Assembly: GCF_007860075.1 (NCBI RefSeq)
Contig: NZ_SJPP01000003.1
Coordinates: 930,001 to 994,000, forward strand
Length of the DNA stretch: 64,000 bases
Reading direction: 5' to 3'
Source: Symmachiella macrocystis
Lineage (GTDB): Bacteria > Planctomycetota > Planctomycetia > Planctomycetales > Planctomycetaceae
This document shows positions 1-64,000 of this stretch, in pieces (the first letter of the stretch is position 1; each line of letters starts with the position of its first letter). Under the pieces are notes generated by a model, which saw only the letters and a program-made list of their open reading frames with translations, had not been told where the DNA came from and searched no databases. Both the position numbers and the translations under genes were made by a program.

Positions 1-467
1 CCGAATCTCCTCTGGAACTACAGTCAAACGCATTACCCGAAGCCGTGGAGACGTTGCTGGAACGACAAGCGACGCTGTTTCCCGACATCGAATTCGATGT
101 CGACCAGCTCAAGCAAAACAACATCGTCGTCCGGGCTGACACGAGCGGATTACAACGGGTTCTCGGCAATTTGATCGACAACGCCTGCCGTTTTGCGAAT
201 CACCGAGTCCGCATCCAGGCCACGCGTGAGGAAGGGTGTATCGCCATCGATATCGAGGATGACGGTGGCGGAATTCCCGAATCAGACCGGCCGCACGTCT
301 TACAACCATTTGTACGGTTAGACAACCAGAATGAACTTAGCGACCATCGCGGCGTGGGGCTGGGACTCGCGCTGGTCAATCGTATCGTCACCAGTCATGA
401 CGGCCGGATAGAAATCGACAAAAGCGACCTCGGCGGCTGCCGTATCCGCACCACATGGCCCCATTGA
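1..467 (+). CDS. sensor histidine kinase, C-terminal ATPase part (5' end outside window)
   Basis: This is the C-terminal end of a two-component sensor histidine kinase; the reading frame is open from the first bases, so the dimerisation and sensor parts lie upstream of the window. It shows the HATPase_c fold in order: N-box NLIDNACRFA, G1 box DDGGGIP and G2 box GVGLGLALVNRIV, ending shortly after the last beta strand. The family autophosphorylates a histidine using ATP and passes the phosphate to a response regulator. No receiver domain follows, so the partner is presumably encoded upstream. The call as kinase is firm; its signal cannot be judged. Confidence 0.9.
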   Translation, partial: ESPLELQSNALPEAVETLLERQATLFPDIEFDVDQLKQNNIVVRADTSGLQRVLGNLIDNACRFANHRVRIQATREEGCIAIDIEDDGGGIPESDRPHVLQPFVRLDNQNELSDHRGVGLGLALVNRIVTSHDGRIEIDKSDLGGCRIRTTWPH

Positions 468-797
468 TCCCCTGTCGTGAGGTCAAAAGGAGACCCGGGC
501 CACAGCAGCATTGGCAATCATTGCCAATTCACGTGCGGCTCTGCGGTATTCGGATACATTTCGATACATTGTCGATACAAAAACGCAACTGACAGGCCGG
601 AAGATCTCCTCTACAGTACGATAGAACGAGACGCAATTCCCGCCTGCCGAGTGGACTTCGGTAGGCGGGAGCGACTCTAGCGTTTTCTGCGACAAATCGA
701 TTCAAAACCCTCCGGCGCGTCCCTCGAACATTGATCTGCACGTTTCGAGAACGATCGCCACTAGGTTTTGAAACGGGTTCTAAGCTGAGGAGCCGAA
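468..797. other. intergenic stretch with one imperfect hairpin
   Basis: There is no convincing gene here. Bases 639-650 and 658-669 form a 12-bp stem with one mismatch and a 7-base loop (CCCGCCTGCCGA / TCGGTAGGCGGG). No T-run follows it, so it may be a palindromic repeat rather than a terminator for the kinase gene. The last bases hold the AGGAG ribosome-binding site of the next gene. Confidence 0.5.
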
Positions 798-2900
798 ATG
801 GGAAATTTGATGTCAATGCGTTTATGGCTGTGCCTTGTTGCAGTCGCGATCTGCGTTCCCGCATTAGGAGCCGAATCAGCACCCGCAAAATTGGTCGAGG
901 ATTTCAAACTTCGCAGCCATCTGGGTCGTGAATGGTCGCTGAGTGACTTTGCCGACAAAAAAGTAGTCGTCATCACATTCCTGGGAACCGAATGTCCCCT
1001 CGCGAAGTTGTATGGCCCGCGGCTGACCGAACTGCAGCAGCAATTCGCCGACCAAAGCGTCGCCTTTATCGGCATCAACTCCAATACACAGGACAGCAAC
1101 ACAGAGTTAAGCAACTACGCCGAGCGGTATAAAATTCGCTTTCCCTTGTTGAAGGACGTCGGCAATCACGTCGCGGATGCAATGCAAGCGGAGCGGACGC
1201 CCGAGGTGTTCGTGCTCGATGAGGATCGCAAGGTCCGCTATCACGGCCGCATCGACAATCAATACGGCGTGGGCGTATCGCGTGACACCGTCCAGCGGCA
1301 CCATGTGGCGGTCGCTGTCGAAGAATTGCTGGCCGGCAAACCGGTCTCTTTGCCGAAAACGAAACCGGTCGGTTGTTATATCGGTCGGGTTAAAAAATCC
1401 AAACCGACCGGCGAAATCACCTACTCGAATCACATTGCCGCCATCTTCAACAAGCGGTGTGTGGAATGCCATCGTGACGGCGAAATCGCACCGTTCCCAT
1501 TGACCAGCTACGATGACGTCATCGGTTGGGAAGAGACCATTGTTGAGGTCATCGAAGATCAGCGTATGCCGCCGTGGTTCGCAAATCCTGCTCACGGTGA
1601 ATTCCGTAACGATGCCCGCCTGAGCGAAGAGGAAAAGTCGCTGATTTACAAATGGGTCAAAAACGGCATGCCCGCAGGAGATCCTGCCAAGCTGCCTGCT
1701 CCGCCAAAATTCAGCGAGGGATGGCGAATTCCAAAGCCGGATCAAGTCTTTCACATGCGTGAGGAACCATTCACCGTGCCGGCGCAAGGCGTTGTGGATT
1801 ACCAATACTTCGTGGTGGAAACTGGCTGGGACGAGGACAAATACATCTATGCCGCCGAAGCTCGCCCCGACAACACCTCGGTCGTCCATCACATCCTGGT
1901 CTATATCATCCCGCCCGGCGAACGCGCGAAATCCGACGCGCGCGACGTGCTCGTGGGTTATGCCCCGGGGAGTACACCGGTGCAATTACGAGACGGTATC
2001 GCCCTGAAAGTACCTGTCGGCAGTCGATTGCTGTTCCAAATGCACTATACACCCAACGGTTACGAACAACACGACCGCAGCTATGCGGGAGTCTGTTTCA
2101 TTGACAAAAAGGACGTCACCAAATTGCGGAAAGGGCGACTGGCAATCAATACCAGATTTCGAATCCCCCCCAATACGGACAATCACTCTGTGACCGCGGA
2201 CTATCAATTCCATCGCGACGAATCCCTACTGGCCATGACGCCGCACATGCATCTACGCGGCAAGGCGTTTCGCTATGAAGCGATCTACCCTGACGGCAAA
2301 AAGGAAGTGCTGCTCGATGTGCCCAAGTATGATTTCAATTGGCAACTCAAGTACATCCTCGACAAACCAAAGCGTATCCCGAAGGGGACCACGATTCACT
2401 GCACAGCCTTGTTCGACAATTCCAAGGAGAATCCCGCCAATCCCGATCCCAACAAAAAGGTCCGCTGGGGAGATCAAAGCTGGGAGGAAATGATGATCGG
2501 ATTCTTCGATACCATCCCCATCGAAGACAACAAGCAGCCGAAGCTCAGCAAAAACGTCGAGATTGACCCCACGGGCGAATGGAGTTGGGAACGCAGCGTG
2601 GGACTGAAGAAGGTCGAAGAATCATTATCGCTCAAACTCGAAGACAACAAATTATCGGGCGTACTGAATACTCAGAACGGACCGATTGAGATTGAAGACG
2701 CGGTCATCGACGGCCGCCGGATTACGTTTCAGGTGAAACCGGCGCAATTTCGCGGCGCGGTTCTGGGCTTCGATGCGCAAATCGACACGGCTGAAATCAA
2801 AGGCCAAGCGACTTTCACGATCGAGAAAGTTGGCAAATCACAGTCATTCCCCTGGGTGGCGCGCCGCTCGGAGAATTCCGACAAAAAATCCAACAAATAA
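798..2900 (+). CDS. secreted redoxin / c-type heme / copper monooxygenase-like protein
   Basis: This is a 700-residue exported multidomain redox protein. A signal peptide (residues 1 to about 24, ending ALGAES) is followed by a thioredoxin-fold AhpC/TSA-like domain (about 30-190). That domain keeps only one cysteine of the usual pair, in TECPLAKLYG. A heme-attachment motif CVECH lies at about 221-225. From about 310 it resembles the copper type II, ascorbate-dependent monooxygenase fold (PHM-like), with candidate copper-ligand motifs VVHHIL (about 363) and HMHLRG (about 482). The final 100 residues form a beta-rich tail. An AGGAG sits 6-10 bases before the chosen ATG. This architecture is common in planctomycetes; the substrate is unknown. 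It stands alone between two intergenic gaps. Confidence 0.8.
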   Translation: MGNLMSMRLWLCLVAVAICVPALGAESAPAKLVEDFKLRSHLGREWSLSDFADKKVVVITFLGTECPLAKLYGPRLTELQQQFADQSVAFIGINSNTQDSNTELSNYAERYKIRFPLLKDVGNHVADAMQAERTPEVFVLDEDRKVRYHGRIDNQYGVGVSRDTVQRHHVAVAVEELLAGKPVSLPKTKPVGCYIGRVKKSKPTGEITYSNHIAAIFNKRCVECHRDGEIAPFPLTSYDDVIGWEETIVEVIEDQRMPPWFANPAHGEFRNDARLSEEEKSLIYKWVKNGMPAGDPAKLPAPPKFSEGWRIPKPDQVFHMREEPFTVPAQGVVDYQYFVVETGWDEDKYIYAAEARPDNTSVVHHILVYIIPPGERAKSDARDVLVGYAPGSTPVQLRDGIALKVPVGSRLLFQMHYTPNGYEQHDRSYAGVCFIDKKDVTKLRKGRLAINTRFRIPPNTDNHSVTADYQFHRDESLLAMTPHMHLRGKAFRYEAIYPDGKKEVLLDVPKYDFNWQLKYILDKPKRIPKGTTIHCTALFDNSKENPANPDPNKKVRWGDQSWEEMMIGFFDTIPIEDNKQPKLSKNVEIDPTGEWSWERSVGLKKVEESLSLKLEDNKLSGVLNTQNGPIEIEDAVIDGRRITFQVKPAQFRGAVLGFDAQIDTAEIKGQATFTIEKVGKSQSFPWVARRSENSDKKSNK

Positions 2901-3199
2901 CATCTACAGAAGCGTAGTTCTGGGAACAAATTGTTCCACAGGCAATCAAGCGACTCGTGTAGAGAAGCTTCAGAAGCAAAGAAACTATTGCGCACGCTAG
3001 TTTTTCCCTGCATCTGAAGCGACTCTCCTCGAGTTCTTTGCTTTCCTCGGCTTGCCAATTCAAAATACGAACATTCCCTATGAAGTTTCGCGGCATCAGC
3101 ATTTGATTTTCATCCGGCGCCGTTTATCCTTAAAAGAAACAGCGTCCACAATTTCCAGGGTATTCTCCTACAACACTCGTGACTATTTCGAAAGACAGC

Positions 3200-4969
3200 A
3201 TGCACATCACACCAGAAGAGCAGCCGTTCGCTCCGCAGTCGGGTTTTGCCCGATCAGCAAATTTCACGAAACCATTCTCAAGCGCGCTCCATGGACTGCG
3301 ACAACCGTTTGCCTTGTCTGGCATTTTGGCCTGCGCGTTGCTACTGGTGAGCAGCGGTGTTGGTCTTGCCGCTGAGCCACTGCCCGCGCGGACCGCGCTG
3401 GATGATTATGTCGAAAAGCCCGATGACAGTTACAGTTGGAAAGTCGTCGAGCATGACAAGGTCAAGGGCATGCAGACCTTTGTGCTCGACATGGTCTCAC
3501 AAAACTGGCGGACGAAGGACGACGTCAATCGCACCGAATGGCAACATTGGGTCACGGTCGCCGTTCCGGATAAGATTAAGTCGAACGTAGGCTTCATGTG
3601 GATTGGCGGCGGACGCAATGGCGGGGATCCTCCCAAAGGTCCTTCGGAACGGGTCATCCAAATCGCCAAGGCAACACAAACCGTCGTCGCCGAAGTACAC
3701 ATGATCCCCAATCAGACTCTCGTCTTTCACAAAGATGGCAAACGTCGCGTCGAAGACGATCTGATCGCTTACACCTGGGTAAAATTCTTGGAAACGGGCG
3801 ACGCCACCTGGCCCGCACGCAATCCGATGGTCAAGAGTGTCGTCCGCGCTATGGATGCCGTCACCGAACTACTAGCTTCCGACGAAGGGGGCAAGCGGAA
3901 AGTCGATGAATACTTCGTCGCCGGCGGCTCCAAGCGGGGTTGGACAACTTGGTTGGTGGGTGCGGTCGACAAACGCGTCGTCGGCATTGCCCCGATCGTG
4001 ATCGACATTTTAAATCTCGAAAAATCGATGAACCATCACTTCTCCTGCTACGGTTTCTTTTCACCGTCGGTCGGCGATTACGTCGCGCACAAACTGATGC
4101 GGATGGGTGATCATCCCCGCATCGCCGCCCTGCACGGGTTGGTTGACCCGTATAGTTATCGACATCGTTTGACGATGCCCAAATACGTCATCAACGGAGC
4201 GGGAGACCAATACTTTCCTCCCGACTTGTCACGGTATTACTTCGACGAATTGACCGGCGAGAAGTACCTAAGGTATGTTCCCAACACAGACCACTCCCTG
4301 CGAGGCACCGATGCTGTCGAAAGTTTGATCGCCTTCTATTTGACCGTTTTGGCCAAAGAGGAGGGACCGAAGTTTTCCTGGAAGCGGACTGCTGAAAACA
4401 CGATCGAGATCAAAACCGTCGACAAACCGGAAAAAGTCCTGCTCTGGCAAGCCACGAACCCCAAAGGCCGTGACTTCCGCATCGAGAGTGTGGGACCGAT
4501 CTACACCAGCACCGAACTCAAGGACCAGGGAGACGGCGTTTACGTCGCCCACGTCGAGACTCCCGAAGAAGGTTGGACGGCGTTCTTTGCAGAGTTGACC
4601 TACAACGTCGGCAAGCCGGTGCCACTGATTGTCACCACCAACGTCGGCATCACACCCGATACGTTCCCGTTTGCCGACAAAGACCAGACATTGCCGACAT
4701 CGCTGACGCTGAAATTCATCGCCCCCAATCAGCAAGCGATCGACACCATCAAAAAAGCCATGAGCTCCCCACAGATGAAAGCGGTCGGCGACGATCCGCG
4801 ATTGAAGGTCGATGAAAAAACCGACAAGGGACTGGTCGTTACCTTCAATTGGGTTCCCAAGGGAGAATGGGATGACGGGGCTCGGTCCATCGCCGATTAT
4901 CTGAAAAACTTGGGCTGCGACGGCTTCCAGTACCAACTCGAATCCGGCCGGCCGTTTGGCGATAAATAG
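3200..4969 (+). CDS. PhoPQ-activated pathogenicity-related (PqaA-type) alpha/beta hydrolase
   Basis: This exported protein of about 589 residues matches the PhoPQ-activated pathogenicity-related family, an alpha/beta-hydrolase-like family of uncertain substrate. The likely nucleophile elbow is GGSKRGW (about residue 241), and motifs such as MWIGGGRNGG and NTDHSLRGTD fit the family. A hydrophobic stretch ALSGILACALLLVSSGVG ending GLAAEP (near residue 55) looks like a signal peptide with an unusually long N-region. The start is therefore uncertain: GTG at 3179 or ATG at 3200 are both possible and neither has a strong ribosome-binding site. Transcription ends at the hairpin at 4996-5031. The family assignment is firm; the physiological role is not known. 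Confidence 0.8.
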   Translation: MHITPEEQPFAPQSGFARSANFTKPFSSALHGLRQPFALSGILACALLLVSSGVGLAAEPLPARTALDDYVEKPDDSYSWKVVEHDKVKGMQTFVLDMVSQNWRTKDDVNRTEWQHWVTVAVPDKIKSNVGFMWIGGGRNGGDPPKGPSERVIQIAKATQTVVAEVHMIPNQTLVFHKDGKRRVEDDLIAYTWVKFLETGDATWPARNPMVKSVVRAMDAVTELLASDEGGKRKVDEYFVAGGSKRGWTTWLVGAVDKRVVGIAPIVIDILNLEKSMNHHFSCYGFFSPSVGDYVAHKLMRMGDHPRIAALHGLVDPYSYRHRLTMPKYVINGAGDQYFPPDLSRYYFDELTGEKYLRYVPNTDHSLRGTDAVESLIAFYLTVLAKEEGPKFSWKRTAENTIEIKTVDKPEKVLLWQATNPKGRDFRIESVGPIYTSTELKDQGDGVYVAHVETPEEGWTAFFAELTYNVGKPVPLIVTTNVGITPDTFPFADKDQTLPTSLTLKFIAPNQQAIDTIKKAMSSPQMKAVGDDPRLKVDEKTDKGLVVTFNWVPKGEWDDGARSIADYLKNLGCDGFQYQLESGRPFGDK

Positions 4970-4995
4970 TAAATTGAAAATGGTTGAGCAAAAAG

Positions 4996-5034
4996 AATCG
5001 GGCCCCCAAGCGAACGTTTGGGGGCCCGATTTTT
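4996..5034. terminator. strong bidirectional intrinsic terminator
   Basis: A perfect 14-bp stem (4996-5009 with 5018-5031, core CGGGCCCCC) has an 8-base loop. It is followed by TTTTT on the plus strand and by a T-rich run on the minus strand (TTCTTTTT). It lies between the convergent ends of the hydrolase gene and pheT, so it can stop both. Confidence 0.9.
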
Positions 5035-5070
5035 GTATCCGTAGGTCATGGTGTGCATGACACACTTGGC

Positions 5071-7092
5071 TCAGCCGCGCAGTTCCGCTCCCAATTGCTC
5101 CCGGCAGGCGGCGATCACCGCTTGTTGCGAGACATCGACTTCTTCGGCCGTTAGCGTACGGTCTGCTGCGCGGTAGCGTGCCGTGAGCAAGTAGCTCTTT
5201 TTCCCGGTCGGGATTTGCTTGCCGCGGAATTGGCTGTCGAATCGCAAATCTTCCAACAGCGGGCCGGCAGCCGCTTTGACGGTTTGTGCGACCTGCTGCC
5301 AGGTCGTCGCATCGTCCAGAATGAAATTCAAGTCACGGTCACTGGACGGATATTGCGGCGTGGGGACGAATTGCGGGGTGAGGTCCGCTGTGCGGTCCAA
5401 CATGCCGAAATCCAACTCTGCCACCGTCACATCGTCGCGCAGATTCAACTTGTCTTTAATATCGGCGGCGATTTCTCCCAGCCAACCCCACAACTGGCCA
5501 TTGAGCAAGACCTCACAGCCCCGCCCTGCGGCGAAACTCGGTAGCTCACACGGACGAACTTCGACCAGCGACTGGTGATTCACCGCCTTGGCCAACAACT
5601 CCACGATGCCCTTCACATCGAAAAAGGAATCGCCGCTAACCAGTGACAGCCGTGTCGGCTCCCCACTTCGATCGCCCGGAGAAGCGGCCAGATAGACGTT
5701 GGAGATTTCATACAACCGTGCATTGAACGTGCCGCGTTTTTCATTTTCGCGGCGCGATTGCAGCAAACTGGGAATCAGACTTTGCCGCAAGATGTTTTCC
5801 CGTTTGCGCGACGAATGCTCCACGCGCAGCGGTTCGCCGTCGCCGGTCGGGCGGAACAGCCCTAGCAAATCGTCGTCGACAAAGGTCATCGTGATCGACT
5901 CGAAATAACCGTTGCCGTTGAGCGCGTTGTGTACGCGGTCGGCGACACGGTCGAAGACCCGCTTGCTGCTGGCGGTCAGCGGCACGAGCACGTCTTCGGG
6001 AATCTGTTCGTAACCATAAATGCGGGCGACCTCTTCAATCAGGTCGATTTCCCGTGTCAAATCACGCCGCCAGGAAGGCGGAACGAATCGACAGGAGGCG
6101 GCGCTCGCTTCGCCCTGCAGTTCCAATCCCAAGTCAGTGAGAATGCGGACCACCTCGTTTGGTTCGACGTCGATTCCCAAGATTCGCGAAATTTGCGCGA
6201 AACGCAATTCGACCGGATCGCTGTTCGGCGTCCGCCCCGCACCGGCAACCACGGCTCCTTCCAGCAGTTCCCCACCGGCCAGTTCCAAAATCAATTCCGC
6301 ACAGCGACGACTCGCCCAGTCCATGCCGTGAGGGTCGACGCCGCGTTCGAATCGATACGACGAGTCGCTATGCAGATTCAGTACGCGGGCAGTGTTGCGA
6401 ATCGACAGCGGGCGGAAATCAGCAACTTCGATGAGTACGTTGGTCGTCGCGGCGCTGATCTCGGTTTCCAATCCCCCCATCACGCCGGCAATGGCCACCG
6501 GTCGGTCGGCGTCGGCGATGACGCACATCTCCGGCTGCAGTTCATAATCGCGTTGGTCGATCGCCGTCAGTTTTTCCCCCGGCTGCGCGCGGCGAACGAC
6601 AATCCGGCCTTCGTGTAGCTTATCCATGTCGAATGTGTGCAGCGGCTGTCCGCACTCCATCAACACGTAGTTCGAGATATCGACGATGTTGTTGATCGGC
6701 CGAATACCGAGTGTCTCCAACCGGCTCTTCAGCCAATCCGGACTCTCCGCCACTTTTACGCCCCGCACGACGCGGGCGATATATTGCGGGCACAGATCGT
6801 CACATTCGATCTCCACAGACGTCGCCTCGGCCGTTTTGGCCGCCGATTCACTCGGTTGGGCGTCGGGAATGGTGATTGGTTTGTCGTACAGCGCCGCAAT
6901 TTCGCGAGCCACGCCGAGATGCCCCAGGCAATCGGGGCGATTGCTGGTGACCTCCAGATCGATCCCCAAATCATCGGGAAACGCCTCGGTCCCTTCGAGG
7001 TTCAAACCAGAGAGAGTCAACTTGTCGGTCAAATCATCGGCCGACATCTCGAGGGGAACGTATTCTTTTAACCAATTCCAACTGACGATCAT
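5071..7092 (-). CDS. pheT: phenylalanine--tRNA ligase beta subunit, compact form
   Basis: This is the beta subunit of the (alpha-beta)2 synthetase that charges tRNA-Phe. At 673 residues it is about 110 shorter than the usual bacterial protein of about 790. The N-terminal strand MIVSWNWLKEYV runs almost directly into LEVTSNRPDCLGHLGVARE. The EMAP-II-like tRNA-binding domain normally found at about residues 40-150 is therefore absent. The B3/B4 editing region (GQPLHTFD, VAIAGVMGG), the B5 domain and the catalytic-like core (DLIEEVARIYGYEQIP, SSYRFERGVDP) follow. The C-terminal FDX-ACB anticodon-binding domain (about 580-673, YPSSDRDLNFILDD) is present. No pheS lies beside it. Identity is certain. 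Confidence 0.97.
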   Translation of the reverse strand: MIVSWNWLKEYVPLEMSADDLTDKLTLSGLNLEGTEAFPDDLGIDLEVTSNRPDCLGHLGVAREIAALYDKPITIPDAQPSESAAKTAEATSVEIECDDLCPQYIARVVRGVKVAESPDWLKSRLETLGIRPINNIVDISNYVLMECGQPLHTFDMDKLHEGRIVVRRAQPGEKLTAIDQRDYELQPEMCVIADADRPVAIAGVMGGLETEISAATTNVLIEVADFRPLSIRNTARVLNLHSDSSYRFERGVDPHGMDWASRRCAELILELAGGELLEGAVVAGAGRTPNSDPVELRFAQISRILGIDVEPNEVVRILTDLGLELQGEASAASCRFVPPSWRRDLTREIDLIEEVARIYGYEQIPEDVLVPLTASSKRVFDRVADRVHNALNGNGYFESITMTFVDDDLLGLFRPTGDGEPLRVEHSSRKRENILRQSLIPSLLQSRRENEKRGTFNARLYEISNVYLAASPGDRSGEPTRLSLVSGDSFFDVKGIVELLAKAVNHQSLVEVRPCELPSFAAGRGCEVLLNGQLWGWLGEIAADIKDKLNLRDDVTVAELDFGMLDRTADLTPQFVPTPQYPSSDRDLNFILDDATTWQQVAQTVKAAAGPLLEDLRFDSQFRGKQIPTGKKSYLLTARYRAADRTLTAEEVDVSQQAVIAACREQLGAELRG

Positions 7093-7431
7093 GATTTTAG
7101 GCCGTGGGCTTTAGGCTGTAGACTGTAGGTTTGGCCGATCCAAGCAACTCCGCCAGCGGGCGGGGAGCGGCGAATGAGCTACTTTATCGGGTCATTGGCT
7201 GCTGAACAATGGACTCGATTCAAGTCGTCTTGTGTCGGGGGGTAGTGAATTTGGCTGCCAAGACAGGGTGAAATCGTGCTGAACTCTCACTTGATCGGTA
7301 TCAAATGGCAGAAAACCAATAATCCCGGATCCTGCACAACTCTTGAAGAATTGACGCAAGTGTGTTAAGAGTCGGGATTCAATTGTTTTTCGGTAGAACA
7401 CAACAGAAGCTGGCGGAGGAGCGATTCGCGA
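7093..7431. repeat. intergenic region with degenerate short tandem repeat
   Basis: Just upstream of pheT, bases about 7095-7132 hold short degenerate repeats of the type GGCTTTAGGCTGTAGACTG (GGCTGTAG units). The rest shows no gene. A GGAGGAG sequence near 7415-7421 is the ribosome-binding site of the next small gene. Confidence 0.4.
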
Positions 7432-7521
7432 ATGGGTACGAAGAAGACAGGCAAAGGTCGGCGGAAAATCGGGCGAAAAAAACGGCGTATGCGTAGCAAG
7501 ATCCGTCATCGTAAAGGCTAG
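7432..7521 (+). CDS. 29-residue very basic peptide, ribosomal-protein-like (COX24/bS22 type candidate)
   Basis: This short open frame encodes 29 residues, starting MGTKKTGKGRRKIGRKKRR and ending SKIRHRKG, with 17 Lys/Arg/His and no acidic residue. A strong GGAGGAG lies about 10 bases before the ATG. The pattern KxRRKI..KK.R.....RH resembles the tiny bacterial AURKAIP1/COX24-domain (bS22/mS38-like) proteins and other ribosome-bound basic peptides. I infer a ribosomal or RNA-binding role from composition and pattern only. It sits alone, divergent from pheT, and would be skipped by length cut-offs. Reality as a gene is likely; the family assignment is tentative. Confidence 0.65.
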   Translation: MGTKKTGKGRRKIGRKKRRMRSKIRHRKG

Positions 7522-8176
7522 TTCCGGCGGTACTTTGTTCTCTTGTGGGCAGAATCAGTCGGCGCTGCACAGGTGGCCCCGGCTCCTCGCTTTTTGACCT
7601 GCCGCGCAGCCTCCAACACGGTCACATCGTTTGGAGGCTGCTGCACCGGTCCTTTGAGACCTGCGGGTCAGACAATCAGTATGTCGTGCGAAGATTCCTC
7701 GCGCCGACAAGGGGAGTGTGCGCCCCGAGGAAGCGCCCCCTTCACACTCGCAGCGATGCGACGCATTGCTATGGTCTCGACAACCGGGTCCCCCAGCCTG
7801 AGTCGCTGATATTCAACGAATCCTGCGCCTTGCCCTCTGGGCGTGTCCCGAATCGGTTCGTCCGGCATGCAATGGATTTTCTGTAGAATCCAGGCCGCAC
7901 GGCCGATCTCAGGCTGGAATCCGGTTGGTTTGATCTGGTAAACTGGAGAATGTGCCGATAACAATCGGCTTTCGCTAAGATCTGCCGCCTATGGCTGTTG
8001 TGACGAGCGAACCACTCCGTCGCTGAGCAGCTCAGCGGCATCGATCACACCAGATTTTTCCATCCACACCCAGCAATCGTCGCCCGCAGAATCGTTTGAT
8101 TCGACACAATCACCGAATGCGGCTGGAGATTATTGCCGGTATTTGCGGATGACATTCAATTGGGGAGCGTTAAGCC
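7522..8176. other. 655-bp gap without a convincing gene; one good hairpin
   Basis: No open frame here looks like protein. Bases 7606-7616 and 7631-7641 form an 11-bp perfect stem (GCAGCCTCCAA / TTGGAGGCTGC) with a 14-base loop but no T-run. Smaller GACC/GGTC stems follow. It could be part of an untranslated RNA, but I recognise no RNase P, tmRNA, SRP or riboswitch consensus. GGGAG at about 8163 is the ribosome-binding site of the next gene. Confidence 0.4.
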
Positions 8177-10630
8177 ATGCCATGGACACCTAAGCCAGGT
8201 CAGTTGTCCGTTGTGATTGCCGGAGTTGTCTGCATCGCCCTTGCGGGACCGCTCTCCGCCGCGGAACCAACCGCGCGCGAAAAGGCCGCTACCCTGAAGC
8301 AGCAGGCGGACGAAGCCGCCGCCAAGGTCACCGCCGCCAAGAAAGCTGCTAGCGAAATCTCTGCGCAGGAGAAAACATTGGCCAAGGCCGCGGACGCAGC
8401 ACGCGACGCCGCCTCGAAGGCTGCCGAAGCCGCTAAAAAGGCAGCCGATGCACTGATCACCGCGCAAGAAGCTTTAAAGAATGCACAGGCAGCAACAGCC
8501 GCCGCTCAAAAAGCTGCAAAGTCGAAAAACCAGGAAGTGCAAACCGAACTGGCCAAACTCCAGCCACTGATCAATCAGGAAATCGTCGTCGAATTAACCG
8601 CAGTGGCCGCTGAAGCAGAAACGCGTCGCGCCGCAGCGGAAAAGGTCTACCAAGCATCCAATGAAAAATTGAAGGCTCTGCAAACCGCATTGCAAGCCGC
8701 AAAGACAGCTGAGCGTAAAGCCAAAGCAGAGCTTGCAGCCGCCGAAAAAGACTTGCCGCCCAAAACCGAGGCCGCCAAGAAAGCCACCGAGGCCAAAACC
8801 GCCGCGGACGCCGCTGCTAATAAAGCCGCCGACGCACTCAAAGTCGCCGCTGATGCCAAAGCTGCCACTGAGAAAGCCGCCCAAATGACCGCCGCTACAG
8901 CTAAGGCCACGGCCGGGACAGCTGCCAGCGCCGCCGCTGCAGCAGCAACGGCTCCTGAAAACAAAGAATTGGCTGAACTCAAAGCGCTCACGGAAAAAGT
9001 CGCCGCCAGCACCGCCGCCGCCGCCAAAGCGGATACCGAAAAAGTCACCGCCGCAACAGCCGCCGTCACCGCTGCGGAAAAGAAAAACAAAGACGCTCAA
9101 ACCGCTGCCACAGCAGCAACCAAAGCCGCCACCGACGCTGCGGCGGCCGTGACCGCTGTCACGGCCCAGATAGAGACACTCAAAACCACGGTCGCCAAAG
9201 CCGCTGAATCAGTCAAGAAAGCAGACACGGACGCTCAACCGGTTAGAGACGAAACGGCCAAATTGCAGTTGGCACTCAACACGATCACAACCGAACACGT
9301 CAACAAGCTACAAGCCTCGCAAAGGGCAATGGTCAAGACCGACCAGTTTGTGATGTTCTCGGAACAAGTCGCCCCCATCTTCGCCAAACGCTGCCTCGCC
9401 TGCCACAACGCGCGGACGGCCAAAGGCCGCTACAACATGGAATCGTTCGCCGGCATTGTCAAAGGGGGAGAACAGGGAGATACGGTCCTGCCCCACGATG
9501 GCGAAAACTCCAACCTGTTCTTACTGATCGAAGATGGTTCGATGCCCGAAGACAGCGACCCGCTGACTGACGAAGAAATCGCCATCGTCAAAAAATGGAT
9601 CGATCTGGGCGCGGTCATCGATGCGGGCGTTGGCCCGGACGCTTCGCTGGCCACGATTATCCCCAAATTGCCACAACCCGCGTCTCCCGAATCGTATCGC
9701 GTCCCGATGCCGATTACGGCCCTGCGTTACAGCCCCGATGGTAAGACGCTGGCCAGCGCCGGATATCATGAGGTGCTTTTGTTCAACGCCGCCGATGGAA
9801 AACGGACCGCGCGCATCGGCAACCTCGCTGAACGCGTTTACGGAATCGACTTCGCCCCCGATGGAAAAACAATTGCTGTCGCTGCCGGCACACCCGCGCA
9901 GATGGGTGAAGTCAAATTGTTTGATGTCGCCACCGGAAAACTGTTACGCGATTTCGTGACGTCGCAAGATTCTATCTTCACGGTGAAATTCAGCCCCGAC
10001 GGAACGCGTCTGGCTGTGGGCGGTGCCGACCGGGCCATTCGTGTCTTCGAAGTCGCCACCGGAAAACAACAGTTGATCATCGAAGATCATGCCGACTGGG
10101 TGATGGACCTCGCCTGGTCAGCCGACGGCGCCAAACTCGCCTCCGCCAGCCGGGATAAAACCTCCAAAGTCTTCGATGCCGTCAAAGGAGACTCGCTCGT
10201 CACCTTCTCGTCCCACGGAGAACCAGTCTTCGGCGTCGCCTTCAGCGGCGACAGCAAGCAAGTGATCACCTCTGGTCGCGACAAAAAAATCCGTATCTGG
10301 AACCCCGAAAACGCCAAACAGATTCGCGAGATCGCCGGTTTCAGCAACGAGATCTATGAAATCGTCGTCACACCCGAAGGTAAAATCTTCAGTTGTGGCG
10401 CCGACAAACTGGGACACGAGCATACCCTAGCCGACGGCAAGGCCGCTCACGAATTCAAAGGCCACAACGATTGGGTCTACACGATCACCTACCACCCCGG
10501 CACCAAGCGAGTCGCTACCGGGAGCTACGACGGAGAAATCCGCGTCTGGAACGCCGAAGACGGCAAGAGCCTACTGAATTTCATCGCCGCCCCCGGCTAC
10601 AAACCGCCCACAGCCACCGCCGCAAAATAA
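8177..10630 (+). CDS. exported Ala-rich coiled-coil / c-type heme / WD40 propeller protein
   Basis: This 817-residue protein has three parts. After a signal peptide (GPLSAAEP near residue 28) come about 340 residues of Ala/Lys/Glu/Thr-rich repeats such as AAEAAKKAADAL, predicted to be a long helical coiled coil. A planctomycete cytochrome-type domain follows (CLACH at about 405-409, with ESFAGIVKGGEQGD and EDGSMPEDSDPLTDEEI). From about 505 to the end there are about seven WD40-type blades (for example ALRYSPDGKTLASAG, IRIWNPENAKQ). GGGAG lies about 9 bases before the ATG. The heme is presumably attached outside the cytoplasm; partner and electron route are unknown. Confidence 0.8.
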   Translation: MPWTPKPGQLSVVIAGVVCIALAGPLSAAEPTAREKAATLKQQADEAAAKVTAAKKAASEISAQEKTLAKAADAARDAASKAAEAAKKAADALITAQEALKNAQAATAAAQKAAKSKNQEVQTELAKLQPLINQEIVVELTAVAAEAETRRAAAEKVYQASNEKLKALQTALQAAKTAERKAKAELAAAEKDLPPKTEAAKKATEAKTAADAAANKAADALKVAADAKAATEKAAQMTAATAKATAGTAASAAAAAATAPENKELAELKALTEKVAASTAAAAKADTEKVTAATAAVTAAEKKNKDAQTAATAATKAATDAAAAVTAVTAQIETLKTTVAKAAESVKKADTDAQPVRDETAKLQLALNTITTEHVNKLQASQRAMVKTDQFVMFSEQVAPIFAKRCLACHNARTAKGRYNMESFAGIVKGGEQGDTVLPHDGENSNLFLLIEDGSMPEDSDPLTDEEIAIVKKWIDLGAVIDAGVGPDASLATIIPKLPQPASPESYRVPMPITALRYSPDGKTLASAGYHEVLLFNAADGKRTARIGNLAERVYGIDFAPDGKTIAVAAGTPAQMGEVKLFDVATGKLLRDFVTSQDSIFTVKFSPDGTRLAVGGADRAIRVFEVATGKQQLIIEDHADWVMDLAWSADGAKLASASRDKTSKVFDAVKGDSLVTFSSHGEPVFGVAFSGDSKQVITSGRDKKIRIWNPENAKQIREIAGFSNEIYEIVVTPEGKIFSCGADKLGHEHTLADGKAAHEFKGHNDWVYTITYHPGTKRVATGSYDGEIRVWNAEDGKSLLNFIAAPGYKPPTATAAK

Positions 10631-10752
10631 TCATCACCACCGACAACGTAAGACTCCCCCAAGACACGAACCGCATCGCAAACGATCACAAGCCGCGTCC
10701 CATCGGGATCAGCCGGTCACAAAGAACGCTATAACGTTCCGCCCCTCTGGAA

Positions 10753-11559
10753 TCAGTCTTTCGCTTTAGCCCCTGATGCGGCCGCTTTGTCGAGCTCCAG
10801 CAATCGCAACCGCGCGCAGTGCCACATATACGCTGGCCCGCCACCCGCTTTGAGCGGCCAGGTTTGTTCAGTCGCGGCCAGAAACGATTTGCGGGCTTGC
10901 TGGGGTTTCTTCTCTGCCTCCGCGAACAACCCGATATACAAATGCGCGTAAAACAACCGCTGCTCGCGGGTCGCCTGGGGAAGTTTCTTCTGTTTGATTT
11001 CCGCCTCAATACGTTTCAGCAGTTCGTCAGCCGTCAATTTGCCTTCGAACATCCGGTACACATCCGGCAGCGGCGGGCGATCGTCTTTTTTGTAACGAAT
11101 CATTTTTTTGCGGGCCGCGGCAACCCCATCGGCCTGTGCTTTCGCCAGGAATATCCAAATGCCGTTCTCGCGGTCCTGATCGTCGTAGGCATGATACAGC
11201 CCCAACTGCTTGGCCGTTTTGGCGTAATGCCCGGCATAATAATACGCCAGTCCTAAACGCCAATGTTGCACGGCGATCTCCGGATCAAGCTCGACCATCT
11301 TCTCATAGTCGGCGACCGCTTTGTCGTATTGCCCGGTAAAGAAATACGCATCGCCTCGCCGGCTATAGGCGCGATCGTTCGCTGGATCCGCCTGAATCGC
11401 AGCCGTCTGCTGTTGGATCACTTCGTTGTAGGTTTTCTCAACCCCTTCGGTTTGGCGTTGATACAACGGGCGCGCATCCGTTTTATCATCCGCGACAAGC
11501 GGCCGCGCCAGTAAGAGACAGACCCCACTGACGATGAGTAACACAACCCGACACAACAT
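10753..11559 (-). CDS. exported tetratricopeptide-repeat protein
   Basis: This 268-residue protein has a signal peptide (VVLLIVSGVCLLLARPLVAD). TPR motifs cover about residues 45-130, for example AYSRRGDAYFFTGQYDKAV and HWRLGLAYYYAGHYAK. The layout recalls NlpI-like TPR lipoproteins, but there is no clear lipobox. TPR domains bind proteins, so an assembly or scaffolding role is likely; no enzyme motif is seen. Its start lies 21 bases after the stop of the acetamidase/formamidase gene, so the two are probably co-transcribed. The last residues are Ala/Lys-rich. Confidence 0.75.
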   Translation of the reverse strand: MLCRVVLLIVSGVCLLLARPLVADDKTDARPLYQRQTEGVEKTYNEVIQQQTAAIQADPANDRAYSRRGDAYFFTGQYDKAVADYEKMVELDPEIAVQHWRLGLAYYYAGHYAKTAKQLGLYHAYDDQDRENGIWIFLAKAQADGVAAARKKMIRYKKDDRPPLPDVYRMFEGKLTADELLKRIEAEIKQKKLPQATREQRLFYAHLYIGLFAEAEKKPQQARKSFLAATEQTWPLKAGGGPAYMWHCARLRLLELDKAAASGAKAKD

Positions 11560-11580
11560 ACTTTCGCTCCCATAAGAAGA

Positions 11581-12492
11581 CTACGGAATCTGCCGCAGCA
11601 GTTCCTTGTGAACTTTGCAAATCATAGTGTATTGCGGATCGAACACATTGCCGACTTCGTAACGCACCCCTTGCGTGAGCAGTAGATTGGCGGAGAGCGC
11701 ATCGAGGCCATAGTCCTGTTGCAGCCAACGCAGCATCTCTGTCGTTGCATGCTGGAGTGCTTGATCGAGCGGACGGGCGTTGCCGCAGGTGAAGATCCAT
11801 TCCTCATTTTCGCCGCGTGGCCAACCAATGGTTTTTCCCTTGATCACCGTCAGCGTGAACCGCACGTCCATCGAGATTTCGACGCCTGCGCCGCAGATTT
11901 CGCCATCCCCCTGTACCGCATGCCCGTCACCGATGAAAAAACAGCCGCCCGGTTGGAACACCGGAAAATCAACCGTCGTGCCGGCCACAAAGCCGCGATA
12001 ATCCATGTTGCCCCCATGTTCGGCGGAGCCTGCGCAGTCCAGAAACTGTCCGTTCTTGGGAGCCACGCCGAAACACCCCGGCATCGGCGCCAACGGTAAC
12101 ACAAAATTGCCTAGCTTCGATTCAGGACGCACCAAGGTCGCCGTTCCCGCATCAACATCCACATCCCATTCGGCCAATATGGGCGGCGGCAATTCCAGCA
12201 CGTAATCGGGATCGACCACATTCGCCGCCAAGCTTGATTGGCAAAACCCATACGTACGATTCGGCCGCACCTCATCCAATGTCACCCGCAAAGTATCACC
12301 CGGCTCCGCCGCCTCAACATAAAACGGCCCGGTCTGCGGATTGCCTCGCGGCGACACAGAAACCCGCCGCTGATCAAACCCCCGCGCATCAATTGTGGTT
12401 GTCGAAACCGAATCCCCACTCTGCACCTGCAGCACCGCTGGATGCGACCCCATCGTCGTATGATAGTGCGTCGGCTGAAACGTATGATGCAT
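11581..12492 (-). CDS. acetamidase/formamidase family protein
   Basis: This 303-residue cytoplasmic protein matches the acetamidase/formamidase family, which hydrolyses short amides such as formamide to acid and ammonia. Family landmarks include the N-terminal TFQPTHYHTTMG, VEAAEPGDTLRVTL, LAPMPGCFGVAPK, GDGHAVQGDGEI and the C-terminal LTQGVRYEVGNVFDP. Length is usual for the family. It is followed after 21 bases by a TPR gene. It is preceded, across a 141-bp palindromic repeat, by an NHL-propeller gene on the same strand. The substrate is not determinable from sequence. Confidence 0.88.
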   Translation of the reverse strand: MHHTFQPTHYHTTMGSHPAVLQVQSGDSVSTTTIDARGFDQRRVSVSPRGNPQTGPFYVEAAEPGDTLRVTLDEVRPNRTYGFCQSSLAANVVDPDYVLELPPPILAEWDVDVDAGTATLVRPESKLGNFVLPLAPMPGCFGVAPKNGQFLDCAGSAEHGGNMDYRGFVAGTTVDFPVFQPGGCFFIGDGHAVQGDGEICGAGVEISMDVRFTLTVIKGKTIGWPRGENEEWIFTCGNARPLDQALQHATTEMLRWLQQDYGLDALSANLLLTQGVRYEVGNVFDPQYTMICKVHKELLRQIP

Positions 12493-12509
12493 TGATCGCT
12501 CCCCTACTG

Positions 12510-12650
12510 GTTCCCAAACTCTGTTTGGGAACCCAGATTCTCGAAGCTCTGCTTCGAGTCCCTAATTATTTCTTGCCCCAACAAATTCTCTAATCCGTCC
12601 AGCGAAGCAGAGCTTCGTGAAATTGCGTTCCCAAGCAGAGCTTGGGAACG
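12510..12650. repeat. REPIN-like nested palindromic repeat
   Basis: Four palindromes are arranged as a large inverted repeat. A = GTTCCCAAAC/GTTTGGGAAC at 12510-12532; B = TCGAAGC/GCTTCGA at 12541-12557; B' = CGAAGC/GCTTCG at 12603-12617; A' = CGTTCCCAAGC/GCTTGGGAACG at 12626-12650. Each has a TCT or AGA loop, so arm A-B is the reverse complement of B'-A' with a few changes. It fills the space between two same-strand genes. Confidence 0.85.
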
Positions 12651-12662
12651 AGAGAATCCGTG

Positions 12663-13673
12663 TCAATCCGTGGCTAAAACCTTCGTAAACTTCCGCAACG
12701 ACGGACAGTCCGCTTTGACCATGCCGCGTTGCACCCCCGCGGAATCGGTCACTTCGCCGAGGTAAATGTCGCCGCGGGAATCGCCCCATATGTCGTGCGG
12801 AGCGATGAAGTCGCCCGGCTGATAGGGGTCCTTTCCGCCGCCCCAGCGGGCCAGCAGGTTGCCGTCGCTGTCGAAGATGCTCAATCGTCCGCCGGTTTCG
12901 TCGGGACGCGGGTCGGGTGTCCCCGCATGATATCCGACCTCCGCCACGTACGCGCGATCGTCGGCATCGAAAAAGATTTGGCAGGGGCGGGCGATTTCCG
13001 TCCACTGGTCGAGGTATTCCCCTTCGGGCGAAAATATCTGCAACCGGCTGTTTTCGCGGTCCGCCACGAACACGCGTCCGCGACTGTCGATCGCGATTCC
13101 GTGCGGCAGGTTGAATTGCCCCGGTCCGGTTCCCGGTTCGCCCCAGGAGAGGAGCAGTTCCCCATCGGCGGAAAACTTATGCACCCGCGCGTTGCCGTAA
13201 CCATCGGTCACAAACATCTCGCCCGACGGCGCCAGCGTCAAATTCGTCGGTTGATTAAACGGCGGCCCGCCCCGTTGGATCGTGCGGTAATCGCGATTGA
13301 CGACCCCGGTCTCACTGGCCTGTCCGCTGGTGCCGAGCGTCCGCAACAATTTGCCATCAGGCGTGTAATGGCCAATCGTGTGATCCAGATCGTCGGTCAG
13401 ATACAACGTATCGTCCGGCGCGATCCAGATACCGTGCGGACGGACGAATTGCTCTTCGCCCCAAGCATCGATGAAGTTGCCCTCGCGATCGAAGATCAAC
13501 ACCGGGTGCGGACCGCGATCAAACACGAAGACCCGGTCCCGCGAATCGACCGCCACACCGACCGCTTCGGTCAACGTCCACCCCGCAGGCATCTGATGCC
13601 AAGTCGCACAGGCCTGGTAAACATAATCCCCACTGCCGACAATCTCGGTCACAGGTGCGTGGTCGCTCGACAT
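12663..13673 (-). CDS. NHL-repeat six-bladed propeller protein (peptidyl-hydroxyglycine lyase-like)
   Basis: This 336-residue protein is built of NHL-type beta-propeller repeats such as GVAVDSRDRVFVFDRG, GIWIAPDDTLYLTD, NLTLAPSGEMFVTDGYGNARVHKF and GIAIDSRGRVFVADRENSRL. The repeats resemble those of peptidyl-alpha-hydroxyglycine alpha-amidating lyase (PAL). No signal peptide is seen. I chose the ATG at 13673 (MSSDHAPVTE) because GGGGAG lies just before it; a longer frame reaching 13742 lacks this. The following gene encodes a formamidase-type amidase, which may hint at a shared amide pathway, but that is inference. Divergent from the SDR gene at 13965. Confidence 0.75.
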   Translation of the reverse strand: MSSDHAPVTEIVGSGDYVYQACATWHQMPAGWTLTEAVGVAVDSRDRVFVFDRGPHPVLIFDREGNFIDAWGEEQFVRPHGIWIAPDDTLYLTDDLDHTIGHYTPDGKLLRTLGTSGQASETGVVNRDYRTIQRGGPPFNQPTNLTLAPSGEMFVTDGYGNARVHKFSADGELLLSWGEPGTGPGQFNLPHGIAIDSRGRVFVADRENSRLQIFSPEGEYLDQWTEIARPCQIFFDADDRAYVAEVGYHAGTPDPRPDETGGRLSIFDSDGNLLARWGGGKDPYQPGDFIAPHDIWGDSRGDIYLGEVTDSAGVQRGMVKADCPSLRKFTKVLATD

Positions 13674-13964
13674 GCATCGTTCTCCCCGATTAAAAAAAAC
13701 ACCAACACGCTCCCTTCTACCCCGGCACAACGACAACGTCAATCATTCCCCACCCGCAGACTTTCACGAACCAAATTTCATGCTACGCTAAACCACAAAT
13801 GTGGGGGGCGTCGCTCTGTTGTGGCAAGGACTTCTGAACTTGCCACGGGCTCGACCGCAGGTCTCCCTGGTTCTACGGGAGACCTACGGTCGAGCGAGTG
13901 CGGGGTCGGGAGACCCGCGCACAACAATCACAACGATCACGATTCACCAAGCGAGATAAACAAC
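13674..13964. repeat. divergent intergenic region with stacked hairpins
   Basis: GTGGCAAG/CTTGCCAC (13821-13828 with 13839-13846) is followed by a 19-bp stem with a single mismatch: GCTCGACCGCAGGTCTCCC at 13849-13867 pairs with 13877-13895. A short GGGTC/GACCC stem follows. The position between two divergent genes puts the structure over or near their promoters; repeat DNA is the simplest explanation. Confidence 0.7.
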
Positions 13965-14738
13965 ATGCGATTAGAAAACAAAGTCGCCCTGATCACCGGC
14001 GGCGGCAGCGGTATTGGACGTGAAACCAGCACGCTTTTCGCTGCCGAAGGCGCCAAAGTCGTCGTCGTTGATGTCAACGATACCGGCGGTGAGGAAACGG
14101 TTGCGACGATCCAATCGGCCGGTGGCGAAGCGGTTTATGTACATGCCGATATTTCCCAAGCGGCCGATTGCGAGAACATGGTCCGCACGGCCGAGGATTC
14201 GTTCGGCGGTCTGCATGTGATGTTCAACAACGCCGGCATCATGCATGGTGACGATGGTGATGCGGAGCAGACGACGGAGAAGATTTGGGAATTGACGATG
14301 GCCATCAATCTCAAAGGGGTCTTCCTGGGCTGCAAATACGGGATCCCGGCGATTCGCAAATCGGGCGGCGGTTCGATCATCAACACCGCCTCGTTCGTCG
14401 CCTTAATGGGCGCCGCCACGCCGCAACTGGCCTACACCGCTAGCAAAGGAGGCGTGCTCGCCATGTCCCGCGAATTGGCCGTCATCCACGCCCGCGAAAA
14501 TATCCGCGTCAACGCCCTCTGCCCCGGTCCACTGAAAACCGAACTGCTGATGAGCTTTCTCGACACCGAAGAGAAAAAACAACGCCGCCTAGTCCACATC
14601 CCCATGGGCCGCTTCGGCCTGGCAGCAGAGATGGCCAAAGCGGTGCTGTTTTTGGCGTCGGATGATTCATCGTATATGACGGGGGCGGAGTTCACGGTCG
14701 ATGGCGGGATCACGGCGGCGTATGTGACGCCGGAGTGA
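13965..14738 (+). CDS. SDR family NAD(P)-dependent oxidoreductase
   Basis: This 257-residue classical short-chain dehydrogenase has the cofactor motif TGGGSGIG (residues 11-18), an NNAG motif, the catalytic Ser in NTASFVALMG and the YxxxK pair in YTASKGG (about 156-160). The acidic residue ending the second strand (VVVDVND) favours NAD over NADP. I use the ATG at 13965. The frame stays open far upstream, but that part is antisense to the NHL gene. Stand-alone gene downstream of a hairpin-rich divergent region. The substrate (an alcohol, sugar or steroid-like compound) cannot be predicted. Confidence 0.92.
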   Translation: MRLENKVALITGGGSGIGRETSTLFAAEGAKVVVVDVNDTGGEETVATIQSAGGEAVYVHADISQAADCENMVRTAEDSFGGLHVMFNNAGIMHGDDGDAEQTTEKIWELTMAINLKGVFLGCKYGIPAIRKSGGGSIINTASFVALMGAATPQLAYTASKGGVLAMSRELAVIHARENIRVNALCPGPLKTELLMSFLDTEEKKQRRLVHIPMGRFGLAAEMAKAVLFLASDDSSYMTGAEFTVDGGITAAYVTPE

Positions 14739-14793
14739 TCGGGTGCGGTCCGCACAGCGGACCCTACTTGTCTTGGCCTACTTGGCGGGGATT

Positions 14794-15336
14794 TTAGTCG
14801 ACCGAATTGCCGACAAAACACCATCCTGCAAGAGATGTGCGGTCCTCTGCGAAAACCCGAAAACAAACGCTCTCGCCGCGATGTAGTTCCGTGTTAATTT
14901 CTTCAATAGCGGCTTTCGCTTCCGCAATCGTGGGACGTTCTATCTCGAATTGTTGGCTCAATTCCTCATCGGAATAAAGGTATGCGTATCCGAACTCTTC
15001 GTCGTCGGAGACTCCCAATACATCAAGAATGTTCCCCAGGCCTTCCCCACTACCGGCATTGAGTTTATTGAGTATTTCTAAACGACCTTGCCAATCGTCC
15101 GGGATCTCCGCGGCAGCGACCTGTTCAATGTCAAAAAGGAAAGATTCATAGAGTTCCAATATTTCACAGGGATCGTCGCGCCGGCATTCTTCGACTGCGT
15201 CCCGTGCACCTTTAAGAGTCTCCTCGATCATTGACGGTAAATCATAGTCCGCCACACGTTGGTCCTGAAGTTCATGCAACGCATCGAGCGGGGATTCTTG
15301 TGGGCTAGAGAATTGATACCATAGTTGAGCACCCAT
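14794..15336 (-). CDS. hypothetical acidic cytoplasmic protein
   Basis: I do not recognise this 180-residue protein. It begins MGAQLWYQFSSPQESPLDAL, is rich in Glu and Asp, and has no signal peptide, membrane segment or cysteine motif. The start at 15336 is preceded by AAGGAAAT; upstream in-frame codons lack a plausible ribosome-binding site. It is downstream of the decayed deaminase and GNAT genes on the same strand, with about 50 bases between. An immunity-, adaptor- or regulatory-type small protein is possible, but nothing in the sequence decides it. Confidence 0.6.
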   Translation of the reverse strand: MGAQLWYQFSSPQESPLDALHELQDQRVADYDLPSMIEETLKGARDAVEECRRDDPCEILELYESFLFDIEQVAAAEIPDDWQGRLEILNKLNAGSGEGLGNILDVLGVSDDEEFGYAYLYSDEELSQQFEIERPTIAEAKAAIEEINTELHRGESVCFRVFAEDRTSLAGWCFVGNSVD

Positions 15337-15386
15337 AATTACGATTTCCTTCGTTAAGAAATGCCTTCCGATTGCGTTTGAGTCGC

Positions 15387-15584
15387 CTACACCACCTCCC
15401 CAATATCCTCCCCCCACAACTCCGGCCGGTCGGCGATAAACTGCCGCATCAGTTCCACGCACTCGGCGTTATCAACCACCTGCACGTCGACGCCGCGGCT
15501 GCGGACGTGGGCTTCGGGGCCTTGGAAGGTTTGGTTTTCACCCACGATGACTTGGGGGATTTTGTAGAGCAGGTATAGATCCAA
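15387..15584 (-). pseudogene. C-terminal remnant of a nucleoside/cytosine deaminase
   Basis: The 65 codons read LLYKIPQVIVGENQTF, then RSRGVDVQVVDNAECVELM, then FIADRPELWGEDIGE. This matches the C-terminal third of the Fcy1/nucleoside deaminase family, whose yeast member ends with a GIPRCVVGEN ... ERPQDWFEDIGE pattern. The zinc-binding HxE and PCxxC motifs, which precede this part in the family, are absent. In their place is the complete end of a GNAT gene in another frame. The only possible start is a TTG two bases after the GNAT stop, so translational coupling could still make the fragment, but it cannot be an active deaminase. Confidence 0.65.
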
Positions 15585-15586
15585 TT

Positions 15587-16057
15587 TTACGCGTTGCTCA
15601 ACCGCTTGATCATCTTGAAGTTCCTCAACACTGTCGTCCCTCGCGAGACCTCTTGCTGCGCGACAACAGTAAAACCACGGGCAGTGAAAAAGGGGCGGGC
15701 GGTGATGCTGACGTCGGCGGTTAGTTCGTCGAGATTCTGCTGGTGCGCGTCGGCTTCAATCGCCGCATACAACAGTTTGCCCACCCCCTGCCCTTGCCGT
15801 TCGTGATGCACATAGAAGTGATCGATGTACCCCGACGGTAGTAAACCCGCATACCCCACAACGTCGTCGCCAGCCACACAGACGTAAGGTTGCATCGTCT
15901 CAATCCGCGCCCGCCACAGATGCTTGTCGATAGTATCCGGCGCCCAAGCCTCGACCTGCTCTGCGGTGTAGTCACGGATGTTCACGTTGTGAATCGTGGC
16001 AAAAAACAACCGCCATAATTCGGTTTCCTCGCCGAGCTGATATTTGCGAATGTGCAT
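15587..16057 (-). CDS. GNAT family N-acetyltransferase
   Basis: This 156-residue protein has the GNAT acetyl-CoA fold: VVGYAGLLPSGYIDHFYVHHE (beta4-beta5), then the pyrophosphate loop RQGQGVGKLLYAAIEADA and a C-terminal ARPFFTARGFTVV. The family moves an acetyl group from acetyl-CoA to an amine of a small molecule or protein; the acceptor is unknown. The length is typical and the start MHIRKYQLGEE fits related proteins. Its stop abuts the deaminase remnant, suggesting a deletion or rearrangement joined the two. Confidence 0.88.
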   Translation of the reverse strand: MHIRKYQLGEETELWRLFFATIHNVNIRDYTAEQVEAWAPDTIDKHLWRARIETMQPYVCVAGDDVVGYAGLLPSGYIDHFYVHHERQGQGVGKLLYAAIEADAHQQNLDELTADVSITARPFFTARGFTVVAQQEVSRGTTVLRNFKMIKRLSNA

Positions 16058-16114
16058 CGATGACGCGATTATGTGCTTTTCAATACGTTGTTGTGCAGTG
16101 CAGCGAACCCGACG

Positions 16115-17047
16115 CTATTTGCCGTCCGTCAGCAGATGCTTTTTCAAAAATGGCACAACTTGGTTCGCGCGGGTGTTACCAGTTTTTTTGAAATCGGTAT
16201 GCACGACGCATTCGATGCCCATTTTGTCCATCCGCTCCTTGAGGACTTTGCCAAATCGCGGGTGATGAATGCCGATGCTGCGGCTGCTGATTGGGGTGTC
16301 GTAGTCGCTGTCGTAGGTCATCAACACCGGCGGATCATCAGCGGTGAGATGCGTGAGGGCCGAGACTTCTTCGAACAGTTTGTACTTCTCTGCCGGCAGG
16401 TTGTCGAGTTGTTTCATATCGATGTCGAACAATTGCGCCAGTGCGGAGTTGCTGTAGGTGTCGGTGCCGGGATAGAGCTTGCGAATGAAACGCGGGTCAT
16501 AGGAAGTCTGCCCGTTGTTCACCGCCATGCAAGTCAGCCGCGTCGACTCCCGTAAGACGGGGTCTTCATTTTTCGGGTCGGCCATGTCGTCATGAAAACC
16601 GAGCCACAGCGACATCCCCGCCCCCGCCGATCCGCCGACAGCAGCGATTTTTGTGGGATCAAGATTCCACTTGTCGGCATTGTGCCGCACAAACTGCACC
16701 GCCCGCGCCGCATCCTGGTGTTGGGCCGGCGCGATATGGTCAGGCGTAAACCGATAGGTGATCGCCACGACGGAAATCCCGGATTTCAAACATTCACGCA
16801 GCACAGGCCTGCTGACGCTCTTGTCGCCATGCCGAAATGCACCGCCGTGGATGGAAACCAACACGGGCGTCGGCTTGTCCGATTCGGCCAGCCAAACATC
16901 CATCACATGGCGGTCGTGCGGACCGTATTTGACGTCGGCATGGGTGGGCGGGGGCACACTGCTTTTTTTCTTCGACACGTCTTGGGCGTCCGCTACGGGG
17001 GCCAAAACCAGGAGGCTAGAGATTGCGATGAGAAATCGGAGATGCAT
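16115..17047 (-). CDS. exported alpha/beta hydrolase (esterase/lipase-like)
   Basis: This 310-residue protein has a signal peptide (FLIAISSLLVLAPVADAQ). It carries the hormone-sensitive-lipase/carboxylesterase signature: oxyanion motif HGGAFRHGDK (about 67-76), nucleophile elbow GGSAGAG (about 136-142) and a C-terminal histidine candidate in ECVVHTDF. It likely hydrolyses a carboxylic ester outside the cytoplasm. The gene starts about 190 bases from the divergent PQQ-propeller gene and is followed leftward by the GNAT gene after 57 bases. Specific substrate unknown. Confidence 0.85.
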   Translation of the reverse strand: MHLRFLIAISSLLVLAPVADAQDVSKKKSSVPPPTHADVKYGPHDRHVMDVWLAESDKPTPVLVSIHGGAFRHGDKSVSRPVLRECLKSGISVVAITYRFTPDHIAPAQHQDAARAVQFVRHNADKWNLDPTKIAAVGGSAGAGMSLWLGFHDDMADPKNEDPVLRESTRLTCMAVNNGQTSYDPRFIRKLYPGTDTYSNSALAQLFDIDMKQLDNLPAEKYKLFEEVSALTHLTADDPPVLMTYDSDYDTPISSRSIGIHHPRFGKVLKERMDKMGIECVVHTDFKKTGNTRANQVVPFLKKHLLTDGK

Positions 17048-17236
17048 GAGAATTCTCTGCTGGTCAGAACTGAATTATATGGAACGTTCGATATCGTACA
17101 CTGCATGGCATTGAACTTGCCCCATGCATATTGCGTGTCCTTGCGATATGCACCATAATCCGATTCAACCGCCGCTTCCAGTCAATTTCCCAGCAACCCA
17201 ATCAAATCCCCGGCAACATTGAGACAAAGGACACCC

Positions 17237-18541
17237 ATGAACGGATTGCGATATCTCATCACGTTGACTTTGTTCTGCACTTCAACCGCAGCGATGGCTG
17301 AGAATTGGTCGGGCTTTCGCGGCGCTGCCGGGACCGGCGTTTCGAATGAGTCGAATCTCCCGCTCGAATGGTCGATGGATAAAAATGTGGCTTGGAAAAT
17401 CAATTTACCGGGACGGGGAGAATCGTCGCCGGCGGTGAATTCTAAGCGTCTATTCGTCACCTCTCAGACCGAGGACAAAGCGCTGTGGGTGGTTGCGATT
17501 GAGCGTGACAGCGGCACAATTGCTTGGAAGCAAAAGGTGGGCGACGGCGTGTTGTCCGCCTATGGGCCCAAGGAACTTTACACGCACCGACACAACCCGG
17601 CGACCCCTTGTCCCTCGGCGGATGAGCAGCATGTCTGGGCCTACTTTGGCACCGGGTTGCTGGTCTGTCTCGATGTGGATGGCAACGAAGTTTGGCGGCG
17701 CGATCTGGTTAAGGACTACGGCCCTTATGAAATCCGTTTCGGCATGGCCTCCTCGCCGCGACTGTGGGGCGACAATCTCTACATTGCTTGCATGACCAAA
17801 GGCCCGTCCTACGTCGTCGCGTTGGACAAAAAAACCGGTGACGAAGTCTGGAAGTCCGACCGCAAACTCCCAGCCGCCGACGACGGACCAGATAGTTATT
17901 CCTCGCCCATCGTGCTGCAAACCCCTAAAGGCGATCAACTGGTGGTTGCCGGCGCGGACCACATCAATGCCTACGATTTGGATTCCGGGAAACAGATCTG
18001 GATCAGTGGGGGCTTGAAAGTGAATAGCGAATTCGGCCGCATTATCTCCTCGCCCGTGGTGAGCGAAGAGGTGGTCGTCCAATGCGCACCCAATCCGGGC
18101 AAAGGGGGGATCGGCCGGGCCATCGCCATAAAAACCGGTGGTAAGGGCGACATCACGCAATCGGGTCGCATGTGGACCTTTCCCCGCGAAAGCTGCGACA
18201 TTACCACGCCCACCGCCTATGAAGGCAAATTGTACATGGTGCGGGAAAACGGCGTTGGCATTTGCATGGATCTGCAAACCGGCGACGTCCACTACCGCAA
18301 GCGGTTGGGGGATAGCTCTTATCGCGCATCGGTCTTGGCCGGCGATGGCAAAGTCTATTGCCTGAGCAAAAACGGTCTGTGCACCGTGCTAAAAATGGGG
18401 CCCGAGGGAGAAATTCTTGCCAAGAACAAACTCGAGGGAGACTTTTTTGCTACGCCCGCGATCGTGGACGGCACGATTTATTTTCGGGGCAACCACCGTA
18501 TGTATGCTGTAGCAGCACCGCGCAACGCGACCAAGCCTTAA
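17237..18541 (+). CDS. exported PQQ-like beta-propeller protein
   Basis: This 434-residue protein has a signal peptide (LITLTLFCTSTAAMAEN) and PQQ/BamB-type propeller repeats, for example KNVAWKINLPGRGESSPAV, LVCLDVDGNEVWRRDL, VVALDKKTGDEVWKSD and INAYDLDSGKQIW. Such proteins may be quinoprotein-like enzymes or non-catalytic scaffolds. I see no clear catalytic Asp/Glu set or CxxCH, so a scaffold is more likely. The start is the ATG at 17237 with AAAGGA before it, rather than a TTG 18 bases upstream. It ends 15 bases from the convergent gene at 18557. Confidence 0.85.
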   Translation: MNGLRYLITLTLFCTSTAAMAENWSGFRGAAGTGVSNESNLPLEWSMDKNVAWKINLPGRGESSPAVNSKRLFVTSQTEDKALWVVAIERDSGTIAWKQKVGDGVLSAYGPKELYTHRHNPATPCPSADEQHVWAYFGTGLLVCLDVDGNEVWRRDLVKDYGPYEIRFGMASSPRLWGDNLYIACMTKGPSYVVALDKKTGDEVWKSDRKLPAADDGPDSYSSPIVLQTPKGDQLVVAGADHINAYDLDSGKQIWISGGLKVNSEFGRIISSPVVSEEVVVQCAPNPGKGGIGRAIAIKTGGKGDITQSGRMWTFPRESCDITTPTAYEGKLYMVRENGVGICMDLQTGDVHYRKRLGDSSYRASVLAGDGKVYCLSKNGLCTVLKMGPEGEILAKNKLEGDFFATPAIVDGTIYFRGNHRMYAVAAPRNATKP

Positions 18542-18556
18542 CCGGCCAAGTCACGA

Positions 18557-19678
18557 TCAATTCCTGGACGCACTCTGATCTCGCCCAGTTTTTGTGGGAT
18601 AACTCTCGTCCATCTCCCAGGTGAACCTGCGGCCACGATCACGAAAGATCCACTGTTTACGCTCCGGCATCTCCTCATAGTCGGAGTCTACTCCACGTCT
18701 GATTTCAATCGCACGTTCCTTGTCTCCAGTTTGATACAATGCCTCGGCAAGTAGTTTGCGAGAATAGGGGGCTGAGTCCACGGTAACCGATTCTTCGAGG
18801 AGTTTTCGCGCGCGAACCGGATCGTGATACCACGACGATGTTAAGTCCAAGAGTAACTCCGCCAATTTAACTTTGTTCCGGTCGTTACTCGGATCCTGCT
18901 GAAGCAACGAATCGTAGATGAAATAATACTCGCCATACTCGCCACGCGCAATATGAGCCTGACCCAAACTACGCATCTCATTTTGGCGTTCCCCCTCCGA
19001 CTTAGCCTCTGTAATCAAAGCACGCCGATCCTCAATAAATTTCCGACGACGTTCTAACAATGCCGTGTCGTCCACCAATTTGTGGGTTTTTATGTGACTC
19101 CCCGGAAACATCGCGGATATTTTGTCATGTCCGAAATATCCTGCCACCAACACAACCAACGTCCAGAGAATCCCGCAGACGATGATGCCGGGCCACAAAC
19201 CCAAGTGGGATTTCGGGATGGGCATCAATTGTGATGAGTCCTTGGCGGTTTCACTCGGAGGCGGTACTGGAATCTCGGGCGCTGCTGTCGGAGTCGCTAA
19301 TGCTGATTGCACAGGTGGTTGAGCGAGCTCCTGGTCAGAGGTCTCCACAGATACCTGAAAACTGGCCAGTGTTTGCGCCAAAGCTTGGATGTCAGGTCGA
19401 TCCATCTTGTGGATCGCCGCCAATGCCGCATCAAGTTGCGAGAGTGTCTTAGCCAACACCCCTTCATCGATATGCGCATCGCCGTAGCGGCCGTCATTGT
19501 AGATCGCTTGCACGTTGTCCGACGTTTCGCGAGGCAGCAACTCGTTGTCGACCAAAAAACAAAGATAATCGCTCAGTAAGTAATTCGGCGGCTTGGGTAG
19601 CCCAGCGGATTCAAAATTCCGCAACCGCTCCGTCAGTTGCTCGATCGTGCCATTGGGGGCAATTTCAGCCTGGGCCAT
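18557..19678 (-). CDS. one-TM protein with TPR-like C-terminal part, tandem paralog 1
   Basis: This 373-residue protein of unknown function is the downstream member of a tandem pair. Its N-terminal cytoplasmic domain (1 to about 110, EQLTERLRNFESAGLPKPP, DYLCFLVDNELLPRETSDN) resembles a small protein-binding helical domain. It is followed by a Pro/Ala linker, one membrane segment (IIVCGILWTLVVLVAGYFG, about 180-198) and a helical TPR/Sel1-like region with KLLEESVTVDSAPYSRKLLAEALYQTGDKERA. About three quarters of the first 100 residues are identical to the neighbour at 19902. AAGGAAA precedes the ATG, and a TATAAT lies about 40 bases upstream. Confidence 0.75.
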   Translation of the reverse strand: MAQAEIAPNGTIEQLTERLRNFESAGLPKPPNYLLSDYLCFLVDNELLPRETSDNVQAIYNDGRYGDAHIDEGVLAKTLSQLDAALAAIHKMDRPDIQALAQTLASFQVSVETSDQELAQPPVQSALATPTAAPEIPVPPPSETAKDSSQLMPIPKSHLGLWPGIIVCGILWTLVVLVAGYFGHDKISAMFPGSHIKTHKLVDDTALLERRRKFIEDRRALITEAKSEGERQNEMRSLGQAHIARGEYGEYYFIYDSLLQQDPSNDRNKVKLAELLLDLTSSWYHDPVRARKLLEESVTVDSAPYSRKLLAEALYQTGDKERAIEIRRGVDSDYEEMPERKQWIFRDRGRRFTWEMDESYPTKTGRDQSASRN

Positions 19679-19717
19679 GCCGTAATTTCCTTACGAGAGT
19701 TGACGGACACCTGTCTG

Positions 19718-19723
19718 ATTATA
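19718..19723 (-). promoter_or_regulatory. -10 box of tandem paralog 1
   Basis: A perfect TATAAT (minus strand) sits in the context AGAAAGGTGTTGCTATAATC. The same context (AGAAAGGTCTTGGTTATAATC) precedes the paralog at 19902-21062, so the promoter was copied with the gene. The -35 match is weak. Confidence 0.6.
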
Positions 19724-19901
19724 GCAACACCTTTCTGGTTGGCGAATCTTTTCGGTCAAATCTCTTCAGATGTCGCCAAACCTTGTGATCCGAAGCAGTA
19801 ACCGCCGATTGAAGGACACTCGTCAAGATTGCTGGACAAACCAGTCCTGTCACCCAACACTCGCGTGTTTTTTGGTTTTTCCAACAAGTTGCTAGTCGCG
19901 A

Positions 19902-21062
19902 TCAATCCCCAGGCCACTCCGCGGTGCCGCTTTTTTTGGGGACGAGCGATCCAGGCCCGCTGACCGGTGGAACTCCTCGACCATTTTCGCTGAACCTCAG
20001 AATTCCAATTCCTCTTAGTCTTCCTCTTCCTTTAATTTCCGCTTCATATAAGGCAATGTCCGCCTTTTGTCGGAAATCCTTCGCCTGTTCCGCGTCACCT
20101 GTTTGATACAATGCTTCGGCAAGCACTCGCAGTGAATAGGTGTCTGGGTCCAAAGCAACCGCCTCCTCGGCGAGTTGCAACGCACGATTTGGATCGTGAT
20201 ACCACGGATTCGTCTTGTCCAACAGAAATCCCGCGAAGTTGATTTTGTTGTGTGGGTTGTTCGGATCCTGCCTGATCAGCGAATCATAGATGAAATAGAA
20301 CTCGCCATATTCTCCATTCCTGAGATGGAATCGAGCCAAATTCACCAGCAAATCTTGACGTTCTTTTTCTATATCAGTCTGCTGAATTAAAGCGCGCCGA
20401 TTGGTTACAAATTGTTGGTGGCCTTTTCGCGACTCCCTGTCTTGCACTAACTTGCGTTCTGGATCTTCCCATTGAAGCTTGGCGGGCTCTTCCTTTTTCA
20501 ATAAGGAAGAAATTTTGTCATGTCCATAATATCCGGCCACTAGCACAATCAACGTCCACAGGAACCCGCCGGCCAGGATACGCAGCGACTTACGAATGGG
20601 AGGATTTGCGACCGGCATGAACCTTGATAAATCGTCAGCCGATTCGCTCCTGGGGAATGCCGGAATATCAGGGGCAGTCGCCGATGCTGGCTTCACCGGC
20701 GACGGAGCAGGAACCTGGCCCGGTGTCTCAGCAGGAACCAGAGAACTTGCGAGCGATTCCCCCAAAGTCTCGATGTCCGATCGATTCATCTCGCGTAAAG
20801 TCGCCAACGCAGCATCAACTTGCGCGAGCGTCTTGACCAAGATTCCTTCGTCGATCGGCGCATCGCCGTAGCGGACGGCATTGTAGATCGCCTGCATGTT
20901 GTCTGACGTTTCGCGCGGCAGCAACTGATTGTCGACCAAAAAGCCCAGGTAATCGCTCAGCAAATAATACGGCGGTTTGGGCACCCCAGCGGATTCAAAT
21001 TTCCGCAACCGCTCTGTCAGTTGCTCGATCGCGCCGTGTTGGGCAATTTCAGCCTGGGACAT
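19902..21062 (-). CDS. one-TM protein with TPR-like C-terminal part, tandem paralog 2
   Basis: This 386-residue paralog of the adjacent protein has the same layout. An N-terminal domain (EQLTERLRKFESAGVPKPP, DYLGFLVDNQLLPRETSDN) leads to a linker, one membrane segment (ILAGGFLWTLIVLVAGYYG, about 165-183) and helical repeats (NRALQLAEEAVALDPDTYS, LRVLAEALYQTGDAEQAKD). The two copies are closest in the N-terminal domain and around the membrane segment and diverge in the linker and tail. This suggests that the cytoplasmic domain keeps a shared partner. AAGGAAT precedes the ATG. It has its own promoter, so the pair need not be an operon. Confidence 0.75.
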   Translation of the reverse strand: MSQAEIAQHGAIEQLTERLRKFESAGVPKPPYYLLSDYLGFLVDNQLLPRETSDNMQAIYNAVRYGDAPIDEGILVKTLAQVDAALATLREMNRSDIETLGESLASSLVPAETPGQVPAPSPVKPASATAPDIPAFPRSESADDLSRFMPVANPPIRKSLRILAGGFLWTLIVLVAGYYGHDKISSLLKKEEPAKLQWEDPERKLVQDRESRKGHQQFVTNRRALIQQTDIEKERQDLLVNLARFHLRNGEYGEFYFIYDSLIRQDPNNPHNKINFAGFLLDKTNPWYHDPNRALQLAEEAVALDPDTYSLRVLAEALYQTGDAEQAKDFRQKADIALYEAEIKGRGRLRGIGILRFSENGRGVPPVSGPGSLVPKKSGTAEWPGD

Positions 21063-21099
21063 TCTGCGAATTCCTTACGAGAGGTGACGCATATACCGG

Positions 21100-21105
21100 A
21101 TTATA
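21100..21105 (-). promoter_or_regulatory. -10 box of tandem paralog 2
   Basis: A TATAAT on the minus strand lies 38 bases before the start codon, in a context copied from or to the promoter at 19718-19723. Both share the following CTCTCGTAAGGAA leader as well. Confidence 0.6.
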
Positions 21106-21226
21106 ACCAAGACCTTTCTATAAAACGAATTTTTTGGGCGTGGAATCACCAGATGCCTCGAAACCGCGTGAAATCAGCCGGGGAAGCGGTCACCAAAGAG
21201 TTGAAAATGGGGCGGCAGTCACAGGG

Positions 21227-21315
21227 CGTACCAGTGCAACTTCAAATCTGCACGAGACTTGCGAAACATTGACAGAGCCAGTGGCACTCTCGTTCTTCAA
21301 TTTGACACTGCACTA
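21227..21315. repeat. dispersed inverted-repeat element, decayed copy (family I, copy 1)
   Basis: The right arm AGAGCCAGTGGCAC (about 21274-21287) is intact, and the left arm is reduced to CCAGTGCAAC. The right end reads CACTA, whose complement supplies the TAG stop of the leftward gene at 21313. Compare the copies at 24760 and 30038. Confidence 0.75.
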
Positions 21316-23142
21316 CTTCAGCGACGCTTGATCCCAGGGAAACAACATCGTCGGCTGGTTCGCGTAGCGCTGCATATTGATAATGATTTTCGTCCCCGAC
21401 CCCGGTGCTAAGCGTACCGTAAACGAAGGCGCGTTGATATCCGTGGCGATGCCGTCAATCACGATCGACTCGCATTGGTGTTCCCCATAGGCTCCCCCTT
21501 GCACCACCACATCCCGCGGTTGTGATTGGCTGGTGTTAATCAACGTGACTGTTGTTTGGTCGGCGGAAAGTTTCTCAACCAAAGCCGCCACCGAATCGGG
21601 GACGCCCGCCCGCCGTTTGATCGGGTCGAAATAACGCAAGCGGCAATGCAGTGGAGCACCGCGATGACCGGGATGAATCCCGCCCAACATCTGGGAAATC
21701 AACGAGTTCACGCTGCAAGGATTGAAAGGCATCGGATCATCGGACAACCGCGTGTCGGGTGTCGTGTCGTCGTTTCGCATGCCTTCGACCTTACGACGAA
21801 TCGCAGCGAAATCCGCTTGGAGAGCGCGGACCGGGTAAGTAGGATCTTTGCCGTCGAGATAATTCAGCCAAGCGTTGCTGCCCAGACGTTCGCGATCTTC
21901 CGGCAACATCGACCAATAATAAATCTCTTGCGCGCCTTGTGCGTAGGGGGACGGCCCGTAATTGTACCAACCGTTGTCGCCGTACATCCGCGGGTACATT
22001 TTTTTGCCGTTGATCGTTTTGACCTGCGCGTTGATCGCCTTGATCATATCGCGCCAGACGTCGACATATTTTTGGTCACCCGTTAATAACAATGCATTGC
22101 CGAACCCGGTAATCCCCAGACCATGCGTGTTGCGGTGCGCCAGTTGTCCGTTGGCCGGGTTGCGAACGGAAAACCCCCACCCGTAAACTCCGCCATACCA
22201 TTTGCCGTCGGTTTCGCCGCCAATTTTCCCATTCAAGCCGATATTGGTGGGAATGATGCCGTCGTTGCGCAAAGTCCGTTCCCGCCAGGCATCGACGTAT
22301 TCCAGCAACCACTCTTTGTACTTCGGTTCGTGGGAGAGCATATAGGCGTTGAGCGCCAATGAGGTCGCGCCCATGTTTTGTGGATGGTCGCCGACAATGT
22401 CGTTGTAGTCCTGAAAATGCTCAAGCATCTGTTCGTAAGTATCTTCGCCATGCCGCGGCTTGAATCGTCCTTTGACCTCAATCGGGTCACCCGCCCAATC
22501 CAAGCCGGTGGCTTTACGCATCAGCGGACCGCGGCTGCCGTTAAACAGGCTGCGGATAATCTTGTGGCGGGGATCGTAGTTTTGCGCACCGGGATCTTCG
22601 TTGAGATAAAACCCGGCGAAGCGCCGCACACGTTGGCGAAACGCATTGTCATTGGGGTCACCCAGGCCTTGCAGATCAAAAACCGTAAGCCCCTCGCCAT
22701 TGTGGACCCAATCCATCGTCACCGGGAACTCTTTGTAATACATCCCGTCGCGGGCAAAAGGAACTTCGACCGTCTTGGCTTCGGTGAATTGCCGCAGATG
22801 CCCCTCCCAAGCATGCTTGTACATCTTGAGAATTTCGTCAGAAGCACCCAACGCGTGCAAGATGGGCCAATCGTTACAATTCTCGATCGCATCGTCGGGC
22901 CCGTCGTCTCCTCCCCAACGTTCGACGCACATCAAATAGCCGCGCTCGTCGAAATACTTATCAAAGAATTCCCGGCAGGCAGTCAGATTCTCACGGAGCA
23001 AATCCCGTTGCATCACAGCCCAGGCTGGCGGAGGCATCGGCGTTTCGACATTCACGACGACGTCGGCGGCGCTGGCCGGGTGAGTCGACGAGAGCAGAAT
23101 TAAAACGGCAAAGACACGTGCCAATTTCCAGGTGATTTCCAT
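21313..23142 (-). CDS. exported 609-residue protein of unknown function, possibly alpha/alpha-toroid
   Basis: The protein has a signal peptide (VFAVLILLSSTHPASAAD) and no membrane segment. Aromatic- and Trp-rich helical motifs (ERWGGDDGPDDAIENCNDWP, TMDWVHNGEGLTVFDLQG, ENPANGQ-like RNPANGQLAHRNTHGLG) suggest an (alpha/alpha)6 barrel as in six-hairpin glycosidases or polysaccharide lyases. A beta-sandwich-like C-terminal part (TVTLINTSQSQPRDVVVQGG) follows. I do not recognise a specific family, so activity on carbohydrates is only inference. Its TAG stop is the last base triplet of a dispersed repeat. Transcribed alone. Confidence 0.7.
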   Translation of the reverse strand: MEITWKLARVFAVLILLSSTHPASAADVVVNVETPMPPPAWAVMQRDLLRENLTACREFFDKYFDERGYLMCVERWGGDDGPDDAIENCNDWPILHALGASDEILKMYKHAWEGHLRQFTEAKTVEVPFARDGMYYKEFPVTMDWVHNGEGLTVFDLQGLGDPNDNAFRQRVRRFAGFYLNEDPGAQNYDPRHKIIRSLFNGSRGPLMRKATGLDWAGDPIEVKGRFKPRHGEDTYEQMLEHFQDYNDIVGDHPQNMGATSLALNAYMLSHEPKYKEWLLEYVDAWRERTLRNDGIIPTNIGLNGKIGGETDGKWYGGVYGWGFSVRNPANGQLAHRNTHGLGITGFGNALLLTGDQKYVDVWRDMIKAINAQVKTINGKKMYPRMYGDNGWYNYGPSPYAQGAQEIYYWSMLPEDRERLGSNAWLNYLDGKDPTYPVRALQADFAAIRRKVEGMRNDDTTPDTRLSDDPMPFNPCSVNSLISQMLGGIHPGHRGAPLHCRLRYFDPIKRRAGVPDSVAALVEKLSADQTTVTLINTSQSQPRDVVVQGGAYGEHQCESIVIDGIATDINAPSFTVRLAPGSGTKIIINMQRYANQPTMLFPWDQASLK

Positions 23143-23635
23143 GATGCCAAATCCTAGCGGTGGGAATTGCGGAGGGAGTACAGCTCAGGCGGGATTGTGT
23201 ATTGCCTAATACATCGACACCCATTTATCTAAACGATTCCGCCACAACGTTGCAAGCATACTGCCTAAGTTCCCACCGGTGACTATTGGTCGGAAAGTTA
23301 CGAACCACGAAAAAAACGAAACACACGAAAAACCACAGAAAACCCTAGCGAAAGCGACAAAGTCTTATGGCGCTGAAGTCGAACTCAAATAAGCAAGACG
23401 GCATTAAAAACGGAAGTTCCTTTTCGTGTCTTTCGTTGTTTTCGTGGTTAATTTTCTTCAATTGCGGCCAAACGCCGCGCATCGAAACCGCATGGGCAGG
23501 TGTTGGACTGCCCCCGATTCGTTGCCGTTTCTCACCGATTTGGCATCGGTTATTTGGCGAGCGCCCTGCTGATCGCGTATGCTGTTCTCAACGAGGTTGC
23601 CGCCTAGACTGTCTGTCCAGTGGAGAACACCGAAC
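23143..23635. repeat. intergenic region with an inverted pair of TTTCGTG repeats
   Basis: A sequence of about 35 bases (consensus TTTTTCGTGTGTTTCGT followed by TTTTCGTGGT) occurs on the minus strand at about 23302-23336 and on the plus strand at about 23421-23458. The two flank 84 bases. A third copy is at about 34677-34715. No gene is supported in this gap; the start of the next gene is at 23636. Confidence 0.7.
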
Positions 23636-24598
23636 ATGCCGCACACGATTTCCCGACGCGAATTTCTTGCTGGCACGGCGACCGCGCTGGCGGCGGGGCC
23701 GACGCTGTTTGCTGCTGAATCGCAGCCTGAAAAAACTCCCCGCTATTTAGACTTCCATGTGCATTTGACGCATCGCTGGTTTGGCGCCGAACGGGGACCG
23801 GTGACCGCTGACGTGCTGTTACGGTGGATGGACGCTCACGACGTCGAGCGCGCCGCCGTGTTGCCGCTGGTCTCTCCCGAGGCCTTTTGGTATCCGGTCA
23901 CCAGCGAATTTGTCATTACTGAAGCCGCAAGACACCCCGATCGCCTGATCCCATTTTGTGCGATCGATCCGCGGACGCTCGGTACCCATCTGCCCGAAAC
24001 CAAGCAAGTCGTCGACATGCTCAACCGCTACGTCGATGCCGGGGCACGGGGATTTGGTGAGCATAAAGCTTTGTTGGACATCGATGATCCGCTGAACATG
24101 AAACTGTTCGAAGCGTGCTCCGCTGCCAAATTGCCGGTACTGTTTCACCTAGACAATCGGGCCAACATGGACAAACCGGGCTTGCCAGGATTGGCAAAGG
24201 TGCTCAAAACGTTTCCTGAATTGGTAATGATCGGCCATGGCAAAGGTTGGTGGGCGTCGATTGCCGGGGGATTGGCACAGCCCGACCTACACGTCGGCTA
24301 TCCCGCAGGACCGGTTGCTCCGGGCGGCGCCATCGATGCGTTGATGGATCGATACCCGAATCTCTATGGCGACCTGTCTTCCAGCGGCGCACATGCCTTG
24401 TTGCGCGACCGTGAGTTTGGCAGCGCGTTTTTGCAGCGACGCGCGGACCGGTTACTGTTCGGCACCGACTTTTACGATCTGACGCAAGAATCGTTTCCGC
24501 AATTCGACCTGTTCCGTACCTTCGACGTCGAAGCCAAAACCCGCGAGAAAATCGCCCACAGCAATGCTGCCCGACTGCTCCGTCTGGGGGTACCGTGA
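23636..24598 (+). CDS. Tat-exported amidohydrolase (amidohydrolase-2 / TIM-barrel metal hydrolase)
   Basis: This 320-residue protein has a twin-arginine signal (SRREFLAGTATALAAG), so it is exported folded, probably with metal bound. The TIM-barrel amidohydrolase-2 pattern is seen: first-strand metal motif DFHVH (about 39-43), FCAIDPRTLG, PVLFHLDNRAN, MIGHGKGWW and the late DRLLFGTDFYD with the last metal-type Asp. Members hydrolyse or decarboxylate cyclic or aromatic acids and lactones; the substrate here is unknown. The start is the ATG at 23636 because it begins the Tat signal directly. Confidence 0.85.
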   Translation: MPHTISRREFLAGTATALAAGPTLFAAESQPEKTPRYLDFHVHLTHRWFGAERGPVTADVLLRWMDAHDVERAAVLPLVSPEAFWYPVTSEFVITEAARHPDRLIPFCAIDPRTLGTHLPETKQVVDMLNRYVDAGARGFGEHKALLDIDDPLNMKLFEACSAAKLPVLFHLDNRANMDKPGLPGLAKVLKTFPELVMIGHGKGWWASIAGGLAQPDLHVGYPAGPVAPGGAIDALMDRYPNLYGDLSSSGAHALLRDREFGSAFLQRRADRLLFGTDFYDLTQESFPQFDLFRTFDVEAKTREKIAHSNAARLLRLGVP

Positions 24599-24759
24599 TG
24601 AAATCGGGCACGCCACGCCAAGCAGCGTTTTCCAATGCCACGCGATATTGAAACGGCGTAAGCCTCAGCCAGCATTCCGCTACCTCCCCACTCGCGGGAA
24701 TCAACGCACTGGACAGTCGCACGTGGTCGAGTCGGTTGCCACAATTTCAGACGTCAGTT

Positions 24760-24860
24760 GGGTGCCACTGGCTTCGCCAGTACAGCTTCAAACCTGAGTG
24801 AGACTTCGAAATACTGGCAGAGCCAGTGGCACCCTCGTTCTTAAAATTGCCGATGCACTA
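24760..24860. repeat. dispersed inverted-repeat element (family I, copy 2)
   Basis: Arms GTGCCACTGGCTTCGCCAGT (24762-24781) and ACTGGCAGAGCCAGTGGCAC (24813-24832) are inverted repeats with two differences, and each arm is itself a palindrome. The right flank (TCGTTCTTAAAATTGC...GCACTA) matches copy 1 and ends with the complement of the TAG stop of the leftward thioredoxin gene. Confidence 0.85.
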
Positions 24861-26105
24861 GTTCGCAGGGGCTTTCAAATCCGGTCCCTCTTGCGGTTTT
24901 TGAAAAATCTGCTTTTCGACCTGGTTGAGCGTGGCCTCCATTTCAGCGCCTCCTAAGACCCGCGCTTCTTTAAGTGCTTCCCGAGCTTCATCTTCCTGTT
25001 TGAGTTTATGAAGCAAATCTGCACGGGCAATCAAAATTCGAGCTGAGAGTTGCTTATCTTTTGTGAATTCCTGACGCATGCGACCGGTGACTTCTAAAGC
25101 ATCCTCAATTTTGTCCAATTGAACCAATGCTTGCAATTTGGCGCTGAGAATCGGCAAGCGCAGATCCTCTTGAGTGGCTTTGTCCGCCAACAGCGAGTTG
25201 GCCAACTTCAGCACGTCATCATTCCGTTCCTCCATCTGTAGGAGTTGCAAGCGGAAACGAATGCCAACCTCACGGGCGGGTGCAAAGCCTGCGAATTCCT
25301 TGTCAATCTCATCGATTTTTTTCAGGGCGGCGTCAACGTTTCCGGTCGTTTGGAGCAGCGTCTGAATTTCCTTCAATTTCACTTGCAATTTCGAAATCAA
25401 TAACTGATCCGCATACTCCTTACGCAGTCCCGCTTGGTTGTCCGCATCTAAGCTGACGATTTCCTCGACGACATCCGCATAGGAAGTGAACATCCATTGC
25501 GGAGGAATGTCACTCAGCGCCTCATCCAGTTTTAAGGCCTTTTCAATGCCCGAGAGTTTGCCAGCGGCGGCGAAGGCTGCGTCGCGTTTCTTACGCAGGT
25601 CGGTAAATTCGCTCAAATGCTCAACGTATTTCTGCGGACCCACTGGTTGGTAACCGGTGCGGGCATAGGGACGCCCCTCTTCATCGACCAGCAAAATCGC
25701 CGGAAAGCCCTCGATCGAGAACTTCTGCTGCAATTTGTTATTCTGCGCCTGGACCTGAGGCGTGATAAGCGACGCATCATTGGGGAAATCGACTTCCAAC
25801 AGGACAAAGTCCTTGGTCGCTCCGTCAGAAAAAACTTTGTACTGGAACACTTTGTTCTGCAGTTCAATACAGTAGCCACACCAGTCGGAACCGGTGAAAT
25901 TAATCAGGACGTCCTTGCCTTCCTTCTTGGCCTTTGCCAACGCAGCCTTGTAGTCGGTCGTCCAAATCCCTTTGGGGGCCAATTCCGTGCTGGAACTGTC
26001 TGTGGCGGAAGTCTCGCTGCCACAACCCATTAAGGAGAAACAACTAAAACCGACAGCGACAAACGCAGTGGCAACAAACAGTCTCAGAACTCGCATGGAC
26101 AACAT
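24858..26105 (-). CDS. thioredoxin-family lipoprotein with TPR-like C-terminal region
   Basis: This 415-residue protein has a lipoprotein signal with candidate lipobox LMGC (Cys28). A thioredoxin-fold domain carries DWCGYC (Cys76, Cys79) and the cis-Pro region EGFPAILLVDEEG. About 200 residues of helical repeats follow. The CxxC is intact, so a membrane-anchored thiol reductase or isomerase acting on the periplasmic side is likely. I chose the ATG at 26105 (TGAGGAAA just before it) over an upstream TTG. The stop codon lies at the edge of a dispersed repeat. Confidence 0.85.
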   Translation of the reverse strand: MLSMRVLRLFVATAFVAVGFSCFSLMGCGSETSATDSSSTELAPKGIWTTDYKAALAKAKKEGKDVLINFTGSDWCGYCIELQNKVFQYKVFSDGATKDFVLLEVDFPNDASLITPQVQAQNNKLQQKFSIEGFPAILLVDEEGRPYARTGYQPVGPQKYVEHLSEFTDLRKKRDAAFAAAGKLSGIEKALKLDEALSDIPPQWMFTSYADVVEEIVSLDADNQAGLRKEYADQLLISKLQVKLKEIQTLLQTTGNVDAALKKIDEIDKEFAGFAPAREVGIRFRLQLLQMEERNDDVLKLANSLLADKATQEDLRLPILSAKLQALVQLDKIEDALEVTGRMRQEFTKDKQLSARILIARADLLHKLKQEDEAREALKEARVLGGAEMEATLNQVEKQIFQKPQEGPDLKAPAN

Positions 26106-26258
26106 TTTGTATTTCCTCAAATCATTATAAATATGACGCAAGCAGCGAGGGCATTGTATCCATCAACATCCTGGCCGGTTGTAATCGGGTTCACACTGGT
26201 ACAGCCACGGGAATAAATCGGGAGATTTTGGGAGTTATCGTAGATTGGGGAAAATCCG

Positions 26259-29087
26259 TCAATTCGATTCGCCAGATTGCCCAATCACGTTCACAAACCC
26301 GTCCGATGTGCAAACGACGATCTCCAGAAAGCTGTCGCCATCCACATCAGCAATTATTGGCGGCCCTGCCTCTCTGGACAACTTTAGCGTCCAGAGCACT
26401 CTCTGCACGCCGTTAGTCGCCTGACCACTAAGCGCCGTGAGCGTGTCTTTTCGGCAAAATATTGCCTCAGGCAACCCGTCGCCGTTGATATCGGCCGCCG
26501 CCTGGTCGCTGATCTTGGTCATTTCGAACTTATTTCGCCAATCTTCCTTACCAGTCTTTACGTCATACGCGACTAAATCGCCGGAATGTTCCAGCACAAT
26601 TGCTTCCAGACGTCCGTCACCATCAAAATCAGCCACCGAGACTTCGTGCGATAATGGGTTGGTTTGGTAGGATGAGGGGACACTCCACAGCGGCTTCCAA
26701 TCGAGTGTGAGGGCACCGACCGTACCAAAACTGGCCGACGCAAAAATCTCCCGCACACCATCTCCATCAGCATCGACGGTAACGGGCGAACAATAAGCGC
26801 ACCACGAATCGCTGAGTACCGAATGCAAAAACGGGGTTGGCTCCAGCGACATTCCCGTTTGCCCGTTGATCAAGCAAATATAATCCAAGGCCAAAAACAA
26901 GAGATCGTCAAAACCATCGCTATTGAAATCGTGGACGACGATGCCTTTGGTCGGAAAACATCCACGGTCGTTTTTGGGTTCGAACAATTGCCGCTCGCCG
27001 GGCGGATACAAGTCGGAGACATGTTTGCGATGCCACAACGTGCGGCCGGTCTTGCCGTCCAAGGCTAGACTTTGCCCGCTCGATTTGCCGGCGTTGTGAA
27101 ACGTGAGAAAGACGTCTAGCACATCGTCGTCGTTGAACCGCCCCGCATGAAAGCGATCCAGGCGGCTGTCTTCGTCGGCATAGGGAACTTCGTCAAACGT
27201 GCGTGTCCAACGCTCCGTCCCATCGGCGTTTAAGACCACGAGCCGACAAAGATCGTTTGGCGAACAGTCTTGATACAAAATCTCCGGCTGGCCGTCCGCA
27301 TCGAGATCGGTTGCCACCGGGCCACGCCATGATCCTTTGTACCCCACGGTCGACGGCTCCCCCCAACCGGGCCGCGTCCATAACGTGCGCGGGAGTTTAT
27401 TCGCACCGTCCGGGGCGGAGAGAGCCACAATTTCCTCCCGGCTGTTTTGCAGCAACAGTTCCGCACCGGGCGTATCATCCAGATTGACCGCAATGGGAAA
27501 CGAGAACCGGCCCCCCTGTGGTTGTCGCGAAACCAATGTCGCCGCTGCACCCTGGCTCTCCATTTTCCCGGGACGATGTTCCAATTGCACAATTGCTTCG
27601 GCCCGTTGGTCGCCATCGATATCGCGAAACTGCTCGACCGTGAACCGCGTTTGTTCGGGTGGGTTTATTTTCCATTTGACAGCGAATTGCTCATCCCTGT
27701 CCAACCCCACAGCCAAGAGCGCTTCCGCTCGTCGGTTTTGATCCTCATCGAGACTCAGCAAGACTTCAAGTTTGCCGTCCCCATCCACATCGCCGCGGGC
27801 CACAGCCAAATTTGCATCGACCGCCATGGAACGGCTGTTGCCCGGCAGCGGCTGCGCATACCGCAGCCAACGGCCGCGCGGAAACTTGTGAACGGTTGCA
27901 TACTCGCCATCACGAATCCGAGCGATTTCAATCGGCGAATATAATGTCCGCTGCCGCAAGGGGACGTGGTCGCACAACAACTCCAACGCGCCATCGCCGT
28001 CGAGATCGACGATGTCGTGGACGTACTTATCGGCCAGACTCATTTCCACCCGGCCCGATTTGATGTCGCGTACAATCATCCGCCAATGGCCGTCGGCGGG
28101 AATGTTGAACAAGTTGTAGACCATCTCCAACTCGCCATCGCCATCCACATCGACAATCGGATCGTGCGGGACACGTAGGATTTCATCACGGGCGGTCGAA
28201 TACTCGTATTGCCCTTCCCACGGCTTCCACATTTTTTGGCCATCGTTGTCGATGTAATCGACATGCAACACGAAGTCACACAGAATCACGATTTCGGGAA
28301 ACGGGTCATCGTCGATGTTCACGATTCGCGAGTAACCATAATTGCGATGCGCGGCGTTCTCGCATTCCATTTGCACCGCTCCGGTGCGGCCGTCGAAAAC
28401 AATCGCCCGGTACCAGGTGACAAGTACCGCTTCGTCATCGCCATCTCCGTCCATGTCAGCGGCATGCAATTGGGGGGCTTGCGGATTGCGGTCGACCTCG
28501 ACCTCCCAGACTTGCTCTGCCTTATCAAATCCATCCTTGAAATCAAAACAATAACCGCCGTTGTAAACCACCCGCTCTCGCGCCTTGACACCCCAAAAAA
28601 CAACCTGCGAGCCAGCTTCACCAGGCAGAAACCGGCCGACGACATATTGCGCTATGGGATGCTCAAACGTATGCTGCCAAAGCACCTTTCCCGCTGCGTC
28701 AAAGATCGTGGCTTGTTGGCCCTGCACGACAATCCGCTGCTGGCGTCCGTCGCCGCGCAGGTCATATGTTGTCGGCGGCACCGTCCAGCCGGCAGGCAGG
28801 GGTTGGGACAATGCCGTATCGTCAATCGCCAACTCCGCGTTCTGGTCCGCGATCGTTGTATGCAGAGCGACGCGTGTGCTCCATTGGCCCAGAAATTTTC
28901 GCCACTTGATTTCCGGCTGCGTGATCCGCCCCTGCCCCGGCGCAAAACCGGTCAAAAACCGATCCCGCCGATAACAGGGCCATTGCCCAGGCCACTCCGG
29001 TTCCGCGGCAGCGGCCGAGAGCAGACAGACATGCGCAGTCGCCATGAAAACCAGCGACCCCAGAATGAAGGTGCGAACCACGGGCAT
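26259..29087 (-). CDS. giant exported FG-GAP/VCBS-repeat propeller protein
   Basis: This 942-residue secreted protein has a signal peptide (LGSLVFMATAHVCLLSAAAAEP). It carries about fourteen calcium-binding DxDxDG-type loops, each followed by a hydrophobic strand, for example DMDGDGDDEAVLVT, DVDGDGELEMVY, DLDGDGALELL, DADGDGVREIF and DFDGDGRLEAIV. Such repeats form integrin-like propellers that bind calcium and act in adhesion or as scaffolds; no catalytic motif is seen. PQQ-like segments (LVAYDVKTGKEDW) are mixed in. I start at 29087, directly before the signal peptide; the frame is open 59 codons further without a good start. Confidence 0.85.
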   Translation of the reverse strand: MPVVRTFILGSLVFMATAHVCLLSAAAAEPEWPGQWPCYRRDRFLTGFAPGQGRITQPEIKWRKFLGQWSTRVALHTTIADQNAELAIDDTALSQPLPAGWTVPPTTYDLRGDGRQQRIVVQGQQATIFDAAGKVLWQHTFEHPIAQYVVGRFLPGEAGSQVVFWGVKARERVVYNGGYCFDFKDGFDKAEQVWEVEVDRNPQAPQLHAADMDGDGDDEAVLVTWYRAIVFDGRTGAVQMECENAAHRNYGYSRIVNIDDDPFPEIVILCDFVLHVDYIDNDGQKMWKPWEGQYEYSTARDEILRVPHDPIVDVDGDGELEMVYNLFNIPADGHWRMIVRDIKSGRVEMSLADKYVHDIVDLDGDGALELLCDHVPLRQRTLYSPIEIARIRDGEYATVHKFPRGRWLRYAQPLPGNSRSMAVDANLAVARGDVDGDGKLEVLLSLDEDQNRRAEALLAVGLDRDEQFAVKWKINPPEQTRFTVEQFRDIDGDQRAEAIVQLEHRPGKMESQGAAATLVSRQPQGGRFSFPIAVNLDDTPGAELLLQNSREEIVALSAPDGANKLPRTLWTRPGWGEPSTVGYKGSWRGPVATDLDADGQPEILYQDCSPNDLCRLVVLNADGTERWTRTFDEVPYADEDSRLDRFHAGRFNDDDVLDVFLTFHNAGKSSGQSLALDGKTGRTLWHRKHVSDLYPPGERQLFEPKNDRGCFPTKGIVVHDFNSDGFDDLLFLALDYICLINGQTGMSLEPTPFLHSVLSDSWCAYCSPVTVDADGDGVREIFASASFGTVGALTLDWKPLWSVPSSYQTNPLSHEVSVADFDGDGRLEAIVLEHSGDLVAYDVKTGKEDWRNKFEMTKISDQAAADINGDGLPEAIFCRKDTLTALSGQATNGVQRVLWTLKLSREAGPPIIADVDGDSFLEIVVCTSDGFVNVIGQSGESN

Positions 29088-29333
29088 GCCGTTGTCTCGA
29101 TAATTGTGGGAAGAAGGAGTGGGGACGATATCTAATCTAGTCCAGGGCTGAGCAAAAGAGAAGCAGGAGTGTGTTAACCACTGTGAGTTGGGGTCGTGTT
29201 CTCGGCCAGTGAGTCGGTAAGATAGCAAATGCTGAATTTTGTTCGCGGGAGTTCCGCTACCCATTAACCGGAGCGTCGAAAAGCAACACTGGCGGCAACG
29301 CCAGCACGAACGAGCAGCATCGCCGTTACTGTA

Positions 29334-29987
29334 ATGCGTGCAGGTTTCGAAATGGATCCAGTAGAATTAAACCAAGACCAAATTCGTGATGATTCCTCGG
29401 AGGAACCGTCTGTCGCCTTGATTCAACCGACGGGCGATCTGTCACCATTTTTGAATTACAAGATTCACATTGTTCGCGGTCGAAAAGGCGAGTTTGATTT
29501 CCCCGCGATGCTGTTTGGAAGGGGCAGTTACGGAGTTTTCGCAACCAATGAAAATGAATCAATCCCTCTCACTCGAAAGGGAAAGGAGATCGAAACGATA
29601 TTGGCCAGCGAGTGGGATCGGCTCGTGCAATCAGACCCGGTTGTGTTGGCTTCGCTGATTCTTCTACTCTATGGAAGTGGTAGCAGAGAGACACACCATG
29701 TCCTAAAAGACGCCGCCGAGCTCCAATCGATGTGCCAGAATTCGAGTGGTTACGAACTCCACGAGAAACGTTTCGAGTATCACTTGCCGAGAATCAAAAC
29801 GACATACATCAAAGTTGAAAACGATTTGGCGTTAGTGCGCGCTGTCACGCTTTTTGGTCGGATGCATGACAAAGGAAATCTGGGCATTGAACGATTTTCA
29901 ATCGATCGAAATGGAGTCGTACTCCCCCAAGAGCGCGAGCTAATCTCTCGAAATATTTTCTCTCGCATTCCAGGCATAAAGTATTAA
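29334..29987 (+). CDS. hypothetical cytoplasmic protein
   Basis: I do not recognise this 217-residue protein. It has no signal peptide, membrane segment or cysteine motif. An N-terminal acidic part (NQDQIRDDSSEEPSV) precedes a mixed alpha/beta region (HIVRGRKGEFDFPAMLFGRG). ATG codons at 29334 and 29352 are both possible; neither has a clear ribosome-binding site. The base composition is slightly more AT-rich than its neighbours. It sits alone between a leftward FG-GAP gene and a dispersed repeat. Confidence 0.55.
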   Translation: MRAGFEMDPVELNQDQIRDDSSEEPSVALIQPTGDLSPFLNYKIHIVRGRKGEFDFPAMLFGRGSYGVFATNENESIPLTRKGKEIETILASEWDRLVQSDPVVLASLILLLYGSGSRETHHVLKDAAELQSMCQNSSGYELHEKRFEYHLPRIKTTYIKVENDLALVRAVTLFGRMHDKGNLGIERFSIDRNGVVLPQERELISRNIFSRIPGIKY

Positions 29988-30037
29988 GTATGCAGGAAGA
30001 ATGCGACCAGCGTTTTATCGCGGTTCAGCTTTCGAGT

Positions 30038-30140
30038 CGGGTGCCACTGGCTTTGCCAGTGCCGTTTCCATCGAGCGCGATACTTGCGAAGCACTGGCAA
30101 AGCCAGTGGCACCCAGGTTTTCAGGTTTGTCAACACACTA
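30038..30140. repeat. dispersed inverted-repeat element (family I, copy 3, best preserved)
   Basis: Two perfect 20-base arms, GTGCCACTGGCTTTGCCAGT (30041-30060) and its reverse complement (30093-30112), are separated by 32 bases. The flank ends CACACTA at 30140, the complement of the TAG stop of the leftward FHA gene. The overall size of about 103 bp and the flank pattern agree with copies 1 and 2. Confidence 0.9.
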
Positions 30141-32231
30141 GTTCAACTGCGATTGCACAAACCAAACCACTGCATAACCCGCAACCAATGCGGCCGTGAT
30201 GAGTACGACGGATCGGATGACGGACAGTATCCGCCCCCCGCGGGATGGTTCTGGTTTTCGTACGGGTGCCCAATCGGGCCGGGGTAACGGTTCGGCGCGC
30301 GATGTTTCGGCGCGAAAGTTTTGCTGCAATTCTTCGAATGCGGCGCGTTCTTCACGCAGTTCGTTCTGCTGACTCTCGAGCGCCTTGCGCTGTGCTGCGA
30401 TTTCGTCAAGTTGTTTCGTGCGTTGCTCCGATTCTGCGACGGCATTATCGACAGTTGCAAGTTGTTGTTGCTCGTTGGCCGCTGCGCCTCCTTGTTCGCT
30501 GAGGGCCGTAGCGGATTCGCGTTCCCATTCGCGGCGGCCTGTGGAAAGCTCTTCCCGCTCGGTGGCCAGCTGTTGTTGTTCCTGCGAAACCGCCTCGATT
30601 TCGGCGTCCAACTCAACTTTTAAGGCGTCTAGTTCCCGGGACTGGGCTGCCACCGCTTTGGCTTCGGTCTGAAGTGTTTCCCGCTGTGCGTCTACATCGG
30701 ACCACTGCGCTGCGAGTTTCGCTTCCCGTTCGTCCAACGTTTTTTCCGCGGCCACTAATTCCTCTTGGTTGGCAGTTGTCAAAGTCGCCAATTGCAATTC
30801 CAGTTCAGCAATCGTCTCGGCTGCCTGTGTCGCTTCGTCTTGCCAGCGTTGCTGTTCTTCGGATTGTTGTGCGAATTCCGTTTTCATTTGTTCCAGTTCC
30901 TTCTGGTGTTGATCCAAATCGGTCTGGTGTTGATCCAAATCGGTTTGTTGCTGTGCGATCGACTGGGCGAGGCATTGTTCGCCGTCGACCGCTTGCTTCA
31001 ACGCCTCTTCCATGGAGACGGTCTTGCCCTGCAATTGATCGCGTTCCCGCAGCACCGACGCCAACGTTTTTTCCAACTTGGTCTTGGCCTGAGTCGACTG
31101 CTGATGTGCAGCACGCAACTGCTCGGCTTCCTGAAGGAGTGTAGTGTGTGCGTCTTGCAGCTTGGCCGCTTGCTGTTGCGCTGCATTGCTGGAGTCTGTT
31201 TGTTCTTGCCATTGATCGCGTTCTTGCCGCAGCAACAACAACGCCTGCTCCGCATCGACTTTGGCTTGCGACATCCGCGATTGCGATTCACGCAGTTCGG
31301 CAACTTCTTGCTGGAGTGCCTCGTGCGTTTGGCGGAATTCCGCGTCCGTGGCCTCATGCTCACCCAGTTGTTTTTCGTGTCCTGCAATCCTCAACTCTAA
31401 GGACTCTCGTTCCGACCGAAGCTGCTCCCACTGCACTTGAAGTTGTTTTTGTTGTGCTTCAAGTGAAGTGCATTGATTCAAAAACTCCTGCCGTTTAGTT
31501 GCGAAGAGATTTTCTTGCTTGTCGAGTTCTTGCCGCGATTGTTTGATTTCATCCAAGTCGGCAAGTGATTGGGCTTGATCGGTTTCGAGTTGGCAGCGAT
31601 CCTCGTCCCATTGTTCGCGTGCTTTATCGAGCTGTTCGCGGTCCGTATCGGCCTGTTGCTGCAGTTCGTCAAACTGTTGGCGATCCGCCAGCAATTGCTC
31701 CGCATCTGATTCCAGCGTCGCAGTGCGTTCCGTGAGTCGATGGCGCTGTTGCCTCAACTCCTCGAATTCGCATTCGAGTTTCTCGCGCTGCCGCTCTAAG
31801 TCAGCCCGGTCCGACGCAAGATGTTCGCAATCTTGCTGTATACGCTCGGCGTCATCCTTGAGCAATTGGGTTGCGGCGACATCGGTGGGAACCAGATTGG
31901 TTTCCACAGTGAATTCGAAATGGTCGATGGTCAATCGATCCCCATTGCGTAACTTGCCGACCTCCAGCTGTTCATCATTCACTTGAACGCCGCATTGGCT
32001 GCGCAGATCACGTATGCGCAGTTGCCCCGCATCGAGCGTAATAGCGCAATGGCTCCGCGATATTTTCGGCGAGACCAACTGAATATTGCAGCTCTTCGAT
32101 CGCCCGATCATCGTCGTCGACCGCAAGATATCCTTGGTCACCCGTTCCTGACCAGCCTGGATGACGAGGCGTGCGAATTCCTCGGCGACGTCGGCTGGTT
32201 GATCCGGTGGTTGCGGTGTTTTTTGAGACAT
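30138..32231 (-). CDS. FHA-domain protein with very long coiled coil and C-terminal membrane anchor
   Basis: This protein of about 697 residues begins with a forkhead-associated domain (about 30-115; MIGRSKSCNIQLVSPKISRSHC, RDLRSQCGVQVND). FHA domains bind phosphothreonine peptides, and the conserved Gly-Arg, Ser and His are present, though the usual Asn-Gly near the end is Cys-Gly. About 500 residues of Gln/Glu-rich coiled coil follow, and then one membrane helix right at the end (VVLITAALVAGYAVVWFV). It thus looks tail-anchored, with a rod reaching into the cytoplasm. I chose ATG 32231; a GTG at 32291 would add 20 residues. The target kinase is unknown. Confidence 0.8.
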   Translation of the reverse strand: MSQKTPQPPDQPADVAEEFARLVIQAGQERVTKDILRSTTMIGRSKSCNIQLVSPKISRSHCAITLDAGQLRIRDLRSQCGVQVNDEQLEVGKLRNGDRLTIDHFEFTVETNLVPTDVAATQLLKDDAERIQQDCEHLASDRADLERQREKLECEFEELRQQRHRLTERTATLESDAEQLLADRQQFDELQQQADTDREQLDKAREQWDEDRCQLETDQAQSLADLDEIKQSRQELDKQENLFATKRQEFLNQCTSLEAQQKQLQVQWEQLRSERESLELRIAGHEKQLGEHEATDAEFRQTHEALQQEVAELRESQSRMSQAKVDAEQALLLLRQERDQWQEQTDSSNAAQQQAAKLQDAHTTLLQEAEQLRAAHQQSTQAKTKLEKTLASVLRERDQLQGKTVSMEEALKQAVDGEQCLAQSIAQQQTDLDQHQTDLDQHQKELEQMKTEFAQQSEEQQRWQDEATQAAETIAELELQLATLTTANQEELVAAEKTLDEREAKLAAQWSDVDAQRETLQTEAKAVAAQSRELDALKVELDAEIEAVSQEQQQLATEREELSTGRREWERESATALSEQGGAAANEQQQLATVDNAVAESEQRTKQLDEIAAQRKALESQQNELREERAAFEELQQNFRAETSRAEPLPRPDWAPVRKPEPSRGGRILSVIRSVVLITAALVAGYAVVWFVQSQLN

Positions 32232-32701
32232 GACATTCAACCCAGTGTCCGGCGGGTTCGCAGAAAAACCGGTATCGCTAGACAACTTCACCTATCAAAA
32301 ATTGGCCCATTGGAAGTCAAACACCCAGCATGCATTGCGGCAAATGAGTGGAATCCCCACATTACCACGAAAATGTCCATTATTCATAGCGAAACCTGTG
32401 TTCGGTGAGAATATTGCGAATCAATGCTCACTGAGACAACGCTGTCCGACGTATAGGAATCCAGGGTGCTATAATCGTGCGGGCACCTTGTTCGATAATG
32501 CCCCGTTGGGCGACATTTGCACTGCCGAGGCCTCATTTCTAAGCTGTCTCTCATAGTCCATTGAACTGCGGATGTCTGTTCTGCGGGTTGATTGAACAGC
32601 TCGGTTTGTGAACAATTCCGACCAGCGACCTGCGGGTCACGACTGAACCAAGCATCTATTGCCCCGTCACCGACGACGGGCTTTCAGGTCAACTTCCTGT
32701 T
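32232..32701. promoter_or_regulatory. divergent intergenic region; possible -10 box at 32470-32475
   Basis: No gene is supported. A perfect TATAAT on the plus strand at 32470-32475 could serve the gene at 32702, but no good -35 is seen and the leader would be about 220 bases long. The rest shows nothing I recognise. Confidence 0.3.
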
Positions 32702-34504
32702 ATGCCGACCACTGAAACGAAGCCAGGAGCCGATATCGACATTGTCGCTCGACGTAAGGAGATCATTCGCCGCCCTCCACGAATCGCCCGCTGGGTGGGG
32801 CGAGCGGCGCTGGTGGGCTACGTATTCGCGCTGTGGTGGTATCGCGCATGGATTGGTGAACATCTACCGGCGACGGCCGATGTGGTTTGGAGTTTTGATA
32901 GCCGCACCGCATTTTTGTCGGCGCTACAACAATTCGCCGTTGCCGCAGCTGTCGAAGCGGTCAAGTTTTTCATGATTGGACTGCTGGTCATGTGGGCCGC
33001 CGGCAAACCACGGTCGGACCACTCCTCGTTTCGCCGGAAATGTTTTCTACTCATCGTCGGGCTGGGTTTGACGACGGTTGTACGGGGACTGGAACTCGGC
33101 GACATGCCTGGCGGCGATCAACTCTGGATTCCCGTCATCGGCTGCCTGGCAGGCATGACGATTGGTTCGGCCACCTTGCGCGGCAAAAAAGGGATCATGC
33201 GTCTCTGTGCCTGGACATGCACCCATCTGCTGCTGTTCTGTCTGTTTCTGCTGTTCGTCGGATATCTCGCGACCGATGATCAGCCGCTCGATGTCCAACA
33301 AGTGGCTGTGACCGCTGCGGAAAAACGACGTTTGATGGACATGATCAAACAAGCGGTCCACCAACGCAGTGCTGATGGTTCCAACGACACGCGGCAAATC
33401 CGACTCAGCGAAAACGAAGTCAAAACGCTGTTTGCTTGGGGCATGGAAGCAGCGGGGACCGACCCGCGCGTCGATCTGCGTTTGGAACCGGAAACGGTCA
33501 CCGTCCAGGCCTCACCTAGTTTTACGATTCCACTGGTGGGTAAACGTTTCGTCAATGCGCACCTGGCCGCCCAGGTCGATGTGAACGAAGGGCATCCACA
33601 GCTGAGCGTTGAGAAGTTACAAGTGGGGCGACTGGGCTGTCCCCAATCGGCGTGCGACTATGTGTCGCGTGCGATTTTGTCCGGCTTGCAGTTTGATGAC
33701 GACATCAGCGATATCGTCAAATCCATCGAACGGCTCCAGGTCGAAGAGGCTGAGGTGACGCTCGTTGGAAATCGGACAGCCATCCGCGAAAAAGTCTTAC
33801 CAGCGATTCAATCGAAATTGGGAATGTCGCCCCAATTGATCGCTGCCACTAGTGACCATTTGAAAAATATTGTTTCGACAGCCGGAAACCTCCCACAGGG
33901 AGATGCGCGGTTTGTGGCCATTGCCACCGAAGCGTTTCGATTCGCGCAACAACGCTCGACGGAGGGCGATCCGGTACTTGAAAATCAAGCAGCACTGCTC
34001 TCTTTAGGTATCGTGCTTGGTCACCGACGTGTCGCGGATCTCGCCGGCTCACCGGATGCTGTCCGGCAATGGTACATCGCACAAAAAAAACTCGGCTCCG
34101 TTGCGATACGTGGCCGTGGTGACTGGACAAAGCATTTTTGCGTGAGCGCTGCGCTGGAGGTCATGGCCGACAAGGCTACCAGCGACATGATTGGCGTGCT
34201 GAAGGAAGAGATCGATTCGGGTGGGGGGAGCGGGTTTTCATTTGGGGATTTGCTTGCTGACCGTGCGGGGACGCTGTTTGCCGAATCCGCCACGCGCGAT
34301 GAGGCAGCGGCCCGAAAAATGCAAGAGCGTTTCGCTGGGGGCGTGACGATCGACGACATTTTCCCCCCAGCGGCCGACTTGCCCGAGGGACTTCAAGAAG
34401 CGGAATTGCAGGCTCAATACGGCGGAATCGATGGAGCCAAGTATCGCGAAGTCACGCAGGAAATCGAGCGTCGCTTGCAGCAATGTTATCTGCTGCAACC
34501 GTAG
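32702..34504 (+). CDS. multi-pass membrane protein of unknown function
   Basis: This 600-residue protein has about four membrane segments in its first 190 residues (for example AVEAVKFFMIGLLVMWAAG, FLLIVGLGLTTVVRGLEL, LLLFCLFLLFVGYLA). A soluble alpha/beta region of about 400 residues follows with no motif I recognise. A stretch around SFTIPLVGKRFVNAHLAAQVDV reads like a beta-rich lipid- or cargo-binding fold. The ATG at 32702 fits the first basic residues (RRKEIIRRPPRIAR). It is the first of several rightward envelope-related genes. No homology can be claimed. Confidence 0.7.
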   Translation: MPTTETKPGADIDIVARRKEIIRRPPRIARWVGRAALVGYVFALWWYRAWIGEHLPATADVVWSFDSRTAFLSALQQFAVAAAVEAVKFFMIGLLVMWAAGKPRSDHSSFRRKCFLLIVGLGLTTVVRGLELGDMPGGDQLWIPVIGCLAGMTIGSATLRGKKGIMRLCAWTCTHLLLFCLFLLFVGYLATDDQPLDVQQVAVTAAEKRRLMDMIKQAVHQRSADGSNDTRQIRLSENEVKTLFAWGMEAAGTDPRVDLRLEPETVTVQASPSFTIPLVGKRFVNAHLAAQVDVNEGHPQLSVEKLQVGRLGCPQSACDYVSRAILSGLQFDDDISDIVKSIERLQVEEAEVTLVGNRTAIREKVLPAIQSKLGMSPQLIAATSDHLKNIVSTAGNLPQGDARFVAIATEAFRFAQQRSTEGDPVLENQAALLSLGIVLGHRRVADLAGSPDAVRQWYIAQKKLGSVAIRGRGDWTKHFCVSAALEVMADKATSDMIGVLKEEIDSGGGSGFSFGDLLADRAGTLFAESATRDEAAARKMQERFAGGVTIDDIFPPAADLPEGLQEAELQAQYGGIDGAKYREVTQEIERRLQQCYLLQP

Positions 34505-34676
34505 CCGACAATTTGCACAATTCTTCGAAAAAATCGCGGTTTGTCGGTGATCGGCCGCCATCGGTCTCCGTACAATCATTGAGAGCTGGAGCGTTATTGC
34601 GCCCCGACGTTGCGGTTTCACTCAGTGTTTCCCTAAGGCAATGGGTTTCCCTGAGACAATCCCTCTCGGTCTTTTG

Positions 34677-34720
34677 CCGTTTTTCGTGTGTTTCGCTTCT
34701 TTCGTGGTGAGTTCTTAAAG
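34677..34720 (+). repeat. TTTCGTG repeat, third copy
   Basis: CCGTTTTTCGTGTGTTTCG followed by CTTCTTTCGTGGTGA matches the two copies at 23302 and 23421. Like them it lies in an intergenic region, here 65 bases before the start of the DUF1598 gene. Confidence 0.7.
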
Positions 34721-34784
34721 AGCGAACAAAAACTTGGCGCATCATCCAAAGATTCTGCACGTTCGTAGTACAAAGGAATCCCCC

Positions 34785-36185
34785 ATGTTTCGTGGACCGG
34801 TTCGCCGCGCTGTTTGTCTTGCGCTGTCTTGCGCATTGCTGTTTGCCATGGCAGGCCCCGCCGCTGCCCAAATCTCTGGGGGAGATGGGACGGGAACCGG
34901 GACGGGGACTGCCACTGACGGTGCGGCTGCGGGGGTCACCGTCGATGCCGATGGGTTGGTCAAAACAATCATCGTGCCGGGCAACAAAAGGCTCAATAAG
35001 CAACGGCGAGCGGCGATCCGTAAGGAGTTGACCGAAGATCTGACGACGTTTAGCCCACTGCGAAAGGTGTCGCTGGTCCGCCTAGAACAAGCTTGCACCG
35101 AATTTGCCGAAACCCAAAAACACGTTACGCCTGACATGCAATACCTCGCAGGGTTGCAACGCATCGACTATGTCTTCGTGTTTCCCGAATCGCACGACAT
35201 CGTGATTGCCGGGCCGGCAGAGGGGTTTGCCAAGGACGGAGCGGGACGGACTGTGGGACTAACGACCGGACGCCCACCGCTGCGGCTTGACGATCTGATG
35301 GTCGCTCTGCGAGCCGTGAATCGCGGCGAAGACGTCGGTTGCTCGATCGATGCCCGCCCAGAAAACCTAGCCAAGTTCAAGCAGTACCAAGCCGCCCACA
35401 GTGGCGCCGCGAGCGCCGCTGTCGGCAAAAAACGTTTTGCCCAAATGGCGAGAATTCTTGGCAATCAAAAAGTGACGATCTGGGGCGTTCCCCCGGACAG
35501 TCATTTCGCGCGGACCATGGTCGAAGCCGACTACTTTATGAAAAAAATCTCCATCGGGCAGTTGAATCTACGTGTGAGAGGCTTCAAGACGCATCTTTCA
35601 ATGGTCGGGCCGGGCGATGATATGGCCAACCGCTGGTGGTTTGCGCCGTTGTACGAACCGTTCCAGGCCTCCGATGATGGCAATGCTTATAAAATCTCCG
35701 GGCCCCGCGCGCAACTCTTCGCCGAAAACGAAATCGTGACCACTGACGGAAAACGGATCGGCGTGGGATCCAAAGCGGCTAGTACCGATCGCTATGCCAA
35801 CCACTTCACGGAAAAGTTTCCCGAACTGGCCGACGCGGTGCCGGCCTTCGCGGAATTGCAAACGTTGTTCGATCTGCTCACTGTCGCGGCATTGGTCGAA
35901 AAACAAGGATTGGCCGAGCGAATCGGCTGGTCGATGAGCTTGTTTCTTGACGATGAACGGGGCACGGTCGCCAAATGGAATGTCCCCCGCGATGTCCCCA
36001 CATCAGTCGCCTATAAACGGACCCGTGGCCGCATGCTGATCGGTATGGTGGGTGGCGGGGTGATGATCGATCCGCGCCGGACGCTAGGGGCCGTTGCCAT
36101 CGAAGCCGGTGATGAATCACTGATCGAAAAGCAAACCGCCGCCGAAGAAGCGGAAATCCCCGCGGGCCGTTGGTGGTGGGATTGA
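34785..36185 (+). CDS. DUF1598 domain-containing exported protein
   Basis: This 466-residue protein has a signal peptide (LALSCALLFAMAGPAAAQ) and a Gly/Thr-rich linker (GGDGTGTGTGTATDG). It continues with the sequence pattern of DUF1598, a family known essentially from planctomycetes and of unknown function (RRAAIRKELTEDLTTFS, VIAGPAEGFAKDG, TTGRPPLRLDDLMVALRA, GCSIDARPENLAKFKQ). AAAGGAA precedes the ATG at 34785. It lies among other envelope genes. No catalytic residues can be named. Confidence 0.85.
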   Translation: MFRGPVRRAVCLALSCALLFAMAGPAAAQISGGDGTGTGTGTATDGAAAGVTVDADGLVKTIIVPGNKRLNKQRRAAIRKELTEDLTTFSPLRKVSLVRLEQACTEFAETQKHVTPDMQYLAGLQRIDYVFVFPESHDIVIAGPAEGFAKDGAGRTVGLTTGRPPLRLDDLMVALRAVNRGEDVGCSIDARPENLAKFKQYQAAHSGAASAAVGKKRFAQMARILGNQKVTIWGVPPDSHFARTMVEADYFMKKISIGQLNLRVRGFKTHLSMVGPGDDMANRWWFAPLYEPFQASDDGNAYKISGPRAQLFAENEIVTTDGKRIGVGSKAASTDRYANHFTEKFPELADAVPAFAELQTLFDLLTVAALVEKQGLAERIGWSMSLFLDDERGTVAKWNVPRDVPTSVAYKRTRGRMLIGMVGGGVMIDPRRTLGAVAIEAGDESLIEKQTAAEEAEIPAGRWWWD

Positions 36186-36308
36186 TCGGCGGGTGTGACA
36201 TCGCCGCGGACCACGCGCGACAACGGAAGACTGCTCAGCGACTCCGCAACGGAAAATTCGCAACGGTAGCTCACGCGAACTTCGCTTGAATTCGCGGAGC
36301 GGCGAAGC

Positions 36309-36542
36309 TTAGCGGATGACGACTTGAATGCGGTTGTCGATCCGGCTCAGGCCTTCGATGCGGCGGAGCGACTCTTGCGCCATCTGCTTATGGTAATACG
36401 ATCCGACCACGCCGCTGAGTACGACGTCGGAGTCGTTGACCTCATACGACACATTGCGCCCAAAAGCCGAGAGATCACGCTGGATCTGAAAATGGATTTC
36501 GTCGTTTAGTTTGTGAGCGGCGTGGATCTCGTGTGTCGGCAT
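36309..36542 (-). CDS. BON-domain protein
   Basis: This 77-residue protein is essentially a single BON domain: LNDEIHFQIQRDLSAFGR, VSYEVNDSDVVLSGVVGS, then a second helix and IDNRIQVVIR. BON domains occur in periplasmic and membrane-associated proteins and are thought to bind phospholipid or other surfaces. No signal peptide is seen, so this form may be cytoplasmic or exported by another route. It is leftward and solitary, in a gap between two rightward genes. Confidence 0.8.
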   Translation of the reverse strand: MPTHEIHAAHKLNDEIHFQIQRDLSAFGRNVSYEVNDSDVVLSGVVGSYYHKQMAQESLRRIEGLSRIDNRIQVVIR

Positions 36543-37216
36543 AGTGCGGAATTTCTGGGTTGCGAAATTTAGCCGTGAATCGTCGTGCCCGACAGCGGCG
36601 CGCAGTCTTGAACGACGAAACCGTCATGCGGCGTGACGGCCGGTTGGGTGATTTCTTGGAATGTGACGTGTTTTCCATAGCATCGACAATTCCAACGACC
36701 ACCCGAAGAGATTCGCAGGCGCAGCCAGTCGACTTTTGAGAAGAGGACGGAAAATCCGTTAAATGCGTCGCATGCGCTTGTTAGAGACGGTGATCGCGTT
36801 TGAAGATAACTGCCAATTCCTGCCTGCGGTGCGGACTCGGTTCTAAGATGCCGGCCGACGTTAAAACCGGACTGGACAGAACAACCGGAATCGATAGAAT
36901 TCCGCCGCAACACGGGTGCTCCGCACCTAGGTAGCGCCTCGCGCATGCACAGAATGCGAGGCAAACGAGCTTTGCTCACCCACCATTTCACAATTCCATT
37001 CGAATACAGCGGTGGCTTCCCCAGCCGCCGAAAAAACACCGTCCCCACGATGAACTCACTTCCACTGGTTTCAGTACCCGGTTGGTCCGGTAGCGAACCG
37101 ACCTTTCGAGCGGCTCACGGATCACACCACCGAGCGGCTTGAAATAAAACGTCCATATTCCCCAGTTGGGGCGAGAGCTCATCCGGTTTTCGTTCGGAAG
37201 AAAGGACCCCCCGTCC
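36543..37216. other. 674-bp gap without a supported gene
   Basis: Several open frames exist on both strands, but none has a convincing start with a ribosome-binding site. The minus-strand segment just before the BON gene (about 36569-36700) reads in a protein-like way (GKHVTFQEITQPAVTPHDGF) but lacks ATG, GTG or TTG nearby, so I do not call it. Confidence 0.4.
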
Positions 37217-38017
37217 ATGTTTTCGAGACTCACTTCGCTTGGATTGACGCTGTGCGTCTTCTCCGGCTGTCATTCCTGTGGTCCCCGCTGCAATTCCTGC
37301 GGCCCGACTATGGGATATCCGCAAAATCAAATCTATTCGACGCCGCAAATGGTGGTTCCCAACTCCGTGCAACCGGGAGTCCCCTCCGGTGGAGTCCCGG
37401 CAAACGGCGGCAGCAATGCGCCCCCTTACCAACCGCCCGTCACGAGTTCCCCCAGCACCAGCAGCGAAAATCCAGTGCCGGATTACGGTGATCCGCCTAC
37501 GGACGTCGACCCCAATTACAACGTCCCCGCGGAGCCGTTGGGCGCGAATGATCAGTCAGACGATTTCCAATTGAGCAGTAGCCGAACGTCTGAACTTGAA
37601 TTCGAAGATGACGAATTTGTCGAGCCGATCACCGTTCAGCCTGCCTCATCGTTCGGCAATATGGACAAGAACCGCCCCAAAGCAGTCAGTTCGAGCCCCA
37701 ACCCCTACATGTATGACAAAGATACCGACGACTTCAATGGCGATGGCGTTGAGGAAACGTATGAGTGGTTGCGGGGCATAGTGAATTTTGATGCCCAGCG
37801 CCGTGAATGGCAAATCACTTACAATCCCGATCCCACTGACAGAGACGATAAGTATGGCGGGACATTCACACTCTCCAACGACGAGGGCCTCTACAAATTG
37901 GGACTGATCCCCGATGACGTCGTGTTGATCGATGGTCGCGTAGATATCGAAAACGTGAACCATCAAGGCAAACCGACCTACCGCGTCGAAAACGTCAAAC
38001 GTCTCGAACCGGAATGA
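37217..38017 (+). CDS. lipoprotein of unknown function
   Basis: This 266-residue protein has a short signal peptide ending in a lipobox (VFSGC) and a Cys/Gly-rich start (HSCGPRCNSCGP). About 100 residues of Pro/Ser/Asn-rich disordered sequence follow, then a compact C-terminal domain with an EF-hand-like DTDDFNGDGVEETYEWL (a DxDxDG-type loop). It is probably anchored to the outer side of a membrane, with calcium binding possible by the loop pattern. GAAAGGA lies before the ATG at 37217. The next gene begins about 70 bases further on, and a shared transcript is possible. Confidence 0.7.
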   Translation: MFSRLTSLGLTLCVFSGCHSCGPRCNSCGPTMGYPQNQIYSTPQMVVPNSVQPGVPSGGVPANGGSNAPPYQPPVTSSPSTSSENPVPDYGDPPTDVDPNYNVPAEPLGANDQSDDFQLSSSRTSELEFEDDEFVEPITVQPASSFGNMDKNRPKAVSSSPNPYMYDKDTDDFNGDGVEETYEWLRGIVNFDAQRREWQITYNPDPTDRDDKYGGTFTLSNDEGLYKLGLIPDDVVLIDGRVDIENVNHQGKPTYRVENVKRLEPE

Positions 38018-38097
38018 GAAGTTCATTCCGCGTGGTAGTGAAACCGGAATCGTTACAAGTTCGAGTTCGTTGACAAACGAGGGTCTCTGTGGAATCG

Positions 38098-38721
38098 ATG
38101 ATCAGTCAAAATCCTCCAGCGTCCACCTCTGGACAACTTTGGGAGGAACACGTTTCCCACGTTCAAGAAGTTATTAGCAAGTTTTCATTCTGGGTCTTGC
38201 TGTTGCCGGCTGCACTGTGTACCTGGATCGGCACGCAAACCCAAAGCCCCCTCTGGGAATATACGCTCAAGCCGTATCAAGAGACGTATGCACCAGCCGT
38301 ATTGATGTTAGCTGTCGGTTTGGCCACGACCTTGTGGTTTGTGCGCCGCGGATTTTTCTATCGCTGGCTAACGATCCTGAGCGTCTGCCTGTTGTGCCGC
38401 GAGTTCCATTTTTGGGGCACCAGCACAGGAATCTACATCGCGATTCCGCTGGTGATGTGGTACGCCTCGGCGAATTTTGATTCGATGAAGCCCTACGTCA
38501 ATCATCGACTGATCGTCTCGTTGTTCGTGGGCGCGTTCATCACGTATTTCTTCACCATCACCGTCGATCGCGCCGTTTGGAAATTTCTTCCCCATCACTC
38601 CCACTGGCGCAACAATGTGGAAGAAACTCTGGAAACGCTCGGGCACCTGATGATACTTGCAGTGATCATCATCTCCGCCTTCATTCCTCAGGGCAAATCG
38701 TCGACAGATGCCGCGAAGTAA
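38098..38721 (+). CDS. small multi-pass membrane protein
   Basis: This protein of about 207 residues has five or six hydrophobic segments (WVLLLPAALCTWIG, APAVLMLAVGLATTLWF, LTILSVCLLC, IYIAIPLVMWYA, LIVSLFVGAFITYFF, LMILAVIIISAFI). No enzyme or transporter motif is recognised. A His cluster (FLPHHSHW) sits between the last two segments. A GTG at 38089 or the ATG at 38098 may be the start. It follows the lipoprotein gene on the same strand. Confidence 0.65.
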   Translation: MISQNPPASTSGQLWEEHVSHVQEVISKFSFWVLLLPAALCTWIGTQTQSPLWEYTLKPYQETYAPAVLMLAVGLATTLWFVRRGFFYRWLTILSVCLLCREFHFWGTSTGIYIAIPLVMWYASANFDSMKPYVNHRLIVSLFVGAFITYFFTITVDRAVWKFLPHHSHWRNNVEETLETLGHLMILAVIIISAFIPQGKSSTDAAK

Positions 38722-39159
38722 TATCGCCCTCGCACTTGCCCCGCGCCGCTGCAGCTATCTGTAGTCAACTGGCCCGAAGAGCCTCCTGCAGCGCATGAGC
38801 GTCAGCCCTCGTGGCCATAAAAGGGGCGTCTTGCAAATTCTTCCGGAGAGGCAGCAGAGCACCCGCACGGTCCTGCTATCGCTGCTGCGCAGTAATAAAA
38901 GTGGGTCAAACCGCACGAATACTACACCGAAACTGCCTAAAACTCGCGACAGCTGCGAACCACGGAAACTCCGCAAACGGGGCTTTTCACAAGAGTTGCG
39001 CCGTGAGATTCAAAGTTTTAATTGACCAAGCCTGTTCGCCCGGTTAGACTTAGAGTGAACGGATATCACGATTGGCGTTGTCTGACCAAGTCGTCCGTGT
39101 TTCCACCGCAGCTAACAATTGCAAAAAATGAACCCTCAAGGCTGAAGGATTCAATAATC
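38722..39159. other. 438-bp gap without a supported gene
   Basis: I see only short frames with no convincing start or protein-like composition. AAGGA about 11 bases before 39160 belongs to the next gene. Confidence 0.4.
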
Positions 39160-39654
39160 ATGTTATTAGGAGAGCTCGTCCCAATCGGCGGTGGGGACCC
39201 CATTCCGCTTCTAAAGGACAAGCTGCAGGTTGGTCGTCGCCCCAACTGCGACATCGTTCTGCGGTTCCCCAACGTCTCTTCGTATCATTGCGAATTGGAG
39301 TTGATCGAAGGTCATTGGTTGGTCACCGATCTTGATAGTCGCAACGGGACGAAGGTGAACGGCGAACGTGTCACGCGCAGATGGGCTTTCCCCGGCGATC
39401 AAATCGGCTTCGCCAAACATAAGTTCGAGATTTTCTACACAGCCGTGGGCGATGCACCACCGGAAGTCGAGGGTGCGGAAGCCCCGGAAGTCTTCGGTCA
39501 AAGCCTGATGGAAAAAGCCGGCCTCGTCCGCCGCAAACCAAAACGCGCCCCGTTGCCGCCCTCGTCCAAGCCGATCAAAGAAGTCGCCATGGCTGCTTCG
39601 GACAGCGATGAGTCAATCGCATTGGATTGGCTGTCGGATGTTGAAGAAGATTGA
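39160..39654 (+). CDS. small FHA-domain protein
   Basis: This 164-residue protein has one FHA domain (about 1-95) with all core residues: QVGRRPNCDIVL, SSYHCELELI and DSRNGTKVNG. Unlike the larger FHA protein at 30138, it keeps the canonical Asn-Gly. The remaining 70 residues are basic and then acidic (RRKPKRAPLPP, DSDESIALDWL) and probably flexible. It likely binds a phosphothreonine partner in the cytoplasm. The frame is open upstream, but the ATG at 39160 has the only usable ribosome-binding site (AAGGA). A terminator follows. Confidence 0.85.
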   Translation: MLLGELVPIGGGDPIPLLKDKLQVGRRPNCDIVLRFPNVSSYHCELELIEGHWLVTDLDSRNGTKVNGERVTRRWAFPGDQIGFAKHKFEIFYTAVGDAPPEVEGAEAPEVFGQSLMEKAGLVRRKPKRAPLPPSSKPIKEVAMAASDSDESIALDWLSDVEED

Positions 39655-39692
39655 CCACACAGTAATCCGCACCACAATTTACAACAGCTCTC

Positions 39693-39728
39693 CGCAGGCC
39701 AATCCCCCCGATTCGCCTGCGTTTTTTT
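39693..39728 (+). terminator. intrinsic terminator of the small FHA gene
   Basis: CGCAGGC (39693-39699) pairs with GCCTGCG (39715-39721), with a 15-base loop and a run of seven T. It lies 38 bases after the stop codon. Confidence 0.75.
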
Positions 39729-39737
39729 ACCCCGTAG

Positions 39738-39860
39738 GGTGCGTCGCGACGCACCTTTCGATGTAGGACGATAGATAGCCCCAACGTACAGACGGTATCG
39801 ACAGACAACTGTTGTGCGAAAACCCTTACCCCGGCCCGCTCCCAGAGGGAGAGGGGGTAG
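39738..39860. repeat. two palindromic intergenic repeats
   Basis: GGTGCGTCGCGACGCACC (39738-39755) is a perfect 18-base palindrome. A second unit at about 39821-39860 (CCCTTACCCCGGCCCGCTCC, then AGAGGGAGAGGGG) holds a CTCCC/GGGAG stem. Both look like genome-wide intergenic repeats; they fill the space before rsgA. Confidence 0.65.
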
Positions 39861-39913
39861 TCGTTGTTTGATGCTCACTGTAAACATCCCCAGCCAATAG
39901 GACCTCTGCTCAC

Positions 39914-41029
39914 TTGGGTAAACGTAAACAGAAAATTCGAGTTGCCCTGCGTAAAAACCGCCAAAAGAAGCCGCGGCGTCAAAATGATTTTACGCACGAA
40001 GACCTGGAGGATTCTAACCTTGCGCATGGCGAACGTGTTTCCGGCAAAGGGGATCTGACGCGACACCGGACCATCATCGGTGTCGAAGGCGATGAAAACA
40101 CTGGCCTGACGATCGATGTCGATATGAGCCAATGCCGCGCCGGTCGGGTTCTGAGCGTGCATCGTTCCGGATTCATTGTGCAAGCCGATAACGGCGAGCG
40201 CTTCGAATGCGTTGTCCGCAACGTGGTGCGTGCCATTGCCAGCGACCAACGGACCGCCGTGGTTGCCGGCGATCAAGTCATGTTTCAACCCACGGTCAAT
40301 GAACAAGGCGTGATCGAACGGGTCGAACCGCGCACGAGCACACTCTCGCGAGAAGTCCGCGGCCAGGAACATGTTCTCGTCGCAAACGTTGATCAAGTCT
40401 TGATCGTCGCCTCCTCAGCCGACCCGCCGCTCAAACCGAGCCTACTGGACCGGTATCTGGTGAGCGCGGCGGTGGGAGACATCGCGCCGCTAATTTGTAT
40501 CAATAAAGCCGACTTGTCGAATCTTGCGGCGCTGCAACCGATCATCGGCCTGTATAGCCAACTCGGCTATACAGTTGTGACGACTTCTACTGTGTCGGGC
40601 TACGGTATCCCCCGCTTGCGTGAACTATTACGCAATCGTGAAACGGTCCTCACCGGGCAAAGCGGCGTGGGAAAATCGTCGTTGCTCAATGCGCTGCAAC
40701 CCGGCCTCAAACTGCGCACGGGTGAAGTCAGCGGCGATAGCCGCAAGGGAAAACACACCACGACCTCGGCAAATCTGCTGGAGTTGAATTTTGGAGGTTG
40801 GGTGGTCGATACACCGGGCGTCCGTCAATTCGGGTTGTGGGATACGTTTCCCGAAGAGGTGGAAGGCTACTTCGTGGAATTCCACCCGTTCGTCCGTGAC
40901 TGCCGTTATCCCGATTGCACGCACACTCACGAAACGGACTGCGGAATCAAACAGGCCGTGGCGCGCGGCTTAATCTCCGAGTGCCGATTCGAAAGTTACC
41001 AACGCATCACCGCCGGCGATTTGGTGTGA
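39914..41029 (+). CDS. rsgA: ribosome small-subunit-dependent GTPase A
   Basis: This 371-residue circularly permuted GTPase helps late 30S subunit maturation. A very basic N-terminal tail (GKRKQKIRVALRKNRQKK) is followed by an OB fold. The permuted G motifs appear in the order G4 NKAD (about 196), G1 GQSGVGKSS (about 248) and G3 DTPGVRQ (about 298). The C-terminal zinc knuckle is CRYPDCTHTHETDC. The start is a TTG at 39914 with AGGA upstream; a later start would delete the conserved basic tail. Identity is firm. Confidence 0.95.
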   Translation: MGKRKQKIRVALRKNRQKKPRRQNDFTHEDLEDSNLAHGERVSGKGDLTRHRTIIGVEGDENTGLTIDVDMSQCRAGRVLSVHRSGFIVQADNGERFECVVRNVVRAIASDQRTAVVAGDQVMFQPTVNEQGVIERVEPRTSTLSREVRGQEHVLVANVDQVLIVASSADPPLKPSLLDRYLVSAAVGDIAPLICINKADLSNLAALQPIIGLYSQLGYTVVTTSTVSGYGIPRLRELLRNRETVLTGQSGVGKSSLLNALQPGLKLRTGEVSGDSRKGKHTTTSANLLELNFGGWVVDTPGVRQFGLWDTFPEEVEGYFVEFHPFVRDCRYPDCTHTHETDCGIKQAVARGLISECRFESYQRITAGDLV

Positions 41030-41285
41030 CCGTTCACAGTCCGCTGGTAAAAACCGTAGAAACCGCGTGCTCGGCATCCTCTGAAAACCGGACGCTCCCG
41101 GCGCAATGCTCCTGTTGACCACGGGGAGACACATCGGTTTTTGATTTTTGAGTTTCGCGAGTCGGGTCGCTTTATCCCCTCTGCCAAAGTCGCTTATAAT
41201 AAGCCGCAGCGCGCGGTTCGCTCGTTACTGCGGCGCATAAACTCCGCGATATGGCCCCACCTGAAATTTGAGGATACTGTCCATC

Positions 41286-44200
41286 ATGAAGTTGATCCTA
41301 CGTCTGGTATTGTCGCTCGCCGTCTGTGGCGGAACGGCATTGATTGCGGAAACGTGCTCCGCTGCTGAACAAGGTGCCCCCGAATGGATTTGGACCGCAG
41401 GCGACTTGACCAGCGCCAAGACCGCGTACTTTCGTCAGGAGATCAAACTCTCCTCGCCGACAGACGTCACGATCGACATCACCGCCGATAACTCTTACGA
41501 GTTGTACGTCAACGGCGACCTCGTGGGCAGTGGTGATAATTGGCAATACGTCAAACAGTTCAACATCACCAAACGCGTCCAACGCGGCAAAAATGTGATT
41601 GCCGTTAAGGCAACCAATGCCTCAGAAGGCTCCGCCGGATTGTTGGTGCGGGTGCTCGTCGAACAGGGTGGCGGCGGTGATGTGATTTTCGTTTCAAACG
41701 GGACCTGGAAATCCACCGACGAACCGCAATCCAACACGGCGTGGACGGCTCTGAACTACAACGCCGCCAACTGGAAACCAGTGCACGTCCTGGGAGCCTA
41801 CCCCGATGCGGAACCGTGGAAGACTGTCACATGGGCCTCGAAACTCAAAGATCGTTTTCTAGCGGCTGAAGGATTCAAGATCGAAAAAGTCGCCGGACCG
41901 GATGTGACCGGGACGCTGATCAACATGTGCTTCGATGGAAAAGGCCGCATCATCGCCAGCCAGGAACGCGGACCGTTGTTGATGATGATCGACTCCAACG
42001 GCGACGGCGAAATGGACAAGACACAGGTCGTTAGCGATGACATCAAAAACTGCCAAGGTGTCTTCGCTTTCGATGACACATTGTTGTGTGCCGGCGAAGG
42101 CCCCGATGGCGTCGCTTTGTATCGCCTGAGCGATCCCGACAGTGACGGCAAATACAAAACAACCGAAACCGTTCAAATCTATGACGCAAAAATCGCCGAC
42201 CACGGACCGCACGCCATTCTGCTCGGTCCGGATGGATTCCTCTACAACGTGATGGGCAATCACGCCAATATTAAGGGCGACGTCAATCCCGATAGTCCGC
42301 ACCGCGATTATTACGAAGGGGACTTGCTCCCGAAATACGAAGACGCACGCGGCCACGCGCGGGGTAAAAAAGCGCCGGCCGGACTTGTCTATCGACTCAA
42401 CCAAGACGGGACTGATTGGAATTTGGTCGCTGGCGGATTTCGCAATGAATTCGACATGGCCTTCAATGAAGAGGGTGAACTGTTCACTTTCGATAGCGAC
42501 ATGGAATGGGACGTGGGCCTGCCTTGGTACCGACCGGTTCGCATCAACCACGTTGTCCCGGGTGGCGAATTCGGCTGGCGAAGCGGTGCGTCGAAATGGC
42601 CCGACTATTACTTCGACAGCCTGCCCTCGACCGTCGACATCGGCCGCGGTTCTCCCACGGGCGTTTGCTTCTATCACAACGACACCTTCCCCGAAAAATA
42701 CCGTGACGCATTCTTCGTCGCCGACTGGTCGCAAGGAAAGATCCTAGCGATCCACCACAAAAAAGATGGCTCGACCTACAAGGGTGAGGTCGAAGAGTTC
42801 GTGACCGGAAATCCGCTGAACGTCTCCGACATCGTTCCCGGTCCTGATGGCGATTTGTATTTCTGCCTCGGGGGACGGGGGACCGAAGGTGGGATTTATC
42901 GCGTGACTCCCGAAAATCCGGGAACCGCGCGTCAGCCAAAATCGAATTCTCCCGTGGAACGCGCCTTGGCACTTCCGCAACCCTCATCCGCTTGGACTCG
43001 CGCCCAAGTCAAAAAACTCGAAGAGGACTCGGGATCGAACTGGCGGTCTGACCTGACCAAAGTCGCCGCTGATCCCAAACGCACTGTGGCGGACCGTCGC
43101 CGCGCTGTGGGCATCCTGCAACAATTCTCCGACGGCCCACCGCGACGCCTGTTGGCCGCATTGGCAAGCGACGACAAACCGCAAATGCGAGCACTCGCGC
43201 TAACGTTGCTTGCCATTCACATCGACGACGAAGCCGAACAGATCATTATCCAGGCGCTGGGCGATTCCGATCCGGTCGTCCGCCGCCGCGCCTGTGAAGC
43301 GTTGATTCGTGCCAACAAGACCGCTCCGGTGGAAGTCGTGTTGCCCATGCTGGCTGAGCAAGATCGCTTTGCTCGATACGCCGCGCGGGAATTGCTGCAG
43401 CGTCTCCCGGCCGAGCAATGGGCCGATGCAGTACTGACCGCGGACGATCCACGCATCGCCGCCGCCGGAATGTTGGCGTTGGTCATCAATTCTCCCACAG
43501 CGGAACAAAACGAAGCGATTCTGAAACGCTCCGTCGCGCTGCTACGATCGGACTTGCCTCCCGCCGATGCGCTGGATGTGTTCCGCGTCGCCGAATTGGC
43601 ACTGCAAAACGAAGGGACGACAGAGGCCTCGCGTTCCAACCTGTCCCATGCAGCGCTGCAACTGTTCCCTTCGACCGACAACAATTTGAACCGCGAATTG
43701 GCTCGTGTTCTGGCGTATCTTCAAGAGTCGCGGGCGATCGACAAACTGATTACCTACTTGCAAAACTCTAAGGATCCGGCTGATCAAATCCATGCCGTCT
43801 ATTGCCTGCGTTTCATTACCCAAGGTTGGAAATGGGAACAACAAGCGGTCCTGTTTGAAGCCCTCGACCGTCTGGCCCGCCTAGAAGGGGGAGCCAGTTT
43901 CCGTGGCTATCTGGAAAATATGACGCGCGATTATCTCGCGACGCAAAAAGACCCGACCCGTGTGAATTTGCTAGCACACGCAGCGGAATTCCCCATGCCC
44001 ACGCGGTTGATGCTCGAAGCTCTCTCCGCCGAACAGGCGACCACTTTCAGCAACGATTTGATCAAACTGGATCAACAACTCGCCGACGCGGAAATTGCCG
44101 CTGATGCTCAAGCGCAAATCGCGTCGGCCATTGTCGATGCCTTAGGCCGCAGCAAAGCGCCGGAAACTAAGGATTTTCTTCGCAAGTTATTCGAACAACA

Positions 44201-45038
44201 ACCGGACCGCCGCGAAGGAGTCGCCCGCGCATTGGCCCGCCAAGCGGACCAGGCAAACTTTGCACCGTTGGTAGCGACATTGCAATTCGGCGACAAGGGA
44301 ACGCTGCAAGCAGTGATTCGTGGCTTGCTGAAGATCGACGCCAAACCAGAGAAGCCGCAGGACATTCGCACAGCAATTATCGCCGGTTTGAAAGTTGATA
44401 AAAACAGCCGCAAGGAAGTGGTCCGCCTGCTTAATAAATGGACCGACCAAGAGGTTGCGGAGGATTCCGACTTGGCTCCGTTCCAGTCGTGGTTTCTTGA
44501 AGAATATCCTGACCTGCCGACGGCTGAACTCCCTCAAACGGCAAAGAAATCGAAATGGGAATTCGATCAGATCCTCAAATTTGTCACCGATAGTTCCAGC
44601 AGTGGCAAAGGAGACGCCGCGAAAGGGGAGGCGATTTTCGAAAAAGCGCAGTGCATCAAATGCCATCGCTTCGGCCAACGGGGTGAAGGACTCGGCCCCG
44701 ACCTGTCAACCGTCCGCAAACGCTTCCAGCGCAAGCAGATTGTCGAATCGTTGTTCTATCCTTCGGCTGTGATCTCCGACCAATACCAAAGTGTGTCGAT
44801 CATCACCAACGATGGATTGACACACACCGGTTTAGCGGTCGAACAAGGCGGTGCCTATGTCGTGTTGTCGACCGACGGCACAAAGACGACGGTCAGAAAG
44901 TCCGACATCGATGAAATGATTTCGTCGAACACCTCCGGCATGCCCGAAGGACTGCTTGATGTGTTGACGTTGGCCGAAATCGCCGACTTGTTCGCCTTTC
45001 TGGAAACGACGCCCGATGCCGTCGCGACCAAAAAATAA
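41286..45038 (+). CDS. exported PVC-type heme-binding CxxCH protein with HEAT repeats
   Basis: This 1250-residue secreted protein starts with a signal peptide (LILRLVLSLAVCGGTALIAE). A jelly-roll domain related to rhamnosidase N-termini follows (about 30-170; TVDITADNSYELYVNG-like). Then comes a membrane-bound dehydrogenase-type propeller (about 190-560, EGFKIEKVAGP, GNHANIKGD), HEAT-like repeats (about 590-1080) and a C-terminal heme domain with CIKCH (about 1123-1127) and LFYPSAVISDQYQSV. It fits the planctomycete families TIGR02604/TIGR02603. An electron-transfer oxidation of an extracellular substrate, perhaps a sugar, is inferred. Confidence 0.88.
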   Translation: MKLILRLVLSLAVCGGTALIAETCSAAEQGAPEWIWTAGDLTSAKTAYFRQEIKLSSPTDVTIDITADNSYELYVNGDLVGSGDNWQYVKQFNITKRVQRGKNVIAVKATNASEGSAGLLVRVLVEQGGGGDVIFVSNGTWKSTDEPQSNTAWTALNYNAANWKPVHVLGAYPDAEPWKTVTWASKLKDRFLAAEGFKIEKVAGPDVTGTLINMCFDGKGRIIASQERGPLLMMIDSNGDGEMDKTQVVSDDIKNCQGVFAFDDTLLCAGEGPDGVALYRLSDPDSDGKYKTTETVQIYDAKIADHGPHAILLGPDGFLYNVMGNHANIKGDVNPDSPHRDYYEGDLLPKYEDARGHARGKKAPAGLVYRLNQDGTDWNLVAGGFRNEFDMAFNEEGELFTFDSDMEWDVGLPWYRPVRINHVVPGGEFGWRSGASKWPDYYFDSLPSTVDIGRGSPTGVCFYHNDTFPEKYRDAFFVADWSQGKILAIHHKKDGSTYKGEVEEFVTGNPLNVSDIVPGPDGDLYFCLGGRGTEGGIYRVTPENPGTARQPKSNSPVERALALPQPSSAWTRAQVKKLEEDSGSNWRSDLTKVAADPKRTVADRRRAVGILQQFSDGPPRRLLAALASDDKPQMRALALTLLAIHIDDEAEQIIIQALGDSDPVVRRRACEALIRANKTAPVEVVLPMLAEQDRFARYAARELLQRLPAEQWADAVLTADDPRIAAAGMLALVINSPTAEQNEAILKRSVALLRSDLPPADALDVFRVAELALQNEGTTEASRSNLSHAALQLFPSTDNNLNRELARVLAYLQESRAIDKLITYLQNSKDPADQIHAVYCLRFITQGWKWEQQAVLFEALDRLARLEGGASFRGYLENMTRDYLATQKDPTRVNLLAHAAEFPMPTRLMLEALSAEQATTFSNDLIKLDQQLADAEIAADAQAQIASAIVDALGRSKAPETKDFLRKLFEQQPDRREGVARALARQADQANFAPLVATLQFGDKGTLQAVIRGLLKIDAKPEKPQDIRTAIIAGLKVDKNSRKEVVRLLNKWTDQEVAEDSDLAPFQSWFLEEYPDLPTAELPQTAKKSKWEFDQILKFVTDSSSSGKGDAAKGEAIFEKAQCIKCHRFGQRGEGLGPDLSTVRKRFQRKQIVESLFYPSAVISDQYQSVSIITNDGLTHTGLAVEQGGAYVVLSTDGTKTTVRKSDIDEMISSNTSGMPEGLLDVLTLAEIADLFAFLETTPDAVATKK

Positions 45039-45048
45039 GACGATCACC

Positions 45049-45093
45049 GCGGGTGCCACTGGCGGCTTGTCCGCCAGAGGGCCCGTGCTGGCC
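45049..45093. repeat. divergent relative of the family I inverted repeat
   Basis: GGGTGCCACTGGCGGCTTGT then CCGCCAG forms a CTGGCGG/CCGCCAG hairpin and shares GTGCCACTGGC with the elements at 24760 and 30038. It lies 10 bases after the stop codon of the heme protein gene, that is, in the same position relative to a gene end. Confidence 0.55.
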
Positions 45094-45120
45094 GGTCGGA
45101 CCTGAAAATGGATACTGCCG

Positions 45121-46575
45121 ATGCCTGCGCACATCACGCCGACCAGCCGTTGCCGTTTGGGAATTGGCCGCAGCGACATCACGCCGCCGGTGGGGATCTA
45201 CCACCGATTTTGGGGGGCGGCCAAGCATGATCGTGCCACCGGTGTGCATCGCCCCTTGCTGGCGACGGTGCTGATCATCGAACCGTACGAACCCGGTCCC
45301 GCCAACAAGCACACCGTCATGGTCGCCTTGGATCATTGCATCCTTCGACCTCCCGAATTGGCAGAGCTGACCTCTGCCGTGTGCCAACTCATTGGCGAAG
45401 ATGCATCGCAGCTCACAATCACCTTTTCACACACGCACTCCGGGGGCAATTTGTGCAAGGATCGCGTCGAGTTGCCCGGCGGTGAATTGATTGTCCCTTA
45501 TCTGGAATCCTTACCCGAAAAAATCGCCGCCGCCTATCACGCAGCACGCGCAACGCTACAAACCGCGATCTTGACATACGGCGCAACGACCTGCGATATG
45601 GCGCGGCAACGCGATTTCTGGGACGAGGAGCAGAATTGTTACGTCTGCGGCTTCAACCCACAAGGCCAGTGCGATCAAACTTTGTTAGTCGTCCGCGCGA
45701 CCGGCGAACAGGGGGACACGCTGGCCACGATCGTCAACTATGCCTGTCATCCAACGACGTTGGCTTGGGAAAACACGCTGATCAGCCCCGACTACATCGG
45801 AGCACTTCGCGAAACAGTCGAACAAGTCACCGCCGCCCCTTGCTTGTTTTTGCTCTCTCCCTGCGGCGATGTCGGACCGCGGGATGGTTTTGTCGGCGAT
45901 CCGGCGGTCGCTGATAATAATGGTCGCCAAGTCGGTTATGCCGCTCTGGCCGTGCTACAGTCGTTGTCGGCCGCAGCCCATGATTTTCACTACATCGGCC
46001 CCGTCCTCTCGGGAGCCACGCTCGGAGCCTGGGAATACCGGCCGCACACCGCCAACCGCGCCGCCGAGACCGCGAACTTTCAACATCGCCGCTGGCAAGT
46101 GTCGCTCGACTACCTCGACGGGTTACCAACTGCAACAACCGTCGAAGCAGAGTTGAATGCGCTCATTGCCCAGGAGTTGCAAGCCCGTAAAACCGGCAAC
46201 GACACTGCCGCGCACGAACTGCGCGTTCTGGCCGAGCGAAAGCGGCGGCTCCTAGAACGCATCGCCCCCTTGCCGCCGGGCGACCACTATCCCTTTACGG
46301 TCGAAATGGCAAAACTGGGCGACGCGATTTGGATCGCCATCGAAGGGGAGCCATACAACCTCCTGCAGCAAGAGCTCCGCCAAAGCTTCCCCCACACCCC
46401 GCTGATCATCACCGTCCTGGCCAACGGCGCCCGAGCCAGCTATCTTCCCCGACAAGAGGACTACAACAATGCCCTCTACCAAACAGAAATCGCCCTACTC
46501 GCCCCCGGCGCTCTGGAAACCCTCACCCAAGCCATCGCCAATCAAATCACAGAGTGGACGGGGGATGAGGCCTGA
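45121..46575 (+). CDS. neutral/alkaline ceramidase-like hydrolase (N-terminal domain family)
   Basis: This 484-residue protein matches the neutral/alkaline non-lysosomal ceramidase N-terminal domain: GIGRSDITPPVGIYHRFWG, then SHTHSGGNLC with the zinc-type histidines and YACHPTTLAWENTLISPDY. Classic ceramidases cleave N-acyl sphingosine; many bacterial relatives have unknown substrates. No signal peptide is seen, so it may act in the cytoplasm. The catalytic Ser and the C-terminal immunoglobulin-like domain of true ceramidases are not evident. The stop TGA lies inside a short GAGGCTTGAGG-type repeat. Confidence 0.85.
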   Translation: MPAHITPTSRCRLGIGRSDITPPVGIYHRFWGAAKHDRATGVHRPLLATVLIIEPYEPGPANKHTVMVALDHCILRPPELAELTSAVCQLIGEDASQLTITFSHTHSGGNLCKDRVELPGGELIVPYLESLPEKIAAAYHAARATLQTAILTYGATTCDMARQRDFWDEEQNCYVCGFNPQGQCDQTLLVVRATGEQGDTLATIVNYACHPTTLAWENTLISPDYIGALRETVEQVTAAPCLFLLSPCGDVGPRDGFVGDPAVADNNGRQVGYAALAVLQSLSAAAHDFHYIGPVLSGATLGAWEYRPHTANRAAETANFQHRRWQVSLDYLDGLPTATTVEAELNALIAQELQARKTGNDTAAHELRVLAERKRRLLERIAPLPPGDHYPFTVEMAKLGDAIWIAIEGEPYNLLQQELRQSFPHTPLIITVLANGARASYLPRQEDYNNALYQTEIALLAPGALETLTQAIANQITEWTGDEA

Positions 46576-46597
46576 GGGGTGAGGCTTGAGGAAATGA
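46567..46597. repeat. GAGGCTTGAGG short tandem repeat over a stop codon
   Basis: GAGGCCTGAGGGGTGAGGCT followed by TGAGG contains degenerate copies of GAGGCTTGAGG. The TGA of the ceramidase-like gene is part of the first unit. A longer copy lies at 56737-56772 directly after another gene. Confidence 0.6.
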
Positions 46598-46623
46598 GAT
46601 TCGGCAATCCTATCCCCTACTGC

Positions 46624-47397
46624 CTACTTCGCCGTCCACCCCCCATCCACGACCAGCATACTCCCCACCATGTAACTGGCGGCGTCGCTGGCGAGGAAGA
46701 TGGCGGCGCCTTGGATTTCCCGCAGTTCGCCCCAACGCTGGCAGGCGGTTGCGCCGACGATCGATTCCTTGGCTTCTTTGGTCTCGGCAATCGGTACGTT
46801 CATCGGCGTCAAAAACGGGCCGGGGCAAATCGCGTTCACGTTGATGCCGTGCGGCGCCAATTCCAGACCGAGCGCTCGCGTCATTTGCGCCACCGCTCCT
46901 TTACTGGTCGCATAAGGAGTCCGATTCGCCAAGCCGACCAAACCCAACGTGCTCGACAGGTTGATGATTCGCCCGTAGTTCTGTTGTTTCATATACGGCG
47001 TGACCGCTTGCGAACAGAGCCAAACTCCATTGACGTTGATATCCTGTACCTGCTTGAATTCTTCGTAGGTCAACTCGTCAATCGGCCCGCGAATGTTGAT
47101 GCCGGCGTTATTGATGAGGATGTCGATCTTGCCGAACTCTTCTAACGTGCGGAGCACCATCGCTTCGACCGCAACCGGATCGGTGACGTCACTGGCAATC
47201 CCGACAGCGCGGTGGCCGAAGTTCTCAGCAATCTCCGCCGCAGCCGCTTCCGCTTCGTCGGCATGTCGACTGGTAAGCAGCAGATCGGCTCCGCAAGAGG
47301 CCAACCCCGCCGCCATCGCCGTCCCCAACCCCTTCGATCCGCCGGTGACAATCGCCACACGGCCGGTCATATCAAATTGCTTCACTCCAGGTAACAT
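46624..47397 (-). CDS. SDR family oxidoreductase
   Basis: This 257-residue classical SDR has TGGSKGLG (residues 18-25), NNAGINIRG, the catalytic Ser in NLSSTLG and YATSKGA with the YxxxK pair. The overall pattern resembles gluconate 5-dehydrogenase or 3-oxoacyl reductase-like enzymes. I chose the ATG at 47397 (AGGGG just before it) rather than an upstream TTG. It is convergent with the ceramidase-like gene and separated from the leftward protease gene by 121 bases. The substrate is unknown. Confidence 0.92.
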   Translation of the reverse strand: MLPGVKQFDMTGRVAIVTGGSKGLGTAMAAGLASCGADLLLTSRHADEAEAAAAEIAENFGHRAVGIASDVTDPVAVEAMVLRTLEEFGKIDILINNAGINIRGPIDELTYEEFKQVQDINVNGVWLCSQAVTPYMKQQNYGRIINLSSTLGLVGLANRTPYATSKGAVAQMTRALGLELAPHGINVNAICPGPFLTPMNVPIAETKEAKESIVGATACQRWGELREIQGAAIFLASDAASYMVGSMLVVDGGWTAK

Positions 47398-47518
47398 CTT
47401 GTTGTACCCCTCTAAGGTGTTTTGATCTCGGTGCAATCTACATTTTTAATGTTTTGATTCTTGCACAAGCTACCGACGCATGAAATCTGTGGCTCAATGA
47501 ATCTTTGTTCGGTCTCCG

Positions 47519-49786
47519 TCAACGCGGCCGGTCTAGAATGCCTCGCAACTCCTCGACACGCTGCAGGTTGATCCCCTCCGGACGGTGCTCCAACAGCCAG
47601 TCGGCATCCTCGGCGGCGGCAGCGCGGCGTTCGGTTTGGAAGCGGAGGACCGCGCGAATCCAGCGTGACTGCGCCGCTTGATTGTCGACTTCTACGATGG
47701 CAGTGACATAGCGTAGCATCCCTTCAGGATCTTGCTCCTCTTGCGCTAAACCGAGCAGATTCGACAACATGCGAATCACGATGTCCCGTTTGGTGGCTGT
47801 CTTCAAATGTTCGTCGGTGAGCGGGATGCCGCGGTTGGCTTGGAGCATCATCGCTGCCGATTCTCGGCTGAGAAATTTGCCGCCGTCAAACGGATCAATC
47901 AGCTGTGAGTCCCCTTCCTGGGGTTCGTGCCGCACGATGAAATGCCCAGGCAGCCCCACCCCGACAACGTTCAGACCGACGCGGCGTGCCAGTTCCATGT
48001 AGAGCACCGAGAGCGAGATCGGCAGCCCTTCGCGATCGTCGATCACCTCGTTCAAATAACTGTTGGATTTGTGATAATAGTTGGTCCGGCTACCGTGGTA
48101 ACCCAAATCGGCGAACATGGCACTATTTAACGCGGCCAATTTGTCGTTTTCCGAAGCATCGTCGGGAAGCTCTTGTTGAATACCGCGGGCCATGCGATTG
48201 ATTTCCTTTTGATACAGCGCCGGATCGAGTTCGTCGTTGTCGAGCTTTGCCACCAACAGCGCCGCTTGCAACAGGTCAATCTGTTCTTCATCGGCCGTTA
48301 AGGTTTTCACCAACTCAGCCACAGTCGCATTTTGGTGGATTTCGTCCGCCAGCTTTCGCAGTTGGGCCGCCTGTTTTTCCAGTTTCGCCGCGCGCGAGCG
48401 AAGGACGGTCAAGCTAGCCGGGCTATCGGGCAGCAATGTCTCCACCAACGGCTTTGAAGGTGGTCCCGTGGTGGCAATTTCACCGACCACTCCCTCGATG
48501 CGTGACGCGACTGCCGGGTCGATGCTCGTTTTGGGAATCGATTTGGCGACTTGAAAGTTTTTAAACACCGCCTCCGTATCACGAAACTTCGCCAAACCGA
48601 CTTGGCCGGACGTCATCCCGCGGTCCTCGGATTCAAACACCAGTTCGTCGTTCACGTAACACAATATTCGCTTCTCTTCGATGCGTACCTTAATGTTGTT
48701 CCAATCACCGGCGCGGTAGTTGGGCGTGTATTGGTGTTTGAGAATCGTCCAGGAAAGTACATCGGGCCCGTCGAAACGCGTCAACCGCATCCGCGCGCCG
48801 CTGGGATAAAATCCATAATGCCGATCGTTGCCATCGGAGTGAAACACTAACCCAGCTGCGCCGCTTTCGTCATCCAAACGCAAGGTCACGGCGACCTCAT
48901 AGGGCAACTTGGGAACCTCGACGGTACTCAACACAAATGACCGGCCACCAAAGCCGCTGCCGGTCCCTTCCACGGTCATCCGTCCCGAACGTTGCCGCCA
49001 TGTGGCCCCCAAGTGCGGCGTCCATTCTTGAGGATCGAGTGCCCCGATCGTCAGCCATCGCGCGATCGGCACCGGGTTGGGTGTTTCAATCAGCTTTTTG
49101 AGCGCATTGACCGGCATGGCAAATCCCAAATTGGCCGTGTATTGCGCCTTCATCGTTAATAGGCCCAGCACCCGCCCCCGCATGTCGAGCAACGGACCAC
49201 CGCTGTTGCCGGTCTCGATCGGAATCGCCAATTGCAGCATGTTCCGCCCGTCGATTTCACGCGTCCCGGAAATCACGCCGCTCACCACACTGTTGTTCAA
49301 TCCATAGGGATTTCCCAACGCGATCACCGGCTGGCCGTTTTCCACGCTGTCGGAATCCCCCAGCGGCAGCGCGGGTAAATTCTCGGCTTTGATTTTAATC
49401 AAGGCCAAATCGAGTTTGCGGTCCGACGCATGCACGACGTCTGCAGGATAAGAATCCCCTTGGGAGGTTTTGACGGTGATCGGCCGCGCTTCGGCGATGA
49501 CGTGCAGGTTTGTTGCAATCAGGCCGTCCGGCTCAATCACAAATCCCGTCCCCAAACCAACACGGTCCCCCCGTCGTCCGGTGACGGTGATTTCAACGAC
49601 CGCTTCCTCGGCGATTTTTGCTAGCTGTTGAACCGTTAAGGGCGACTCGCTGGGAAGGCTGATCATTGAATCAGCGGCTATCGGTTTTGCTGTCTCGGTC
49701 TCTTCGGCCGAGAACAACGGCCCCGTGAGCAACGTGCCTAAGAGAAACCAACAGCAACAACATGCAACGCGCTTTCGCATTCCCAT
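47519..49786 (-). CDS. exported HtrA-like serine protease fused to a LamG/DUF1080-like domain and a SirB1-type domain
   Basis: This 755-residue protein combines three modules. After a signal peptide containing CCCCW comes a trypsin-like HtrA/DegP domain with His in ATNLHVIAEA (about 94), Asp in DRKLDLALIKI (about 125) and Ser in GNSGGPLL (about 194); no PDZ domain follows. Next is a concanavalin-like DUF1080-type region (about 285-445). The C-terminal part (about 520-755) matches the SirB1 N-terminal transglutaminase-like family with TPR-like helices (EGLPISLSVLYMELARRVGL). AGGAG precedes the ATG at 49786. The combination suggests a periplasmic protease with binding modules. Confidence 0.82.
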   Translation of the reverse strand: MGMRKRVACCCCWFLLGTLLTGPLFSAEETETAKPIAADSMISLPSESPLTVQQLAKIAEEAVVEITVTGRRGDRVGLGTGFVIEPDGLIATNLHVIAEARPITVKTSQGDSYPADVVHASDRKLDLALIKIKAENLPALPLGDSDSVENGQPVIALGNPYGLNNSVVSGVISGTREIDGRNMLQLAIPIETGNSGGPLLDMRGRVLGLLTMKAQYTANLGFAMPVNALKKLIETPNPVPIARWLTIGALDPQEWTPHLGATWRQRSGRMTVEGTGSGFGGRSFVLSTVEVPKLPYEVAVTLRLDDESGAAGLVFHSDGNDRHYGFYPSGARMRLTRFDGPDVLSWTILKHQYTPNYRAGDWNNIKVRIEEKRILCYVNDELVFESEDRGMTSGQVGLAKFRDTEAVFKNFQVAKSIPKTSIDPAVASRIEGVVGEIATTGPPSKPLVETLLPDSPASLTVLRSRAAKLEKQAAQLRKLADEIHQNATVAELVKTLTADEEQIDLLQAALLVAKLDNDELDPALYQKEINRMARGIQQELPDDASENDKLAALNSAMFADLGYHGSRTNYYHKSNSYLNEVIDDREGLPISLSVLYMELARRVGLNVVGVGLPGHFIVRHEPQEGDSQLIDPFDGGKFLSRESAAMMLQANRGIPLTDEHLKTATKRDIVIRMLSNLLGLAQEEQDPEGMLRYVTAIVEVDNQAAQSRWIRAVLRFQTERRAAAAEDADWLLEHRPEGINLQRVEELRGILDRPR

Positions 49787-49994
49787 CAACAACTCCTCAA
49801 ACCGGGGGAGGGTGCTTCCGTGAATTCGGAACTCGACCGTGGTTTCATCGTAGCTGGCAGCTAAGATCTCCGCAATCGCGCTCTCTGTTTTCAGTTGTTG
49901 AGTGTATCGCGACAAGCATTTTTGAGGTGGGACGGGAGTTGAAACTCTTCAACAAGGAATTGCGCAAAGATCTTGCGCGATTTCCCCTGCTGCG

Positions 49995-51851
49995 TTAAAA
50001 CTTGATATCGAGCGTGCTCGTATCGTCTGTGGCCACCGACTTAATCCCCGTCAATTCCTGCCGCTGGTCCCCTTCACCAACGCGAATCGTATACACGCCT
50101 TCCTTGAAGACTCCCGGGCGGAATTTTGTGCCGGAGATGCGGAACGTGTAGACGACTTCATCCAATGCTTCGTCAACGACCTGCACCACCGGGTTCTCTT
50201 GGCCGGTGATGTTCAGCGTCGGGAGATAGGCGAGCGGCTGGCGGTGATAGTTGTCTTGCTGGGTGATCGTAATCGGCCAACCGGGATGTTGCGCGGTGCC
50301 CGGTTCGGTCACATCCACATGCCGCGGCCAACATTCCATCACGATGTTCCGCGTAGGTTTTTGAAATCGCACGATGCCATAACCGGCGGCGTTGTGGTTT
50401 TCCATCTTGGGATTGGCATAGGCCTGCATCGTGAGCTTGTTTCCCAATCCATCAAAGTACCGACCTGTGAAAGGCAGCGGATTGTCGGCCGGGTGATTTT
50501 CCGGTTTTTCCAGCGGCCACCACCAACGTCCATAAAAATTGACAATCGAGGGCACGCAAAACGACACGCCCGCATCTTCCCAGGAATTGATCCCGTGGTG
50601 GATCACAGTCGCCAAGTGCTGATCACCGGCGATGTGAAATGCGAAACTCCGTCGCATCTCCTCCAGCGCCCGCGCGCGACCTGCTTGCGGCCAACCGTTG
50701 GAATCGAGATCGGCCAGTAACCGACCATTGTGACTGCCGTGAATGTGCGCGCCCCCGGCAAAGATGGTTTGCGACAGCACCGCTTTCATCTCCGCCCCCT
50801 GCCAGGTTTGTCCCCACTCCCGTAAATACTTCAACTGCCGGTCTCCCAACAGCCGCGCTTCAGGAACATCGACCGAGGCGCGATCGTAGCTGGGATTATT
50901 GATGTGATCGGGGCGCGGGCCTTGCTGCGGAATCAACCCCGCCGGGCCGGTTTTCCATTTGCGATCTTCGATGATGGCAAAATCGATGCCCCCCACATTC
51001 AGCGATGTGTAATAGACCGTAATCCCCTGCCCGACCGGGGTCGCGTCGTACGGGTCGGGCAGATGGCTGGTTTGGGCCCGCTGCACCATGTTCACGTATT
51101 CCGCCGGCATGATATATCCACCATCCGCCCCGCCGCGGAGTTTCGACACCTTGCCCGCTTCGCCCCACAGGTTCCCCTGCCCCACATCGTGGTCATCGGG
51201 GATCGTTATCGTCGGCCGGTCTTTGATGATCTCGCCAAACTGCCGGCCGAACAACAACCACGCCGCCGTGTGTGCGCGGTGGTCGTAACTTTGATCACCC
51301 GAGAAAAACAACAAGTCCGGGTCCTGCGCTTTCACGTTCCGTACAATGTCTTCCCGCATGCCGCGATCGCTGTTGGAATTGCCCGTGAAAGCGGCGACCA
51401 CGATTTCCTCCTTGTCGCGGGGATCCTTACGAATCCGGCCTTCAAATTTCGCCCCGCCGGGATGCGTGACGCGATAACGGTGATCGCGGGAATGATCCCA
51501 ATCCTCAATCCGAAACGTCGCCAACCAACCCGTCTCGTCGACGTTGGCTCGGGCAATCGTTTTCCAATTCGTGCCATCATGAATCTGCAGCGTCACCTCG
51601 CGCGACTCACCATCGCGGAGCGGATAAAGTTGTGCGGACAATTTGAGCACGCCGTTTTGCACCGTATACAGCGCGAAACAAATCGCCTCATCCCGCGGCA
51701 CCTCGGGAATCGTTGGCTTGCCCCCTTTGCGGTCAATCGTAATCGGCTCCGGAATGGAGTCCGAGGGGAATGCCGTAGTGGCCGTCGCCGTTATGGTGAT
51801 CACTGTGGCGATTAAGGTGATGTATTTTCTGATGAGGCGTGAGTGGTTCAT
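49995..51851 (-). CDS. alkaline phosphatase D (PhoD) family protein
   Basis: This 618-residue exported phosphoesterase has a Sec-type signal (ITLIATVITITATATTAFP), a beta-rich N-terminal domain and the PhoD-like metallophosphatase core: LFFSGDQSYDH, IPDDHDVGQGNLWGE and AGDQHLATVIHHG. The family hydrolyses phosphomonoesters or diesters with metal ions outside the cytoplasm. I use the ATG at 51851 because it begins the signal peptide. A C-terminal propeller-like tail (KFRPGVFKEGVYTIRVGEG) follows. It may serve phosphate scavenging. Confidence 0.87.
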   Translation of the reverse strand: MNHSRLIRKYITLIATVITITATATTAFPSDSIPEPITIDRKGGKPTIPEVPRDEAICFALYTVQNGVLKLSAQLYPLRDGESREVTLQIHDGTNWKTIARANVDETGWLATFRIEDWDHSRDHRYRVTHPGGAKFEGRIRKDPRDKEEIVVAAFTGNSNSDRGMREDIVRNVKAQDPDLLFFSGDQSYDHRAHTAAWLLFGRQFGEIIKDRPTITIPDDHDVGQGNLWGEAGKVSKLRGGADGGYIMPAEYVNMVQRAQTSHLPDPYDATPVGQGITVYYTSLNVGGIDFAIIEDRKWKTGPAGLIPQQGPRPDHINNPSYDRASVDVPEARLLGDRQLKYLREWGQTWQGAEMKAVLSQTIFAGGAHIHGSHNGRLLADLDSNGWPQAGRARALEEMRRSFAFHIAGDQHLATVIHHGINSWEDAGVSFCVPSIVNFYGRWWWPLEKPENHPADNPLPFTGRYFDGLGNKLTMQAYANPKMENHNAAGYGIVRFQKPTRNIVMECWPRHVDVTEPGTAQHPGWPITITQQDNYHRQPLAYLPTLNITGQENPVVQVVDEALDEVVYTFRISGTKFRPGVFKEGVYTIRVGEGDQRQELTGIKSVATDDTSTLDIKF

Positions 51852-52035
51852 CGTGGCGCTCGTTTGGCTGGTGGTCTGTGCTAACGGTTTGTGGTCATTG
51901 TACGGGCGTTGCGTTAGTTGTGCCAACGTCGTGGAAATTTGAACTTGCCAGGGAAAAGTGGTGGTTTTATGCTCAAAATCAATGTAATCTGGCGTGAGCA
52001 AATCGCCGTCCTAAACTAAAAATTGGTTGCTCGAC

Positions 52036-53733
52036 ATGTCTGATCTCCTCGCCTCGCGGGAACGTTATCGGCCCGATGGAAAAATGAAATGGGAACGTTT
52101 ACCACTGCTACTTGGAGGTTCTTTGCTGGCAGCGATCGGTTTGGCATGGCTGCTCAATCTTGCTCTTGAAACCGGCTGGTATTACCTCCCGTTCACACCT
52201 CTCATTGCCGCACTGGTACTGAGTGGTGTGCTGGTTTTTCTCATTCAGTGGAGCCATTGCCGCAAGCCGATCTTTGCTGCGTTTCTCGGACTGGTGATGT
52301 CATTGATTGCCTTTTTGGGCGTTTATCATTTTGGTTTGATCAATGCATTGCCTCCAGGAAATGCGCATCGCATCGACCTGCTTCCTGAATATATCAAACT
52401 GCGCATGCAGTTTGACCAACAGGACGAAATTGGCAAACCGGATAAAGAAGCGGCAAACCCGGCAGGCAACCAGATGCCGCTTCGGCCAAAGAACCCTGCT
52501 GACGAAGGGCATAATTGGTTCTTGTTTTTTTGGAGCCTAGTTTTCTACGTTGGCTTTAGCCTTTTTTTTGCGTGGGCGCGTGCGCGTCGCGCGTACTGTC
52601 CAGAACTCAAACAGTGGATGATTCGCGAAAAAATTCCACTTCAGAAAGGGGTATCCAGAACAGCGCGTCCACTCTTTGAACAACAGGACATCGCGGGATT
52701 CATAAAGGTGATTAACAGTTCTCGCGCTGTGGAACCAAACCGAGCGTCTTATTGTGCAGTCGAATATGCCCCAACAGATGACGAATCCCCCTTGGCGTAT
52801 CCCACCTATCTCAGTCTCATTGACCCGCATTGGGGATTAGGAACTCTTCGGATACTCACCGGAATGAGTTCGCGATTTCACCAGATACGGCTCGAGCCTC
52901 AAGAATCGTTGGCGTTTCAGCCTCTGTTTCCGAATTTCGCCGACAAGTTGGCCGAGGCTCATAGTGAATTGAGAAATGCGCCGGAAGAGGATTTGGAGAC
53001 AATCAAATCCACCGAACTGCCGTTTTCGCAACATTCCGGGGAAATTGCTACGATCGCGGCGGTCTCAGAGCCCTTTCGCGGAAAGGTCTTTACGAGGGGG
53101 CGTTCGATCGTAGGTGGTTTTCTAGTGCTCTTCCCGCTTATTTTGGCAGTCGCCGGATTGTTCGTGGGCGGATGGGGCATTTCAATGCTCAGTCAAGGTG
53201 CGAACCCGATCGTTGCAATTTCGATGCTAGCAATGGCGCCAGTACTGGCCATTGGCGGCGTGCTTGTTTTTTACCGTGGGGCGTATTTATTCGAATGCTG
53301 GTATTGGTCCCGATTATTGTTTTCTGCATTACGGCAACGTCCCGATCCATATGTGGATCCAAATGACCCAGACGCATTTTTGGTTGGAATCACTTTGCGA
53401 GAACGCTGGATGCGCACTCAATTGGAAACCGACAGCGACTTGGGTCTTATGAAGTTGGCCCCGAAAAAGTCGCTAATATTGCTGGAAGCAGACTTCAATC
53501 GTTATTCCATCCCTGTAGGTGCCCTGCTGGGAGCTACGCCGGAATGTTTTCGCAATCCGATGGATAACAATAGCGAGTTCTGGTACGTGCGTCTTATCGT
53601 ACGTACTGAGGAAGGCAAGGAAGAGATTCTTGTCTGCCATCGACTTGCAGAATTCCGCCCACGCGCCAACGAAATCCGCCAATTCTTGGCCGTTGATCTG
53701 TGTCGTCGAATTCGGGCATTCACTGAAACTTAA
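52036..53733 (+). CDS. membrane protein of unknown function with large soluble insert
   Basis: This 565-residue protein has two groups of membrane segments: three or four near the start (LLLGGSLLAAIGLAWLLNL, LIAALVLSGVLVFLIQW, AAFLGLVMSLIAFLGV, FLFFWSLVFYVGFSLFF) and two around residues 350-410 (GGFLVLFPLILAVAGLF, AISMLAMAPVLAIGGVLVF). A soluble region lies between. The C-terminal part contains RLIVRTEEGKEEILVCHRL. The pattern recalls DUF3592-type membrane proteins, but I cannot claim homology. ATG 52036 is chosen over a TTG 9 bases earlier. Convergent with the next gene. Confidence 0.65.
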   Translation: MSDLLASRERYRPDGKMKWERLPLLLGGSLLAAIGLAWLLNLALETGWYYLPFTPLIAALVLSGVLVFLIQWSHCRKPIFAAFLGLVMSLIAFLGVYHFGLINALPPGNAHRIDLLPEYIKLRMQFDQQDEIGKPDKEAANPAGNQMPLRPKNPADEGHNWFLFFWSLVFYVGFSLFFAWARARRAYCPELKQWMIREKIPLQKGVSRTARPLFEQQDIAGFIKVINSSRAVEPNRASYCAVEYAPTDDESPLAYPTYLSLIDPHWGLGTLRILTGMSSRFHQIRLEPQESLAFQPLFPNFADKLAEAHSELRNAPEEDLETIKSTELPFSQHSGEIATIAAVSEPFRGKVFTRGRSIVGGFLVLFPLILAVAGLFVGGWGISMLSQGANPIVAISMLAMAPVLAIGGVLVFYRGAYLFECWYWSRLLFSALRQRPDPYVDPNDPDAFLVGITLRERWMRTQLETDSDLGLMKLAPKKSLILLEADFNRYSIPVGALLGATPECFRNPMDNNSEFWYVRLIVRTEEGKEEILVCHRLAEFRPRANEIRQFLAVDLCRRIRAFTET

Positions 53734-53751
53734 AGGATGTCATCACAACCG

Positions 53752-54873
53752 CTACTTCGCCGCCACCTTCGGCAGCGCGTCGCACATTTGCAGCGCCAAC
53801 AACGGATAAGCCGTTCCGCTGAACGTGATGAAATGCCATTTGTCGGTGTTCAGCGAACGGGTCCACCAGCGGCCGGATTCGCGCTGGTTGGCTAACAGCC
53901 AAGTGATGCCCTTTTGAATCCGGGGATCATCCGCGGGGAGGCCTGCTTCTCTGAGCACGATGATTGCCAGACCGGTTTGATGACCGTCGCTGGGAGGATT
54001 GGCGAATTCCGGTTCGCTACGCAGTTTCTCCGCGCGGTTTCCTTTGCCCCAACTCTCCGGAGCGGCAAACGAGCGAATTGACCAGCCGCCATCCTCGCGT
54101 TGATGTGACAGTAACATTTCGATGAGTTCTTGCTTTTGCGTCTCATCGATCAGATCCGGCATCCGTGTGGAGGCCCACAACAGTAACGTCTTGCCGTAAT
54201 CATGCGGCGGTGTTTCGCTGCGCAGAAACTGCTTGAGCTTGCTGATTCCGGCTTTGGCTTGTTCGTCCGGGGGATTTTGCAAATACCCTGGTGCGGTCGC
54301 CAGGGCCATCGCGGCGGCTGTGGCAACGTGATAGGTGTCCGATTCATACGGCGGCCAACAATCGGTGTTTGCCCAAGTGCCGTTTTCCAATTGAATTTCA
54401 AACAGAAACGAAAAGGCGTCAATCGTCTCGGGCGACAATTGCCCGGTGATGTGTGCATCCCATTCCGCCAAGCCCCCGGCAGCGTAGACCACCTTGACAG
54501 GGTTCACACCTTTGAGCAATGTCTCACGCTTCATCATCTTTAAGTCGATGATTTGCTCCAGCGCGAACTGCCGCAAGTTGTCTTCCGGTTTTCCCAACGA
54601 TGCGGAAAGCGCCGGACGTGTGACCAAGTGCACTCCGGTGGTATGGCAGGCGATGCACTTGCGTGTTCCAATCCAAGCCGCTGCGCTTTGTTGCAAATAC
54701 GTCGCCGCCTTGTCCGTCGAAAACGCCGCCGCGACCGGTTCGTCCGCCGATGCCGCGGGAACCAGAATATCATCGTATTGATACTGATAATCGGTCTGAG
54801 CAAGGGTCGTCGATGCTGACATCAGCACAACAACCACCGGTCCGGCAAAGGCAATAAAGCGGCTCGATTTCAT
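53752..54873 (-). CDS. exported c-type heme protein with squalene/prenyltransferase-type toroid
   Basis: This 373-residue protein has a signal peptide (FIAFAGPVVVVLMSASTTLAQ), a heme motif CIACH (Cys73-His77) and an alpha/alpha-toroid with QxxxGxW-type repeats. The repeats read LENGTWANTD, QREDGGWSIRS and NQRESGRWWTR, like those of prenyltransferases and squalene cyclases. The cyclase DXDD-type acid motif is not seen, so it is unlikely to be a hopene cyclase. I chose ATG 54873 because the preceding 83 codons have no fitting start and the signal peptide follows directly. A heme-linked substrate-binding protein is the inference. Confidence 0.78.
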   Translation of the reverse strand: MKSSRFIAFAGPVVVVLMSASTTLAQTDYQYQYDDILVPAASADEPVAAAFSTDKAATYLQQSAAAWIGTRKCIACHTTGVHLVTRPALSASLGKPEDNLRQFALEQIIDLKMMKRETLLKGVNPVKVVYAAGGLAEWDAHITGQLSPETIDAFSFLFEIQLENGTWANTDCWPPYESDTYHVATAAAMALATAPGYLQNPPDEQAKAGISKLKQFLRSETPPHDYGKTLLLWASTRMPDLIDETQKQELIEMLLSHQREDGGWSIRSFAAPESWGKGNRAEKLRSEPEFANPPSDGHQTGLAIIVLREAGLPADDPRIQKGITWLLANQRESGRWWTRSLNTDKWHFITFSGTAYPLLALQMCDALPKVAAK

Positions 54874-55114
54874 CGTCGATGCTCCGAAAGCTTTGGCACG
54901 ACCGCTGGTTGACTTCGCTCCGCCGATGGACAATTCCGCGCAAATCCCGATGGGATTGCTATGCACAGAATTTTTCAACGTGGCAGGCGGAAATCGACGC
55001 TGTGGTCGTTTCACACGGGGTGGGTCAGTGGGTGGGAGCATCCATGCCAAGGTCTTCCAGCGAGCGCCTATGCCGCATATTACACTTTTGACACGTTGTA
55101 ATCCAGCAAGCCGA

Positions 55115-55621
55115 CTAAACAAAATCCGCTTGGATACTGGAATTTAGGCAGTTTAGCAGCACCCCTGTCGCCTCGCGTTGTCGCTCGCCGCGCGTCGAAC
55201 TCTCCAAGACTACCCGTTGGACGCTGGTGACGTGTACCGTCTGTTGTTGCCGCTGCGCCACAGCGACATAGACCACACCATCTTGTTCCGCCGGGGCATC
55301 GGGCCCCAAGTGCCCGGTAATGGCGGCCGAAACATCGGCCTCCACGGTGTTTTCCAACACGCCGATGGCCATTTGCCGCACCACCGGTTCGCTGACCGCC
55401 GTAAACCGGGCCAAGTCTTCAGCCGATACTCTCAACCAGTCCTGCTTTGTCCGTTCGCGATAGGTCACCGCCGAGCCGCACAAATACGCCGATATTCCCG
55501 GGACGGATGCCAACGTTGCCGCCGCCAATCCCGCGGTACAACTCTCAGCAAAGACCACCCGCAATTGCCGGTCGGCCAAAGTGCGGGCCAAGTCTTGTGT
55601 GATTTCGTCAAGCGATTGCAT
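55115..55621 (-). CDS. pncC: CinA-family nicotinamide-nucleotide amidase
   Basis: This 168-residue protein matches the CinA C-terminal domain. The motif ESCTAGLAAATLASVPG carries the catalytic Ser, followed by GSAVTYRERTKQDWL and AITGHLGPDAP. The family converts nicotinamide mononucleotide to nicotinic acid mononucleotide and ammonia, feeding NAD recycling. It is a stand-alone domain without the N-terminal MoaB-like part of full CinA. GAGG lies 5 bases before the ATG. It is divergent from the DapA-family gene. Confidence 0.9.
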   Translation of the reverse strand: MQSLDEITQDLARTLADRQLRVVFAESCTAGLAAATLASVPGISAYLCGSAVTYRERTKQDWLRVSAEDLARFTAVSEPVVRQMAIGVLENTVEADVSAAITGHLGPDAPAEQDGVVYVAVAQRQQQTVHVTSVQRVVLESSTRGERQREATGVLLNCLNSSIQADFV

Positions 55622-55798
55622 ACGGTCCTCATTTCAAAACAGCCCTGGGATTATTGGCTTTGCGCATGATAACAGGTCCTGAGCACGACTGTCGTTGTCC
55701 GACACTTGACCGCGCCGCCGGAGGGACATACAAACGACTGCAACGCTCGTCTCGAACCGGCGGCGGCATTTCATTTATCGGTGAGGAGTATCAATATC

Positions 55799-56734
55799 AT
55801 GGCGATTGACCCGGCTGTCTTGCGCGGCGTGCATTTGGTGCCGCTGACGGCTTTTGATAAATCTGATCACATCAACGAAACTCTGCAAGCGCAACATACC
55901 CGTAATATGTACGACGCCGGTGTGCGTCTCTATTTGCCGGCAGCCGGCACCAGTGAATTTCAAAGTCTCTCGTTGGATGAAGTTGTCAAACTGGTGAAAA
56001 TCACCCGTGAGAATTCCGGGCCTGATGCACTGATTTTTGCGCCGGTGGGATTGCAACTCCAGCACTCCATCGAAATCGGCCGCCGCGCGCTGGAGGTCGG
56101 GGCGACGGGGATCATGTTCATGCCCTTCGTGCATCCCTATCTCAGCGACGAGGGTGCCCGTGATTATTATTTGCAGGTGATCCAAGCCACGCAATGCCCG
56201 ACGTTGATCTACAAAAAAGCAGCCATCCCCAGCGACGCACTGCTGTTGGAGTTATCCGACAACGAACATGTCGTCGGCATTAAGCATGCCACGAATGCGA
56301 TGCACGAATTCCGTAAAGTGATCCAAGCCGACGGCGGTCGCACGGAGTGGATTTGCGGTTCCGCCGAGCGGTTCGCGCCGTACTACATGTTGGCCGGCTC
56401 ACCCGGTTTTACCACCGGGGCGGGTAATTTGTGTCCCCATTTGAGCCTGGCCTGTCACGCAGCCTTTGCCGCTCAACAATGGGATGAAGGCATGCGGCTG
56501 CAGTCGATCATTCAACCCATCGAGGATTTCCGCGCCCGTAGCGGCGACAGTTACAACGTGAGCATGCTGAAGTACGCCATGAGCCTCATCGGCCCCGACT
56601 TCGGCCCCGCCCGCGCGCCGCAACGACAACTCACCGCGCAAGACCACAGCGAAATCGATGCACTGATGCAACCGATTCTCGCCGCCGAAGCGGAAGTCAA
56701 AAGCGAAGCACAAAGCGTCGGGCTGTCGCGGTGA
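55799..56734 (+). CDS. dihydrodipicolinate synthase (DapA) family aldolase/lyase
   Basis: This 311-residue TIM-barrel protein of the DapA/N-acetylneuraminate lyase family has the Schiff-base lysine in VVGIKHATN (about 161). It has a Tyr candidate in TLIYKKAAIP and an N-terminal GVHLVPLTAF. The family condenses or cleaves pyruvate-type substrates. The differing motif around the Tyr suggests a catabolic member (for example KDG- or HpcH-like or 5-dehydro-4-deoxyglucarate dehydratase) rather than lysine-pathway DapA. Start at 55799 with GAGGAG before it; an upstream extension lacks this. Confidence 0.85.
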   Translation: MAIDPAVLRGVHLVPLTAFDKSDHINETLQAQHTRNMYDAGVRLYLPAAGTSEFQSLSLDEVVKLVKITRENSGPDALIFAPVGLQLQHSIEIGRRALEVGATGIMFMPFVHPYLSDEGARDYYLQVIQATQCPTLIYKKAAIPSDALLLELSDNEHVVGIKHATNAMHEFRKVIQADGGRTEWICGSAERFAPYYMLAGSPGFTTGAGNLCPHLSLACHAAFAAQQWDEGMRLQSIIQPIEDFRARSGDSYNVSMLKYAMSLIGPDFGPARAPQRQLTAQDHSEIDALMQPILAAEAEVKSEAQSVGLSR

Positions 56735-56772
56735 ATGGAGGCTTGAGGCTTGAGGGGACAGGCTTGAGGGAG
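56735..56772. repeat. GAGGCTTGAGG tandem repeat after a gene end
   Basis: Directly after the stop of the DapA-family gene come three degenerate copies of GAGGCTTGAGG (56737-56770). Same repeat type as at 46567. Confidence 0.7.
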
Positions 56773-56896
56773 CCTGTGGTTGTCTTTGGGTGATGAGGAT
56801 CGTCTTGATGAGGTGGGTCGTCTTGTTGGTCTCTGACGGGCTACGATAGAATGGAAAGTACGACTGTTTCCCTCCCTTGAATAAGTCGGATTCGCT

Positions 56897-57631
56897 ATGA
56901 CTTCAGCTGCCGACAATTCTGCTGACAACCGGTCCCAACCCGGTACGTTTCCACCGCTTGCTTCGGGCGACCGCCTGACGCGCCCCGAATTTGAACGTCG
57001 CTACGCAGCTGCGCGCAACGTGCGAGCGGAGTTAGTAGAAGGGGTGGTCTACGTGCAAGCTGCGATTCGTCATCAACAACATGGGCAACCACATGCGCTC
57101 TTATCGGGGTGGTTGTCCTCTTATTTTATGGCCACGCATGGAACAGATGTCGGCGATGCCAGCACTTTGAGACTCGATGCGGACAACGAGCCGCAGCCTG
57201 ATATCTTATTGCGGATTGATTCCGCATGTGGCGGCGCGTCGTCGATCGACGCGGAAGGTTACCTCACCGGGCCGCCGGAGTTGGTGGTGGAAATTGCGGC
57301 GAGCACGGCGAGTTATGACTTGCACGACAAACTCAACGCCTACCGCCGCAACGGGGTGCAGGAGTATCTGGTCTGGCGGGTTCTGGACGACGCGTTTGAC
57401 TGGTTCGTACTTCGCAAAGGACGCTACGAACGTTTACCCGTGACCGAAACGGGTGTGATCCACAGCGAACTTTTTCCCGGCCTGTGGTTGGACACCACTG
57501 CCCTGCTGCGTGGCGATTTGGCAGCGGCAATCGCGACGCTCAAACCGGGGCTGGACTCGCCTGAGCATGCGGCATTTTGCCAACGGCTCGAGGAGTTGCG
57601 GACCAAAGAAAACAGCAAGGACGACCGATAA
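56897..57631 (+). CDS. Uma2 family (DUF820) PD-(D/E)XK nuclease-like protein
   Basis: This 244-residue protein fits the Uma2/DUF820 family: RRYAAARNVRAELVEGVVYV, EPQPDILLRID (the Asp of the PD motif), GPPELVVEIAASTASYDLHDKL (the ExK-like part with Lys replaced later) and YRRNGVQEYLVWRV. Many copies of this family are found in planctomycetes and cyanobacteria; a restriction-type endonuclease role is predicted, but function is largely unproven. It is solitary. Its last codons overlap the hairpin at 57613-57650. Confidence 0.82.
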   Translation: MTSAADNSADNRSQPGTFPPLASGDRLTRPEFERRYAAARNVRAELVEGVVYVQAAIRHQQHGQPHALLSGWLSSYFMATHGTDVGDASTLRLDADNEPQPDILLRIDSACGGASSIDAEGYLTGPPELVVEIAASTASYDLHDKLNAYRRNGVQEYLVWRVLDDAFDWFVLRKGRYERLPVTETGVIHSELFPGLWLDTTALLRGDLAAAIATLKPGLDSPEHAAFCQRLEELRTKENSKDDR

Positions 57632-57650
57632 CATTCGGCCGTCCTTGCTG
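57613..57650 (-). terminator. hairpin terminator for fusA inside the end of the Uma2 gene
   Basis: CAGCAAGGACG (57613-57623) pairs with CGTCCTTGCTG (57640-57650), with an inner CCG/CGG pair. On the minus strand a TTTTCTTT run follows, so it can end fusA transcription 28 bases after its stop. The plus strand lacks a T-run. Confidence 0.6.
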
Positions 57651-57677
57651 CGTATCTTCAAGCGACATAAATCCGCG

Positions 57678-59795
57678 TTAGCGGGCCATCGCCATTTTTT
57701 CTTCCTTCTCCGCACGACGACGTTCAACGACTTCTTCCTGCACCGACTTAGGTGATTGCTTGTAGTGTGAAAACTCCATGCTAAACGAGCCTTTGCCTTG
57801 CGTCATGCTCCGTAGTTCGTTGGCATAATCGAACATGCTGGCCAACGGAACTTCGGCCAAAATGAAGCAGCTTCCCGAACGGTCTTCGCTGGAGGTCATA
57901 ATTCCCCGCAGGCCGGACAGATGTCCGACAACGGGTCCTTGGTACTCCGTGGGGATTTCAACGTCTAACTTCATGATCGGCTCTAACAATGCCATTTTGG
58001 AATTCTTAAGAGCATCTCGCATGCAGTTGAACGCCGCAATGTTAAACGCCATGTCCGACGAGTCGACGTCGTGGTAGCTACCATCTTGCAGCACCATCTG
58101 CACGCCCACCACTTCGCATTCGCACAGCGGTCCTTTGACCAATGCACGTTGAAAACCTTGGTTGACGGCCGGGATGTATTCTTTGGGAATACGGCCACCG
58201 GTCACTTCGTCGACAAATTCGTACGGCTCCGGAGCATCCTCCGGCAAGGGAGTCAGTTTGCCCACAATATGTGCAAATTGACCGGAACCACCCGTTTGCT
58301 TCTTATGCTTGTGATTGAACTCAACCGGTCTTGTCGGACTTTCCCGATAGGCAACGCGCGGTTCACCCACAAGGCATTCCACTTTGTATTCGCGGCGAAT
58401 ACGTTCGAGGTAAACCTCTAAGTGTAACTGTCCCATACCCGCGATGATCGTCTGGGCCGATTCTTGGTCCGTTTCCACGCGGAACGTGGGATCTTCGCGG
58501 CGGAACCGCTGCAAGGCCTTTGCCAGTTTGTCCGCACCGTCCCGCTTGAGCGGTTCGACCGAAAGTCGAATGACCGGTTCGGGCACGAAAATGTTTTCCA
58601 AAGCATAATCCACACCGTCGCCGCAGAATGTATCGCCCGACGCGCAATCAACACCGATCACCGCGACAATGTCGCCGGCTTCGGCCAAGTCGACGTCTTC
58701 GCGATCATCCGCATGCATCCGCACAATCCGGCCGAATCGCACGTTGTTTCCGGTCCGTGTGTTGCGGTAGGATTGCCCTTTGGCCAACGAACCTTGGTAG
58801 ATTCGCATGTAGGTCAATTGACCGAAAGTTTCGACGACTGTTTTGAAGGCCATCGCCACGAGCGGTTTTTCGGAATCTGATTCCAAAACGACTGACTCAC
58901 CCTCTTCGCCTTCCTTGACGTTGGAGACATCCATCGCCGTGATTTCGCGATCCAACGGGCTGGGCAGATAGTCATAAACAGCATCGAGCAACGGCTGAAC
59001 ACCTTTGTTCTTAAACGCAGTCCCCATCATGACCGGCGTCAGATCTTGACGGAGGGTCACTTCTCGAATCAACGTTTTAATGGTGGCGACATCCACGTCG
59101 CCCTCTTCGAGCAACGTTTCCATCAACTCGTCGCTGAACAGCGACAAAGTCTCCAGCATGTGTTCGCGATATTCGTTTGCCAAGTCGGCGACCTTCTCCG
59201 GGATCTCTTCGTAGCGAACAATCTCGCCGTCCGTACCGTCAAAATAAATCGCCCGCATATTGACGAGATCAACAATGCCTTCGAGGTCCTGCTCTTTGCC
59301 GATCGGAATTTGCAAAGGAAGCGGGGTGCATCCCAGTTTCTCTTCAATTTGCTGAATTACGCTGAACGGATCGGCACCGGTGCGGTCCATTTTGTTAATG
59401 AACGCAATCCGTGGCGTGTGATACCGCTTCATTTGGCGATCCACGGTGAGCGATTGGCTTTGAACGCCGCCCACAGCGCAGAGCACGAGCACGGCCCCAT
59501 CAAGCACGCGTAACGAACGTTCGACTTCGACCGTGAAGTCAACGTGTCCCGGCGTATCGATGACGTTGATCGGATTCCCGTTCCACTCCACGCGTGTCGC
59601 GGCGGAGGTGATCGTGATCCCCCGTTCTTTTTCCAGTTCCATGTGGTCCATGGTCGCGCCGTCACCGCCACCTTTGACTTCATTCATGCGGTGGATACGT
59701 CCGCAATAAAACAACATCCGCTCGGTGAGCGTCGTCTTACCGGAGTCGATATGGGCCGAAATGCCGATGTTGCGAAGTTTTTCTAAGTTTTTCAT
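57678..59795 (-). CDS. fusA: elongation factor G, mitochondrial-like spd type (spdEFG1)
   Basis: This 705-residue translational GTPase has G1 AHIDSGKTT (residues 14-22), the switch I region [14 protein letters not shown]3 DTPGH and G4 NKMD, then domains II-V. Canonical bacterial EF-G has AHIDAGKTT. Here the Ser, the following [20 protein letters not shown], the RAIYFDG and [12 protein letters not shown] segments are those of mitochondrial EF-G1. This matches the spdEFG1 group known from spirochaetes, planctomycetes and some deltaproteobacteria. It should catalyse translocation. It is not in a ribosomal-protein (str) operon. Confidence 0.93.
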
Positions 59796-60370
59796 GGAAC
59801 GTTCTCAACGCATTCTCAAAGGAATGTACGTCGCGGTTTAAGTGATACGGGCGTTCTCCGACGCTGGAGAATAGCGGATTCGATACGTAACGAACCCACC
59901 GCATGCTGCCCAAAAAAACTGGTTATTGTCTCCTCAATCCTAAGGACTGAGGATGAATCTCCGATGAACCTTTTTCGCTGTGCCGGGATTTAGCCGCGTC
60001 AATTGATCCGCAAATCATACGTTGATCGGCCAGACCGGGGCCGCTCAATCATCTCATAGACACGCTTGTGCCCATTAAGTTCTGTCCCGCGACGGCTTCA
60101 GTGCCCAAAGGCAATTGCCACGTGCCGAGGTCGGGGTGCGGATCAATACGTGCTCTTCACGCGGAAGGGAAGGTCGTCGCCGACGTTCATGCCGATCACA
60201 AACGTCATCCGGCAATCTCCGCGCCAAGGAGGAAGGAACTGACGAATTCTATCTGCGATGCCGATCGTAGGGAAGAGAAACTTTCCCGCAAATCGGTCAA
60301 ATTCCGCGAATTCCACAACCAAAAAGGTTTTCACCGCAGTTCGGTGGCCGTTTTTGGCCTCTGAAAGGTG
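59796..60370. other. 575-bp gap without a supported gene
   Basis: Short frames on both strands have no convincing start or protein-like composition. The region holds the leader of fusA on the minus strand and, beyond 60371, the terminator of ppdK. Confidence 0.4.
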
Positions 60371-60410
60371 TAAAAAACACGGGTGAGTTGCCATGGCCCC
60401 CCACCCGTGT
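60371..60410 (-). terminator. intrinsic terminator of ppdK
   Basis: Reading leftward, ACACGGGTG pairs with CACCCGTGT (60377-60385 with 60402-60410) and is followed by six T (60372-60377, minus strand). It lies 33 bases after the ppdK stop. Confidence 0.8.
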
Positions 60411-60442
60411 GAATCCGATCAATTCGCGGCATTTTTTGCCCG

Positions 60443-63190
60443 TCACCCCTGTGAAACTGCTGCTTGGGCCGCTGCCAAACGGGCAATCGGCACGCGGAAC
60501 GGCGAACAGCTGACGTAGTTCAACCCGATACTGTGGCAGAACTTGACACTGGCCGGGTCGCCGCCATGTTCGCCGCAAATCCCGATTTTGAGATCTTTTC
60601 GCGAGCTACGACCCCCTTCGACACCAATTTTCATCAAGCCCCCCACGCCGTCGAAGTCGATCGTCTGGAACGGATCGTTGGGGACAATGTCGTGTTCGCG
60701 GTAGTAGCCAATAAATCCGCCGTAGTCGTCGCGGCTGATTCCCAGGGCGGTCTGCGTCAGGTCGTTGGTCCCGAAGCTGAAGAATTCCGCACCGGTGGCG
60801 ATCTGATCGGCACAGACGGCGGCTCGCGGAACTTCGATCATCGTCCCGACCATGTATTCGACCTTTTGGCCGGTTTCAGCCATCACGGCTTCGGCTTGAG
60901 CCCGTACGATCTTCTCTTGGTCCTTGAATTCAGCCAAGAATCCGACGAGAGGGATCATGATTTCCGGATGGACGTCGATGCCTTCTTTTTTCACCGCACA
61001 TGCGGCTTCCATGATGGCACGTGCTTGCATCGCTGTGATTTCCGGATAAACGATGCCCAAGCGGCATCCCCGGTGACCCAGCATCGGGTTCGACTCATGC
61101 AGCCCTTCGACGCGGCGATGAATCTCTTCTTGGGATTTGCCGGTCATTTTGGCCAACTGTCCAGCCAAGGCCGGGTCTTCTTCCAAATGCCGCTCCGAGA
61201 GGAACTCGTGCAGCGGCGGATCGAGCAAGCGAACCGTCACCGGTCGTCCTTCCATGGCGCGGAATAGACCCTCGAAGTCGCTGCGTTGGTACGGCAACAA
61301 CTTGTCGATCGCCTTTTGACGGACTTCCTTGGTCTCAGCGAGAATCATCTCCCGGATTTCGTCGACATGATGGAAGAACATGTGCTCGGTCCGGCACAGT
61401 CCAATCCCTTCGGCTCCGAAGGCAATCGCTTCGGCGGCTTGTTCAGGGCTGTCCGCGTTGGTGCGAACATTCAACGTGCGGTGCTCGTCGACCCACTCCA
61501 TCAACTGAGCGTAGCGCTTGTAGGTCTCTGATTTCTCCGGATCACCCGCTTTGTGGATGACCACATCCAAGACTTCACTTGGTTTGGTCGTGACACTCCC
61601 TTCGAAGACTTCGCCGGTGAATCCGTCGATGCTGATGTAGTCCCCTTCATTGAAGGACTTGCCTCCCACCGACATGGTTCCGGCTTGGTAGTCGATGTCC
61701 AATTCGGTCGCACCCACGATGCAGACTTTACCCATTTGCCGGCTAACGAGTGCGGCGTGGGAACTGGCTCCCCCGAAGGCGGTCAGAATGCCTTTGGCCG
61801 CTTGCATGCCTCGCAAATCTTCCGGGCTGGTTTCGCGGCGGACAAGAATCAATTGCACATCGTTATCGGCATTGTATTGGGCTTCCGCATCTTCGGCGTG
61901 GAAGCAGATCTTACCGTACGTCGCACCGGGACCGGCGTTGATGCCTTTGGTCAGCAGGCGACCTTCGGCGTCTGCTGCTGCCTTGGCATCGGGGTCGAAA
62001 ATTGGCTGCAATAGTTGGTTGAGGTCGTCGGCCGGAATCCGCCGTGGATTCAGTGCTTCCTTCGGATCGATCAGGCCTTCGTTCACCAGATCGACAGCGA
62101 TCCGCACAGCGGCAAAACCGGTCCGCTTGGCGTTACGTGTTTGCAACATCCAAACTTGACCATGCTGGACGGTGAACTCGATGTCCTGCACGTCTTTGTA
62201 GTGTTTTTCGAGGATCTTGCCGATTTCGTTCAACCGATCAAAGGCGGCCGGCATGTCGTCGTGCAGGCTTTCTTCGACGCGTTTGGTCGACCGAATTCCA
62301 GCCACCACGTCTTCGCCTTGGGCGTTGATCAGATAGTCGCCGCGAAATCCAGGTTCTCCCAGCGAGCAGTCGCGGGTCAGGCCGACACCCGAGGCGCTGT
62401 CGTCGCTGAGGTTCCCGAACACCATTGCCTGCACGTTGACGGCTGTGCCCCATTCGTGCGGAATGCCGTATTGGCGGCGATAGACCATGGCCCGGTCATT
62501 CATCCAACTGGAGAAGACAGCCCCGATGGCGCCCCACAGTTGATCGAGTGGTTCATCCGGAAAGTCGTTGCCGGTCCGTTCTTTGATAGCCGCCTTGAAT
62601 TCCCTAACCAATTCCTTCAGGCCTGCGGCGCTCAAACCGGAATCAAATTCGACCCCTTCGGCCTCTTTTTTGACTTCCAGCAGGTGTTCGAACGGGTCGA
62701 TTTCCTTTTTGTCCAGCGTCTTCATTTCCAAGACGACGTCGCCGTACATCTGCACAAAGCGGCGATAGCTGTCCCAGGCGAATTGTTCGTTGCCCGACTT
62801 TTTGGCCAAGGCGGCGACCGTCGTGTCGTTCAGTCCGATATTGAGCACCGTGTCCATCATGCCCGGCATCGATTCGCGGGCACCGCTACGGCAGGAAAGC
62901 AGCAAGGGGTTTTCGGTGCAGCCGAATTTGGCCCCCATGGCTTTTTCAATTTTCTCCAGAGCAGCAGCCACATCATCGCGCAGTTGTTCGGGATAGGTTT
63001 CGCCGTTGTCGTAGTAGTAAGTACAGACACCGGTCGAGATTGTGAATCCAGCCGGAACCGGCAGACCGATGCTGGTCATTTCGGCCAAGTTGGCGCCTTT
63101 GCCACCCAACTCATTTTTCATGGTGGCGCCGCCATCGGCTTTTCCGTCACCAAACGAAAACACGTATTTCGTTGCTGTTGCAGTCGTCAT
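60443..63190 (-). CDS. ppdK: pyruvate, phosphate dikinase
   Basis: This 915-residue enzyme interconverts pyruvate + ATP + phosphate and PEP + AMP + pyrophosphate. The N-terminal ATP-grasp domain ([37 protein letters not shown]) is complete. The central swivelling domain carries the phosphorylated His in [16 protein letters not shown] (about 477), and the C-terminal TIM barrel has [16 protein letters not shown] and [13 protein letters not shown]. Length is normal (about 870-900 usual). It is solitary and leftward, with its own terminator. It may act in gluconeogenesis or pyrophosphate-driven glycolysis. Confidence 0.96.
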
Positions 63191-63819
63191 TCCAAACGTT
63201 CCTTGAGATGGCTCCGCGCGATTCTAATCTGAGCGGAACGAAAATAGAGGTTGTTAGTGATTCCGTCGGCGTCTCTGTCCCCACGCGAATCCCGGTGGGC
63301 GCAAGCCCTTATTGGGGGACGAGTACCGGTCATTGGCCCTCGCACAACCCGCACGCTCACCTGGTTTGTCGGCAGGTCGTGGGTTGCGCGAAAAAGGTCC
63401 TGTCTGCAGCCGTTCTGGATGAAACCGGACCTCCGGCGCAATTTCCCCTGAAGCAGACAGAAACCTATCATCGCCGCCGCCGACCGTCAACCCACCCGGC
63501 TCGACCCGATTACGCCGGAACACTCGGCCCACAGTCGGAATTTCTTTCCCGAACCAACCCGTGTCACCCGCGAGGGATGGTCATCCTCGGAAGAAAATAC
63601 CCCGTCAGGGCGAAAAATCGGACGAACGATCCAGGTCACCGCACATGTTCCACCATTTTTCGGGATGACATGTGCACGGAGTTGGGTACAATAAATACGA
63701 GTTAACCGGTGTCAAAAGCGATTTGGCGGGTGGTACGAAACATTTTGAGGCGAGAACGGGCGAAACCCGATTAACGGCTCTGGACGAGAGTTGTCAATTT
63801 CGGCGACGCAGGTGGTGTA
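63191..63819. other. 629-bp divergent gap without a supported gene
   Basis: The region separates divergent ppdK and the response regulator and must hold both promoters, but I find no convincing -35/-10 pair. Open frames here have no good starts. AGGTGG at 63810-63815 is the ribosome-binding site of the next gene. Confidence 0.4.
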
Positions 63820-64000
63820 ATGGACCAGAACACGGTCGGCAGGCCCATGGAAATCCTCTTGGTCGAGGACAGCCTCACCTTTGCGCGGATTGCGTTCGGC
63901 GCGCTAAAAAAAGGGGCCGTTCAACACCGCCTCACCTGGGTCACTGACGGCGAAGAGGCGATCGAATTCCTCTATCAACGCGGAAAGTTCTCCCGCGCTC
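63820..64000 (+). CDS. response regulator receiver-domain protein (3' end outside window)
   Basis: The first 60 residues are visible. After MDQNTVGRP comes the receiver-domain start MEILLVEDSLTFARIAFGAL, with the acidic pair (Glu-Asp) of the phosphorylation pocket, then HRLTWVTDGEEAIEFLYQRG. The pattern resembles single-domain regulators of the Rcp1/CheY-like type. The phospho-accepting Asp would lie just beyond the window. AGGTGG is 4-5 bases before the chosen ATG at 63820; an internal ATG at 63847 is possible. No kinase is adjacent in the window. Confidence 0.85.
   Translation, partial: MDQNTVGRPMEILLVEDSLTFARIAFGALKKGAVQHRLTWVTDGEEAIEFLYQRGKFSRA

Follow-up and report, generated by a model that had tools for sequence, protein, structure and literature searches.

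A MITE-like repeat family with REP-like hairpins, some copies of which end on stop codons, in Symmachiella macrocystis and two congeners

Roughly one quarter of the copies studied of a short dispersed repeat, here called family A, sit with one end exactly on the stop codon of a neighbouring gene in Symmachiella macrocystis and two congeneric genomes. Family A is probably a non-autonomous element with terminal inverted repeats (TIRs), that is, a MITE of ~133 bp, which carries two subterminal REP-like hairpins and inserts at TA within YTAR- or CTAG-like sites. This reading is supported by the same inverted sequence at two conserved ends, the register with stop codons, a bias towards TAG, the mostly kept C-termini in relatives that lack the element, and the depletion of copies from gaps between divergent genes. 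A DDE-type transposase, a duplication of the target TA (or of a 4-bp YTAR) and decay of the free end from lack of selection would complete it.

Copies in the window and anatomy of the family

The window is a stretch of 64,000 nucleotides (positions 930001-994000 of contig C3) from the 7.57-Mb, six-contig genome of S. macrocystis (G000); gene ends here and below are predictions of a purpose-written codon-usage ORF caller and not curated annotations. A sequence-only reading of the window had described three repeats of about 90-103 bp that share hairpin arms and an outer flank. The flank is present in all three and both arms in E2 and E3, but E1 keeps its right arm alone, the left one being eroded to GTACCAGTGC. 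The reading missed a second terminal repeat, now decayed, to which the elements extend ~33 nt beyond the left arm. E1, E2 and E3 are copies of one family of ~133 bp, and each right flank closes with CACTA, the CTA of which is, as the reading stated, the complement of the TAG of the adjacent leftward gene in all three cases; this stop is always 25 nt away from the arm. The features are as follows, the strand of an element being that of the gene it ends.

21188..21315, minus strand: E1, family A, left part eroded and left limit approximate (covariance model match G000:C3:951175-951321)
21277..21287, minus strand: right hairpin arm of E1, GTGCCACTGGC (arm search)
21313..21315, minus strand: TAG stop formed by the E1 terminus (sequence)
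21313..23142, minus strand: gene of 609 aa that E1 terminates (no Pfam match at E 0.001; the stop is likewise TAG at this position in congener G001, where E1 is also present)
24729..24860, minus strand: E2, family A, TA to TA, left terminal repeat decayed to GAGTCGGTTGCCAC (covariance model match C3:954721-954866)
24762..24772, plus strand: left arm of E2, GTGCCACTGGC (arm search)
24822..24832, minus strand: right arm of E2, GTGCCACTGGC (arm search)
24858..24860, minus strand: TAG stop formed by the E2 terminus (this codon is TAA in G001, where E2 is also present)
24858..26141, minus strand: gene for a thioredoxin-like protein, terminated by E2 (374 aa in the gene caller's model, 427 aa when counted from the first start)
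30008..30140, minus strand: E3, family A, ~133 bp with TA at either end; the left terminal repeat reads CCAGCGTTTTATCGCGG (covariance model match C3:960000-960146)
30041..30051, plus strand: left arm of E3, GTGCCACTGGC (arm search)
30102..30112, minus strand: right arm of E3, GTGCCACTGGC (arm search)
30138..30140, minus strand: TAG stop formed by the E3 terminus (this codon is TGA in G001, where E3 is missing)
30138..32291, minus strand: FHA-domain gene ended by E3 (ORF and domain match)

Searching the window for the arm with at most one mismatch returned six matches, all of them exact, against 1.24 expected, and none of 100 shuffles reached six; the sixth match is a solitary arm at 45053. Rfam at gathering threshold gave no match in the window. 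The dispersal that the reading had supposed is borne out genome-wide, with 99 exact matches to the arm against 15 for a reversed control pattern. An alignment of 17 copies and a covariance model (CM) outline the family, and the CM returned 71 matches over both strands of G000, at 45 sites (38 at E <= 0.001), part of which belong to other hairpin families, and 82 and 57 matches, again over both strands, in the congeners G001 and G002. Beyond the genus, four of six other genomes of the same bacterial family had no CM match, and the remaining two (G004 and G009) had weak ones only, with a best E of ~1e-8 and, among the matches listed, many that cover just the central part. When named genomes were scanned by pattern, a search that may leave out near records, seven contigs matched, all of them from planctomycete MAGs. 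Family A is short, dispersed, non-coding and multicopy, as a MITE should be.

The core of the element consists of two inverted REP-like hairpins (CACTGGC-NNN-GCCAGTG) that jointly span ~72 nt, and outside them ~26-34 nt on each side lead up to the terminal repeat, (C)TAGTGnTTTGTCA read inwards. Inverted repeats resembling TGACAAAnCACTAG occur on both sides in the 87 elements listed from the three genomes, with variable decay, and are clearest in G002; the left repeat of E3, from 30007, reads CCAGCGTTTTATCGCGG as against CTAGTGnTTTGTCACGG in better copies. The more intact copies have TA at both ends, though the sites inspected gave no empty site with both junctions clean. The arms, joined to other ends, recur in further hairpin families: one is family B (GCACTGGCGGACAAGCCGCCAGTGGCAC), and another forms a cluster at C1:874-883 kb.

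Register with stop codons

Register was counted over 76 distinct family A elements scoring at least 45 bits in nhmmer in the three congeneric genomes, those from G001 and G002 being the better ones among the matches listed. Matches below 45 bits, L045 (a different hairpin cluster) and L178 (which covers the stretch of L067 again) were left out beforehand, and ten G001 loci (11 rows) at sites common with G000 were removed as duplicates. An element end falls exactly on a predicted stop in 18 of the 76, ten times at the right end (25-27 nt from the arm) and eight times at the left (24, 25, 29 or 30 nt), and the other 58 copies lie elsewhere; L061, below the cut at 43.4 bits, ends on a TAG at +25 and would bring the total to 19 of 77. 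Where the sequence-only reading had named random distances to stop codons as the result that would speak against it, the scan gave a register instead. The coincident stops are 16 TAG and two TAA, as compared with 25 TAA, 21 TGA and 21 TAG on the 67 other stop-facing sides out of 85 (Fisher P 2e-5 for TAG). Among right-side stops within 0-60 nt, 10 of 27 lie at 25-27 nt (P 3e-7 if uniform) and among left-side stops 5 of 23 lie at 29-30 nt (P 8e-4 if uniform), both offset windows having been set after viewing the histogram. The base before the stop is C or T in 14 of the 18 coincident cases, against 270 of 603 background TAA and TAG stops (P 0.007). Of the 18 stop-bearing ends, 16 have a CTA in their terminal window, a figure that arises largely by construction, and of 134 other ends 34 do. 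As a control, 16 of 26 family B arms face a stop (eight TAA, five TAG, three TGA) at offsets scattered from 11 to 224 nt, and because of this scatter the register is specific to family A.

How far chance alone would produce such a register was estimated with a neutral model in which only intergenic and stop-codon sites tolerate insertion. By the site counts of the fetched stretches, stop codons account for 7-10% of the TA and 13-18% of the YTAR sites open to insertion, giving an expectation of 6.3 (TA) or 11.3 (YTAR) of 76 elements at stops where 18 are seen (P 4e-5 and P 0.03, respectively). Divergent gene gaps hold 7 of 74 copies while making up 27% of the intergenic sequence, by length, in the G000 stretches that were fetched (P 2e-4). 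Given the YTAR expectation of 11.3 against 18, the enrichment of a preceding pyrimidine and the depletion of divergent gaps, random YTAR insertion together with purifying selection explains most of the stop pattern, with a modest excess remaining.

The route by which a MITE of this kind would come to occupy stop codons can be outlined. Insertion would target TA within YTAR- or CTAG-like sites, and a TAA or TAG after a pyrimidine would be such a site; on landing there, the gene would keep the target TA and the element would add the next base, G, so that the stop would turn into TAG or stay so and the protein would be unchanged. Insertions into coding or promoter DNA would be removed by purifying selection, and stop codons would therefore be over-represented among the survivors, in which the stop-bearing end would be retained as the free end decays. 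It is conceivable, and put forward here tentatively, that stop codons serve as a safe harbour, the Y-TA-R target and the first base G remaking TAG at the same codon so that the element spreads at little cost; the excess over neutral expectation would then reflect either an active preference for stops or later selection for hairpins at gene ends.

Elements might instead be retained for work at mRNA 3' ends, as terminator, 3' stabiliser or insulator hairpins, their placement at stop codons being itself selected, and the stop share above neutral YTAR expectation and the avoidance of divergent gaps would fit such a role. So would the L038 gap, occupied in G000 by family A and in G001 by a family B-like element, and apparently likewise the L057 gap, with another hairpin element in G001; the G002 relative of each has no arm in the fetched stretch. 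The hairpin pairs, moreover, are kept in their commonest form in 81-91% of 174 arms. Against this, compensatory changes number 15 formal cases among the same arms, most of which come from misplaced eroded arms, and only two look real (L243 and L245); both element ends are used; family B also lies near stops yet out of register; and 58 of 76 copies are elsewhere. A T-run directly at the stem, the sign of an intrinsic terminator, is absent from family A, the outer flanks of which read, for example, CCCTCGTTCTTA or CCCTATTTTTTAG; TTTT occurs within the first 10 nt of 6 of 26 family B arms. A 3'-end role is on balance unlikely, and with most copies off stops, both ends in use and chance YTAR insertion plus avoidance of coding and promoter DNA explaining most of the pattern, the suggestion in the earlier reading that special 3'-end structure is selected is not demonstrated.

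Orthologous sites without the element

A usable relative without family A was available for 15 of the 19 coincident sites (the 18 and L061), the others being E1, E2, L100 and L204. The protein has the same end in the relative at ten of the 15 sites (E3, L215, L036 in G001, L057, L061, L080, L240, L242, L252 and L038) and ends within one codon at three (L241, L196 and L243), relatives being one codon longer at L241 and L196; at the other two, L238 and L244, relatives are ~6-9 codons longer. Insertion at stop codons, one of the two explanations first offered, accordingly gains from both comparisons, with 18 of 76 copies in exact register and 13 of 15 proteins ending at the same codon or within one of it where the element is lacking.

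Within the window region, G001 is syntenic and ~88-90% identical. E1 is common to both genomes, with TAG in each; E2 is also common; in G001 its right hairpin has an IS inside it, and the G001 stop, at the corresponding codon, is TAA. G001 lacks E3, and its FHA gene closes with ...TTG AAT TGA TAA as against ...TTG AAC TAG in the window. At L215, the filled G001 site reads ...GTG GCT TAG TGCTTTGTCAC and the empty G000 site ...GTG GCT TAA TAG, with 353 aa in both genomes, and this is the clearest case of TAA converted to TAG. The empty sites that the earlier reading had proposed to look for were found inasmuch as E3 and L036 are absent from G001 and L215 from G000, but among the sites compared none has both junctions clean, and the further candidates L228/L043, L229/L037, L220/L242, L183/L271 and L075/L262 are too diverged for junctions to be read. 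Twenty regions were fetched by interpolated position, five of which (L253, L257, L263, L270 and L272) matched no element locus, while some others fell short of the site.

The stop in relatives is TAA at L215, L036, L240 and L038 and in one relative each of L057 and L243, and TAG at L061, L080 and L244 and in one relative each of L057, L243 and L252. It is TGA at E3, L241, L242, L196 and L238 and in the G002 relative at L036 and L252. Insertion into an existing TAA or TAG leaves the TGA cases unexplained; drift, or TA sites close to the stop, may be the cause.

The longer relatives, by ~6-9 codons at L238 and L244 and by one codon at L241 and L196, would also be expected if elements inserted within coding regions and truncated genes by creating a premature TAG. 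Ten of the 15 proteins, however, have the same end without family A, for example the 353-aa gene at L215 and that at L252, of 135 aa in G000, G001 and G002, which from its C-terminus we take to be FlgC-like. Truncation is disfavoured at 13 of the 15 sites and, as a general account, highly improbable; the run-on of relatives at L238 and L244 makes a slight truncation possible there. For the preferred reading of family A as a TA-targeting MITE, the observations that count against it are the TGA relatives at TAG sites, the run-on at these two loci, the stop share above neutral YTAR expectation, and the L038 gap (apparently also L057), in which family B-like elements occur as well.

The candidate mover and known repeat systems

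The TIR-like ends and terminal TA point to a DDE transposase as the mover. Counted with at most one mismatch, the end sequence TAGTGnTTTGTCA does not outnumber its reversed control in any of the three genomes (19 v 36, 21 v 37 and 33 v 35). Patterns for an autonomous copy were TAGTGNNNTGTCA exact and TAGTGNTTTGTCA with one mismatch; matches to the latter, paired by script, yielded six inverted end pairs within 6 kb. Five of these are no larger than the element, and the sixth, at G002:C8 beside L204, spans 3.1 kb; the ORF in the inspected part of that stretch presumably encodes a membrane protein. Three end-pattern matches outside known elements (L179-L181; the match at C2:1265769 was left out) revealed no autonomous element, and no convincing transposase with family A ends was found beside 36 fetched of the 44 listed PF01609/PF13358 matches.

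Mobilisation by a RAYT (HUH tyrosine transposase) had been suggested by the sequence-only reading, and the terminal CTAG would then be a recognition tetranucleotide. The paired inverted hairpins are REPIN-like, and two Y1_Tnp genes were found in G000, but both are flanked by hairpins that differ from family A (GGCCCCGAAAGAATCTTTCGGGGCC and GTAG-GTCCGGCTGTGCCGGAC), and on this ground a RAYT was rejected as the mover. In RAYT-mobilised REPs the foot of the hairpin carries GTAG or GGAG, whereas in most family A copies the foot is GGGTGC and the (C)TAG lies ~25-30 nt off. Nor are IS200/IS605 elements known to have the same inverted sequence at both ends, as family A does. A REP/REPIN-type origin seems quite improbable, even with a precedent elsewhere: according to Di Nocera et al. 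(2013, PMC3733652), the termini of GTAG REPs often supply TAG stops of flanking ORFs.

That precedent also bears on novelty, in that the stop register as a phenomenon is already known, the supply of TAG by GTAG REPs having been published, and family A is a variant of behaviour reported for other bacterial repeats. GTAG REPs resemble family A in being short dispersed palindromes near gene 3' ends, their termini often equal to the TAG of flanking ORFs, and in lying mostly between unidirectional and convergent ORFs; they have GTAG at one end of a short stem-loop, whereas in family A the TAG stands ~25-30 nt outside an inverted hairpin pair and within an inverted repeat at both ends (PMC3733652). 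RUP and Correia/NEMIS, TA-targeting MITEs, are like family A in size (~107-155 bp), terminal inverted repeats and TA termini, and RUP has a likely IS630-type partner; the accessible part of the source reports no register with native stops for them (PMC2229807), in contrast to family A, which has the register and for which no partner transposase was found. REPINs, like family A, combine two inverted REP-like hairpins within ~72 nt, but family A has long conserved flanks with inverted terminal repeats outside the hairpins and no cognate RAYT was found. The terminal sequence of RUP and Correia/NEMIS, as we take it, differs from that of family A. Elements of the IS5 type have the target YTAR, a consensus that coincides with TAA or TAG after a pyrimidine. 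Family A shares such a target consensus; no IS with family A ends was found, however, and the bias towards TAG points to the element itself as the source of the G. No report of the family A element was found in searches of the open-access literature.

Family A provides a concrete way, traceable in the sequence, for a mobile element to settle at gene ends and leave the protein mostly unchanged, with one readable case of TAA becoming TAG. Because it combines REP-like hairpins with TIRs, it bears on the kinship between REP families and MITEs, and it suggests that part of the TAG usage in these genomes is transposon-derived.

An insertion sequence in hairpin loops

In the congener G001, an insertion sequence (IS) of the PF01609 type with the ends CCAATACTGTCCGG seems to home on hairpins of the GTGCCACTGGC type. 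The exact ends were found at three places in this genome (L345, L346 and L347), and at all three the IS sits in the loop of such a hairpin, flanked in each case by a 7-bp duplication (GCAGAGC, GCAAAGC and GCTTCGG). One of these sites falls within the ortholog of E2, the family A element at window 24729-24860 on the minus strand, at position 5537 of the G001 stretch L182, where the PF01609 protein has 426 aa. That REPs can be targets of IS insertion is already known (PMC1525189).

Surroundings of the window elements

Adjoining E3, the family A element at window 30008-30140 (minus strand), a stretch of about 0.9 kb (window 29101-30007) is missing at the syntenic place in G001 and includes the following feature, for which a Pfam search gave zero matches:

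Window 29334-29987: 217-aa ORF

Elsewhere in the window, the neighbouring ORFs at 18557-19678 and 19902-21062, the second of which carries TPR repeats, have a 300-nt repeat (D1) in common at 77% identity and are probably a tandem gene duplication.

Shared hairpins, different elements

The gap compared between L038 and L254 holds a family A element in the source genome and a family B-like element in G001, and the same appears to apply to L057 and L278, as if one element had replaced the other. L045 (G000:C1:870624-887309) contains, in a stretch of 9 kb, five hairpin pairs with an arm spacing of 90-94 nt, several near-identical to one another; this cluster is a local amplification of a family that differs from family A and has the same arms. 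Two Y1_Tnp genes (L105, L106) each have their own REP-like hairpins close by, GGCCCCGAAAGAATCTTTCGGGGCC at one and GTAGGTCCGGCTGTGCCGGAC, on both sides, at the other. On contigs of the D1_Bin_8 MAG, the hairpin pair seen in family A is bordered by different inverted sequences, of the TTCAATA type in L109 and L111 and the AATCAATA type in L112, which suggests that one hairpin pair underlies several TIR families.
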